In this document: positions 1 to 43,714 of the stretch, piece after piece
How the letters are laid out: each line of letters begins with the position of its first letter
Position numbering within the stretch: position 1 is the stretch's first letter
Source: Coriobacteriales bacterium
GTDB lineage: Bacteria; Actinomycetota; Coriobacteriia; Coriobacteriales; Atopobiaceae
Assembly (NCBI GenBank): GCA_029101205.1
Contig: JAQXQO010000023.1
Location: forward strand, 1 to 43,714
Reading direction: 5' to 3'
DNA: 43,714 nt
The notes under the pieces: model-generated
The model's database searches: none
Told to the model about the DNA's origin: nothing
The model's input: the letters and a program-made list of their open reading frames with translations, nothing else
Position numbers and translations under genes: made by a program

Positions 1-762
1 CGCCTGCTTGGAGCGGGTGGCCACCAGCTCCTGCGGGAAGTGGATCTGGTCCAGCATCTGCGACACGTTCTGGAACTGGCCGATGGCGCTGCTGATGTGC
101 GCATCGGAGTCCACGGCTATCTGGACGCCCTCCTCGGCGCATGCCACGGCGATCTCCTTGCAGGGGTCCCACGAGCGGTCGCGGTTCGAGACACCCAGGC
201 TGTGCTCGTTTATCTCTATCAGCTTGTGCAGCTGGCCGGCCTCGCGCACCACGGTCTTCACGTCGAAGGGCACGCCCGCACGGCCGGGATGGCCCAGCAC
301 CAGCACCTTCGGCTGCTGCAGCGCCGCCACGTACATCGCCGTGGTCTGCTCCAGGTCCGCGGCGATGGCAAACTGCTTCGCGTGCACGCTGGCCACGACG
401 TAGTCCAGGTGCTGGAACACCAGCTCCCGCAGGGAATGTGCGTGCTTGAAGAAGTCGCCGTTGATGCTACGGTCGCACATGACGTCCCAGCCAAACAGGT
501 TCCCGTCCAAATCCACGATGTCAGCCTCACACCCTCGCAGCAGCGTCACGCCATGCAGCTGGCGCGGCCACGCCTCCACGTTGATGAAGTACTGGAAGTT
601 GCGCAGGGTCTGCTCCTCGAACAGCATGCAGCCGTAGTGGTCGGCGGAGCCCAGGACCTCAAGCCCGCGCTCCGCCGCCGCGCGGGCGTTCTCCTCGATG
701 GTCGAGTACGCATGGCACGAGAAGAGCGTATGGGTATGGACGTCACAGGCAAAGTTGCGCAT
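1..762 (-). CDS. PHP-domain metal-dependent phosphatase/hydrolase, YcdX-like (3' end outside window)
   Basis: A minus-strand frame is open from the ATG at 762 to the left edge (254 codons seen), so the C-terminus is cut off. The start is chosen because GGAGGA lies seven bases upstream. The protein opens with the PHP metal-binding motif HTHT (residues 9-12, in CDVHTHTLFSCHAYST). Further metal ligands are likely in the SADHYG, GCEADI, VASVHAK, LGHPGR and DSDAH segments, the usual order for YcdX-type PHP proteins that bind a trinuclear metal centre and hydrolyse phosphoesters. Known members are about 245 residues, so only a short tail should be missing. The physiological substrate cannot be told from sequence. 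It is divergent from the Nudix gene to its right. Confidence 0.85.
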   Translation of the reverse strand, partial: MRNFACDVHTHTLFSCHAYSTIEENARAAAERGLEVLGSADHYGCMLFEEQTLRNFQYFINVEAWPRQLHGVTLLRGCEADIVDLDGNLFGWDVMCDRSINGDFFKHAHSLRELVFQHLDYVVASVHAKQFAIAADLEQTTAMYVAALQQPKVLVLGHPGRAGVPFDVKTVVREAGQLHKLIEINEHSLGVSNRDRSWDPCKEIAVACAEEGVQIAVDSDAHISSAIGQFQNVSQMLDQIHFPQELVATRSKQA

Positions 763-914
763 GAGTTCTTCCTCCAAGCATCGTTCGAGAGACTGGCACC
801 GGGGCAGCTGGCTGCGCCTTGTCATGCCGCTGCCACAAAAGCGCACGTCTACGATTGTTCAAGCTCTATGCTAGTTGCGTAAACCAGCCCCATCCAGCGA
901 AAGGATTGGCGCAT

Positions 915-1553
915 ATGAATAATTCAACTCGGGACCAACAGCCCGCCGAGCCCCTGCGCGACAAGAACGGCCTCACCGAGGAGGAGTTCCTGCGCAGCTA
1001 CACGCCAAAGAAGTACCCCCAGCCCTCGGTGACGGCAGACATCTGCGTGTTTCGCCGGGTCGACGGCCAGCTACAGCTGCTGCTGGTACAGAGGGGCGGC
1101 CACCCCTTCCTCGGCCACTGGGCCACGCCCGGCGGCTTCACGAACCCCAACGAGACCGTGGACCACTGCGCCCAGCGCGAGCTCGAGGAGGAGACGGGCG
1201 TCACGGGCCTGGCACTGGAGCCGCTGCACCTGTACAGCACGCCCGACCGCGACCCGCGCGGCTGGACCATGTCGTACGCGTTCGTGGCGCTGGACCAGAA
1301 GGGGGTCACGGTGCATGCGGGCGACGACGCCGCGAAGGCGGTCTGGTTCGACCTCCGCGCGACGCAGGAGGCCAATCGCACGCACCTGGAGCTCGCCCAC
1401 GACGGCACGCTTCTGACCAGCGACTTCGCCACGCAGCCGCAGGCCATCACCGGCATCCCGCGCGCCGTCGACGTCCATGGCACGGGCCTGGCATTCGACC
1501 ACGCCAACATCGTAGCTGACGCCTGGCTGCTGCTGAACTTCGCAAAGGCGTAG
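915..1553 (+). CDS. Nudix hydrolase, ADP-ribose/nucleotide pyrophosphatase type
   Basis: The 212-residue protein carries a complete Nudix box: GGFTNPNE, then RELEEETGV, matching GX5EX7REUXEEXGU around residues 77-100. This motif binds Mg or Mn and cleaves nucleoside diphosphates linked to another group. The region before it (YTPKKYPQPSVTADICVF) resembles the beta strand that opens ADP-ribose pyrophosphatase-like members and the Nudix half of NadM/NrtR proteins. There is no C-terminal winged helix, so an NrtR regulator is unlikely. The ATG at 915 is preferred over an upstream in-frame start because AAGG precedes it at workable spacing and the upstream residues look non-coding. A strong hairpin about 100 bases downstream ends the unit. 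The substrate is uncertain. Confidence 0.86.
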   Translation: MNNSTRDQQPAEPLRDKNGLTEEEFLRSYTPKKYPQPSVTADICVFRRVDGQLQLLLVQRGGHPFLGHWATPGGFTNPNETVDHCAQRELEEETGVTGLALEPLHLYSTPDRDPRGWTMSYAFVALDQKGVTVHAGDDAAKAVWFDLRATQEANRTHLELAHDGTLLTSDFATQPQAITGIPRAVDVHGTGLAFDHANIVADAWLLLNFAKA

Positions 1554-1648
1554 CTGACACCAAGCAGGTGACTGGCTCACGGCAGGCGACACGCACCCGT
1601 GCGCTCCGTCCCGCACGCGCCAATCCGCATGCGCCGTTCGCCTTGGCA

Positions 1649-1681
1649 AAGAAGGGCATCCCGGAGCGGGATGCCCTTCTT
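1649..1681. terminator. Bidirectional hairpin terminator between convergent Nudix and malY-like genes
   Basis: A perfect 15-bp stem (1649-1663 with 1667-1681) encloses the loop GAG. It lies between two convergent genes. On the minus strand the stem runs into CTTCTTT; on the plus strand the U-tract is weak. Confidence 0.75.
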
Positions 1682-1771
1682 CATTGGAGATGCTCCTCTT
1701 GACTGCCCTCACGCGCCAGGCGCAGCCAAGAGAGCAATGCCCTTCTTGACCTGCGGCTCATTGACGGAGCG

Positions 1772-2977
1772 CTACGCAAACACGTACTTGTGCAGGCGCG
1801 CGATGGCCTCGTCCACGCAAGACGTGGGCAGCGCCAGGTTCACGCGCAGGGAGGTCGGACCGTTGAACATGGCGCCGTCCTGAACGGCCACGCCCACGTC
1901 CCAGCACGAGCGCTCCAGCTGCTGCAGCGTCTGACCGTGCGCCTGCAGCCAGCCCGCGCAGTCCACGAACACCATGTACGTGCCCTCGGGCCTGAACGCC
2001 CGGACCCCCTCGACGGAGTTCACGAAGTCGCAGAAGTGGTTGCGGTTGCGCTGCAGCACCACCAGCAGCTGGTCCAGCCACTCGGAGCCCTCCTTGGTGT
2101 AGGCACCTAGCAGCGCCTCCATGCCGAGCACGTTCATTTGGTTGTAGTGCGTCGACTCAGACACCGCGGCCATGCGGTCGCGCAGCCTGCGGTTGTACAC
2201 CACGTGGTAGCTGCCCACCAGTCCCGCCAGGTTGAACGTCTTGCTGGGAGCGTACATTGCCACAACGTTGTCGTGTGCCCAGGCGCTCACCTGCTGCGTG
2301 GCCAGGTGCTTGTGACCGGGCATCACGAGGTCGCTCCAGATCTCGTCGCTGATGACTACGCACTCGTACTTCTGGAACAACGCCATCGCGCGCTCCAGCT
2401 CGTCGGGCTCCCACACGCGCCCGCACGGGTTGTGAGGCGAGCAGAACACGGCCACGTGGATGTTCTCGTCACGCAGGTGGCGCTCCATGTCCTCGTAGTC
2501 CATGCGCCACACGCCGTCCTCGTCGCGCACCAGTGGGCTGTGGACAATCTGGCGACCCATGCGGTTGATGGTGCCCGTGAAGCCGATGTAGGTGGGTGAA
2601 TGCAGCAGCACCTTGTCACCCGGCGCGCTGAACGCGGCAATGGCGCTGGCCACGCCTCCCAGGACGCCGTTCTCGTAGCCAATGAACTCGCGGTCCAAGT
2701 CGTCGACGCCCTTGCGCGCCTGGTGCCAGCGGGCGATGGCGTCGTAGTACTCCTGCGGCGTGATGAAGTAGCCGAAGGCGGGGTGCTGGGCCCTGCGGAT
2801 GATGGCGTCGGTGATGCTGGACGGCACGGCGAAGTTCATGTCGGCCACCCACATGGGAATGGCGTCGAAGCCCTCCCGCGGCGCAGCCGGCGCGAAGCCG
2901 CCCGGCATGCCCAGACCGTCGATAGCCAACGCGTGGGTGCCGCGCCGGTCCAGAATGCTGTCGAAGTCGTAGTTCAT
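1772..2977 (-). CDS. MalY/PatB-type PLP-dependent C-S lyase (cystathionine beta-lyase family)
   Basis: This 401-residue fold-type I aminotransferase has the MalY/PatB signature. It opens with NYDFDSILDRRGTHA, carries DAIPMWVADMNF, the pocket motif PHNPCGRVW, and the PLP lysine K246 in YAPSKTFNLAG. Members cleave cystathionine or cysteine to pyruvate, ammonia and a thiol or sulfide in the cytoplasm; E. coli MalY also represses the maltose regulon, which cannot be inferred here. The ATG at 2977 is chosen over a GTG ten codons upstream because homologues start here and AGGGGAG precedes it, though the spacing is long. The gene is divergent from the serine dehydratase, so both could control cysteine/serine flux to pyruvate, but no shared operator was proven. 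Confidence 0.9.
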   Translation of the reverse strand: MNYDFDSILDRRGTHALAIDGLGMPGGFAPAAPREGFDAIPMWVADMNFAVPSSITDAIIRRAQHPAFGYFITPQEYYDAIARWHQARKGVDDLDREFIGYENGVLGGVASAIAAFSAPGDKVLLHSPTYIGFTGTINRMGRQIVHSPLVRDEDGVWRMDYEDMERHLRDENIHVAVFCSPHNPCGRVWEPDELERAMALFQKYECVVISDEIWSDLVMPGHKHLATQQVSAWAHDNVVAMYAPSKTFNLAGLVGSYHVVYNRRLRDRMAAVSESTHYNQMNVLGMEALLGAYTKEGSEWLDQLLVVLQRNRNHFCDFVNSVEGVRAFRPEGTYMVFVDCAGWLQAHGQTLQQLERSCWDVGVAVQDGAMFNGPTSLRVNLALPTSCVDEAIARLHKYVFA

Positions 2978-3408
2978 GTGCTGTGTGCTCTCCCCTGTTG
3001 CGCGCACCTCAAGGTCGGCAGTGCAGGTCGACCCCGTCTGTGCGACAACCTGCCGAGCAAGAAGCGCACCTCTTTACTGCGGAAGTAATTGTCAACACGT
3101 TACTACATCACGGCGACACCACGCTGCTTTTGTTACCCTGAGCAATTCGCTCGGGTTGGCACCAAAGCGGTGCGTAGGCACGCCTTCGCCCTCTTCCGAA
3201 AAATCCAATCCGCATTACCTGCAGGTTACCTCCAAGATTCGCGCGCGGGTCCTGGGCTCCTCCCGTCGCCACCTGCTAGCGCGCGGCGTAGACTAGGGCT
3301 TTGTTCGAGGATGCCATTCGGTCGCGGCGACGATGCAAGCAGGCGGAATCAGCGGGCCATCTCAACGCGACAGGAACCTCCAACGCGAGCAGAGGGGATC
3401 GTGCAAGC
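2978..3408. other. 431-bp divergent intergenic region with small inverted repeats
   Basis: No gene is supported between the two divergent amino-acid degradation genes. A 5-5-5 inverted repeat, TTACT/AGTAA at 3074-3088, sits next to a TTGACA box read on the minus strand (3095-3090), but no convincing -10 lies at the right distance. A second hairpin (ACCCTGAGC with GCTCGGGT) spans 3135-3156. These may be operator or leader elements; function is inferred only from position. Confidence 0.35.
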
Positions 3409-5151
3409 ATGAGCCATAGCAAGACCTTGGGACTTCGCGACATCATCGGCCCCATCATGATCGGACCGTCTTCGTCTCACACGGCAGGGGCGCTGCGCAT
3501 CGCGCTCATGACGCACGACCTTCTGGACCAGCCGCCGCGGGAGCTGCGCTTCACGATGTACGGCTCGTTCGCCCAGACCTATCGCGGCCACGGCACCGAC
3601 CGCGCACTCGTGGCGGGCATGCTGGGCTTCAGGACCGATGACCTGCGGATTCGAGACTCGTTCGAGATTGCCCGCGCGCATGGCATCTCGTTCGAGTTCA
3701 AGGTCGACACCCAGACGAAGCCACGCCACCCCAACACGGTCGACATCTGGGTGCGCGACGCGGCCGGAGACGAGCTCAGCGTGCGCGGCGAGTCCATCGG
3801 CGGAGGCGCCGCCCGGCTGACCCGCGTGGACGGCATAAACGTCGAGGTCACGGGCGAGTACAGCGCCGCGATCATCTACCAGCAGGACGTCCCTGGCGTG
3901 CTGGGCTTCATCGCGACGACGCTGGCGCAGGCGGGCATCAACATCGGTACGTCCAACCTGAACCGCCAGAGCAAGGGTGGCCTGGCGTACAACGTGCTGG
4001 AGGTCGACAGCCCCATCCCCGAGGACGTAAAGCAGACGCTGCTTGCCGACCCGCGCGTGATTCGCATCCGCTTCATCCCCGCCGACACGCTGGTGGCAAA
4101 CCTGCCACCGGACCCGCCGCGCTTCTCGCCCGAGGAGGCGCAGGACCTCTTTCCGCAGCTGGACTACCAGGACGGCACTGCCATCCTGACACACGCGTAC
4201 AGTCGCAACGAGAACCTGGGCCGCGCCTTCCTGGATCGAGAAGAGCTGCTGCTGGCGATGCAGGGACAGGGCATGATTGCGGTGCGCTCGTACCTGAACC
4301 GCGCGATGAAGGTCATGCGCAAGTCCGTCAGCTCGCCTCTGGAGCACCGCACCCAGACCATGGGCGGCCTCATCGGCGGAGAAGCGCATGCGCTCACGCA
4401 GCTTTGTGCGACTCCATCGGCAGCAGCCACCGCGTCGGTGCCCGCCACCAACTCGGCGCCTGCCACCGCATCGGCCCCCGCCGACAACCCCAACCAGCAA
4501 CTCGACCCCAACCTTCTGCGCCAGGTGTTTGGCGGGGTATTCTCGAAGGCGGCAACCTACGCCATGGCCGTCCTCGAGACGAATGCGTCTATGGGCCGCA
4601 TCGTCGCCGCCCCCACCGCGGGCTCGGCCGGCGTCCTGCCCGGGGTCATCATGGCGCTGGACGAGGTCGGGCACTTCCCGGACACCCAGCTGCAGGAGGC
4701 CTTGGCCAACGCGGCAGCCATCGGCTATATCGTCACCAGGAACGCCACCGTCGCGGGAGCCGAAGGCGGCTGCCAGGCCGAGATGGGCACCGCCAGCGCG
4801 ATGGCGGCCAGTGCGGCAACTCAGCTGCTAGGTGGTTCGCCGCAGCAATGCCTGGCGGCAGCGGCCATCGCCATCACGAACATGCTGGGCCTGGTGTGCG
4901 ATCCGGTTGGCGGTCTGGTGGAGGAGCCGTGCCAGAAGCGCAACGCTTCCGCCGCCACAAATGCGCTGGTATCGGCACAGATGGCACTGGCAGGCATCCA
5001 CTCGACCGCCTTCTTCGACGAGACGGTCGATGCCATGAGCCGAGTCGGCCGCTCCCTGCCGTTCGAGCTGCGCGAGACCGCCCTCGGCGGCATCGCCACC
5101 TGCGCTAGTTGCCTGAATCGTTGCGATAAGGACCCGCATCGCCGCAGCTAA
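3409..5151 (+). CDS. sdaA: L-serine dehydratase, single chain: beta domain, ACT domain, alpha domain
   Basis: The enzyme converts L-serine to pyruvate and ammonia with an oxygen-sensitive [4Fe-4S] cluster. Residues 1-140 form the beta domain (PSSSHTAG at 20-27). Residues 149-222 are an ACT domain (VPGVLGFIATTLAQAGINIG). The rest is the alpha domain, with PTAGSAGVLPG, GGCQAE (C455), LVCDP (C497) and EPCQKRNA (C508) supplying the likely cluster cysteines. The C-terminus ends in a cysteine-rich CASCLNRC; in relatives a C-terminal cysteine can act as a cluster ligand in the resting enzyme. In Bacillus beta-ACT and alpha are separate subunits, and the E. coli single chain lacks ACT, so all three in one 580-residue chain is notable. 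A 34-residue Ala/Pro/Ser/Thr insertion (about 334-367) interrupts the alpha domain. The start follows AGAGGGG. Confidence 0.93.
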   Translation: MSHSKTLGLRDIIGPIMIGPSSSHTAGALRIALMTHDLLDQPPRELRFTMYGSFAQTYRGHGTDRALVAGMLGFRTDDLRIRDSFEIARAHGISFEFKVDTQTKPRHPNTVDIWVRDAAGDELSVRGESIGGGAARLTRVDGINVEVTGEYSAAIIYQQDVPGVLGFIATTLAQAGINIGTSNLNRQSKGGLAYNVLEVDSPIPEDVKQTLLADPRVIRIRFIPADTLVANLPPDPPRFSPEEAQDLFPQLDYQDGTAILTHAYSRNENLGRAFLDREELLLAMQGQGMIAVRSYLNRAMKVMRKSVSSPLEHRTQTMGGLIGGEAHALTQLCATPSAAATASVPATNSAPATASAPADNPNQQLDPNLLRQVFGGVFSKAATYAMAVLETNASMGRIVAAPTAGSAGVLPGVIMALDEVGHFPDTQLQEALANAAAIGYIVTRNATVAGAEGGCQAEMGTASAMAASAATQLLGGSPQQCLAAAAIAITNMLGLVCDPVGGLVEEPCQKRNASAATNALVSAQMALAGIHSTAFFDETVDAMSRVGRSLPFELRETALGGIATCASCLNRCDKDPHRRS

Positions 5152-5455
5152 AATGCCATATTGCGACCGATGCGGTTGGCCGGCGCCGCACCCGGCACGC
5201 GCCCTCCGAAGCCGTCGTCGCAGCCGGCGCCTCACCAGCCAGAACCAGCCGGCACCACAGCCGGCGCCCCACCAGCCAAAACCAGCCGGCACAGCAGCCG
5301 CCGAAGCCGTCGTCGCACCCCGAGCAACTGTGGCAATCTGGTCTGACCTAGCCTGGTCTTCTCATCTGTATGGGGTACGAACCGGCCTTGTATGGGGTAC
5401 GGACCGACATTGGTGGTCAGCTGGGTGTCTGGCACACAACTGTTACCCTACTCCT
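5152..5455. other. Repeat-rich spacer after serine dehydratase; possible decayed zinc-ribbon ORF
   Basis: Two bases after the dehydratase stop, an ATG at 5153 opens a frame starting MPYCDRCGWPAP, a zinc-ribbon-like CxxC start. It soon meets out-of-phase Pro/Ala-rich repeats, and no coherent protein follows. Direct repeats at 5206-5320 consist of CCGAAGCCGTCGTCG (twice, 95 bp apart) and a roughly 38-bp unit beginning AGCCGGCGCC (twice). Two copies of TATGGGGTACG occur near 5370-5400. It may be a broken zinc-ribbon protein with a Pro-rich linker, or simply repeat DNA. Confidence 0.35.
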
Positions 5456-5522
5456 ACTTCGTTCGGTACCTTTTTGGTCAGTCGGCCTCCTATCCGGCAA
5501 TCAAAAAGGTACCGAACGAAGT
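5456..5522. repeat. 67-bp intergenic hairpin element, copy 1
   Basis: Perfect 21-bp arms (ACTTCGTTCGGTACCTTTTT plus G, and its complement) flank a 25-base loop. Each arm contains the palindrome GGTACC. This copy is the clearest example of a family found eight times in the window. Confidence 0.9.
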
Positions 5523-5723
5523 TGGTCCAAGCGAACTCGCGTTCCGAAAGTGGCCTCCGGATATAGCCGAATACAGCAAAAGCATAGTTTTGCTTAATCT
5601 ATGTGCTTCGCCTATGAATGACAGGTGTCTACCCAGCCCCAACAGCATGTTGGCAATTCACTAAAGCCGGCCATTCCAGGCCCAGCCGTCCATTCCGTGC
5701 GCCTCGTACAAGTCGCGCATAAA

Positions 5724-5767
5724 AAAGATGGCGCCAGCCACCAATTCTGGCAGCAAACGCCATCTTT
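5724..5767 (-). terminator. Rho-independent terminator of the AbiEi-like gene
   Basis: On the minus strand a 10-bp stem (AAAGATGGCG/CGCCATCTTT) with an inner CCAG/CTGG helix is followed by six U residues. It lies about 190 bases beyond the stop at 5954. Confidence 0.75.
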
Positions 5768-5788
5768 CCCAACGACCCCATCCTAGCC

Positions 5789-5883
5789 CTTGGTCTCGGT
5801 GCAGAACCTGGCGCGAAGACTCAGTCCTCAATGCGGGACCTGGCACGAAGCCTTGGTCTAAGGGCAGAACCTGGCACAAACCT
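5789..5883. repeat. Three degenerate 31-32 bp tandem repeats
   Basis: Units share CTTGGTCT followed by GCAGAACCTGGCACAA-like sequence; the middle unit is the most diverged. They lie between the AbiEi-like stop and its terminator-like hairpin. Confidence 0.6.
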
Positions 5884-5953
5884 CGACACAAGACCCGGTC
5901 CAGGGCCCAATAGGGCGGCACCTCAAATACGGCCACGTCCAGAAAAACGGTCC

Positions 5954-7141
5954 CTAATACGGCAGCTCCCCTATTTTTTGGTCGAGCCACTCCGCAGATT
6001 TCAAATCGGCTCTCGTAGCGATATAGCCTCCCACGTGCCCGTCGGCGTAGACGCGGTCATATTCGCCCGATACCATTCGGTACCCACCAAGCTCTCGGTA
6101 TTGCAAGTGCCCCCGAGGCCTCACCCGCACGCGATCGTTCCTACGGCGACGGCGAGTCGTTGGGGTGCCCTCTAGACGACGAGGCACCTTGAACACATCC
6201 ATCAAGGCCGCTAGGCGCTCGCGGTCATTCGCTACCTCAAACGGGAAGCGCATGACCTTTGCACCCATCGCGCTGATTCTGGACTCGCGCTGTCGTTCTT
6301 CGAACAGCACCTCCTGAATGTCCCTGCCACGAAGCATGTTCTCGTCCGTATACTTGCGACGACCGTCCAACTCGCCCACGACAATTGAGCCATCCGCGCA
6401 CACCCAAAGGCAGTCGGCTCTAAAGATCTGCTGAGGATCGACGGGGTTGCGAATCTCCACCTGTAGCTCTGGTGCCTCAAAACCCGCAAGAATCATGTTG
6501 GCACGCGCAATCGACTCTCCACCGTTCTCGCTGCGCCCGTCGGCAATATCACAAACAAGCAGCGACCGCAGAATCCCCCGGTAGCGGTGCTTCTTTCTGA
6601 ATTCCGCTATCCATTCATCAAGATGAGCATTATCCCAACGCTCCCTACGAATGGCAGCATCGGCAACCGCCGCTCCCTCGCACACGGGCATGGTCCTCAT
6701 GCAGTCAAGAGCAGTGCGCTCCGGAATCGTCACCTTTACCCCGCCAGCAACCGTGGTTTCAATTCCATCGAGCCGATGAAACCTGACCGAAGCCGTGTCC
6801 TTACGATGAATGCTCGGCTTTGTGACCACGTGCACTTTGTTTAGCCGCCTGAATGAGACGTCGTATCCCAGCACTACCGCCGCCGAAACGCCGCAAAAGG
6901 TCCAGTCCGGATGCTTCTGAGCCAAAGTTCTAACCTTGAAGAGGTGCTTCTTCAGAGGATTCAGCTCGCGCCATGTCTTTGCCTCAACGTAGCAGCTTGG
7001 AAGGACGCGAAGCACTTCTCCCCTGCGCACAAGTCGCTCGAGTCGCTGACGCATGGCATCATTCGAGACCACGAGGCACATCTGGCAAGCGCTCGCGTCA
7101 CGCAACGCGTTGAATATGTCTTCCCTCGCGAGCCCCGTCAT
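5954..7141 (-). CDS. Solitary AbiEi-like antitoxin-domain protein with DUF559/Vsr-like C-terminal domain
   Basis: About 395 residues. The N-terminus is a winged-helix-like segment (SNDAMRQRLERLVRRGEVLR, then VLPSCYV) typical of AbiEi-type regulators. The middle (TIPERTALDCMRT) matches the same family, in which AbiEi represses its operon and antagonises the AbiEii nucleotidyltransferase toxin. The C-terminal part (VVGELDGRRKYT, then EERQRESRI and VMRFPF) resembles DUF559, a Vsr/endonuclease-like fold with a conserved acidic residue and lysine. This domain pair is common in Actinobacteria, usually without a toxin, and none is adjacent here. Base composition is less GC-rich than the neighbours, suggesting transfer. 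The start is uncertain: ATG at 7141 or GTG at 7150, neither with a strong ribosome site. Whether it regulates, cleaves or is a relic is unknown. Confidence 0.72.
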   Translation of the reverse strand: MTGLAREDIFNALRDASACQMCLVVSNDAMRQRLERLVRRGEVLRVLPSCYVEAKTWRELNPLKKHLFKVRTLAQKHPDWTFCGVSAAVVLGYDVSFRRLNKVHVVTKPSIHRKDTASVRFHRLDGIETTVAGGVKVTIPERTALDCMRTMPVCEGAAVADAAIRRERWDNAHLDEWIAEFRKKHRYRGILRSLLVCDIADGRSENGGESIARANMILAGFEAPELQVEIRNPVDPQQIFRADCLWVCADGSIVVGELDGRRKYTDENMLRGRDIQEVLFEERQRESRISAMGAKVMRFPFEVANDRERLAALMDVFKVPRRLEGTPTTRRRRRNDRVRVRPRGHLQYRELGGYRMVSGEYDRVYADGHVGGYIATRADLKSAEWLDQKIGELPY

Positions 7142-7739
7142 TGTGCTCACACACCAATCCCATCAAGCGACCATGCGCCGCCGAGCAACGCTACGGTCAG
7201 GTACCACGCGGGCAAAACGCAACTCAAGGTAGGGCATGAAGCAAACACGGACACTAGGCCAGCACTAATGCCGATGCCACACAATTCAAAGCAAGGCGAA
7301 CTCGCCAAAGCCTGCTATCCGATGGCTGAATTATAGCGTACGTTTGTTCTTGCGTACAAGTGTTCCTCATTCTATTTTCGTTCCGAAAACCGTTGCAAAA
7401 GCCGCTTGCCTTCCCTCAGCTCGGCTGCCTAAAACGCCCAGGTCAGCGCCATCTCGGCCAGGTCAGCGCCATCCCAATCATGCATTGTTTACATTGCTTA
7501 TCGCTTACCATGTGCAAAAGCTATGAGGCATCCAGTTAGTTCACCTGAGCAGACTTCGTTCGGTGCGGTTTTGATCGTCCGGGGAAACGGTCAGCGACCA
7601 AAAAGGTACCGAACGAAGTGAGCATCGACTAACTCATGAGGCGACGCAGGCGTTTCCATGACAGCGTAAAATATGCTTCATACGTAACTTACAAGAAGCG
7701 CATTCGTAGCTGATGCACGGCACGCTCGCACACATTAAA
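7142..7739. other. 600-bp gene-poor spacer with one hairpin element
   Basis: No supported gene. It holds a 16-bp direct repeat, CCAGGTCAGCGCCATC, twice near 7439-7475, then hairpin element copy 2. The composition is more AT-rich than surrounding genes. Confidence 0.5.
7553..7619. repeat. 67-bp intergenic hairpin element, copy 2
   Basis: Arms ACTTCGTTCGG and CCGAACGAAGT are perfect. The inner part of the left arm reads TGCGGTTTTG instead of TACCTTTTTG, so the stem is imperfect in the middle. Total length equals copy 1. Confidence 0.85.
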
Positions 7740-7770
7740 GCGGCGACGCCATGCTCAGTGACGTCGCCGC
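7740..7770 (-). terminator. Terminator of the COG0523 GTPase gene
   Basis: A 9-bp stem GCGGCGACG/CGTCGCCGC (7740-7748 with 7762-7770) is followed on the minus strand by TTTAATG. It lies about 110 bases past the stop at 7878. Confidence 0.65.
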
Positions 7771-7877
7771 ATCCGTAGCGTTCATTTTCGCAGCATTCGT
7801 GGCCGCAGGTGTCCGAAGTGAAGTCATGGCCGCCACGCCTGCCCGCGGCTGCCGGCAGGACCGCGACCAGCGAGCGC

Positions 7878-9014
7878 CTACTCCTGGTCCGGCTCCCAGT
7901 CGACCAGGCACTTGTCCAGGCCCGCTACCAGGGCATCCTTGTCCATGTTGCGCCCGATGAAGCACAGCTTGGTCTGGCGGTCGCCGCACGTTGGATCCCA
8001 GTCGTCCATGACCTCGGGGTTGTCACGAATCAGCTGCTCGCGCTCCTCGTCCGGCGCGGAGGCGATGAACAGTCCGTTCTCCGAGAGGGTCACCTGCTTG
8101 CCCGCCTGCTCGAACACGTAGCACATGTCGGGGTCCTGCGAGGCCCAGAGCATGCCCTTCGAGCGGATGACACTGTCCGGCCAGGTGGTGACGAAGTCGG
8201 ACAGCGCGTCGATGTCGAACGGCTTGCGGCGCGCGTACACGAAGGTCGAGATGCCATACTCCAGCACCTCGGGGTCCTCGTGCTCCTCGGGGTGGTCCAT
8301 GGCGTCAATCCACGCGGCGGAGTTGTAGGCCTTGTCAAAGCTGAAGCGGCCGGTATCCAGCAGCTGATCCATCGGCACGTTGCCGTGGTCGGCCTCCACG
8401 ATGACGGCGTTCTTCTGCAGGCTGCGCACGATGGCCTTCAGCTCGGCAATCTGCTCGGGGGTCACCTTGTCCGTCTTGTTCAGCACGAGGGTGGTGCAGA
8501 ACTCGATCTGCTGGATCAGCAGGCTCTCGATGTCGTCCTCGTCAATGTTGTCGCCCAGCAGAGCCTTGCCGCCGTTGAACTCGTCGTACATGCGGGCGCA
8601 GTCGACCACGGCCACGATGTTGTCGAGGTCCAGCGGGGCGTTGCTGTCCTTGCTCTGGTCGCAGAACGCCGAGATGGTGTATGCGATGGGAATGGGCTCG
8701 CAGATGCCCGAGGCCTCGATGATGATGTAGTCGAAGTCGCCGGAATCCGCGATGTTGCGCAGCTGGCGCGACAGGTCGTCCGACAGGGTGCAGCAGATGC
8801 AGCCGTTCGTCATGGGAATGATGTCGGCGGTCTGGGTGACGGCGCCGGTCTTTGCGATGTAGTCGGCGTCCACGTTGACCTCGCCGATGTCGTTCACGAT
8901 GATGGCAGCGCGGATGCCCTCCTCGTTGGTCAGGATGTGGTTCAGCAGCGTGGTCTTGCCGGCTCCCAGGTAGCCGGTCAGCATGACTATCTTTACCTGC
9001 TTGTTGTTGGGCAT
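7878..9014 (-). CDS. COG0523 (CobW/YjiA/ZNG1-type) metal-chaperone GTPase
   Basis: This 378-residue G3E-family GTPase has Walker A GYLGAGKT (14-21), the metal-binding CxCC motif GCICC (cysteines 72, 74, 75), the switch-like ASGICEP segment and the base-specificity motif NKTD. A CobW C-terminal domain is recognised by GDRQTKLCFIGRNMD. COG0523 proteins deliver or buffer metals such as Zn, Co or Fe, coupling GTP hydrolysis to metal transfer. No histidine-rich tail is present and no neighbouring client enzyme is obvious, so the metal is unknown; a Zur-type box was not recognised upstream. The start is supported by AGGAG five bases before the ATG. It is divergent from the pyroglutamyl peptidase gene. 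Confidence 0.9.
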   Translation of the reverse strand: MPNNKQVKIVMLTGYLGAGKTTLLNHILTNEEGIRAAIIVNDIGEVNVDADYIAKTGAVTQTADIIPMTNGCICCTLSDDLSRQLRNIADSGDFDYIIIEASGICEPIPIAYTISAFCDQSKDSNAPLDLDNIVAVVDCARMYDEFNGGKALLGDNIDEDDIESLLIQQIEFCTTLVLNKTDKVTPEQIAELKAIVRSLQKNAVIVEADHGNVPMDQLLDTGRFSFDKAYNSAAWIDAMDHPEEHEDPEVLEYGISTFVYARRKPFDIDALSDFVTTWPDSVIRSKGMLWASQDPDMCYVFEQAGKQVTLSENGLFIASAPDEEREQLIRDNPEVMDDWDPTCGDRQTKLCFIGRNMDKDALVAGLDKCLVDWEPDQE

Positions 9015-9284
9015 GTATGCTCCTTGCCGTAGTGATGGTGATGCGCAGATGGTTGCGACCTTGCAGCGGTGCCCACGGCGGCAACCGCCGCCGCAAGCGT
9101 CTCGCCGCGATGTCCGCGACGGCAACGGCCGTGGCAACAGGTCCACCGTGGCACTCCTCGCGACGACGGCCCCGTGGTCGCGTTCTCAGCCGGTCATCAG
9201 TGTATAGGCTTTTGGTACCCCAACGGCGGCCTCAGCCCTCCCCCATCACGCATGCTCCACGACATCCAAAGGCAAGAAGGACAT

Positions 9285-9896
9285 ATGACTCGCATTTTGG
9301 TTACCGGATTTCAGCCCTTCGGCGGACAGCAGACGAATCCGTCTTGGGAAGCTGTGCGGCGTCTGCCCCAGTGCATCAGCGGTGCGGAGGTCACAAAGCT
9401 GCAGATACCCGTGGCGTTCGGCCGAGCCGGCGACGCGGTGTGCCAGACCATCGACCAGCAGCGACCGGACGTGGTCCTGTGCGTGGGCCAAGCCGGAGGC
9501 CGAGCGCAGCTGACACCCGAGTTCGTGGCAATCAACCACGCGGACGCGCGCATTCCCGACAACGACGGCCAACAGCCCCACCGGCAGCCCATCGTGCCCG
9601 GCGGTCCCGACGCCCACTTCGCCACCGTGCCCGTCTACCGCATGGTCGACGCCCTGCGCCAGGCCAGCATCCCGGCCAGCGTCAGCTACTCGGCAGGCAC
9701 CTACGTGTGCAACGACGTCATGTACCGGATGCTGCACCATCTGGCACAGGAGACCCACCCCGCCGTCGGTGGCTTCGTGCACGTGCCATTCTTGCCCGAG
9801 CAGGCGGCGCAAATGAGGCCGGACACGCCCAGCATGTCTCTGGACCTGATGGTCCGCGGCCTGGAGATTGCGCTGGAGGCCACGCTTCGGGGGTAG
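9285..9896 (+). CDS. pcp: Pyroglutamyl-peptidase I (C15 family)
   Basis: The 203-residue protein removes N-terminal pyroglutamate from peptides in the cytoplasm. The C15 catalytic triad is visible: E79 in TPEFVAIN, C142 in AGTYVCNDVMY and H166 in GFVHVPFLP. The N-terminus MTRILVTGFQPFGG is the family hallmark. Length matches known Pcp enzymes (200-215). The ATG is preceded by AGAAGGA at close spacing. It is a single-gene unit convergent with the purine operon, with a shared hairpin terminator about 120 bases downstream. Confidence 0.94.
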   Translation: MTRILVTGFQPFGGQQTNPSWEAVRRLPQCISGAEVTKLQIPVAFGRAGDAVCQTIDQQRPDVVLCVGQAGGRAQLTPEFVAINHADARIPDNDGQQPHRQPIVPGGPDAHFATVPVYRMVDALRQASIPASVSYSAGTYVCNDVMYRMLHHLAQETHPAVGGFVHVPFLPEQAAQMRPDTPSMSLDLMVRGLEIALEATLRG

Positions 9897-10018
9897 ACTC
9901 CGCGCGGGACAGCCACGACCAGCGGTAGCCCGCCGCCCGCGGTCCTACGGTTCGACCCTGGACCACATGTCGCCCCCGCACCATCGCAGCGTCACCGATG
10001 CACCCAGCCACAAAGAAA

Positions 10019-10051
10019 AGCCCTTCTTGCCAGCATTGGGCAAGAAGGGCT
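10019..10051. terminator. Hairpin terminator between pcp and purH
   Basis: A perfect 13-bp stem (AGCCCTTCTTGCC and its complement) has a 7-base loop. On the minus strand it is followed by CTTTTCTTTG, serving purH; on the plus strand it could also stop pcp transcripts. Confidence 0.85.
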
Positions 10052-10088
10052 CTTGGGTTGCAGCGGTTGACGCTCGCAGCTGCCGGCC

Positions 10089-11270
10089 TTAGTGGTGGAA
10101 CAGCCTCAGGCCGGTGAACGCCATGACCATGCCGTACTTGTCGGCGGTCTCGATCACGTTATCGTCGCGGATGGAGCCGCCGGGCTCGGCGATGTAGCTG
10201 ACGCCGGACTTGTGGGCGCGCTCGACGTTGTCGCCGAACGGGAAGAACGCGTCGGAGCCCAGGGCCACGCCGGTCTGGGTGGCGACCCAGGCCTTCTTTT
10301 CCTCGGCGGTCAGCACCTCGGGACGGACCTTGAACCACTTCTGCCACTCGCCGTCGCGCAGCACGTCGTCGTGCTCGTCGCTGATGTAGACGTCGATGGC
10401 GTTGTCGCGGTTGGCGCGGCGGATGCCGTCAACGAACTGCAGGCCCAGCACCTTGGGATGGTGGCGCAGGTACCAGATGTCGGCCTTGTTGCCCGCCAGG
10501 CGCGTGCAGTGGATACGACTCTGCTGGCCGGCGCCCACGCCAATGGTCTGGCCGCCCTTGGCGTAGCACACCGAGTTGGACTGCGTGTACTTCAGGGCGA
10601 TCAGCGACAGGACCAGGTCGACCTTTGCCTGCTGGGGCAGCTCCTTGTTCTGGGTCACGATGTTGGTCAGCAGGCTCTCGTCGATCTTGCTGAAGTTGTG
10701 GCCCTGCTCGAACGTGATGCCAAAGACGTCCTTGCACTCCTTCGGCGCGGGCGTGTAGTTGGGGTCAATCTGCACCACGTTATACTTGCCGCGCTTCTTT
10801 GAGCTGAGGATCTCCAGCGCCTCGGGCGTGTAGCCGGGGGCGATGATGCCGTCGGAGACCTCTGCCTTCAGGTAGCGGGCGGTGTCGGCGTCGCAGGTGT
10901 CGGACAGGGCGGCCCAGTCGCCGTACGAGGACAGGCGGTCGGCGCCGCGCGCGCGGATGTATGCGCAGGCGATGGGGCTGGGGTCGGGCTCGTCGTCCTT
11001 CACGAAGTAGATCTGGCGCTCCACCTGGGTCAGGGGCAGGCCCACAGCCGCACCGGCGGGGCTCACGTGCTTGAACGAGGCGGCGGCGGGCAGGCCGGTG
11101 GCCTCCTTAAGCTCCTTGACCAGCTGCCAGGAGTTCAGGGCATCGAGGAAGTTGATGTAGCCGGGCTTGCCGGACAGGACGGTCACGGGGAGGTCCGACC
11201 CGTCCTTCATAAAGATGCGCGCCGGCTTCTGGTTCGGGTTGCAGCCGTACTTGAGCTCGAGTTCGTTCAT
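10089..11270 (-). CDS. purH: Stand-alone AICAR transformylase (PurH formyltransferase domain only)
   Basis: The enzyme transfers a formyl group from 10-formyl-tetrahydrofolate to AICAR, giving FAICAR in the penultimate step of IMP synthesis. The 393 residues correspond to the transformylase half of bifunctional PurH; the N-terminal IMP cyclohydrolase domain (about 200 residues) is absent. The catalytic Lys-His pair is in AASFKHVSPAG. The C-terminal region has SDAFFPFGDN and EPGGSIRDD, the end of the transformylase domain. The missing cyclohydrolase is supplied by the PurO-type gene upstream in the same operon, 227 bases away. The start follows AAAGGA six bases upstream. The spacer holds a striking GC-rich inverted repeat. 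Control is likely by the ZTP riboswitch ahead of purO. Confidence 0.93.
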   Translation of the reverse strand: MNELELKYGCNPNQKPARIFMKDGSDLPVTVLSGKPGYINFLDALNSWQLVKELKEATGLPAAASFKHVSPAGAAVGLPLTQVERQIYFVKDDEPDPSPIACAYIRARGADRLSSYGDWAALSDTCDADTARYLKAEVSDGIIAPGYTPEALEILSSKKRGKYNVVQIDPNYTPAPKECKDVFGITFEQGHNFSKIDESLLTNIVTQNKELPQQAKVDLVLSLIALKYTQSNSVCYAKGGQTIGVGAGQQSRIHCTRLAGNKADIWYLRHHPKVLGLQFVDGIRRANRDNAIDVYISDEHDDVLRDGEWQKWFKVRPEVLTAEEKKAWVATQTGVALGSDAFFPFGDNVERAHKSGVSYIAEPGGSIRDDNVIETADKYGMVMAFTGLRLFHH

Positions 11271-11288
11271 AACAATCCTTTCTGTAGG

Positions 11289-11372
11289 CCCCCGCCCCCT
11301 CTGCCCCCGGCTCGAGCAGTCCTCGCGCTAACCCCGCGCTGCGGAACTCGCCGGGGGCAGAGGGGGCGGGGG
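11289..11372 (-). repeat. 23-bp GC-rich inverted repeat in the purO-purH spacer
   Basis: Arms of 23 bases (11289-11311 and 11350-11372) pair perfectly around a 38-base loop that can itself fold (GCGC/GCGC). It is almost pure C then G, interrupted by CTCTG/CAGAG. It lies 18 bases before the purH start, so the folded mRNA sits just upstream of its ribosome site. It may be a processing or stability element, or a terminator lacking a U-tract. Confidence 0.75.
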
Positions 11373-11497
11373 GCACGAGGGTGGAGGTCTGGGTCGCATC
11401 TACGACGTACGGCTGCAAAGAGCAGGGAGTGCAAGGACATTACATATTTAAGGGGCAAGGGCAAGGGCAAAGTGCAAATGGTTAGAAGAGCTCTTGG

Positions 11498-12130
11498 TTA
11501 GTCGCCGAGGTTCTTGTTGAAGAGGGTAACTTGGCCGGCGACGTTGGCGTACATGGAGACCTTGTTGTCCTCGTCCAGGGCGGACCAGACGGTGGCGGGG
11601 TCGGGGACGCTGACGCGCAGGGGCTCTCCGGCAAAGCTGGGCAGCGGGTTGCCGTCGTGCTGATAGGTGCTGATGAAGTAGCCCTCGCCCTCGTCGACGC
11701 CCTCGTAGCAGAAGAACTCGCGCAGGCAGCGGCCGGACTGGTGCTTCAGGATAGAAATCTCGAAGCTGCCGTCGGGGTGGATGATCGAGCTGATGCGCGG
11801 CGTGAAGTTGGGGCCGTCGGGCTCGTACTCGCGCGCCATGCAGCCGTCTCGGAAGCTGCCGCGCTCCACGATGGTATCGGTCTGGTCGCCGTTGGTCACC
11901 ACGAGGTCGTCGCCCATGGTGCGCACGGGGTGATAGATGATCAGACTGGGATCTTCCATCTGGCTGGGGTCGTGCGCCTCGGTGCGGATGCCGTCGTCCG
12001 TCGCCACAAAGACGCGGTTGCGGCTGTTCGTGCTGCGCCCCATGATCCAGTAGTACACGCGGTCCTTGCCCACTACGATTCCGCGGCCAGGGTAAGAGTT
12101 ACCCCGCAGAACCTCGGCCAAATCCAGCAT
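11498..12130 (-). CDS. purO: IMP cyclohydrolase, PurO-type
   Basis: This 210-residue protein closes FAICAR to IMP, the last step of de novo purine synthesis. It matches the PurO/IMP_cyclohyd family, first known from archaea and unrelated to the PurH cyclohydrolase. Signatures are NSYPGRGIVVGKD, YYWIMGRSTNSRNRVF, FTPRISSIIHPDG and YQHDGNPLPSFAGEPL. The ATG at 12130 is chosen over one 24 codons upstream because AAGGGAG precedes it and the alignable family sequence begins there. It is first in a minus-strand operon with the transformylase and lies about 145 bases beyond a riboswitch-terminator. Confidence 0.92.
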   Translation of the reverse strand: MLDLAEVLRGNSYPGRGIVVGKDRVYYWIMGRSTNSRNRVFVATDDGIRTEAHDPSQMEDPSLIIYHPVRTMGDDLVVTNGDQTDTIVERGSFRDGCMAREYEPDGPNFTPRISSIIHPDGSFEISILKHQSGRCLREFFCYEGVDEGEGYFISTYQHDGNPLPSFAGEPLRVSVPDPATVWSALDEDNKVSMYANVAGQVTLFNKNLGD

Positions 12131-12274
12131 GCGAACTCCCTTCTGTTGGCTTCGCTCCAAATTCGGTCGCGCGTCGCAAACGGGCACTATGTCCGCGCTC
12201 ATGGCGCTCGACTCGTATGCCCACGCTCACGGCGCGCTGCCAGCCCCATCCCCAGAAGGTCGCCGCACAAAAAA

Positions 12275-12304
12275 GGCAAGCGACACCTGCGGGTGTGGCT
12301 TGCC
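12275..12304 (-). terminator. Intrinsic terminator forming the expression platform of the ZTP riboswitch
   Basis: In the RNA, GGCAAGC and ACACC pair with GGUGU and GCUUGCC (one G-G mismatch) around a 4-base loop and are followed by UUUUUUG. The 5' side of the stem overlaps the conserved GGGCA end of the aptamer, so ligand binding should compete with terminator formation. No minus-strand gene lies immediately upstream for it to serve. Confidence 0.85.
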
Positions 12305-12372
12305 CAGACGGTCGGCGTGTGATGTAGTGCGCCGCTCCCCCGTGGTAGCCCACGATTCTCCGTCAGTCACAG
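12300..12372 (-). promoter_or_regulatory. ZTP riboswitch (pfl motif) controlling purO-purH
   Basis: Read on the minus strand, the leader has the two conserved blocks of the pfl/ZTP aptamer: GGGGAGCG (12340-12333) and CCGUCUGGGCA (12311-12301). The first helix pairs GACGG (12364-12360) with CCGUC (12311-12307), a covarying version of the usual GGCG/CGCC. A second hairpin, CGUGG-GCUA-CCACG, is at 12354-12341, and a GGCG/CGCC stem links the two halves. Known ZTP riboswitches sense ZMP/ZTP, derivatives of AICAR that rise when 10-formyl-tetrahydrofolate is short, and commonly precede purH, folD or glyA. Binding should block the overlapping terminator and turn the operon on. Confidence 0.9.
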
Positions 12373-12389
12373 CGCAGTGTTCGGGTATC

Positions 12390-12420
12390 AGCATAGCGCA
12401 CGTGGCGGCGCGGCGCGCAA
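12390..12420 (-). promoter_or_regulatory. Candidate promoter of the purO-purH leader
   Basis: TATGCT (12395-12390) is a good -10 box about 20 bases before the aptamer. TTGCGC (12420-12415) is a possible -35, but the 19-base spacing is long. Confidence 0.4.
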
Positions 12421-12469
12421 GCCATCGCCCCAAGCCCATCCAGATTCGACAAACTGATTGGTAAGATGG

Positions 12470-12512
12470 CCTTGGCTTGGCGCGGTCTCCTTGGCGCGGT
12501 CTCCTTGGCGTG
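12470..12512. repeat. Tandem repeat of TTGGCGCGGTCTCC
   Basis: Two and a half copies of a 14-bp unit, followed by diverged TTGGCG-containing sequence to about 12565. It lies upstream of the GNAT gene and appears non-coding. Confidence 0.6.
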
Positions 12513-12760
12513 AGAATTCGGTCGCCGCCTTGGCGCACGGAGATTCGGCCACCGCCTTGACCCGACGCCTCGCGCCGGCGCCGCGACATGCGCGCTCTTC
12601 TTGCCCGTACTACCCGCGCGCTTCTCTTGCCCGCATGGCCTTCTTGAGCTGGGCGGCAATCGAACCTATGATTGTTCGTTACGTCGAGCGAATCGTCTCC
12701 CGCCGCCGCCAGGCCAAGTGGCAGGCGCAGACGGCTCGCACAGAGGAGGGCAAGAAGAAC

Positions 12761-13240
12761 ATGCAGATCCGTCGCGCAACCCCTACCGACATCCCCGGCC
12801 TCAACCGCTGTCTCTCGCAGGTGCTGGAGGTCCATGCACAGGGCAGGCCCGACCTGTTCCGCTCGGGCACCCGCAAGTACACCGACGACGAGCTGCGGCA
12901 GATCGTCGCCGACGACGCGCGTCCCGTGTTCGTGGCGGTAGACCCCGACGCCAAGCCCGGTGACATCCTGGGCTACGGCTTTTGCGTGGTGCAGGACTTC
13001 ACCGGCTCGAACAACATGCAGCCCATAAAGACGCTGTACATCGATGACATCTGCGTCGATGTCGCAGCGCGCCGCAGGGGCATTGCCACTGCCATCTACC
13101 AGCACATCATTGAGTTCGCTCGCGAGGGCAGCTTCCACAACGTGACGCTGAACGTGTGGGAGTGCAACCCCGGAGCCCGCGCCTTCTACGAGAAGATGGG
13201 CATGGGCGTACAGAAGACCTGCATGGAGCAGGTACTGTAG
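12761..13240 (+). CDS. GNAT family N-acetyltransferase
   Basis: The 159-residue protein begins MQIRRATPTDIPGLNR, the usual GNAT first strand and helix. It has the strand TLYIDDICVDVAARRRGIA, which contains the acetyl-CoA pyrophosphate loop (R/Q-x-x-G-x-G/A, here RRRGIA), and ends with NVWECNPGARAFYEKMGM, the conserved motif B. GNAT enzymes move acetyl from acetyl-CoA to an amine; the acceptor is unknown. GAGGAGGG lies about ten bases before the ATG. The downstream membrane-protein gene starts 16 bases after the stop and is likely co-transcribed. Confidence 0.88.
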   Translation: MQIRRATPTDIPGLNRCLSQVLEVHAQGRPDLFRSGTRKYTDDELRQIVADDARPVFVAVDPDAKPGDILGYGFCVVQDFTGSNNMQPIKTLYIDDICVDVAARRRGIATAIYQHIIEFAREGSFHNVTLNVWECNPGARAFYEKMGMGVQKTCMEQVL

Positions 13241-13256
13241 GCTAACGGGCGCATCG

Positions 13257-14075
13257 ATGACGGGAAAGACGCACATAGCGGCTGGTGCGGCGACCGCCCT
13301 CTGGGTGGCCGGCGGCGGGCTCTGGAGCTTGGGCGCTTTGCTGACGCAACTGGGTGCCAGCATTGGCACGGCGTTGGCGGGCATCGCGGCTGCCGTCACA
13401 GGCGGGGCATTCCCGCTCAGCTCGGGCGGTGGGGCGGCGAGTTTGGCCGGTGCGGCCACTTCCGGCACCATGTCGGCGTTTGCTGCCAACAGCGGGCAGG
13501 CCTTCGTCTTGGCAGGCCAGTCGACCGCCCTCGCGGCCGTCACCGTATGCCTGCTGGCAATCCTGGGCGGAGCCATCGGCGGCCTGCTACCCGACGCGGA
13601 CGTCAGCTCCAGCCAAGCGTCGAAGGAGCTGCGGCGTGGCTGGGCCATCTTGGCGATGTCGGTCGCCATCGTCCTTGCAATCGACCATTTCGTGCGAACG
13701 CAGGTGGCGGCACAGCTATGGGCTGCCATCTCCTCGGTGGGCATGAGCCAGGTTGCCGGCGTCGCCATCCTGGTGGCGGTATGCGCCTGCGGAAGGGTGT
13801 CGGGCCACCGCGGCTTCACGCATTCCATCGTGGCGCTGTGCCTGTGCACGGTTGCGGTCAGCTTGGTGTTCTCGCCCCTGTGCAGCTATTTCTTTGCTGG
13901 GTACCTGTCGCATCTGGTGCTGGACGTGCTGAACCAGCAAGGCGAGCGGCTCCTGTGGCCGCTTCACGCCGAGGCTCGGCTAGGCATCTGCAAGTCTGGC
14001 GGAATCGTGGACACCGTGGTTCTGATATTGAGCATCTGCGCCATTGCGCTGCAGGTCAGGGCCATGGTCGGATAG
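13257..14075 (+). CDS. YdjM-like (DUF457) membrane-bound putative metal-dependent hydrolase
   Basis: A 272-residue membrane protein with the family motifs THIAAGA at the N-terminus, GGLLPDADVSSS, GHRGFTHS and GYLSHLVLDVLNQQGERLLW, which carry conserved His and Asp residues thought to bind metal. E. coli YdjM is a LexA-regulated member of unknown reaction. An Ala/Gly/Ser/Thr-rich hydrophobic stretch (about 15-95) looks expanded relative to the family. The ribosome site is weak, and the 16-base gap from the GNAT gene suggests translational coupling. A strong terminator follows. No SOS operator was seen. Confidence 0.83.
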   Translation: MTGKTHIAAGAATALWVAGGGLWSLGALLTQLGASIGTALAGIAAAVTGGAFPLSSGGGAASLAGAATSGTMSAFAANSGQAFVLAGQSTALAAVTVCLLAILGGAIGGLLPDADVSSSQASKELRRGWAILAMSVAIVLAIDHFVRTQVAAQLWAAISSVGMSQVAGVAILVAVCACGRVSGHRGFTHSIVALCLCTVAVSLVFSPLCSYFFAGYLSHLVLDVLNQQGERLLWPLHAEARLGICKSGGIVDTVVLILSICAIALQVRAMVG

Positions 14076-14080
14076 CAGGG

Positions 14081-14116
14081 TGGCGCCGCCGGGACCTCGC
14101 GGAACCGACGGCGCCA
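14081..14116 (+). terminator. Terminator of the GNAT-ydjM unit
   Basis: Stem TGGCGCCG/CGGCGCCA (14081-14088 with 14109-14116) is followed by CTGTTTTC. Confidence 0.75.
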
Positions 14117-14121
14117 CTGTT

Positions 14122-14157
14122 TTCGAATGCGCTTCTTGGTTCGAATGCGCTTCTTGG
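14122..14157. repeat. Perfect 18-bp tandem duplication
   Basis: TTCGAATGCGCTTCTTGG occurs twice head to tail, immediately after the terminator U-tract. Confidence 0.85.
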
Positions 14158-14211
14158 CCATAGCCTCGCGACACGCCACCGGCGTCGAACCATGCGGCAA
14201 GGATTACGCAG

Positions 14212-14739
14212 CTACTCCACCCAGAACACGCGGCCGTCCTTGCGCGGCGCACCGGCAGGCAGCTCGGTCGCGGCATAGCCCAGGATGCAGTGGCCGATGC
14301 CCTCGTAGCCCTCGGGAACGCCCAGCTGCTGCAGGACCTGCTGGAACTCGGGCTCCTCGAATTCCTCCTTCGCGCGGTGAATCCAGCAGCTGCCCAAGCC
14401 CAGCGAGTACGCGGCGTTCAGCATGTTGCCCATCACCAGCGAGCCGTCGTACACGTGCGTGGGAACGCTCTTCGGAGCCAAGACCACCAGCACGACGGGC
14501 GCTCCATAGAACGGGTCGGTACCCTCGGGCGAGCCCATGATGCGGGCGTTCTCCTGCGACAGGCGATCGCGCAGCGTCTTCTGCGTGACGGCCACGATGA
14601 TGGGAGACTGGCGTCCCATGCCGCTGGCAGCCCACAGGCCCGCATCGATGACCTGCTGCACGAGCTCCTTCGGGACGGGATCCGACTTGTACTTTCGAAT
14701 GCTCCGGCGATGCTCCATAGCCTCAATCTGCTGGTTCAT
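14212..14739 (-). CDS. Nitroreductase family flavoprotein
   Basis: A 175-residue FMN-dependent NAD(P)H oxidoreductase of the nitroreductase fold. It starts with EAMEHRRSIRKYKSDPVPKE (the RRSIR FMN-phosphate motif) and has ASGMGRQSP, GSLVMGNMLNAAYSLGLGSC and WIH. The C-terminal HCILGYAA segment is typical. Such enzymes reduce nitro groups, quinones or flavins; the natural substrate is not clear. The ATG has GAGGAG six bases upstream. The predicted protein is short but within family range (165-220). It stands alone, convergent with the membrane-protein gene. Confidence 0.9.
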   Translation of the reverse strand: MNQQIEAMEHRRSIRKYKSDPVPKELVQQVIDAGLWAASGMGRQSPIIVAVTQKTLRDRLSQENARIMGSPEGTDPFYGAPVVLVVLAPKSVPTHVYDGSLVMGNMLNAAYSLGLGSCWIHRAKEEFEEPEFQQVLQQLGVPEGYEGIGHCILGYAATELPAGAPRKDGRVFWVE

Positions 14740-15068
14740 GGCAGCTCCTCTCGACGAAACCGCAGTCATTACCGGCATTAATCGTACGACAACGTTGGCA
14801 CGGGCTGCACGCGAAGCCGGCAACTCGCCACGCCTTAATCCTCCAGTCCGACGCACGCTCGACGGGCGCACCCGACAACAAGCGCGCTGCTGGCATCGCC
14901 CCCCACCCCAATATCGCGCCGGGCGGCAAACGCGCCGCAGGCAAACGCGCCGCAAATCCGAGACGGCACCCTGGCCAACAGATGGCATTTTTCGTAAGCT
15001 TTTCTTGCTTCATAAGAAACGTATACGTAATTCAGCCTCAGCTGGGGCGAAAATGTTAGCCATGTCTC
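14740..15068. other. Gene-poor spacer upstream of the nitroreductase
   Basis: No gene supported. A short tandem repeat, GGCAAACGCGCCGCA, occurs twice near 14930-14960. The rest is unremarkable and leads into hairpin element copy 3. Confidence 0.45.
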
Positions 15069-15135
15069 ACATCCCTCGGTACCATTTTGGTCGCCCGCCA
15101 ATCCCGCTGCCAACCAAAAAGGTACCGAGCAAAGT
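15069..15135. repeat. 67-bp intergenic hairpin element, copy 3
   Basis: The arms CTCGGTACCATTTTGGT and ACCAAAAAGGTACCGAG pair with one mismatch. The outer left arm has decayed (ACATCCCTCGG in place of ACTTTGCTCGG). Confidence 0.8.
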
Positions 15136-15195
15136 TAGCCTCACTCAACTGCTATGGCGTCGCTTCGGCGCCGCCATAGATATACTATCGGTTTG

Positions 15196-15647
15196 ATGCC
15201 AATTGCTGCATGTCCGCGCCACCCGAACCGCTCGCAGCGCCTCTTGGCCGGAAGCTTCGTCGAGCCGGACGGCACCTCTCACCAGGGGCATCAGGGCGGC
15301 CACCTGCCTCTGGACTACTACGAGCTGGCCGTGGATCCGGGCGCCACCGTGACGCTGGACGTCCAGCCCGACCGCTCGGTCATGGCTTTCACGCTGGAGG
15401 GCTTGGCCCGCATCGACGGCCTGCCCCTGGGCCCCAAGACCGCGGCAAAGCTGGAGAAGGGCAACCAGTGGCCATCACCGCCACGGACGACAAGCCCTCG
15501 GTCGTGCTGGTGATGAGCTCCCTACCCCTAGGCGAGCCCATCGCCTGGAGCGGCCCCATCGTTATGAACACCATGGACCAGCTGCACGAGGCCTTCCGCC
15601 AGCTGGACAACGGCACCTTCCTGCAGCAGGGCATCACGGTGGAGTAG
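15196..15647 (+). pseudogene. Pirin-family C-terminal fragment with frameshift
   Basis: The conceptual product matches the C-terminal cupin domain of pirins: LPLDYYELAVDPGATVTLDV, then, in another frame, SVVLVMSSLPLGEPIAWSGP and IVMNTMDQLHEAF with NGTF near the end. The two parts join if one G is restored near 15467-15470 (CAGTGGCC read as CAGGTGGCC). The first cupin domain, which carries most of the iron-binding His and Glu residues in pirins, is missing, and no ribosome site precedes the first ATG (15196). Truncation plus frameshift point to a decaying gene. A single-base sequencing error could explain the frameshift, but not the missing half. Confidence 0.8.
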
Positions 15648-15846
15648 GCGGCAAGGCCGTCGCGGTGCCACTTCGACACCCTTCTGCACCAGGGTGCATC
15701 GTCGCACTTTATAACTGTGCTTCTCGCCTCGATGTACTTCTTGACCAAACCCAGAAGGGCATAGTCTCGCGTCCGAATGGGCTCTATACTGTTAGCAATG
15801 GGTAACTTTATTCGACGCACCATCGATTCTTGGGGGGCTGAGATAC

Positions 15847-17160
15847 ATGAGAAGCGCAGACCACTCACGGGGCACAAGCCGCTCAAGGGGCATAAACTCC
15901 ACGCAGCGCCTGCAGCAAAGCTTCGAGCGCGACTTCTGGGGCGAGCGCACGGGAGGCCACGGCGGACTTGAGATCCTGCGCCACATCGGCCCGGGCCTGC
16001 TGGTGACCGTGGGCTTCATCGACCCGGGCAACTGGGCGTCCAACATGGCCGCCGGCTCGCAGTTTGGCTATGCGCTGCTGTGGGTGGTAACCCTCTCGAC
16101 GCTGATGCTCATCGTTCTGCAGCACAACGCCGCCCACCTGGGCATCGTTACCGGAGACTGCCTGGCCGAGGCCACCACGAAACACCTTCCCCGGCCCCTG
16201 GCACGCCTGCTGCTGGCGACCGCCTGGCTGGCCACGGTGGCCACGGCGCTGGCCGAGGTGCTGGGCGGGGCCATTGCGCTGCAGATGCTGTTCGGCCTGC
16301 CACTGAAGGTGGGGTGCGTCCTGGTGGCGGTGGCGGCGCTGTTGCTGCTGGCCACGAACTCCTACCAGCACATCGAGCGCTGGATCATCGGGTTCGTCTC
16401 GCTCATAGGCGTGGCGTTCCTGGCAGAGCTGGCTCTGGTGCAGGTGGACTGGCCCCAGGCGGCCGCCGGCTGGGTGACGCCGTCGCTGCCCCTGGGCTCG
16501 GGCACCATCGTGATGAGTGTGCTGGGGGCGGTCGTGATGCCGCACAACCTGTTCCTGCACTCGGAGGTCATCCAGAGCCAGCACTTCGAGGGCCAGGGCG
16601 ACGCCGTCATCCAGAGCCGTCTGAAGTACGAGTTCGCCGACACGCTGTTCTCGATGGGCATCGGCTGGGCCATCAACTCGGCCATGGTCATCCTGGCGGC
16701 CACCACCTTCTACCAGCAGGGCATCGTGGTAGACGACCTGGGCGTGGCCGCAAGCACGCTGGCACCCATACTGGGGCAGGGCGCGCGCGTTGTCTTCGCG
16801 CTGGCTCTGCTGCTGGCGGGGCTGTCCAGCAGCATCACGGCGGGCATGGCGGCAGGCACCATCACGGCCGGCATGTTCGGCGAGGAGTACGACATCCACG
16901 ACCGCCACTCGTCCGGCGGCGTTGCCCTGTGCTTCGTCGCGGCGCTGGTGGCGTGTCTCCTGGTGCAGGACTCGTTCCAGGGGCTGCTGTGGAGCCAGGC
17001 GCTGCTGAGCCTGCAGCTGCCCATCACCGTGTTTCTGCAGATATACCTGACCAGCTCGCACAGGGTCATGGGCCGCTACGCGAACGGCCTGGCGCTGAAG
17101 GTGCTGCTGTGCGCCATCGGCGCCTTCGTGACCGTGCTGGACGTCCTGCTGCTGGCGTAG
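15847..17160 (+). CDS. mntH: Nramp-family Mn2+/Fe2+ transporter (MntH-like)
   Basis: A 437-residue inner-membrane metal importer with about eleven transmembrane helices. The two unwound metal-site helices are intact: DPGN at 59-62 (GFIDPGNWASNMAAGSQFGY) in TM1 and MPHN at 231-234 (GAVVMPHNLFLHSEV) in TM6; the Met is diagnostic for transition-metal Nramp proteins. It probably imports Mn or Fe for metal enzymes. A TATACT box near 15784 may be the promoter, but no -35 or MntR-type palindrome was recognised. The start follows a G-rich stretch (GGGGGG) and is reasonable; the region before residue 40 is cytoplasmic and poorly conserved. Confidence 0.92.
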   Translation: MRSADHSRGTSRSRGINSTQRLQQSFERDFWGERTGGHGGLEILRHIGPGLLVTVGFIDPGNWASNMAAGSQFGYALLWVVTLSTLMLIVLQHNAAHLGIVTGDCLAEATTKHLPRPLARLLLATAWLATVATALAEVLGGAIALQMLFGLPLKVGCVLVAVAALLLLATNSYQHIERWIIGFVSLIGVAFLAELALVQVDWPQAAAGWVTPSLPLGSGTIVMSVLGAVVMPHNLFLHSEVIQSQHFEGQGDAVIQSRLKYEFADTLFSMGIGWAINSAMVILAATTFYQQGIVVDDLGVAASTLAPILGQGARVVFALALLLAGLSSSITAGMAAGTITAGMFGEEYDIHDRHSSGGVALCFVAALVACLLVQDSFQGLLWSQALLSLQLPITVFLQIYLTSSHRVMGRYANGLALKVLLCAIGAFVTVLDVLLLA

Positions 17161-17183
17161 GGCCAGAGGGGGCGCGCCCTTCT

Positions 17184-17990
17184 CTACTTACCCTGGCCGG
17201 GCCAGCTCAGGCCGCGGCGCAGGAGGGCTGCCGCCTTGCTGCGACTCTCGGTCGAGAAGCTGCGCATGCTGGTGAGCGCGCGGCGCTGGATGCCCGTCAG
17301 GCTGCCGGCCAGGCGCCGCGCGTGCTCCTCGACGTCGTGGCGCAGGGGCACCCGCCCCGTGGCGATGTCGTTCACGGCCACCTCCATGACCGCGTCGAAG
17401 TCGGCCTGCGCGTCCTCGATGCGCTTGGTGAGGTCCGACATGGCCGACACGCTGAGGGCCGCGTCGGCCGACATCAGGCCTACGACCACCAGCGAGCCGA
17501 CCTCCCACCACACCTGCGGCACATCCGTAGCCACGTCGACCAGATGCTGACACAGCAGGTAATACACCGCCACGCCGGCAGCGCCGAAGCACAGCGTGAA
17601 CGGCAGGCAGATGCGACCGTGGACGTTCAGGGGCATACCGCTGTAGTCCCACCAGCGCGCGTGGAACCAGCGCTCCAGCACGTAGGAGGTCGCATATTCC
17701 AGCACCGCGCTGCCCAGTGCGCTAGCGATGAAGACTTGCCACCATTGGAGGTCGGCACCGGCGGCAGAGCCCACCGTCGACCCCAACGCCGTCGACCCCA
17801 GCATCGTCTGCACGTTAAGGAACAGCGCCAGCACCGTGGTGAACCCGAAGCCATAGATGGGGCACACCGGGCCAAAGAGGAAGCCGCGGTTGTCCCAGCG
17901 CTTGTTCTTTATGGCACAGAAGATGCACTCGTACAGCCACCCAAAGAAGCTGATGACCCCGAACCACACCACATAGCAGCAGATGTCCAC
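17184..17990 (-). CDS. CmpB-like (PF06541) putative ABC-transporter permease, membrane protein
   Basis: The 268-residue protein has the family hallmark near its start: FFGWLYECIF, NRGFLFGPVCPIYGFG, then several hydrophobic helices and ARWWDYSGMPLNVHGRICLP. Members are common in Firmicutes and Coriobacteriia and are named as ABC permeases, but transport has not been demonstrated and no ATPase is adjacent here. The GTG at 17990 is chosen because GGAGGTG directly precedes it and the conserved sequence begins there; the long upstream open frame is low-complexity. The C-terminal 90 residues are charged and cytoplasmic. It is convergent with the Nramp gene with only 23 bases between stops. Confidence 0.8.
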   Translation of the reverse strand: MDICCYVVWFGVISFFGWLYECIFCAIKNKRWDNRGFLFGPVCPIYGFGFTTVLALFLNVQTMLGSTALGSTVGSAAGADLQWWQVFIASALGSAVLEYATSYVLERWFHARWWDYSGMPLNVHGRICLPFTLCFGAAGVAVYYLLCQHLVDVATDVPQVWWEVGSLVVVGLMSADAALSVSAMSDLTKRIEDAQADFDAVMEVAVNDIATGRVPLRHDVEEHARRLAGSLTGIQRRALTSMRSFSTESRSKAAALLRRGLSWPGQGK

Positions 17991-18434
17991 GGCACCTCCA
18001 TTACCCGCGTCAAGCAGACGGCCTCCATTGGCCAGCCGCGCGTCTGCCGCAGCAGCCCCGACCCGGCCCAGGCCCAACCCCGCCGCGCCAGCCTTCGCGA
18101 CAGCTTCGACGACCAGCGAACTCCGTCCCATTGTCCAACAAATGACGACCCCTGCGTCCAGATATGCGCTGTCCGCTCTCAATTGCGCCACTTGTTCCGA
18201 TTGGCTCCTTCGCATCGGCGCCTCCTTGCGCCCGTTGTCCTCTTCGATCCGCCGCCCCCCTCGCTCCCCGTTGCCTCCTTGTGCCCGTTGCCCTTCCCCA
18301 CCCAAGTGCCCTTCTTGCCCTCAGCGGACAGCCCCCGCCAGCAACGTCAGCCGCAAACACCCCGGCGGTAACCCTCCCGACCAGCAAGCCTCCACCGACC
18401 AGCGAGCCCCCCACCGACCAGTAAGCCCCCACCG

Positions 18435-18501
18435 ACATCGAGCGGTACCTTTTTGATTGCCGACACCAACCCGATGCAATCAAATCCGCACCGCTCGAAG
18501 T
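18435..18501. repeat. 67-bp intergenic hairpin element, copy 4
   Basis: A variant whose arms read TCGAGCGGTACC...GATTGC and GCAATC...CACCGCTCGA. The TTC-GG core of other copies is replaced by GAGCGG on both arms, keeping the pairing. Confidence 0.8.
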
Positions 18502-18654
18502 AAGGAGTAGCTAACTAAATCAGCTGAAATCCCATCACAACTGGTCAAATTCGGCACCTCGGTAGTACTTTCCAGATAAGATATGTCATATATGATGATT
18601 GTCGCGATATGCCATCTATTGCTGTGAAACCATCCCGACAGTTCGCCTAGTCAT

Positions 18655-18721
18655 ACTTTGCTCGGTACCTTTTTGGTCGCCCCTGGGTGGACCCGGTGAA
18701 CAAAAAGGTACCGAGCGAAGT
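18655..18721. repeat. 67-bp intergenic hairpin element, copy 5
   Basis: Left arm ACTTTGCTCGGTACCTTTTT pairs with CAAAAAGGTACCGAGCGAAG; one T-G wobble. Outside the arms, ACAGTTCGCCT on the left also pairs imperfectly with AGGCTGACTGT on the right, extending the palindrome. Confidence 0.88.
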
Positions 18722-18770
18722 TGCCCCAGGCTGACTGTATAGCCACGGTCTGTGCCTTACACCATGCTAT

Positions 18771-18785
18771 TACCCCATGGGGGTA
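18771..18785. repeat. TACCCC-GGGGGTA palindrome following hairpin element 5
   Basis: TACCCCATGGGGGTA lies 50 bases after the element's right arm. Similar palindromes follow copies 7 and 8. Confidence 0.6.
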
Positions 18786-18833
18786 TATCATTGGTAGTCC
18801 GGTGGTGGCTGGCGCTTCTGTTCGCTGCAGCCA

Positions 18834-18901
18834 ACTTTGTTCGGTACGGATTTGATTGCGGCGGGTGCAAGAAGGGCAACCAAAATAGCACCTCTCAAAG
18901 T
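18834..18901. repeat. 68-bp intergenic hairpin element, copy 6 (degenerate)
   Basis: Left ACTTTGTTCGGTACGGATTT and right AAAATAGCACCTCTCAAAGT are related to the family but paired with several mismatches. It is one base longer than the other copies. Confidence 0.7.
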
Positions 18902-19545
18902 TGAACGGGGGCAACTGTTTTCTCCCAGCTCAAGAGTGTGCCCCGGCGATGCCCCTGGAGGTACCCCGGAAACCAATGGAGCATCGAGCGATGGCGATGC
19001 CGGGGAGATGGCGGTGTTGACGCGAAAATGCCGCGGGAGCTAGAGCTGCGTCCATCGCATGCGGGTGTGTCGGCTGCGCGGTGTGTCGCCTGCGGGCGTG
19101 TCGTGGCGCCGCGTCGATAGCGTCTGAGCAGCTTGCCGAAACCGTGCGTCACATGGAAGCCGCGTGGTTCGCCGGAACTGCGAGGCGAAGCCGTATGATT
19201 CACCGGGACTGCGAGGAGCGTCGGGGCCGAGCGAATATCGAAACCGAACGCAAGCGACCCCGCAAGCCGTTGGGGCTCACGGGGCCGTCGTCGAGCATCC
19301 TGCCGGGTCGGTCGGCGCGCTGCCGCCTGTGGTTGGTGCGCTGCCAGTCGTCACCGCTGGCCAGCCATCGCGGGTGGCGCGCCGGCGCAGATGACCATTG
19401 AAGCTGACGCGCCAACGCATCGAGCACGTCGCCAAAGCAAGCCTGTGATCGTAACTAGCGCGCCGTCGATCTGCGCATGGTCGCCGCCATGACGTTGTCG
19501 CAGCTGGCTCGCCGTCGCACCCGGTGTGTCGCCAACCACCCGTCA

Positions 19546-20118
19546 CTAGTAAATGGTCACGTCCGAGCGATCGAAGCGGGCCACCTCGCTGGGAGCGGCG
19601 GTGCCCGTAGCGGTGAACTTCCACGTGCCGCCCGCCTTCAGGTTGTTCGTGTTGGCGTAGGCGTTGCCAATCTGGTTGCCATCCGCGTCGTACAGGGTGT
19701 AGGTGATGCCGACGTACGACTGCTCCTTGTCAGTGTTGTTCGTCAGCGTGCCGGTAATCTGGTACATGTACTCGTTCGAGGTGTCCGCGACCTCATCGGT
19801 GATGGTGTACTTGTCGGCCGCCGGGTCGGTGCTCGCCGACGCATCGGAGGTCGCAGAGGCGTCGGACGTCGAGTCGGTCGACGCCGCGGCCGAGCTGTCC
19901 GACGACCCACTCGAGCTACTGGAGCTGGACCCGCAGGCGCTCAGCCCAAAGGTTGCCGCCATGGCGACCGAAAGCACCAACGCCAGGGCGGCAACCCCAC
20001 GGAGCCGCCATCCGCCAAACCCAGATCCGGAGAGGTGGGCACCTGCGCGGCGGCCATCTGCGGAACGAGAGCTTGCGGGGCATGCGGGATGTGCGTTCGA
20101 ACGTGTGTGACCAAACAT
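19546..20118 (-). CDS. FxLYD-domain surface lipoprotein
   Basis: The 190-residue precursor has an unusually long basic N-terminus (about 40 residues), a hydrophobic core and a lipobox ending LSAC, so the mature protein is lipid-anchored at the cysteine near residue 62. A Ser/Ala/Asp/Thr linker of about 40 residues follows, then a single FxLYD-type beta domain (ITYTLYDADGNQIGNAYA, NLKAGGTWKFTATG). Such domains are found in extracytoplasmic proteins of Gram-positive bacteria; a ligand is unknown. GGAAGG seven bases before the ATG supports the start, although an internal start nearer the hydrophobic core would give a more usual signal peptide. Confidence 0.82.
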   Translation of the reverse strand: MFGHTRSNAHPACPASSRSADGRRAGAHLSGSGFGGWRLRGVAALALVLSVAMAATFGLSACGSSSSSSSGSSDSSAAASTDSTSDASATSDASASTDPAADKYTITDEVADTSNEYMYQITGTLTNNTDKEQSYVGITYTLYDADGNQIGNAYANTNNLKAGGTWKFTATGTAAPSEVARFDRSDVTIY

Positions 20119-20356
20119 CTGAACCCTTCCTTCCTAGCCTTCTACCTGCGGACATATGCGCCCTTGTCGGTACCACGCACAACCGCCTCAACGCGTCCGC
20201 ACCAAGACAATGCGCGTGCGACCACATCCGCAGGCTTCTCAGATTTCCGATGCTAGAAAGGACGGGCAAGAAGTTCATTAGCTGCCAGCAGAGTCCACGG
20301 GCCAGCTCCGCCAGCGGGCGCAAGAGGGCCGCCGGCGTTCGGACCGCGGAAAACGC

Positions 20357-20384
20357 GCCGGGGCGGTCGCTTTGCCGCCCCGGC
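20357..20384 (-). terminator. Terminator of manA
   Basis: Perfect 10-bp stem GCCGGGGCGG/CCGCCCCGGC with an 8-base loop; on the minus strand followed by GCGTTTTCC. Confidence 0.8.
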
Positions 20385-20395
20385 ACAACCATCCC

Positions 20396-22156
20396 CTACC
20401 CCACCTGGCGCACGTACGCCTGCACGAAGCGAATCTGCTGGCCCTCGACCGCAGGTCGCACGGTGTAGGAGCCCGCCGCGGCCGGCACGATGAAGGTCTC
20501 GGCGTAGTGCACCTCGAAGGGCTCGAACGCGCCTGTGGGGCTCTGCACCACAGCGGCGTCACCCTCCACCAGGTTCAGCATGTGCACGCCTCGGCTGGCG
20601 TCGTGCTGCGTCGTCACGGTTGAGGTGAATCGCCTGGACTCGATGAACTCCAGCTCGTGCAGCCCCGTGTGCTCCTCGGTCCAGCCGTCGCCCGCGGCCA
20701 CGTCGCGGAACTGGTTCACCAGGTTGCTCTGCACCCAGTCGGTGCGACGGTTCCACTGGATGTTCTTCTCGCCATCGTCCAGATGAATCGGGCGGGGCTT
20801 CCCGTCCAAGCCCAGCCGGCCCCAGTCCCACAGCTTGTAGGTAAATATGTAGGGCGTCGCGCTGATCTCCAGCACCATGCAGCCCGCCGACGAACCGTGC
20901 ACCGTACCTGCCGGAATGAGGAAGTGGTCGTGACGATGGGCCGGAACGCGGTTCACGTACATGTCGGCCGAGAACGCCGGACCGCCGTCTTGCGCCGCCC
21001 GCAGCGCCGCCATCATGCGCGCGGGCGACACGCCCTCTCGCAGGCCCAGATACACGCCCGCCCCCGGCTGCGCATCCAGGATGTAGTAGCTTTCGTCCTG
21101 CGTGTAGGCCATGCCGTAGTGGGTGTGGATGTAGTCGGTCAGCGGATGCACCTGCAGACTGAGGTTCTGCCCGCCCATGGTGTCCAGCAGGTCAAAGCGG
21201 ATGGGGAACTCGGCGCCAAAACGGGCGTAGTTCTGCGCGCCCAAGAGCTCCACGGGCCGGCGCAGCACCGCGTCCATCGCGGGCACCTCGACACGCACGT
21301 CACCAAAGCGCAGGTACAGGCTGTTCTCCTCGGGCACGCCGTCGAAGCTCCACGCGTAGTTGGGCGCGGCGGGGTCCAGGCCAAAGTGGTCGCGCATCCA
21401 CGTGCCGCCCCACACGCCCGGGTCGAAATAGGGCACCAGCCTGAACGGCCGGCGCACCACCTGGTCCAGCCCCGCCCGGAACGCGTCGCCCGTAATCAGC
21501 CGCGGGTCGCCCGCGTCGTTGGAGTCCAGCAGGTAGTCAATGCGGTCGAACAGCTGCCGCTTGTGACGGTCGGCGATGCGCCAGTCGATGAAGTAGCCGC
21601 GCTTGAACTTGCGCAGTGCGTCCTCCTCGGCGTTGTTGGCAAGGAAGTTGCAGGCGCCATGGCGATAGCGCTGCTGGATTTCCCAACGGGCAAGGTCGCA
21701 GTAAACCAGCACGTCGCCGGGGCACACCACAGAGGCGCCCACGCCGTACACCATCACGCGAAGTCCCCGGTCGACCGCCTGCTGGACCTTGCTGCGCGCA
21801 CGGTCCAGCTGCTCGGGGTCCATCAGGTCCTCCAGGCAGCCGTAGAACATGACGCCGCGCACCCTGTCCTGGGTCACGTGCGGCGCCAAGATGGCGTCCA
21901 CCTTCTGCTGGTCCAGGTACACGAGCCCGCTCATGATGACCACGTCGGGATCGACCGCGCGCCTGACCAGGTCCAGCACGTCGTCCGTCACGCCCGGGTA
22001 GCAGTCGACCGTGACCGTGCTGGCGCCGCGCAGTCCCGAAAGCGCGGCATACACGTCCGCGTTTCCATGAAACACCTGGTCATCGTAGCCGTCCACGCGA
22101 ACCTCAGGGTACTTGTCGTAAGAGCTCCGCCTTCCCACGGGCCTCTCGCCAGCCAT
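20396..22156 (-). CDS. manA: Class I mannose-6-phosphate isomerase with long N-terminal domain
   Basis: The enzyme interconverts mannose-6-phosphate and fructose-6-phosphate with zinc. Of 586 residues, the C-terminal half is the cupin isomerase: GGQNLSLQVHP (Q335, H337) and PAGTVHGSS (H420) supply zinc ligands, and GESYYI-like DESYYILD is present. Residues 1-240 form an extra domain (SYDKYPEVRVDGYDDQVFHG, VYGVGASVVCPGDV, CDLARWEIQQRYRHG) with no Walker A lysine. I recall similar long class I isomerases in Clostridia, where this region looks like a degenerate kinase-type domain, but its role is not established. The ATG at 22156 follows GGGAGG with five-base spacing. A good terminator ends the gene. 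Confidence 0.86.
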   Translation of the reverse strand: MAGERPVGRRSSYDKYPEVRVDGYDDQVFHGNADVYAALSGLRGASTVTVDCYPGVTDDVLDLVRRAVDPDVVIMSGLVYLDQQKVDAILAPHVTQDRVRGVMFYGCLEDLMDPEQLDRARSKVQQAVDRGLRVMVYGVGASVVCPGDVLVYCDLARWEIQQRYRHGACNFLANNAEEDALRKFKRGYFIDWRIADRHKRQLFDRIDYLLDSNDAGDPRLITGDAFRAGLDQVVRRPFRLVPYFDPGVWGGTWMRDHFGLDPAAPNYAWSFDGVPEENSLYLRFGDVRVEVPAMDAVLRRPVELLGAQNYARFGAEFPIRFDLLDTMGGQNLSLQVHPLTDYIHTHYGMAYTQDESYYILDAQPGAGVYLGLREGVSPARMMAALRAAQDGGPAFSADMYVNRVPAHRHDHFLIPAGTVHGSSAGCMVLEISATPYIFTYKLWDWGRLGLDGKPRPIHLDDGEKNIQWNRRTDWVQSNLVNQFRDVAAGDGWTEEHTGLHELEFIESRRFTSTVTTQHDASRGVHMLNLVEGDAAVVQSPTGAFEPFEVHYAETFIVPAAAGSYTVRPAVEGQQIRFVQAYVRQVG

Positions 22157-22433
22157 GAGCACCTCCCTTGCCGGGTGCGGCCGCCTGGGCCGCACGCACC
22201 TTGCCACAACCAGCTTCATCGTATGGCAAGGCAAACTTTCGAGTGAACGCCTATTTGGACCATTTCACAAGAAAATAAATGCTAGGAAGAAGGACTGGCG
22301 CGTTCAAGAAGAACTGCCGCGTACGCAGCCCATCCCGCGATGGTCGCAACCAAGTGCGACGGCACAAGTCGGTCGGGCTAGCACGACAGTTCAAGGGACG
22401 TCATGGCCGTGCGCGGCAGCACCGGGTTACGAG

Positions 22434-23411
22434 CTACCGCGGCAGCACCAGGCAGTCGAAGCGGATGGCCTTGCCCGACACGCTGTAGCTGGGCTTCATT
22501 CCCGCCAGCGTGGGCCCCTTCGCAGGTCGCTTCACGATGATCTTTCGCGGCCCGGCGTCCCGGGCGGCCTGCAGCAGACGCTCCTCGTCGTCGCAGGGGC
22601 GCTCCAGGGTCTGCAGCAGCCGCAGCTTCTTCTTCACCGAGGCGCTCTTGTGCCGCGCGGGAAACATGGGATCAAGAAGCACCAGGTCAGGGCGGGTATC
22701 ATCACGCCCATCGAGGCTATCCTGGCTCACGAGCCTCGGGTCTCGACCGGACTCACCGGCCCGGCTGCCCATCCCCTCCAGCGCCTCAATCGAGTCACCC
22801 TCGACCAGCCGCATGCGGCCGACCGCTTGCGCCAGCTGCGGCACTGCAGCCGCGCGCCTCAGAGAGTCGCGCAACAGCGCTGCTATCACGGGATCGCGCT
22901 CGTACATGGTCACATCGAAGCCCGCCGCGGCCAGCAGCAGCGAATCCTCCCCCAGCCCCGCCGTGGCGTCCACCGCCGTCGGGTGCTCGACGCCCTTCAG
23001 CCGAGCGGCACGCACCACCAGCTCGTGGCTCAGGTTTCCCGGGCGCAACCTGCGCTCCATGTGCTGGAGGTCGCCGCGCAGGGACATGCCGTCGGACTCC
23101 AGCGCCAGTCCGTCTGGACCCAGGACCAAATACGGATCAGACTGCAAGTCGGAATTCAAGCCGGATTTCGAATCAGACTTCGAACCAGACTTCGAGCTGG
23201 ATGTCGAGCCGGAATTCGCCGAGGCAGAGCCGCGCCTTCGGTTCTGGTCCCGCTCCCCATCCGGCAAGAGGTCAGAAGCCACCTGCCCGTCTCCGGCATG
23301 CACGACCTCGACCGCCATGCTCGCACGCAGGTGCTCGGCCAGCCGTTGTGCCTCCGCCTGGTCGGCTCCGTCCAACACCAGAAGCGTCATTTGCCCTTCT
23401 TGCACCGACAT
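22434..23411 (-). CDS. rsmJ: 16S rRNA (guanine1516-N2)-methyltransferase RsmJ-like
   Basis: The 325-residue protein has the RsmJ motifs: SAM-binding DATAGLGEDSLLLAAAGF, ERDPVIAALLRDSL, catalytic-region LDPMFPARHKSASVKKK and a C-terminal IIVKRPAKGP. E. coli RsmJ methylates G1516 of 16S rRNA. The family is best known in Proteobacteria, so a copy in an actinobacterium-like genome is noteworthy. A Ser/Lys/Asp low-complexity insertion (about 60-92) splits the N-terminal region; its DNA is a degenerate repeat of TTCGAA-like units. Two starts are possible: 23411 (GAGGG seven bases upstream) and 23390 (GAAGGG, close spacing); the second fits the E. coli N-terminus better. Confidence 0.85.
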   Translation of the reverse strand: MSVQEGQMTLLVLDGADQAEAQRLAEHLRASMAVEVVHAGDGQVASDLLPDGERDQNRRRGSASANSGSTSSSKSGSKSDSKSGLNSDLQSDPYLVLGPDGLALESDGMSLRGDLQHMERRLRPGNLSHELVVRAARLKGVEHPTAVDATAGLGEDSLLLAAAGFDVTMYERDPVIAALLRDSLRRAAAVPQLAQAVGRMRLVEGDSIEALEGMGSRAGESGRDPRLVSQDSLDGRDDTRPDLVLLDPMFPARHKSASVKKKLRLLQTLERPCDDEERLLQAARDAGPRKIIVKRPAKGPTLAGMKPSYSVSGKAIRFDCLVLPR

Positions 23412-23550
23412 TGCCGTCCGTCCCTCGCTCGCGGAATCCTTGCCGAAACCTTGCCACAGCCGCAGAGGAGCTGGACACGACGCCCCAATAGCACCCGCCA
23501 GGTTACTCCAGCTGTCGCTCCTGCCGTCACACCCGTCACGGCTCCAGTCG

Positions 23551-24207
23551 TCACACGCGCCTGACCTGGTCCAACGCCACGCCGCCCAACCAGCCCCAGC
23601 GCGGCTGCTCCATCACGCCGTACACACTGAGCCACGCCTCCAGCGGAGACGTCCGCAGGCGCTCGTCCGCGCTGTCTCGCACCAAACCGTCACCCACGTA
23701 CAGCCCCACATGACCGTAGCACAGCCCGTTCGCCCCAAAGGGATGGCGGCCGACGCCCACAATCATGCCCACCTTCAGCTGAGCGGTGTCGGTGCGTGAG
23801 CAGAAGTCCTGAAACAGCCGATACGCGTCTCCCTGCACCACGCCGTATCCCTGCCGGGCATACGCGCGCTCGATCCATTCGGCGCAGGCATTTCCACTGG
23901 TCCAAGGCGTGGCATACGAGCAGGCCACCAGGTTGCGCTGCGGCTGGGTGGCGTCCATCAGCCGCTCGGGCTCGCGCCCGGGCAAGACGGCGCGAAACGC
24001 CGGCTGCCCAAAGCGCGTGGTCACCCCATCGGCCATCAGCATGTTCCTGCTGTCCAAAACGTGCAAGACGCGCTCGCGCAGGTCGCGCTCGTCCGCCGAC
24101 CCGGCACCCGCCGCGCCCACACGCGCTGCGCCCGCGCGCGCCGAACCCGCGCTCGCGGAACCCGCGCCCGGCACGCCGGCACGCTCGGTGCCAAATTCGC
24201 CTAGCAA
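23551..24207 (-). CDS. NlpC/P60-like cysteine peptidase-fold protein
   Basis: I do not recognise an exact family. The fold is suggested by SGNACAEWIERAYARQGYG (C108 at the start of a helix), LKVGMIVGVG and, later, CYGHVGLYVGDG (H166), the Cys...His order of NlpC/P60 and related papain-like hydrolases or amidases. No signal peptide or membrane anchor is seen, which is unusual for cell-wall enzymes. The N-terminal 40 residues are Ala/Gly/Ser repeats. The start is doubtful: TTG at 24207 overlaps the stop of the upstream esterase gene (24201), suggesting coupled translation, but the ribosome site is weak and an internal start after the repeat tract is possible. Confidence 0.6.
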   Translation of the reverse strand: MLGEFGTERAGVPGAGSASAGSARAGAARVGAAGAGSADERDLRERVLHVLDSRNMLMADGVTTRFGQPAFRAVLPGREPERLMDATQPQRNLVACSYATPWTSGNACAEWIERAYARQGYGVVQGDAYRLFQDFCSRTDTAQLKVGMIVGVGRHPFGANGLCYGHVGLYVGDGLVRDSADERLRTSPLEAWLSVYGVMEQPRWGWLGGVALDQVRRV

Positions 24208-25055
24208 GAGGAACCGCCCGCGTCGTCACCCGCAGCTATCCCCGCATCGGCATCAGCGCCCGCGGCCTCCCCAGCACCCACGTGACCTTTCGCGCCCAGC
24301 ACCCAGCAAATCCCGCGCGCCATGCGACCGTCAGGGTCGGTGAAGTGGTTGCCGGGGTTCAGCTGGAACGTCGATCTCACGTCCAGGCGCTCTACCTGCG
24401 CCTCAATGCGCTCGGTCGCCGTCCGCACCGTACGCATGGCGTGATTCTTGCCCTTGTCCTCGTCCGCCCCCACCGAGAAGTACATGCGCTCGACGCTCTG
24501 CGCCAGCGGGTGCTGGCGGGCGTAGTCCACGAAGCCCGGGTACCACAGCGAGCCCGACGCGCTGGCAACCCGCTGAAACGCGTCGCTGTTGAACGCCGCC
24601 CACGTGGCAAACAACCCCGCCAGCGAGTAGCCGGCGATGGTGCGCAAGAAGAACTGCTCGCTCGCGACCTGACGCGCAGCCGAAGCCAACGCGGGCGCGT
24701 TCGCCGTCTGCGCCGAAAGCCGCTGCGTCAGCATGGCCTCCACCTGCGGCATCACCTGTTCCCGCAGCAGCGCCAGCTGGCGGTCGGCATGTCCGCCGAA
24801 CGGCTGGCCCTTGCGAAACACGGGCGGGGCAGGCCACGGTGTCATCTGGTCGTCCCAGTTCCGGGGCGCCACAGCCACCAGGCAGAAGTCGGGACATCCC
24901 ATCTGGCGGCACAGTTGCCACACGGGCTGCCCATCTCCATCAAACACGTGCAGGTAGACAACGTTGATGCGAGCCGGGCGGGCGGCCCCGGAATCAGCCT
25001 CCTCGTCACAGTAGACATAGACGTCGTTGTCCTGCACCCGAAAGCCGTCCCGCAT
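24201..25055 (-). CDS. Alpha/beta-hydrolase, esterase D-like (PF00756)
   Basis: This 284-residue hydrolase has the nucleophile elbow GYSLAG (S144), the following FATWAA helix, ASASGSLWYPGF, and a catalytic His in LNPGNHFTDPDGR (H237); the acid is probably in the SVGADEDKG strand. This pattern matches Esterase-D-type enzymes such as IroE or BesA, but the natural ester is unknown. The start at 25055 is preferred because the family's first strand (DGFRVQDNDVYVYC) begins there; a GTG at 25175 would add 40 unconserved residues. The last 28 residues are Ala/Gly/Asp-rich. The stop overlaps the next gene's proposed start. Confidence 0.82.
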   Translation of the reverse strand: MRDGFRVQDNDVYVYCDEEADSGAARPARINVVYLHVFDGDGQPVWQLCRQMGCPDFCLVAVAPRNWDDQMTPWPAPPVFRKGQPFGGHADRQLALLREQVMPQVEAMLTQRLSAQTANAPALASAARQVASEQFFLRTIAGYSLAGLFATWAAFNSDAFQRVASASGSLWYPGFVDYARQHPLAQSVERMYFSVGADEDKGKNHAMRTVRTATERIEAQVERLDVRSTFQLNPGNHFTDPDGRMARGICWVLGAKGHVGAGEAAGADADAGIAAGDDAGGSSC

Positions 25056-25217
25056 GCTTGCCCCCAACTCTCCCGTGCAAAACGGACCCGCCACGAGGCC
25101 GACAGGCCGAGCCTTCCGACCCATGCCAGCCGCTGGCTCGAACCGACTAGCCGGTATCTGGCAGGCTGGGCCCACATCAGCCTTTGTCCAAAACGCAGGC
25201 CCAGTTCCGCACCGTCG

Positions 25218-26150
25218 CTAGATGTCGTTCACCTGCAGGCGCAGCACGTCCGGCCTGGCATAGTGGCCCACCGGGTCAAACTCCCACTTGCTGGCAGCGA
25301 CCTCCTGCATCTGCAGGTCGGCGTACAGGATGCCGGACTGGTCCCACAGCGGCTCGGCGCCAGGCACGTAGTGGCCGTACGGGTCCACGACGCAGCTGCC
25401 TCCGCGGTAGATCACGTCCGGCAGTGCCTCCACCTCCTCAGGATACTGCAGGTCGGAGGGGTAGTCCGCCCTCGTGATGTGCGGCGCGCAGTTGACCACG
25501 TAGCAACGGCCCTCCATGGCGATGTGGCGCACGGTGGCCTGCCACTCCTCGTTGCCGTTCGTGTTCGGTGCCAGGTAGATCGTGACGCCCTTCTGGTACA
25601 GCGCCACGCGAGCCAGCGGCATGTAGTTCTCCCAGCAGATCAGCGTGCCCATGGGTCCCCACGGCGTCTGCGACACGGGGAAGTAGCGATCCTGCGCGTC
25701 TCCCCACACCAGGCGCTCGGCGCCGGTGGGCTTCAGCTTTCTGTGCCAGGCATCCAGCCTGCCCTGCGGGTCAAAGACCAGATTCGTGTTATATAGAGTG
25801 CCGCTGACGGCGTCGCGCTCCGAGATGCCGATGCTGACCCACGATCCCACCTCGCGCGCGGCGTCCGCGATGGCCGTGGTCTCGGGACCGCCCACCACCA
25901 GCGAGCCGTCGTAGTAGCGCTTCCAGTCCAGCTGGCCCTCGGGCTTTCGCATGCCCACCACAAAGCCGAAGGTCAGACCGTGCGGATAGCCCGGCACCAG
26001 CAGCTCGGGCAGCACGATGAGGTCGCTGGGGTGCTCACGGCCCACGCGACGGATGGCGTCCAGCGCTGAGTTCAGACAGGCCTCCTTGTTGAAGATGGTC
26101 GGCTGGGACTGCACGACCGCAATCTTGCACACATCTGCCAGGTCCTTCAT
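25218..26150 (-). CDS. Nitrilase (carbon-nitrogen hydrolase, nitrilase branch)
   Basis: The 310-residue enzyme has the catalytic triad E49 (VLPELLVPGYP), K138 (AWHRKLKPTGAERLVWG) and C172 (GTLICWENYMPLAR). The CWEN sequence and the HRKLKPT motif place it in the true nitrilase branch, which turns nitriles into carboxylic acid and ammonia, rather than the amidase branches. Length is close to the usual 310-350. The ATG at 26150 has AAAGGA five bases upstream. It is divergent from the rubrerythrin gene, and a hydrolase/esterase gene follows 160 bases downstream, so they may be co-transcribed. Confidence 0.9.
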   Translation of the reverse strand: MKDLADVCKIAVVQSQPTIFNKEACLNSALDAIRRVGREHPSDLIVLPELLVPGYPHGLTFGFVVGMRKPEGQLDWKRYYDGSLVVGGPETTAIADAAREVGSWVSIGISERDAVSGTLYNTNLVFDPQGRLDAWHRKLKPTGAERLVWGDAQDRYFPVSQTPWGPMGTLICWENYMPLARVALYQKGVTIYLAPNTNGNEEWQATVRHIAMEGRCYVVNCAPHITRADYPSDLQYPEEVEALPDVIYRGGSCVVDPYGHYVPGAEPLWDQSGILYADLQMQEVAASKWEFDPVGHYARPDVLRLQVNDI

Positions 26151-26297
26151 GGGGGTCCTTTCTGTTCTCACGCTGCTTTGCCAACCTGTTGTCAGGAAGC
26201 GCGCATAGCGGCCGCAAAAACGCCACGTCTCCTTGCACAATTCTCTGCGCAAACCCTAGCGCAACGCAAGGCTTAACAACGTGTGAGCCATTTACGC

Positions 26298-26325
26298 TTG
26301 ACAATCGGGATACATGCGTTAATAT
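26298..26325 (+). promoter_or_regulatory. Strong sigma-70-type promoter of rubrerythrin with overlapping AT palindrome
   Basis: TTGACA (26298-26303) and TAATAT (26320-26325) are 16 bases apart. The -10 region overlaps GTTAATATTAATAAC, an imperfect palindrome reminiscent of PerR-type boxes; this would suit a peroxide-defence gene, but the regulator is inferred. Confidence 0.7.
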
Positions 26326-26350
26326 TAATAACTGTTCCTAATAAATGAAC

Positions 26351-26398
26351 AAGCCTAATGCAAGAAGGGACTTCACTAGGCTTGGAGGGAAACCTCCC
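26351..26398 (+). promoter_or_regulatory. Leader hairpins ahead of rubrerythrin
   Basis: The 5' leader can form AAGCCTA/TAGGCTT (26351-26357 with 26377-26383) and, directly after, GGAGG/CCTCC (26384-26397). The second helix contains a GGAGG that is not the ribosome site (AGAGAGG at 26404-26410). They may stabilise the message. Confidence 0.4.
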
Positions 26399-26417
26399 AC
26401 ACGAGAGAGGATGCACC

Positions 26418-26978
26418 ATGAAGTTTGTCTGCCCCGTCTGCGGTTACGTTGAGGAGTTCGACGGCGACGAGCTGCCCGCCGACTACAAGTGCCCCCAGTG
26501 CGGCTGCCCCGGCTCCAAGTTCACCAAGCAGGCCGACACGATGACCTGGGCCTCCGAGCACGTCGTGGGCATCGGCAAGCTGGAGGGCGTGCCCGAGGAC
26601 ATCGTCGAGGACCTGCGCGCAAACTTCACCGGCGAGTGCTCCGAGGTCGGCATGTACCTGGCCATGAGCCGCGTCGCCATGCGCGAGGGCTACCCCGAGG
26701 TCGGCATGTACTATCGCCAGGCCGCCTTCGAGGAGGCCGACCACGCGTCCAGGTTCGCCGAGCTGCTGGGCGAGGTCGTCACCGACTCCACCAAGAAGAA
26801 CCTCCAGATGCGCGTCGAGGCCGAGAACGGCGCCACCGCCGGCAAGACCGACCTCGCCAAGCGCGCCAAGGCTGCCAACCTGGACGCCATCCACGACACC
26901 GTGCACGAGATGGCTCGCGACGAGGCCCGTCACGGCAAGGCCTTCGCCGGCCTGCTGAAGCGCTACTTCGGCGAGTAG
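26418..26978 (+). CDS. Reverse rubrerythrin (rubredoxin domain N-terminal, diiron domain C-terminal)
   Basis: The 186-residue protein reduces hydrogen peroxide and oxygen using electrons passed through its rubredoxin iron, and protects anaerobes. The order is reversed relative to classical rubrerythrin: the Fe(Cys)4 centre comes first (CPVCGY at 5-8 and CPQCGC about 20 residues later), followed by a four-helix ferritin-like domain. The diiron ligands lie in [29 protein letters not shown] and [11 protein letters not shown]. Length and domain order match clostridial reverse rubrerythrins that serve as NADH peroxidase terminal components. Codon use is strongly biased to GAG/AAG/CTG, consistent with high expression. 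AGAGAGG precedes the ATG by eight bases, and a strong promoter and terminator bracket the gene. Confidence 0.95.
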
Positions 26979-27005
26979 TCGCAGCTACAGCATCCCCTAC
27001 GCATC

Positions 27006-27048
27006 AAAAGGGCGGGTCGAGAAGAACTTCTCGGCCCGCCCGCTCTTT
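27006..27048 (+). terminator. Strong terminator of rubrerythrin
   Basis: A long stem pairs GGGCGGGTCGAGAAG with CTTCTCGGCCCGCCC (one T-G pair) and is flanked by AAAAG and CTCTTTT, so it may act in both directions. Confidence 0.88.
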
Positions 27049-27054
27049 TGCAAT

Positions 27055-27175
27055 TGCCGCCGCTGGCGTGCACTCGCCATCGCCAGCCAGCGCTCGCGGC
27101 CGCCGGCTTGCGCTCGCCACTACGCGCCAGCGCACGCCGCTGCCAACCAGCGCTCGTCACCGCATGCCCTTCGGA
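27055..27175. repeat. Degenerate CCAGCGCTCG-type short repeats
   Basis: GCCAGCGCTCG-like and GCGCTCGCCA-like words recur four to five times with irregular spacing. They lie between the rubrerythrin terminator and the HAD gene's 3' end. Confidence 0.5.
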
Positions 27176-27209
27176 AAGACACTCCCAACGGCTAGCCCTT
27201 CTTCCCCAC

Positions 27210-28061
27210 CTACTCCCGCATGAAAGACGGCAGGGTGCCCACGTCGGTCGCACGCGCGAGGTCCTCCAGCGCGGCGGCGACCGCGTCGTCCTTCGAGGCG
27301 CCGATGTGCCAGCGCGCGGCCGCCTTGATCTCATCCGAGGCGTTCGCGACCGCAACTCCGTTCGGCACGGCCTGAATCATGGCCAGGTCGTTCTCGGAGT
27401 CGCCAAAGCAGACCACTTCGGACAGCGACACGCCCAGAGCCTCGGCCAGCGCGCGCACGCTGGAGCCCTTGTCCCAGCCCGCGGGCGAGATGTCAATCAG
27501 CGGCGCGTTCGCATTCGGCAGAACAAAGCCCAACTCAGGCACCTCATCGCGCAGATGGTCACGCAGCGCGCAGCGCTCTTCGTAGCCGCCTGACACGTGG
27601 ATGTTGGCCTTTATATAGTGCGCGCTGGGATCCAGCCGCTGATGGATCTGGCCGTTGGATTCCGAGAAGATCTGCTGGTCTTGCTGGATTTTCTCCGGCA
27701 CACCGGAGTACAGGACCGCACGGCCGTCTCCCTGGACATCGTAGATGGCCAGGGCCGCATGGCCCTGCTGGTCCAGCAGATGCTCGACGCGCTCCAGGGC
27801 ATCGAAGGGCAGCTCCTTCACGCCAACCTGGCGACCATCCAGGTGCAGAATCTGCCCGTTGGAGAAGGCGCCCGTGGCGTAGCAGGCCGAGTCGTTCGCG
27901 AACATCCAGCCCATGGCCGAGGGGATTCGCCCCGAGACGGGCCCGAAGTGGATGCCGCGGTCCAGCAGCGCGTGGATGGCGGCACGAGCGCGCTCCGAGA
28001 CGCACGGTGCGCCAACGGGAATCAGGGTGTCGTCGAGGTCGGTAAGAATCAGCTTTATCAC
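27210..28061 (-). CDS. HAD-superfamily phosphatase, Cof-type
   Basis: The 283-residue protein has HAD motif I DLDDT (residues 8-12 in LILTDLDDTLIPVG), motif II SGR, the lysine in AGWDKGSSVRAL and motif IV GDSENDLAM, with a large C2 cap domain between. Cof-type HADs dephosphorylate sugar phosphates, PLP or FMN; specificity cannot be read from sequence. The start is GTG at 28061 with a modest AAAGAAG upstream. It is divergent from the SRAP gene. Confidence 0.9.
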   Translation of the reverse strand: MIKLILTDLDDTLIPVGAPCVSERARAAIHALLDRGIHFGPVSGRIPSAMGWMFANDSACYATGAFSNGQILHLDGRQVGVKELPFDALERVEHLLDQQGHAALAIYDVQGDGRAVLYSGVPEKIQQDQQIFSESNGQIHQRLDPSAHYIKANIHVSGGYEERCALRDHLRDEVPELGFVLPNANAPLIDISPAGWDKGSSVRALAEALGVSLSEVVCFGDSENDLAMIQAVPNGVAVANASDEIKAAARWHIGASKDDAVAAALEDLARATDVGTLPSFMRE

Positions 28062-28300
28062 GGACGGGCTTCTTTCGACGCAGTTTCAGGCGAAAAGTTT
28101 CACTCTCATGTTAACCGCGCAGGCGCGCCGCCGCGAAAGCCGCGGCCGTTCTTCTTGATAGCTGCACGACGGGGCGACCTAGAATGTAGGTGCGTCCAAA
28201 CGTCGTATCGTGCCGACACGAGTGTCGCGCGGTTCCACAAACGCCGGCCGTCACGCCAACGTCGGACGTCACGCTGACACGCAGAAAGGCAGGTCCAACC

Positions 28301-29254
28301 ATGTGCCACAGAGTCGCACCGGTTCTCTTCAAGGAGCTGCAGCTGGCGCTGGACCTGTATGCCCAGACGGGTCATGCGCGCATCCCGCGCGACAACCCCG
28401 TGCCGAAGGACGTCTACCCCGGCGCAAAGCTGGCCACTATCGTGCTCGCGCGACCAGGCGAAGGCATCCCGTCGCCGAGCCGCCAATCGACCAGCTCTCA
28501 ATCGCGAAGCCCCCTCCCACTCCAAGCCCAAGAGCTCGTCTGGGGCTTCTCGCGTCAGGATGACGGGCAGCCGAATGAGCGGCAGCTCACGCGCGCCGGG
28601 CGCTCAGCTGGCTCCAGTCGCCCAACCGGGCCCAGCGACCCATCCGGGCTCAATCGTCCAACCGGCCCTAACCGCTCATTCGGGTCCAGTCGTCCAGCCG
28701 GTGTCAGCCGCTCAACCGGCCCCAAGCGCCGCCTCGTCTTCAACACGCGTCTAGATACGGCCCTCTACCAGCTGCGCAATGGTCGCGGCATGTGGGCCCA
28801 GCCCATCGCGGAGGGCCGCTGCCTGGTGCCGGTGCGCGCGTTCTACGAGTCATGGACCCGCCCCGGCTCGCCCGACCCCACTGGCAAGTCCGCGGTCAGA
28901 TTCTCGATGAGTGGACATGGCATCTTTCTGCTGGCCGCCGTGGCCAACGAGAACGAGGTCTCCATCGTGACGACCGAGCCGAACTCCGATGTGAGCCGCG
29001 TCCACTCACGGATGCCGCTGGTACTGGGCCCCGGCGAGAGTTCCATCTGGCTGGGCCCCGACTTCGCGCAACTTGCCGACCGCTCTAGCATCCACCTAGC
29101 CGCCGAGCTTGTTGCCCCGCCCGCGCCGACAGGTGCGGGCTCGCGGACCCATTCGCACTCGCAGGCTCAACTGCATTTGCAGGGTCAGCCGCACTCGCAG
29201 GCTCAACCGCATTTGCAGGCTCAACCGCAAAACCAGATGCTCTTCCCCGAGTAG
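28301..29254 (+). CDS. SRAP (YedK/HMCES) abasic-site shielding protein with low-complexity insertions
   Basis: SRAP proteins form a thiazolidine crosslink between Cys2 and abasic sites in single-stranded DNA, protecting replication forks. Here Met-Cys2 is intact (MCHRVAP). Other family motifs are FNTRLDT (usually NARxET, so the Glu is replaced by Asp), RCLVPVRAFYESW, and VHSRMPLVL with H235. The protein is 317 residues, much longer than the usual 220-240, owing to three low-complexity segments: about 56-74 (Ser/Gln), 98-144 (Ser/Arg/Pro/Thr/Gly repeats such as RPTGP) and 272-313 (Gln/His/Ser repeats). The underlying DNA is short tandem repeats. AAAGG lies upstream of the ATG. Confidence 0.88.
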   Translation: MCHRVAPVLFKELQLALDLYAQTGHARIPRDNPVPKDVYPGAKLATIVLARPGEGIPSPSRQSTSSQSRSPLPLQAQELVWGFSRQDDGQPNERQLTRAGRSAGSSRPTGPSDPSGLNRPTGPNRSFGSSRPAGVSRSTGPKRRLVFNTRLDTALYQLRNGRGMWAQPIAEGRCLVPVRAFYESWTRPGSPDPTGKSAVRFSMSGHGIFLLAAVANENEVSIVTTEPNSDVSRVHSRMPLVLGPGESSIWLGPDFAQLADRSSIHLAAELVAPPAPTGAGSRTHSHSQAQLHLQGQPHSQAQPHLQAQPQNQMLFPE

Positions 29255-29515
29255 ACACCTGCGGGGCCAGCTCCCTCAGCTGACGCTGACCAGCGGGGTA
29301 GCCATGGCTTTCAACAGGCAGCTGACCGCCCGCACGACAAGCCCGCTCCACCGGCGACTGACCGCCGGGGTGGCCGGGGCTTTCGTCCGTAGCCGGCCGC
29401 CGGAGCATCGTAGGCGATGACCATCCCGGTAACGCCGTAGTATTAGCTATTTACTTCTTAATTTGGCTAGTTTATTCCAAACGGACCGCCAACCCCGTAA
29501 AGTTCGCCCCACTCT

Positions 29516-29582
29516 ACTTTGCTCGGTACCTTTTTGGTCACGGCTCAGCAAGACGAGCAATCGAAAACGTACCGAACAAAGT
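29516..29582. repeat. 67-bp intergenic hairpin element, copy 7
   Basis: Left ACTTTGCTCGGTACCTTTTT, right GAAAACGTACCGAACAAAGT. Outside the arms the left AGTTCGCC and right GGCGAACT are also complementary, extending the palindrome to about 105 bp. Confidence 0.87.
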
Positions 29583-29619
29583 TACCAGTGGCGAACTACA
29601 TCGCCACCCCCTCATGCAT

Positions 29620-29636
29620 ATACCCCTATCGGGTAT
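29620..29636. repeat. ATACCCC palindrome following hairpin element 7
   Basis: ATACCCCTATCGGGTAT lies 38 bases after the right arm. It resembles CsoR-type operators, but no copper gene is nearby. Confidence 0.6.
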
Positions 29637-29683
29637 CTGACGATATCAGCACCCCTCGGCGCGTATAGCGTTAGCTCAGTCTC

Positions 29684-29750
29684 ACTTTGTTCGGTACCTT
29701 TTTACTCGCTCGCCGAGAGACCGGGCGACCGAAAACGTACCGAGCAAAGT
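29684..29750. repeat. 67-bp intergenic hairpin element, copy 8
   Basis: Left ACTTTGTTCGGTACCTTTTT, right GAAAACGTACCGAGCAAAGT; the inner arms end ACTCG/CGACC. It starts 102 bases after copy 7 ends. Confidence 0.87.
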
Positions 29751-29788
29751 TGCCTGAGACCAACTAAATCGCCGGCATTCCGCTCGTT

Positions 29789-29805
29789 ATACCCTATAGG
29801 GGTAT
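29789..29805. repeat. ATACCC palindrome following hairpin element 8
   Basis: ATACCCTATAGGGGTAT has perfect ATACCC/GGGTAT arms and lies 39 bases after the element, almost the same offset as after copy 7. Confidence 0.62.
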
Positions 29806-30169
29806 TGCTCTGCGTCAACCCAACACCCGTAATCGTTCGCCTAGTTAGTCGCCGAAGCCTGGCGTGGGGAGCCGGTAGGAAGCTCGACGCGAAAGCAGCC
29901 CATGCCGCCGGCTAAAAGGTGAACTCGTTCCCAAGTTTCCCAAACATCAAAGAAGAACGAACGCGACCGAAACTGCAGTACCATGTGCCCTACCCCGCAG
30001 CCAGGGTGGGCACTGCCGCTCCAACGGGCATTGCATCCGAGACGACGTTGCCGCCCAGGGGGCATTGTTGCCCCTGGTCGCATTGCTGTCCGAGGCGGCG
30101 CCACGCCGTCCAATACGCACTCGGTATGCAGCCCAACCGAAACGACGCCACCAACCATGAAGGTTCACC

Positions 30170-31207
30170 GTGTCAGATAGCCCCAACAACATCCAGAGCC
30201 GCGAAGATGCCGTGACCGAGCAACCAGCAGCGTCCACGCAAACGACAACGCCTACGCAACCAGCAGCGTCCAACCATCCGGCAGCGCCATCGCGTTCGGC
30301 TGATGCCCACGCATGCACTACCGCTCAGCCAGGCCAGCGCATCGCCGCCGAGGTGTTCTCGCTGGCATGGCCCGTCATGCTCTCGTACGTAGCGGTTGGC
30401 ATGCCCTGCGGCGTGCTGGCCGCAAAGGCAGGCATGGACCCGCTGATGAACTTCGTGTTGGGACTGACGTTCCTCACCGGCAGCGGCCAGTTCATGATGA
30501 GCAACTTGCTGCTGGCTGGCATTCCCATAGGCTCGGTCGTGGCATCGGTTTGCGCCATCTCCACTCGCTTCTCGCTGTACTCGGCATCGCTAGCCCCGTA
30601 CCTGCAGCATTTTGGCAAGCCGCAGGCGCTGGCAATTTCGTGCACCTACTCCGAAGAGGCATACGGAATCAGCCTGGGCAAGCTGGCCGAAGGCGGAAAC
30701 TGGACCTGGCGGCACGCGTTGCTTTTGAACTTGACGGTTCAATTTACCTGGGCAATTTCGTGCGCACTCGGTGCAGCACTGGGCTCCGTCGTCGACATAC
30801 CCACCGCCATCGCCGGCTTTGCCATGACCTCGCTCTTCGTGTATCTTCTGTGCACCCAGTCGCACACCGCGGGCAACGTCTGCGCCATGGCGGGAGCGGC
30901 GGCCACGGTGTTCATTTGCAAGTGCGTCGGACTCACCGGAGTGGCCGTGCCCCTTGGGGCACTTGTGGGCATGGGCGCTGGAATGGCATCGGCCTTGCTG
31001 ACACATGAAGGCAAGAAGGCAACAACTTTGGATGACGCCACAACCTCACGCGGCATCGCAGGCTCCGACAACGTTGCGGCCTTTGGCAACGCTACGCGCT
31101 CCAACAACGCTCTGGCCCCCAATAGCGCTGCAGGCTCCGACAACGCTACAGCCTCCGACAGCTCCACCCCCGACGCTCTCGCGCTGAAGGAAGGCGATGC
31201 TCAGTGA
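30170..31207 (+). CDS. azlC: AzlC-type branched-chain amino acid exporter, large subunit
   Basis: AzlC and AzlD together export branched-chain amino acids or their analogues. The core (about residues 55-280) has the family motifs FSLAWPVMLSYVAVGMPCGV, FLTGSGQFMMSNLL, ISTRFSLYSASLAPYL and YSEEAYGIS, with multiple transmembrane helices. Both ends are low-complexity: an N-terminal Thr/Pro/Ala/Gln tract (about 17-55) and a C-terminal Asn/Ala/Ser/Asp tract (about 285-340) with SDNATASDSS-type repeats, making it 345 residues against the usual 230-240. Start is GTG at 30170 with AAGG six bases upstream. Its stop overlaps the azlD start. Confidence 0.9.
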   Translation: MSDSPNNIQSREDAVTEQPAASTQTTTPTQPAASNHPAAPSRSADAHACTTAQPGQRIAAEVFSLAWPVMLSYVAVGMPCGVLAAKAGMDPLMNFVLGLTFLTGSGQFMMSNLLLAGIPIGSVVASVCAISTRFSLYSASLAPYLQHFGKPQALAISCTYSEEAYGISLGKLAEGGNWTWRHALLLNLTVQFTWAISCALGAALGSVVDIPTAIAGFAMTSLFVYLLCTQSHTAGNVCAMAGAAATVFICKCVGLTGVAVPLGALVGMGAGMASALLTHEGKKATTLDDATTSRGIAGSDNVAAFGNATRSNNALAPNSAAGSDNATASDSSTPDALALKEGDAQ

Positions 31208-31527
31208 GCATCACGGAGTTCCTCGTACTATGGTTGTGCTCGTTCGGGTTCATTTTGTTCTGCCGCGTGGCGCCTGTCGTGGTGCTCCGAGGCAGGTCGC
31301 TCTCGCCCCGCGTTGTCGACGCATTGGGTTACATTCCACCCGCAGCGTTCGCCGCACTCGTGACCAATGACTTGCTGTCTCCCAACATGTTTGCCAACGG
31401 CATCTGGCCAGGCCTTATGCCCTGCATCGCCTCTGGCGTCGTGGTATTGGTGTGCTGGAAGACCAGGTCCATGCTGTGGTGCTGCGTCCTGGGCGTCGTC
31501 AGTTACGTACTATTGTCTTTGATATAA
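31204..31527 (+). CDS. azlD: AzlD-type small subunit of the branched-chain amino acid exporter
   Basis: The 107-residue protein is almost wholly hydrophobic with about four helices and has the AzlD features FCRVAPVVVL, YIPPAAFAALV and a hydrophobic C-terminus. It starts at GTG inside the overlap GTGA with the azlC stop, so translation is coupled. Length fits the family (100-115). It works with AzlC in the cytoplasmic membrane. Confidence 0.9.
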   Translation: MSITEFLVLWLCSFGFILFCRVAPVVVLRGRSLSPRVVDALGYIPPAAFAALVTNDLLSPNMFANGIWPGLMPCIASGVVVLVCWKTRSMLWCCVLGVVSYVLLSLI

Positions 31528-31570
31528 GAGGCGCACGTATCGCTTGCTCTAGTCCAATTGCACATATCTG

Positions 31571-31765
31571 TGGTTCAAAGCCGTCTATATGATGCGAAAC
31601 CGTCTCCATGGTTCAACGCCGCCCCTCGGGTTCATGGCGCTGTCTCCATGGCTCAACGCCATCTCGATGGTTCAGCACCTCTGGCAACTTAGCGTTACCG
31701 TTAGCTCAGAACTATCAACAGCTCAGAACCGCCCGTAATTCAAGAACCGCCCGTAGTTCAAACCG
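31571..31765. repeat. Two tracts of degenerate tandem repeats upstream of alkD
   Basis: First tract: TCTCCATGGTTCAACGCC-like units (three to four, 31571-31679). Second tract: AGAACCGCCCGTAATTCA-like units (two to three, 31725-31765). No gene is supported here. Confidence 0.6.
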
Positions 31766-31790
31766 TCGCATCCAGCAAAGAAGGACAGCC

Positions 31791-32507
31791 ATGGTCGAAG
31801 TTGAGCACATGCTACGAGAACTCGCTGACACTACAACTGAGTATCGCGAGTTCAACATCCGTATCGTGGCTACGGCCGACCCCGCCACGGTGATTGGTGT
31901 CAGGGTGCCTAACGTGCGCAAGGTCGCAAAGAAAGTTCAACACTCGGAACTACGCGAGCCCTTCTTGGCCGAGCTGCCTCACGCTTGGTACGAAGAGTAC
32001 TTGGTTCATGCGTTCGTCTTGAACGAAGAACGGGATTTGAACCGGGCGGTTCGACAATTGAACTCGGTTCTGCCCTGGGTCGACAACTGGAGCGTGAGCG
32101 ACTCATTAAACCCGAAAGCGTTCAATGGCAAGAGCGTCGACGTCTTGCTGCCCTTGGCACAAGGCTGGATGGCTTCAAATCACACCTACACGCGCCGTTT
32201 CGGCGTGTCGGTACTGATGCACCATCTGCTGGACGAGGGTTACGACCCGTCCCAACTGCGGCTGGCCGTGGCGGCGGACAACGGCGAGTACTACGTCAGC
32301 ATGATGGTGGCATGGTACTTGGCCGAAGCCATGGTGACGCACGAAGACGACGTTATGGACATCTTGAACTCGGGCGAAGTAAACTCGGAGGAATTGAACC
32401 CGCGGCTTATACGCATGACCATTCAAAAAGCCATCGAGAGCCGCCGCATCCCTCCCCAGACGAAGGACCATCTGCGTCAGATGCGCAAGTCACTACCGCG
32501 TAAGTAA
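31791..32507 (+). CDS. AlkD-like DNA alkylation repair protein (HEAT-like repeats)
   Basis: The 238-residue protein matches the AlkD family of DNA glycosylases that excise bulky or cationic alkylated purines without base flipping. Visible features are IGVRVPNVRKVAKKV near the N-terminus, WYEEYLVHAFVLN, LPWVDNWSVSDSL (the WVDNWxxxD motif, with the conserved Asp and Trp used by AlkD), RFGVSVLMHHLL and YYVSMMVAWYLAEA. AAGGA six bases before the ATG supports the start. It is a single-gene unit after the azlCD operon and convergent with the phosphatase gene. Confidence 0.9.
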   Translation: MVEVEHMLRELADTTTEYREFNIRIVATADPATVIGVRVPNVRKVAKKVQHSELREPFLAELPHAWYEEYLVHAFVLNEERDLNRAVRQLNSVLPWVDNWSVSDSLNPKAFNGKSVDVLLPLAQGWMASNHTYTRRFGVSVLMHHLLDEGYDPSQLRLAVAADNGEYYVSMMVAWYLAEAMVTHEDDVMDILNSGEVNSEELNPRLIRMTIQKAIESRRIPPQTKDHLRQMRKSLPRK

Positions 32508-32561
32508 TGCCCCCGCGTAAGTGGGCAAAATAGGCAGTACCGCCGGCCCGCCGTTGACCCT

Positions 32562-33215
32562 CTACCGCCGCTGCAGGTACGCGGCGAACTTCTGCGCCTT
32601 CAGGGGCATAGCCTCGATCAGGAACTTGCCGTCCTGACACGTGATGAGCCCAATGCCCGCGTTCGGCGTGCGCATGGTCTCGCTCATCAGCTTGCGCGAG
32701 GCAGCACTTGCCGGCGAGAACTCCAACACCGCATAGCGGAACAGCGCGCCATGAGCCACTACCAGCACCTTGTCGCCATCCGAACTGGAGCGATACATCT
32801 TCTTGAACGCGTTGCGCAGGCGCTCGCGCACCTGGTCGCCCGTCTCGCCACCGTAGGGGCTGAAGTCCTGTCGCACGAAGCAGCGCGCGAACTTCAGGTG
32901 GTTCCTCTTGTAGGGCTGCCCGTCCAGCGAGCCAAAGTCGAACTCGCGCAAGTTCTCCAGGGTGTGCACCGGCAGCGCGTCGCGCCCCTCCAACAGGATC
33001 CTTGCCGTCTCCTGCGCGCGCCCCATGGGCGAGCAGTAGCATGCACGAAACGGCACGTCGCGCAGCACGTCGGCGGACTGGCGGATGGCGTCCAGCGAGT
33101 CAGTCACCAGCGGAGAGTCCACGCGACCGCCCTGGATGATGCCGTCGCGGTTGAACTCCGTGCGCCCGTGACGCACGTAGTAGAACTCGACTTTCTTGCC
33201 CGACTTTTTCACCAT
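32562..33215 (-). CDS. Histidine phosphatase family protein (phosphoglycerate-mutase-like)
   Basis: The 217-residue protein has the phosphohistidine motif YVRHGRTEFN (RHG at 15-17, H16 catalytic), YCSPMGRAQETA, the acidic LREFDFGSLDG and the second histidine in VLVVAHGAL. It could be a phosphatase of small phosphometabolites; true cofactor-dependent mutase activity is less likely. The start at 33215 gives GGGAGG nine bases upstream; the in-frame ATG three codons earlier would touch that site. Confidence 0.9.
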   Translation of the reverse strand: MVKKSGKKVEFYYVRHGRTEFNRDGIIQGGRVDSPLVTDSLDAIRQSADVLRDVPFRACYCSPMGRAQETARILLEGRDALPVHTLENLREFDFGSLDGQPYKRNHLKFARCFVRQDFSPYGGETGDQVRERLRNAFKKMYRSSSDGDKVLVVAHGALFRYAVLEFSPASAASRKLMSETMRTPNAGIGLITCQDGKFLIEAMPLKAQKFAAYLQRR

Positions 33216-33224
33216 GCCCGCCAT

Positions 33225-33600
33225 CCTCCCGTGAACCTGCCACCGCACGCACACAAGCGCGCTGCGCCACTGGCACGAGCTGCACCACCGACACGCGCTT
33301 CGCCGCTAGCACGAGGCTTGCCTCCCCGACCGCTCGTCCCCAATGCAGCCCTTGCGTGCCGCACGACCCCAAGTCATAGTATTTGACAACCACGCTCCGG
33401 TCAAAGTGGAGGAGTGCTCCGCAGCGAAGGACGGCTCCGCATGTGAAGCCAGCCCCACATCGGAAGCCGGTTCGCCGTAGAAGCCGATTCGCCGTGGAAG
33501 CCGCTTCGCCGTGGAAGCAGGTTCGCCGCGGAAACCGGTTCACTTTTGAGGCAGGCCTACAGCGAAGGACCACCCTCGCACACGTCAGAGAGGAACGACC
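33225..33600. other. Repeat-bearing spacer between the phosphatase and ArsC-like genes
   Basis: No gene supported. Its first part has GCACGAG-type words; its second part holds a five-copy 17-bp tandem repeat listed separately. The ribosome site of the ArsC-like gene is at the end. Confidence 0.5.
33463..33547. repeat. Five 17-bp tandem repeats (GAAGCCGGTTCGCCGTA)
   Basis: Five head-to-tail units differ at one or a few bases (CCGGTTCGCC, CCGATTCGCC, CCGCTTCGCC, CAGGTTCGCC, CCGGTTCACT). The unit length is not a multiple of three, so coding use is unlikely. It ends 53 bases before the ArsC-like start. Confidence 0.85.
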
Positions 33601-33975
33601 ATGGATGTCCTGTTCATCGAATACCCCAAGTGCTCCACGTGCCGGAAGGCGCGCAAGTGGCTGGACGAGCACGGCGTCAGCTACACCGACCGCGACATCG
33701 TGCAGCAGAACCCCACCGCCCGGGAGCTGGCCACATGGCAGCAGTCGTCGGGCCTCCCCGTCCGCAGGTTCTTCAACACCTCGGGCCGGCTATATCGCGA
33801 GCTGGGCGTCAAGCAGCGCCTGGACCAGGGGCTTTGCGACGAAGATGCCTGCCAGCTGCTCTCGACAGACGGCATGCTGGTCAAGCGCCCGCTACTACTG
33901 GTGGACGGCAAACCCCTGACGCCCGGATTTCGCCCGAAGGAGTGGGCGGAGGCGCTTGGCGTGCCCGAGGAGTAG
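33601..33975 (+). CDS. ArsC/Spx-family thioredoxin-fold protein
   Basis: The 124-residue protein has the N-terminal CxxC in EYPKCSTCRKARKW (C11, C14) and RDIVQQNPTARELATW, RLYRELGVK and LVKRPLLLVDGK, which fit the ArsC/Spx/YffB family. Arsenate reductases use one Cys with an Arg triad; the CxxC start with SGLPVRRFFNTSG is closer to the uncharacterised Spx/MgsR-like branch common in Firmicutes and Coriobacteriia. It may be a redox-sensing or reductase protein. AGAGGA seven bases upstream supports the ATG. Confidence 0.86.
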   Translation: MDVLFIEYPKCSTCRKARKWLDEHGVSYTDRDIVQQNPTARELATWQQSSGLPVRRFFNTSGRLYRELGVKQRLDQGLCDEDACQLLSTDGMLVKRPLLLVDGKPLTPGFRPKEWAEALGVPEE

Positions 33976-34049
33976 AGAAGACTGCTTGGGAAGAGAAGAT
34001 CGCCTAAGAAGAGAAGACCGCCCGGCAATCAATCTACTCCACGAAAGAC

Positions 34050-34089
34050 AAATCGGCCGACCCCGTCATCTGGCGAGATCGGTCGATTT
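34050..34089. terminator. Hairpin AAATCGGCCGA/TCGGTCGATTT in the convergent spacer
   Basis: An 11-bp stem with one G-T pair lies between the ArsC-like gene and the DUF4012 gene. On the minus strand it is followed by GTCTTT. It probably backs up the adjacent terminator. Confidence 0.55.
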
Positions 34090-34098
34090 GAAAACTAT

Positions 34099-34129
34099 GG
34101 CCTGGCACGCCTGATTGGCGTGCCAGGCC
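34099..34129 (-). terminator. Terminator of the DUF4012 gene
   Basis: Perfect 13-bp stem GGCCTGGCACGCC/GGCGTGCCAGGCC with a 5-base loop; on the minus strand it is followed by ATAGTTTTC. Confidence 0.85.
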
Positions 34130-34177
34130 GCGCACTCACATGCCAACAAGCACGCTCGCCCGCCGCGTTCTTCTCCC

Positions 34178-36202
34178 CTACTGGAAGCTGCGCCCGGTCG
34201 GCGTGGTCCACACGGTCAGGTCCGTCTGCGCCTGCGGCGAGGTGGTTACCGTATACGTGAACGTTGCCGTGGACGACGGGTAGATGTTCACGTAGCCCGC
34301 CCACACGTCATTGCCGTACAGCGAGGCCTCCTGCTGTGCGTTGACCTCGTCGGAGCTCACCTGCAGGTTCGAGATGCTGCCACCCGCCGGCGCCATAATC
34401 AGGTAAGAAGTAATCATGGAGTAGTGGTGCACCTGCGGCGTCACGCCCACGATGTAGTCGGAGAGCTCGTTTTGCATCTGCTCCAGCGTGGTGGTGTTGC
34501 CCAGGGTCACCGTGACGTTGTACGACTTGCTGCCGTCGGCGTTCGTGGTGGGCTCGCTGACCTGGCTGCGCAGGTCCAGGTACCAGTCCAGCTTCGAGCC
34601 GGTCTTGTCGTACACATAGAAGCCGGTCTGCGGCTGCGTCGGATCCTGGTTCACCTGGCCGTCGGCACCCATAACGTCGATGGCCGACTCCTCGGTGGCA
34701 TCGTTCATGTACAGCAGCAACCTGCCCTGCTTCACGCCGTCCCGCACCGTGGTGGCCAGGTCCTTCATGCTGACGGAGCCCAGGTTGTTCATCACGTTCT
34801 GCAGCGCCAGGCCGGCCACCTCGCCAAAGAACGGATCCTGCAGCTCGGGGTCCAGGAAGTAGATCTTGTTCAGCAGAATCTCGGCCGCGTTGGTACCGTC
34901 GACCACCGTGCCGTCGCTCGTGGTGACACCACCGGTCAAGCCCAGCAGGCTCTGCAGGAACACCGGGTCCACGGCCACGACGCCGTCCACGCCCTGGCCA
35001 TAGGACTGCTGCCAGCACCACTCCATCAGCTGCGCCGCGCGCGGGAAGCTGGGTACGGCGTTCACGTCGCCAGGCGCGTAGCCGGCACCTGTCTGCATGA
35101 TGTCGCTGACCACCGTGCGCTCCTCGTCGGTCAGGGGAATCTGTCCGTCCGCGAAGTGTCCGCCCACTGCCTGGAAGTCACCCAGTTGCAGCTGGCCATC
35201 GCTTACGGTCACGATCATGCGCGAGCCGGGGAAGCCGCCCGTCGAGCGAATCTCGGAGTTGTTCTGCGCCACCACCAGATACGTGCGCGTGCCGTTGGCA
35301 CCCAGCATCGAAGGCAGCGAGGGAGCCACCTTAGACAGGGTGGCGGTGGCCGAGTTCAGCTGGTCCAGGGTCGAGCGCACCTTCTGCAGGGGCTCGTTTA
35401 TCTGCTGGATGTTGGCGTCGCCCAGCGCATCCACCGTCTGCGCGTCGTTCGCGATGGCGGGCTGCACCTGCGCCACCACGTTGCACAGCTGGCTAACGGA
35501 CGCCACGTCCACCTTGCCGTTCTGGAACAGCGTGCCCATGGACATGCCATTCAGGCTCTGCGCCGCGGGTACCAGCACGTTGTCGCTGAGGTCGCCCGCC
35601 ACCGAGACCAGTGACACGACCTTCGAGACGTCGGGCCCCACCACCGGCAGCATCTGAGCCGCGCCCCACAGGGGGCTCTGCGTCTGCTGCCGCATGCTGG
35701 TGCTGAGCGCCTGGATGTCCGAAGCCTGCTGCGCCACGGTCGAGGTGTCGCCGCTCGCGACGCTGGACACGAAGTCGTTCGTCTGCTGCACCATGGCCGA
35801 CGCGTCTGCCGCCACGACTTTGGCGCTGCGGTAGAAGAAGTACCCGCTGACCCCCAGCACCACCACGACCGCGGCAATGATGCCCAGCACCCACGCCAGC
35901 ACGTGATGGCGCTTGCGCGGGCCGCCGTGCGAGCCGCGCCCGCTCCGCGCTGATCCGTCGCGGAAACCCGTGCGGTCCGCGTCCATGTACACGTTGGTAG
36001 AGGGGTCAGGGTCATAGCGACCGGGTTCGTCAGGCACGTGCCCGCCGTCCTGACCTGCAGCGTAGGATTGAGCCGGGCGCTCGTAGCTCGGTGCATCCTG
36101 CTCGTAGCTCGAAGCAGGCCGCACGCAGCCCCGCCCTTCTTCATCCTGACGTAGAGCATCCCCTTCGCCCTGGCCAGGGCTCTGTTTGAAATGTTTTGCC
36201 AT
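34178..36202 (-). CDS. DUF4012-domain membrane-anchored extracytoplasmic protein
   Basis: The 674-residue protein has a cytoplasmic, charged N-terminus of about 90 residues, one transmembrane segment (HHVLAWVLGIIAAVVVVLGV) and a large extracellular part. The extracellular region carries the DUF4012 signature YLVVAQNNSEIRSTGGFPGS and is otherwise made of Val/Ala/Ser/Gln-rich alpha-helical and beta segments. DUF4012 proteins are found near exopolysaccharide or cell-wall genes in Actinobacteria and have no proven activity. It follows a CpsB-like gene in the same direction, 177 bases downstream, supporting an envelope role. AAGGAAG seven bases upstream supports the ATG. Confidence 0.87.
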   Translation of the reverse strand: MAKHFKQSPGQGEGDALRQDEEGRGCVRPASSYEQDAPSYERPAQSYAAGQDGGHVPDEPGRYDPDPSTNVYMDADRTGFRDGSARSGRGSHGGPRKRHHVLAWVLGIIAAVVVVLGVSGYFFYRSAKVVAADASAMVQQTNDFVSSVASGDTSTVAQQASDIQALSTSMRQQTQSPLWGAAQMLPVVGPDVSKVVSLVSVAGDLSDNVLVPAAQSLNGMSMGTLFQNGKVDVASVSQLCNVVAQVQPAIANDAQTVDALGDANIQQINEPLQKVRSTLDQLNSATATLSKVAPSLPSMLGANGTRTYLVVAQNNSEIRSTGGFPGSRMIVTVSDGQLQLGDFQAVGGHFADGQIPLTDEERTVVSDIMQTGAGYAPGDVNAVPSFPRAAQLMEWCWQQSYGQGVDGVVAVDPVFLQSLLGLTGGVTTSDGTVVDGTNAAEILLNKIYFLDPELQDPFFGEVAGLALQNVMNNLGSVSMKDLATTVRDGVKQGRLLLYMNDATEESAIDVMGADGQVNQDPTQPQTGFYVYDKTGSKLDWYLDLRSQVSEPTTNADGSKSYNVTVTLGNTTTLEQMQNELSDYIVGVTPQVHHYSMITSYLIMAPAGGSISNLQVSSDEVNAQQEASLYGNDVWAGYVNIYPSSTATFTYTVTTSPQAQTDLTVWTTPTGRSFQ

Positions 36203-36379
36203 GGTAGCTTCCTTAATCAAGGTCAAACTCAACGGCTGGCAGAATCCTTCTCACGCGGTTCTGTGACGAGGTTCCCGTAGCAAATTCCCAGCAAGCTGTT
36301 CTTCTTTCCATGGTAAGTCGGCAGCAACGGCACCATCCAGCCCTAACATGACAAGAAGAACTCCCTTGCACGGAAAATC

Positions 36380-37045
36380 CTAACGCACATGAGCCCCACG
36401 CACGGGGTACTTCTTCACTGCGTCGGCAAGCATCTGATAATGCTCTACCCGGTGGGTATCGCTGGCGATGTAGCGATAGAGCCCATCTTTGAAAAGTCGC
36501 TTTGCCGTGCGCTTTGAGTTCCCCAGACGTCCGCCACGCACGAAGTCGGCAGATGCCTGCAGCTCGCACCCCAGGTTCAGCAGTCGCTGCACCAGCGTAG
36601 GGTCCTTGCGGATGGCGTCGTAGCGCTCGGGATGCGCAATGACCACGCGATAGCCCATCCCCTGCAGCTCGTAGATTGTGCGCTCGTAGTCGTCGAAGCT
36701 GGCTTTCGTGCACCTGGTGTCCAGCTCCAGTAGGAACATGCCCGTGGAGCCCAATCCCAGGTACAGTGCCAATGTTTGGATGCCCAATTGCATCAGCTTT
36801 GCGTGCGCCACCTCGAAGCCCATGGTCAGCGGGAAGTTCGCATCGACCTTATGCACCTCGTCGGAGAAGTCGGCAAACGCCGCCTGTATCGCCTCGTCGT
36901 CGAAGTACGGGTCGCGGCAGTGCGGCGTACAGATGATGCTGGTGACGCCAGCCTGGAGCGCCGCGTCAAACATGGCCATGCTGTACTCCATGCTAGGCGA
37001 CCCGTCGTCGATCCCCGGCAGTATGTGGCAGTGGATGTCCCTCAC
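36380..37045 (-). CDS. cpsB: CpsB/YwqE-type PHP protein-tyrosine phosphatase
   Basis: The 221-residue protein starts RDIHCHILPGIDDGSPS, the metal-binding and substrate loop of CpsB/CapC/YwqE enzymes, followed by CTPHCRDPYF, HPERYDAI and IASDTHRVEHY, which supply the other metal ligands. These Mn-dependent phosphatases dephosphorylate the bacterial tyrosine kinases that control capsule or exopolysaccharide chain length. No tyrosine kinase is in the window. The gene starts at GTG (37045) with TAAGG upstream, nine bases after the stop of the upstream small membrane-protein gene. Confidence 0.92.
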   Translation of the reverse strand: MRDIHCHILPGIDDGSPSMEYSMAMFDAALQAGVTSIICTPHCRDPYFDDEAIQAAFADFSDEVHKVDANFPLTMGFEVAHAKLMQLGIQTLALYLGLGSTGMFLLELDTRCTKASFDDYERTIYELQGMGYRVVIAHPERYDAIRKDPTLVQRLLNLGCELQASADFVRGGRLGNSKRTAKRLFKDGLYRYIASDTHRVEHYQMLADAVKKYPVRGAHVR

Positions 37046-37054
37046 GCAGCGGCC

Positions 37055-37588
37055 TTACTCGTCCTCGTCGCAGTTGCTGGACGAGAAGCGCGGCTTGTAC
37101 CCTGCGTTCGCCAGGAACTGCGACGTCTCGTCCGGCGAGACGGAGACCGAAACCGTCCCATGAGCACCGGCAGGCAAGAAGACCCTGCGACCATCGGGCG
37201 CGGCCGCATGCCTCTGCACGGGTGCGGTAGCGACGGCAGCCGCAGGGACCGACTGACCCTGCTGGTCGGCAGCTTCACGCACAGACACAGCAGACCTCCG
37301 TGGAGGCATCGGCTGACTGGTCTTTGCGGGCTCGGAAACGACTGGCTTCTGCGCAGGAGGCTCGCTGACCTGGCTACGCACGGAGTCATACGACGCGCTC
37401 TTCTTTTGGTGATACTCGTTGTAGTAGCGGTTCGCGGTGTCTGCCTCTGTGTAGTTCAGAACGGCACCGATAACGTTGGCGCGCACCTTCTGCCATAGCT
37501 TCACATAAGCTGGAAAACATTCGCAAGCCACCACCGCCACACAACCTGCCACACCAGCCGTCCCCCAGTCTGATGCCCCAAAGGTCAT
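37055..37588 (-). CDS. Small membrane protein of unknown function beside cpsB
   Basis: I do not recognise this protein. With the ATG at 37588 (GAGGGG close upstream) it is 177 residues: one hydrophobic segment near the N-terminus (WGTAGVAGCVAVVACECF), then a basic, Pro/Ser/Gln/Ala-rich cytoplasmic or extracellular stretch (QVSEPPAQKPVVSEPAKT) and an acidic end (SSNCDEDE). A longer reading from 37651 is possible but lacks a ribosome site. It is nine bases upstream of cpsB on the same strand, so it is probably in the same operon. It might be an adaptor in polysaccharide control, by analogy to the transmembrane activators of tyrosine kinases, but no such motif is visible. Confidence 0.55.
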   Translation of the reverse strand: MTFGASDWGTAGVAGCVAVVACECFPAYVKLWQKVRANVIGAVLNYTEADTANRYYNEYHQKKSASYDSVRSQVSEPPAQKPVVSEPAKTSQPMPPRRSAVSVREAADQQGQSVPAAAVATAPVQRHAAAPDGRRVFLPAGAHGTVSVSVSPDETSQFLANAGYKPRFSSSNCDEDE

Positions 37589-37727
37589 ACACCCCTCTAG
37601 AATCAAACATGCAATGACCCATGGATGGCACGCGACCAGACGCAAGGACATGCCGGCGTCGCCTGTGCGCGCGACGCCCTGCACCGCTCCCCCATCCACG
37701 GGCCTCCTACCAGCCAAAGGAGGAATC

Positions 37728-38534
37728 ATGGCAGACCAGTTCATCACCTCGTTCGATGGCACGCAGCTGTACTACAACCCGGAGGTAACGCCGGACGACA
37801 AGGCGGTCTGCGTGATGGTGCACGGCCTGTGCGAGCACCAGGGCCGCTACGACTACATGGCGCAGAAGCTGCACCAGGCGGGCATCGGCACCTACCGCTT
37901 TGATCACCGCGGCCACGGCAAGAGCCAGGGCGAGTGCGCATACTACTCTCGCTGGGACGAGATCCTGGACGACACCAACGTGGTGGTGGACCGCGCCATC
38001 GCCGAGAACCCCAACCGCCCCGTGTTTATGTTTGGTCACAGCATGGGCGGCTACTGCGTGGCCCTGTACGGCGTGAAGTACCCCGACAAAAAGCTGCGCG
38101 GCATCATCTGCAACGGTGGCCTCACGGAGGACAAGGCCGGCGCCTTCTCCGGCGTGCCCGACGACCTGGATCCGCACACACAGCTGCCCAACCAGCTGGG
38201 CGACGGCGTCTGCAGCGTGAAGGAGGTCCGCGACTGGTACGCGAAGGACCCGCTGAACCGCCAGACCTTCTCGGCAGGGTTGGTGTATGCACTTCAGGAG
38301 GGCATCCGCTGGTTCGGGCAGAACAAGCAGAAGTTCGCCTACCCAGTGCTGCTGACGCACGGGCAGAAGGACGGCATCATCTCGTACGAGGACACCTACG
38401 ACCTGTTCGGCGCCATCGCCAGCAAGGACAAGCAGATGAAGATCTACGGCAACTGCTACCACGAGGTCATGAACGAGTGGTGCCGCGACGAGGTCATCAG
38501 CGACTACATCCACTGGATGGAGTACCGCATCTAG
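37728..38534 (+). CDS. Alpha/beta hydrolase, monoacylglycerol lipase/lysophospholipase-like
   Basis: The 268-residue protein has HGLCEHQGRY (oxyanion hole), FDHRGHGKSQG, the nucleophile elbow FGHSMGGY, an acid in THGQKDGI and a C-terminal His in YGNCYHEVMNE. This layout and HRGHGKS are typical of monoacylglycerol lipase/lysophospholipase PldB-like hydrolases (Hydrolase_4). The substrate is likely a lipid ester. AAAGGAGGAATC before the ATG is a near-perfect ribosome site. It is divergent from the polysaccharide operon. Confidence 0.9.
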   Translation: MADQFITSFDGTQLYYNPEVTPDDKAVCVMVHGLCEHQGRYDYMAQKLHQAGIGTYRFDHRGHGKSQGECAYYSRWDEILDDTNVVVDRAIAENPNRPVFMFGHSMGGYCVALYGVKYPDKKLRGIICNGGLTEDKAGAFSGVPDDLDPHTQLPNQLGDGVCSVKEVRDWYAKDPLNRQTFSAGLVYALQEGIRWFGQNKQKFAYPVLLTHGQKDGIISYEDTYDLFGAIASKDKQMKIYGNCYHEVMNEWCRDEVISDYIHWMEYRI

Positions 38535-38611
38535 CTGGCTAGGTGGTAAAAGGGGTGCAACGATCGCCCGAAGCACCACCAATCGCATAGCTCATTACGG
38601 AGAATTGAGCG

Positions 38612-38635
38612 GCCAAGAAGAACGTTCTTCTTGGC
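38612..38635. terminator. 24-bp palindromic hairpin after the hydrolase gene
   Basis: GCCAAGAAGAAC/GTTCTTCTTGGC is perfectly self-complementary. It is nested in a weaker outer helix that pairs CATTACG with CGTAATG. There is no clear U-tract, so it may be an orientation-independent terminator. Confidence 0.55.
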
Positions 38636-38727
38636 TGCCGCCCTTGAGCGCGTAATGCCCTTACCGCTCTCTGCCGCCAACTGCTAGCGAGCGACGAATA
38701 TTCGCCAGAGGAACCCCACGTATTTAT

Positions 38728-39450
38728 CTAACGGAGCTTATGCGTCCATTTCCACGAGAAGAGATCTTCGCGCGTAGGCAAATGTACCGGATTCTTTTCT
38801 TTTGTAGATAGATCAAAGACATCAAACTTGCCCATACCATTCAACTTTGCCACCAACACGTCTAGGTCGGCAATGGGCCTGTTTGATTGAGAATCCTCGC
38901 GATACTTTCTCACTTGCTCAGCGTTCTTCATTGCGTTTGGTGTTTTCTTTACAAGAAGCCCCCAGTTCAAAGTGTCCTTTCTCTTGGAGTACTCCGGCCA
39001 ATGATTTTGCAGCTGGGCAATGACGTCCGCAACGCTAGGAAAGTTGCGTGTCGTATTTACGAAGTGGAGCAAAAACCAGTACTCGATGCCTGGAGAGTCC
39101 AGCACTAGTCGAACATCATCTCCCGACCGATTAATTGCATGCAAAACATTTTCTGGAGACCCATTGCTATGCTCCGACTCCGTATCCGCAATAACCCAGA
39201 TTTCGTCAATCTTCGGTGTGGATTTCTTTCTCTTAGACGTCAGTAGCAGCTCTTTCGCTTCCCCAACTATTCCGTCAGCATCGCTATGCTCAGCCTTACG
39301 GATGTCAACCAGGTCACTTGGAACACGAAGGGCTCCCATAAGAGCCTTGAGACACTCTGGCTCAGTCACCTCACCCTCTACCAATATGACAATCGAAGGC
39401 CTGGGGGATTTCTTGGGGGCATTGCGACTATAGCTGCGCTTATTACTCAT
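38728..39450 (-). CDS. rloB: RloB-family protein (Toprim-like nuclease candidate)
   Basis: A 240-residue protein with the RloB start SIVILVEGEVTEPECLKALM (conserved Glu 25 in the VEGE motif) and VIADTES (Asp 89), the acidic signature of Toprim-like nucleases. RloB proteins are encoded with an ATPase, RloA, in restriction and abortive-infection loci, and resemble AbiLii of the AbiL system. It starts eight bases inside the rloA stop region, so translation is coupled. Base composition is clearly lower in GC than the flanking chromosome, suggesting transfer. Whether it cuts DNA or RNA is not known from sequence. Confidence 0.85.
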   Translation of the reverse strand: MSNKRSYSRNAPKKSPRPSIVILVEGEVTEPECLKALMGALRVPSDLVDIRKAEHSDADGIVGEAKELLLTSKRKKSTPKIDEIWVIADTESEHSNGSPENVLHAINRSGDDVRLVLDSPGIEYWFLLHFVNTTRNFPSVADVIAQLQNHWPEYSKRKDTLNWGLLVKKTPNAMKNAEQVRKYREDSQSNRPIADLDVLVAKLNGMGKFDVFDLSTKEKNPVHLPTREDLFSWKWTHKLR

Positions 39451-40795
39451 GATGGTCACCTTTGGAGAGCAGCACCCCGAAGTCTTCAGGAAGCACAGGA
39501 ACGCCGGCATACCTTCCCAACAAGTACCCCTGGGCAATCGGCTCACCCTTGCGAGGAGAATAATCAGAAAGTGGATAGAGTACCGTGCCACCATCAGGCC
39601 CTTTATCTGTTAGCCAGATTTGGTCCCGCTCCAAGGTGTTTCCCGACATCAAATACGTTTGATGTGCGGTAAAAATCAGCTGAGCGGACCTCTCTTTCTC
39701 GTTCTCATTCCCTTTCAACTCTGGACGCTCAAACATCTGCACAATCCGTTTTGCCAAGATAGGATGCATGGACGCATCGAGCTCATCAACTACGAGCGTT
39801 GCATCATTCTCCAACGCTTCCCCTATGAAGGAACTCAGCGAGAACACCTGCATGGTGCCTAGCGACTCGTTCATCAGGTTGATGTCACCCTCGCCCTTAT
39901 TGCCCCTGTGCTCTAGCACTACGGTTTTTTGAATAACCGGCTCCACATTTTCCTCGGCACCTTCGCTTCCTGCAGCCGACTTCTTCGGGACCTTTCGACG
40001 GACCACCTTGGCAGATGAGATGCCGACATCGGAATCGCACATCATCTTCTGCACGAGATCACGCTGGAAGTCGCTGCCTGCTTGTCCGTCCAATACTTCA
40101 CCCGATACAGGGAAGTCCAGCCAGCGATCCCTCACCCGATCAAGAACAATCAGCCCATCGCGGAAGAAATCGCCAGCCCCCTTAATCACGTCAAAGCCCT
40201 GTAGCCCTGGATGTCCATACAGAAATGACAAGAGCAGTGTGTTGGGATTGAGCATGCTTGCAACGACATCATTGATGGGCAAGTACGATGAGTCTTGAAC
40301 TCTGGGACTACCAGATGAGCTGGCTGAACGTTCGTACAACGTTCGTCTATGGCCTTTGGGGAAAGAGCGCAGCCGCTCTTCGACTATTCTCTGGTCATCA
40401 TGTGAGAACTCATATTCATAGCGAACGCCCTCCCAATAGAAGGCGATGAAATACTCCGTTGGATTCTTCTGAGAGCTCTGGTCCAAAACGAACGGATCAT
40501 ATGGCAGCTTATCTTTTGGTGCATAGGAAGAAGACCCTTGAACTATTCGCTGCATGGCTTTCATTGCATGGATGACATTTGATTTTCCCGAACCATTGGC
40601 ACCATAGATTGCCACAGATCGCAGGAAGTCCTTTCCAGATAATCCTGGCAACCGCTTCTGTATCAGCTGCAGCTGCCGATTTGTCCGAGCGCGATCATCC
40701 GACTTCTTCCCCGAGTAATACGGAGATGCAACCAGGTTAAGCACCTGCTCATCACGAATCGATCGATAGTTCTTTACGGAAAATAGGATGAGCAT
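39443..40795 (-). CDS. rloA: RloA-family AAA ATPase of a putative abortive-infection pair
   Basis: The 450-residue SMC/OLD-like ATPase has Walker A GANGSGKS (65-72) and Walker B LVVDELDASMHP (D337, E338); FTAHQTYLM is a likely switch region, and the start LILFSVKNYRSIRDEQVLNL is typical of AAA15/21 (PF13304) proteins. It pairs with RloB in an 8-base overlap. In AbiL- and RloAB-type loci the ATPase is thought to sense infection and license the nuclease partner. GGAGGG seven bases upstream supports the ATG. Its composition is less GC-rich than the chromosome. An AT-rich region with TATCG palindromes lies upstream. Confidence 0.87.
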   Translation of the reverse strand: MLILFSVKNYRSIRDEQVLNLVASPYYSGKKSDDRARTNRQLQLIQKRLPGLSGKDFLRSVAIYGANGSGKSNVIHAMKAMQRIVQGSSSYAPKDKLPYDPFVLDQSSQKNPTEYFIAFYWEGVRYEYEFSHDDQRIVEERLRSFPKGHRRTLYERSASSSGSPRVQDSSYLPINDVVASMLNPNTLLLSFLYGHPGLQGFDVIKGAGDFFRDGLIVLDRVRDRWLDFPVSGEVLDGQAGSDFQRDLVQKMMCDSDVGISSAKVVRRKVPKKSAAGSEGAEENVEPVIQKTVVLEHRGNKGEGDINLMNESLGTMQVFSLSSFIGEALENDATLVVDELDASMHPILAKRIVQMFERPELKGNENEKERSAQLIFTAHQTYLMSGNTLERDQIWLTDKGPDGGTVLYPLSDYSPRKGEPIAQGYLLGRYAGVPVLPEDFGVLLSKGDHHE

Positions 40796-40821
40796 GAAGT
40801 CCCTCCAGAAGTAGAACTGAT

Positions 40822-40880
40822 CGATAGCAATCTATCGTATCCACAATATTAGATTAATTATCGAAGATATCCTACGATAA
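40822..40880 (-). promoter_or_regulatory. AT-rich control region with CGATAG/TTATCG palindromes
   Basis: The 116-bp gap between rloA and the helicase gene is strongly AT-rich. CGATAGCAATCTATCG (40822-40837) is a perfect 6-4-6 inverted repeat. TTATCG...CGATAA (40858-40880) is a 6-11-6 repeat whose centre holds GATATC. A further TTATCGAT follows near 40893. The shared word suggests operators for one regulator. Confidence 0.55.
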
Positions 40881-40911
40881 ACGCTCTATTTTATCGATGA
40901 TTGGTAAACTC

Positions 40912-43714
40912 CTATGACCTTGTGAGCTCCCCCGCAAGCTCGCGGTTCACGATGCGGACGCTGCAGTCATCCGAGCGGGCAAAGGCCAGAGGCGGGATGC
41001 CACCGAACCAGACCAGCTCCGCATCGAAGACCGCGGCGCTCGGAACCTTGCCAGACGTCCGGGTGACCCGGCAGCCCATCTGCTCCAGCCGGTCCAGGCA
41101 GACTTGCACGCCATCGGCTCCCGGCTTTGCGGGGACCACGACCGACACCTCCACACCACGAGCCACAGCTTCGCGAAGCGCGGGCTCTACGACATCCACC
41201 GCCTTCGGTGCCACCCATGCCGAGAAGAGCGCAATCTTTGCCCGGGCCCTCTGGATGTCGCTTTGCAGGAGGGCAGTCGCAGCGGGGCCGGCCGTCACGA
41301 TGTGGCTGGGCTCCGCGCCGGAGCCCGCATCCCGAACCACATATCCCAGCTTGGCGTACGCCTTCAGCCGGCCATGCCATTGCCTGGCAAAGAGCGGCAC
41401 CAGCTCGTCGATGTAGTCGTACACGCAGACGTCGGCCTTTCCTGGCATCTGTCGTTGGATTCGGCCGACCAGCTGGGTGAGCAGCCCCTCCCAGGCCACC
41501 GGCGCCGCCAGCAGCAGCGTATCCAGACGAGGCTCGTCAAAGCCTTCGCCCACATATGAGTCAGTGGCCACGATGCATGCGGGCTGATTCGTCGGAAGGT
41601 TTCGTATTTGATCCAGACGCTCGCGACGGGTCTTCTGGCCATCGCTTCCCACCAGGGTGATTACCGTGGGAGACTCCGTCATGGGAATCCGCTTCGTTAG
41701 AGCTCCCTTCTTCGGGCGGGGGCATTCGTTCAGTCGCTTCTGGATGAGCTCGGCCAACGTACGAGCATGGTCGACGCGCCTGGTCAACACCAGTGGATAC
41801 CTGCCCTGCACCACAGCGGCATACGCGTCGTCAGCTATCTGGGCGTTTCTCTGCTCGCTGCTGCAGATAACATCCAGAAGCCCATTCCAATCCGCAGGGT
41901 CCATATCCGCAGGTGGCCGGATTCCCGTAAATCGTGGCACCAGCACTCTGGCGGCACGCTGCACCCGCTCCTTCGCATCCGGCTTCACCGTCATGCGCAC
42001 AGGACCCAGGAACATCTGGAGCGCCCGATCCAGGCGGTCCTTTCTGCGAGGCGTGGCTGTAAGCCCATAAACATACTTTGCATTACTGCGTTTCAGCACC
42101 TCTACCAGGCCGGATGCGGGAACATGCTGTGCCTCATCCACCAACACCATGCCATAGCGGCTCACCAGGTCGCTCACCTGGCGATCCCCCGTCACCTTGC
42201 CATTCTGCATGAGCGACGACACCAGGGCTATGTCCACGATGCCACTGGGAAGCTTCTTCCCTCCGCCTATCACACCAACCTGGCCCGGCTGGTTTTTCTT
42301 CTTTCGTCCTGTCGGTGTCAGCAGAACGGGCGGGTCATCGTGTATCTGCAAGAAGTGCTCCAACGATTCGCGCCATTGGTCCAGAAGCGAGCTGCTGGGC
42401 ACCAATACCAACGTGCTGACGCCTTTATTTGCAATGAGGTTTGCCGCAACCACGGTCTTTCCGAAGCCGGTAGGAGCCACCAGCATGCCATCGTCGTACT
42501 GCGCAAGCGCACCTGCAGCCTCACCTTGACCCGCGCGCAGCGTGCCGACAAAGTTGGCATGAATCGTGCGTCCCAACGTCCGCTTGTCGTGCACGTCGAC
42601 CTTGCAACCACATTCGCGCAGGTAAGACATTGCAGCATTCTGGCACCCGCGAGGCAGACGCAACACGACATCGGTCTCCTCGCCAAACCACAGATAGCGA
42701 GGGGTCGTCTTTGGATAGATCCTTTGGTGCATCCTCTGCTTCAGAAAAAACTCAGGATTTGCCATCGCTGCCAGGCTAGACAGGTCCGTCACCATGGGTT
42801 GCGACAGCTGGTCCTTTCTCAGCTGCACCATGCCGTCAAGTGTGATGTCGATTTGCGATGACGCCGCATTCGATACCGTGGCAGCTTCGGTCACCGCACC
42901 ATCGGCGGCCACCACGTTCTTCTTGCTGTTCCAACGAAGTTTCCCGCTCCCCATCGCAGGAGCAATGTAGCCTTCCGCCAGCTCGTGCACCGTGGAGGCT
43001 GGCACCCTTTCAACGGACGAGAGGAACGCCCATTGGTCGTCGAATGGCCTGAAGTCGTCATCCACAAAGACGCTGTTGCCCTCCCGAACTGCAGCGCCTT
43101 GCAGGGGAAGAGCAATGAGATTGCCCAGGCCATCCGAGGTAATGGAGTCTTGCGTCGGAAACAGCCGGTCATACGAATCGAATCCGATCTTTGAGCAGTG
43201 CCGCCGCGCATCGTCCAAAAGGAGCGTGCCCAGCGTACGCGCCTCTGCCGCAGGGACTTCCTGCTGGAAGAACATCCACACGTGAGCGCCCTGCCCAGAG
43301 CGCGACCTCTCCACCGCACAGAAAAGGTCTCGACGGCGGCAAGCGTCTCGATACGCACTTGCAGCCTCCTGCCACCCATCATCGTCGAAGTCCGCCGCCA
43401 GCAGCCAGCAGGTAGAGTCTTGGGTCATGGGGTACAGTCCCAGCACATCTTTGCGCCGAGGGTCCGCACCCACGAAATGCTTTATCAGGGTGCGGGCATC
43501 TGGCGCATGCAAGCTGCGATTCGGACATTCGCTACACTTCACGTGACGTCGGTCGCACAGACCCGGATGCCATAAATTCGAGCAGGCAGGGCCATATCCC
43601 ATATGCCCATCTTTGCGCAGGTAACCAGTGGCGTAGGCATCAGGCCTGCCGCGGAACAGCGACCTAAACAGCGCGATTTTCTGCGAAGAAGGGCTGTTTC
43701 GGGTAACGATGTTT
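40912..43714 (-). CDS. TOTE-type conflict-system primase-helicase with C-terminal PLD-like domain (5' end outside window)
   Basis: The frame stays open to the right edge, so the start is missing; 933 residues are visible. They begin with SQKIALFRSLFRGRPD, then a CX8CX6CX2C zinc-binding cluster and an archaeo-eukaryotic primase domain (DFDDDGW at 108-110, ERSRSGQGAHVWMFF). A superfamily 2 helicase follows: Walker A GFGKT (K419), DEAQH (526-530), TATPRR and a helicase C region ending GRIQRQ. The last 120 residues resemble a phospholipase-D fold, but the HxK(x4)D motif is not evident. This order matches proteins annotated as TOTE conflict-system primase-helicases. It is upstream of rloAB on the same strand, forming a defence island. 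Confidence 0.87.
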   Translation of the reverse strand, partial: NIVTRNSPSSQKIALFRSLFRGRPDAYATGYLRKDGHMGYGPACSNLWHPGLCDRRHVKCSECPNRSLHAPDARTLIKHFVGADPRRKDVLGLYPMTQDSTCWLLAADFDDDGWQEAASAYRDACRRRDLFCAVERSRSGQGAHVWMFFQQEVPAAEARTLGTLLLDDARRHCSKIGFDSYDRLFPTQDSITSDGLGNLIALPLQGAAVREGNSVFVDDDFRPFDDQWAFLSSVERVPASTVHELAEGYIAPAMGSGKLRWNSKKNVVAADGAVTEAATVSNAASSQIDITLDGMVQLRKDQLSQPMVTDLSSLAAMANPEFFLKQRMHQRIYPKTTPRYLWFGEETDVVLRLPRGCQNAAMSYLRECGCKVDVHDKRTLGRTIHANFVGTLRAGQGEAAGALAQYDDGMLVAPTGFGKTVVAANLIANKGVSTLVLVPSSSLLDQWRESLEHFLQIHDDPPVLLTPTGRKKKNQPGQVGVIGGGKKLPSGIVDIALVSSLMQNGKVTGDRQVSDLVSRYGMVLVDEAQHVPASGLVEVLKRSNAKYVYGLTATPRRKDRLDRALQMFLGPVRMTVKPDAKERVQRAARVLVPRFTGIRPPADMDPADWNGLLDVICSSEQRNAQIADDAYAAVVQGRYPLVLTRRVDHARTLAELIQKRLNECPRPKKGALTKRIPMTESPTVITLVGSDGQKTRRERLDQIRNLPTNQPACIVATDSYVGEGFDEPRLDTLLLAAPVAWEGLLTQLVGRIQRQMPGKADVCVYDYIDELVPLFARQWHGRLKAYAKLGYVVRDAGSGAEPSHIVTAGPAATALLQSDIQRARAKIALFSAWVAPKAVDVVEPALREAVARGVEVSVVVPAKPGADGVQVCLDRLEQMGCRVTRTSGKVPSAAVFDAELVWFGGIPPLAFARSDDCSVRIVNRELAGELTRS

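Follow-up and report, generated by a model that had tools for sequence, protein, structure and literature searches.

A ZMP/ZTP riboswitch with an overlapping intrinsic terminator in the leader of a split purO-purH operon from a Coriobacteriales bacterium

The enzymes encoded by purO and purH convert ZMP (AICAR) to IMP, and ZMP is the substrate of AICAR transformylase. As a preliminary description of the DNA analyzed here (a stretch of 43,714 nucleotides from a Coriobacteriales bacterium, hereafter referred to as the window) had placed a ZTP riboswitch in the leader of a purO-purH operon, this locus raises the question of whether the element is genuine, how it could act on the two genes downstream, and whether it accompanies the same genes in related organisms. 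The check proposed in that description, i.e., a search of the minus strand with the Rfam covariance model RF01750 (ZMP-ZTP), was performed and yielded a match over the full model (positions 1-86) with 59.3 bits (gathering score 39; E = 3e-7 in the window); the match ends at 12295, close to the predicted end at approx. 12301. This was the single match over a curated threshold in an Rfam scan of the whole window, and it was also unique in the draft genome from which the window derives (2.1 Mb in 174 contigs, 83.8% complete; E = 3.4e-9). The preliminary description was thus correct in substance, but the range that it proposed for the element (12275-12420) was somewhat too wide on the upstream side and cut the U-tract of the terminator. 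Overall, we assign a probability of about 95% to the interpretation that the leader contains a genuine ZMP/ZTP riboswitch, which represents a transcriptional ON switch for the purO-purH operon; ligand binding and ON polarity are attributed to it by analogy with other ZTP riboswitches. The features identified are listed in Table 1.

Table 1. Features of the purO-purH locus, in window coordinates; paired strands are given in 5' to 3' order of the RNA
Feature	Coordinates	Strand	Basis or remarks
-10-like element TATGCT	12390..12395	-	10 nt 5' of aptamer; putative operon promoter
ZMP/ZTP riboswitch aptamer (RF01750)	12295..12380	-	Rfam covariance model
Aptamer P1	12378-12369 with 12335-12326	-	RF01750 alignment
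Aptamer pseudoknot (J1/2-L3), GACGG with CCGUC	12364-12360 with 12311-12307 (12307..12364)	-	RF01750 alignment and covariation
Aptamer helix P3, GCC with GGC	12316-12314 with 12304-12302 (12302..12316)	-	RF01750 alignment
Intrinsic terminator	12269..12305	-	Fold and shuffles
Terminator arms, GGGCAAGC with GCUUGCCU	12305-12298 with 12281-12274	-	Fold
Terminator inner helix, ACACC/GGUGU	12296-12292/12287-12283	-	Fold
Terminator U6 tract	12274-12269	-	Sequence
Likely purO ribosome-binding site, GAAGGGAG	12136..12143	-	Sequence; aligned starts of relatives have AAGGAG-like sites
purO, PurO-type IMP cyclohydrolase	11498..12130	-	210 aa from preferred start; PF07826
Perfect 23-bp inverted repeat with 38-nt loop	11289..11372	-	In purO-purH gap, ends 18 nt before purH; separate from riboswitch
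purH, stand-alone AICAR transformylase	10089..11270	-	393 aa; cyclohydrolase domain absent

The preliminary description had also interpreted GACGG and CCGUC as a covarying first helix. While the covariation was confirmed, the RF01750 alignment assigns these two strands to the pseudoknot and places P1 elsewhere. Among 61 scored leaders located 5' of purO, 52 carried GACGG/CCGUC and 9 carried GGCGG/CCGCC, while no leader showed a broken combination, although these tallies count sequences rather than independent events; for the single leader missed by the search pattern (L062), GGCGA/UCGCC was read from its sequence. As the pseudoknot state is identical in all 39 Coriobacteriia leaders, the support for covariation comes from the contrast within Clostridia.

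A terminator whose 5' arm overlaps the end of the aptamer, as had been claimed from the sequence, was also found. The fold has a free energy of -20.9 kcal/mol (z = -5.1), and none of 200 shuffled sequences was equally stable. The last stem strand of the aptamer is the GGGC of P3, and the three nucleotides that form the 3' strand of P3 (GGC, 12304-12302) are contained in the 5' arm of the terminator; aptamer and terminator are thus mutually exclusive in that strand. Overlap between a terminator and the 3' end of the aptamer is the usual design of an ON switch and is common, but not universal, among ZTP riboswitches.

This overlap is maintained among relatives. When a stem was anchored at the GGGC in each of the 39 Coriobacteriia leaders, pairing with the leader's own downstream strand had a mean length of 8.9 bp, as compared to 7.7 bp when downstream strands were swapped between loci and 4.9 bp for shuffled sequences. 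No swap among 500 reached the observed mean, a count that does not represent a probability as the leaders are kin. A strict test, requiring both the fold and a U-tract, was passed by 31 of the 39 leaders, including that of the window. Given that the other 8 failed, some relatives may terminate transcription only weakly or in a different way.

Previous studies reported that ZMP rises in folate stress (PMC7484762) and that, in the ZTP riboswitches studied, the ligand stabilizes the aptamer and blocks the terminator, so that transcription continues (PMC10085676, PMC7484762). By analogy, a shortage of 10-formyl-tetrahydrofolate would stall AICAR transformylase and cause ZMP to accumulate, and binding of ZMP or ZTP to the aptamer would hold the P3/pseudoknot region together. 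The downstream arm of the terminator would then be unable to capture the upstream arm, and transcription would read through into purO and purH, leading to synthesis of the two enzymes that convert ZMP to IMP. Without ligand, the downstream strand would be expected to displace P3, allowing the terminator to form and transcription to stop near 12269.

An extended -10 element (TGNTANNNT) was found within 40 nt 5' of the aptamer in 32 of the 39 Coriobacteriia leaders (the window being among the 39), as compared to 0.6 expected from single-base shuffles; in the window itself, the TATGCT hexamer is present without the TGN extension. A scan with consensus sequences showed no -35 box 5' of the aptamer, which could indicate that the usual transcription start is located below the riboswitch and that the leader is seldom used. 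We consider this very unlikely, however, given the -10-like box in the window, the frequency of extended -10 elements among related leaders, and the finding that the same type of scan showed no promoter match on the minus strand of 11900-12900. Transcription thus probably starts just upstream of 12380.

It is similarly improbable that a real ZTP aptamer here governs another process, e.g. translation, or gives rise to a stable small RNA that extends to the terminator. While the aptamer is complete and termination would release a discrete transcript of approx. 110 nt, the ribosome-binding site of purO lies more than 120 nt past the U-tract, where it is not included in any predicted structure, and the overlap with the terminator is kept in most Coriobacteriia relatives. 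Even less plausible is a decayed, non-functional relic of a ZTP riboswitch, as a non-standard pair of P1 in the model alignment and the presence of only three standard pairs in P3 are outweighed by a score far over the cut-off, an intact core, a compensated pseudoknot, a terminator with six U's, and a position conserved over many genera.

The transcriptional ON switch favored here shares P1, P2, the pseudoknot and P3, as well as the terminator-overlap platform and the kind of target gene, with known ZMP/ZTP riboswitches (pfl RNA), such as those from Clostridium beijerinckii pfl and Fusobacterium ulcerans. Both downstream genes function in purine or one-carbon metabolism, as is characteristic of ZTP riboswitch targets. 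Weinberg et al. (2010) reported purH among the commonest genes of pfl RNA and proposed the same ON polarity from terminator overlap (PMC2864571). The riboswitch in the window is a good but ordinary example of its kind, as its arrangement is shared by many relatives and purH was already a known target (PMC2864571); a literature search that combined ZTP riboswitches with Eggerthella yielded no reports.

The reach of the terminator differs among groups. In Coriobacteriia, its 5' arm mostly starts at the GGGC, such that it reaches P3 and spares the pseudoknot; the same form was found in three Clostridia that are near Coriobacteriia in the PurO tree (L049, L051 and L053). In many Lachnospiraceae purO leaders, on the other hand, the terminator pairs the whole of ACCGCCUGGGC, including the pseudoknot strand. 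For the C. beijerinckii pfl switch, it was reported that strand invasion nucleates on P3 and proceeds through the pseudoknot by branch migration (PMC10085676), whereas the terminator arm in the window takes only P3. The P3-only form may behave differently from the form that invades the pseudoknot, and P3-only terminators represent a naturally occurring counterpart with which strand-displacement models of the ZTP riboswitch could be compared.

The identities of the two genes were assigned by homology, and agree with the earlier assignment to a PurO-type cyclohydrolase and a stand-alone transformylase. The purO product matched PF07826 (IMP cyclohydrolase) with 160.2 bits (cut-off 28.1) and the solved archaeal PurO structure 2ntk (E = 4e-6), placing it in the same family as archaeal PurO, but its score of 44.5 bits against the archaeal equivalog TIGR01922 was under the cut-off of 158.35. 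Judged by these scores, the protein belongs to a bacterial branch of PurO rather than to the archaeal equivalog. Moreover, it is partnered with a transformylase of the folate-dependent type and not, as in Archaea, with PurP. A purO start at 12202, which represents the limit of the open frame, was rejected in favor of 12130, which is supported by the ribosome-binding site and by its agreement with the region where the protein starts in almost all relatives. Bacterial PurO was previously reported as rare (22 of 1266 bacteria; PMC6797443) or described as absent (PMC4177761). Here, PF07826 matches were present in 48 of the 248 Coriobacteriia genomes analyzed, and PurO was also found in many gut Clostridia, indicating that bacterial PurO, although near-confined to Archaea according to older surveys, is common in these two groups.

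The purH product matched NF005492 (stand-alone AICAR formyltransferase) with 708.2 bits (cut-off 415) over residues 1-393 and aligned from end to end with the C-terminal portion of human PURH (1p4r; 491 bits). Compared to bifunctional PurH/ATIC, it thus corresponds along its entire length to the AICAR transformylase part and lacks the IMP cyclohydrolase domain. Among the structures listed, it was far nearer to vertebrate PURH (491 bits) than to bacterial PurH (approx. 100 bits). In the incomplete draft genome, searches with PF01808 and with the MGS domain revealed one match each, the latter in a 1,081-aa frame that we read as CarB (carbamoyl-phosphate synthase), and no fused PurH was seen. As the gap between purO and purH is approx. 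227 nt and holds a very stable hairpin, co-transcription of the two genes is no more than plausible.

A survey of the 248 Coriobacteriia genomes identified RF01750 matches in 44. In 43 of the 48 genomes with PurO, the aptamer was located on the same strand, 78-201 nt 5' of the PurO domain match, and purO was followed by purH in all 30 ZTP loci fetched. No aptamer was found, even at E = 1, in the stretches fetched for the PurO genomes G136, G163, G228, G232 and G234. Apart from one exact duplicate (G126), no trusted RF01750 match occurred away from PurO in the 248 genomes. A fused PurH over the family cut-off was found in none of the 48 PurO genomes. The best TIGR00355 matches in all 48 had E-values between 2e-88 and 3e-69, i.e., at the level of the stand-alone enzyme, while 179 genomes of the 248-genome sample had TIGR00355 matches above the family cut-off; these results indicate that the occurrence of the riboswitch in this class follows that of the split pathway. 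The ZTP riboswitch in Coriobacteriia thus accompanies only the pathway composed of PurO and a stand-alone transformylase, and not fused PurH, which suggests that the leader and the genes have been kept as one unit, and have perhaps moved as one.

Two further matches were examined and rejected as additional targets. A match with 34 bits in G134 was under the cut-off and located within a recA-like reading frame. The second match in G126 lies within a 232-nt direct repeat with identical copies (L113, 2635-2866 and 7098-7329), which contains the entire ZTP aptamer and flanks a stretch of 4.2 kb. As judged by eye, the DNA between the two copies may encode an ArsR-type regulator, a methyltransferase, a ThiF-like protein and a transporter.

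In named genomes, the aptamer was found with 37 of the best 80 PurO relatives, and these aptamer-bearing relatives include members of the Eggerthellaceae, Atopobiaceae, Oscillospiraceae and Lachnospiraceae. A PurO tree grouped Coriobacteriia with a set of Oscillospiraceae (100/99 support), apart from Lachnospiraceae. This grouping fits horizontal transfer between phyla, for which we claim no direction (midpoint root, bootstrap unsettled). Eight clostridial loci (L037, L044, L046, L047, L048, L050, L052 and L055) carry purO-purH pairs close to those of Coriobacteriia; an aptamer was not detected in the upstream DNA fetched for these loci.

The hairpin between purO and purH shows a pattern of its own. 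Its tip, GAGTTCCGC...GAGGACTG (also given as GAGTTCCGC...GAGGACTGTYTGAG), was found again between purO and purH in several other genera, where the arms have quite different sequences that are each self-complementary; the hairpin was seen in L012, L016, L020, L022, L026, L030, L045 and L139-L153. The tip is also dispersed in G212 (12 copies, as compared to 0 for a reversed control pattern) and occurs elsewhere in some other genomes. The hairpin had no match in the Rfam scan of the window, and a plasmid search yielded no matches either. As there is no U-tract on the purH strand, it is unlike an intrinsic terminator in the direction of purH. It is conceivable, though rather doubtful, that the operon is under the control of two RNA elements, i.e., a P3-only subtype of the ZTP riboswitch, in which the terminator strand never invades the pseudoknot, and this hairpin with its conserved tip, which would set the level of purH relative to purO. 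Palindromes of a second family, whose arms resemble ACTTCGTTCGGTACCTTTTTG, are present in at least 6 copies in the window (5453-5525, 7553-7619, 15066-15138, 18420-18516, 18638-18738 and 29554-29712).
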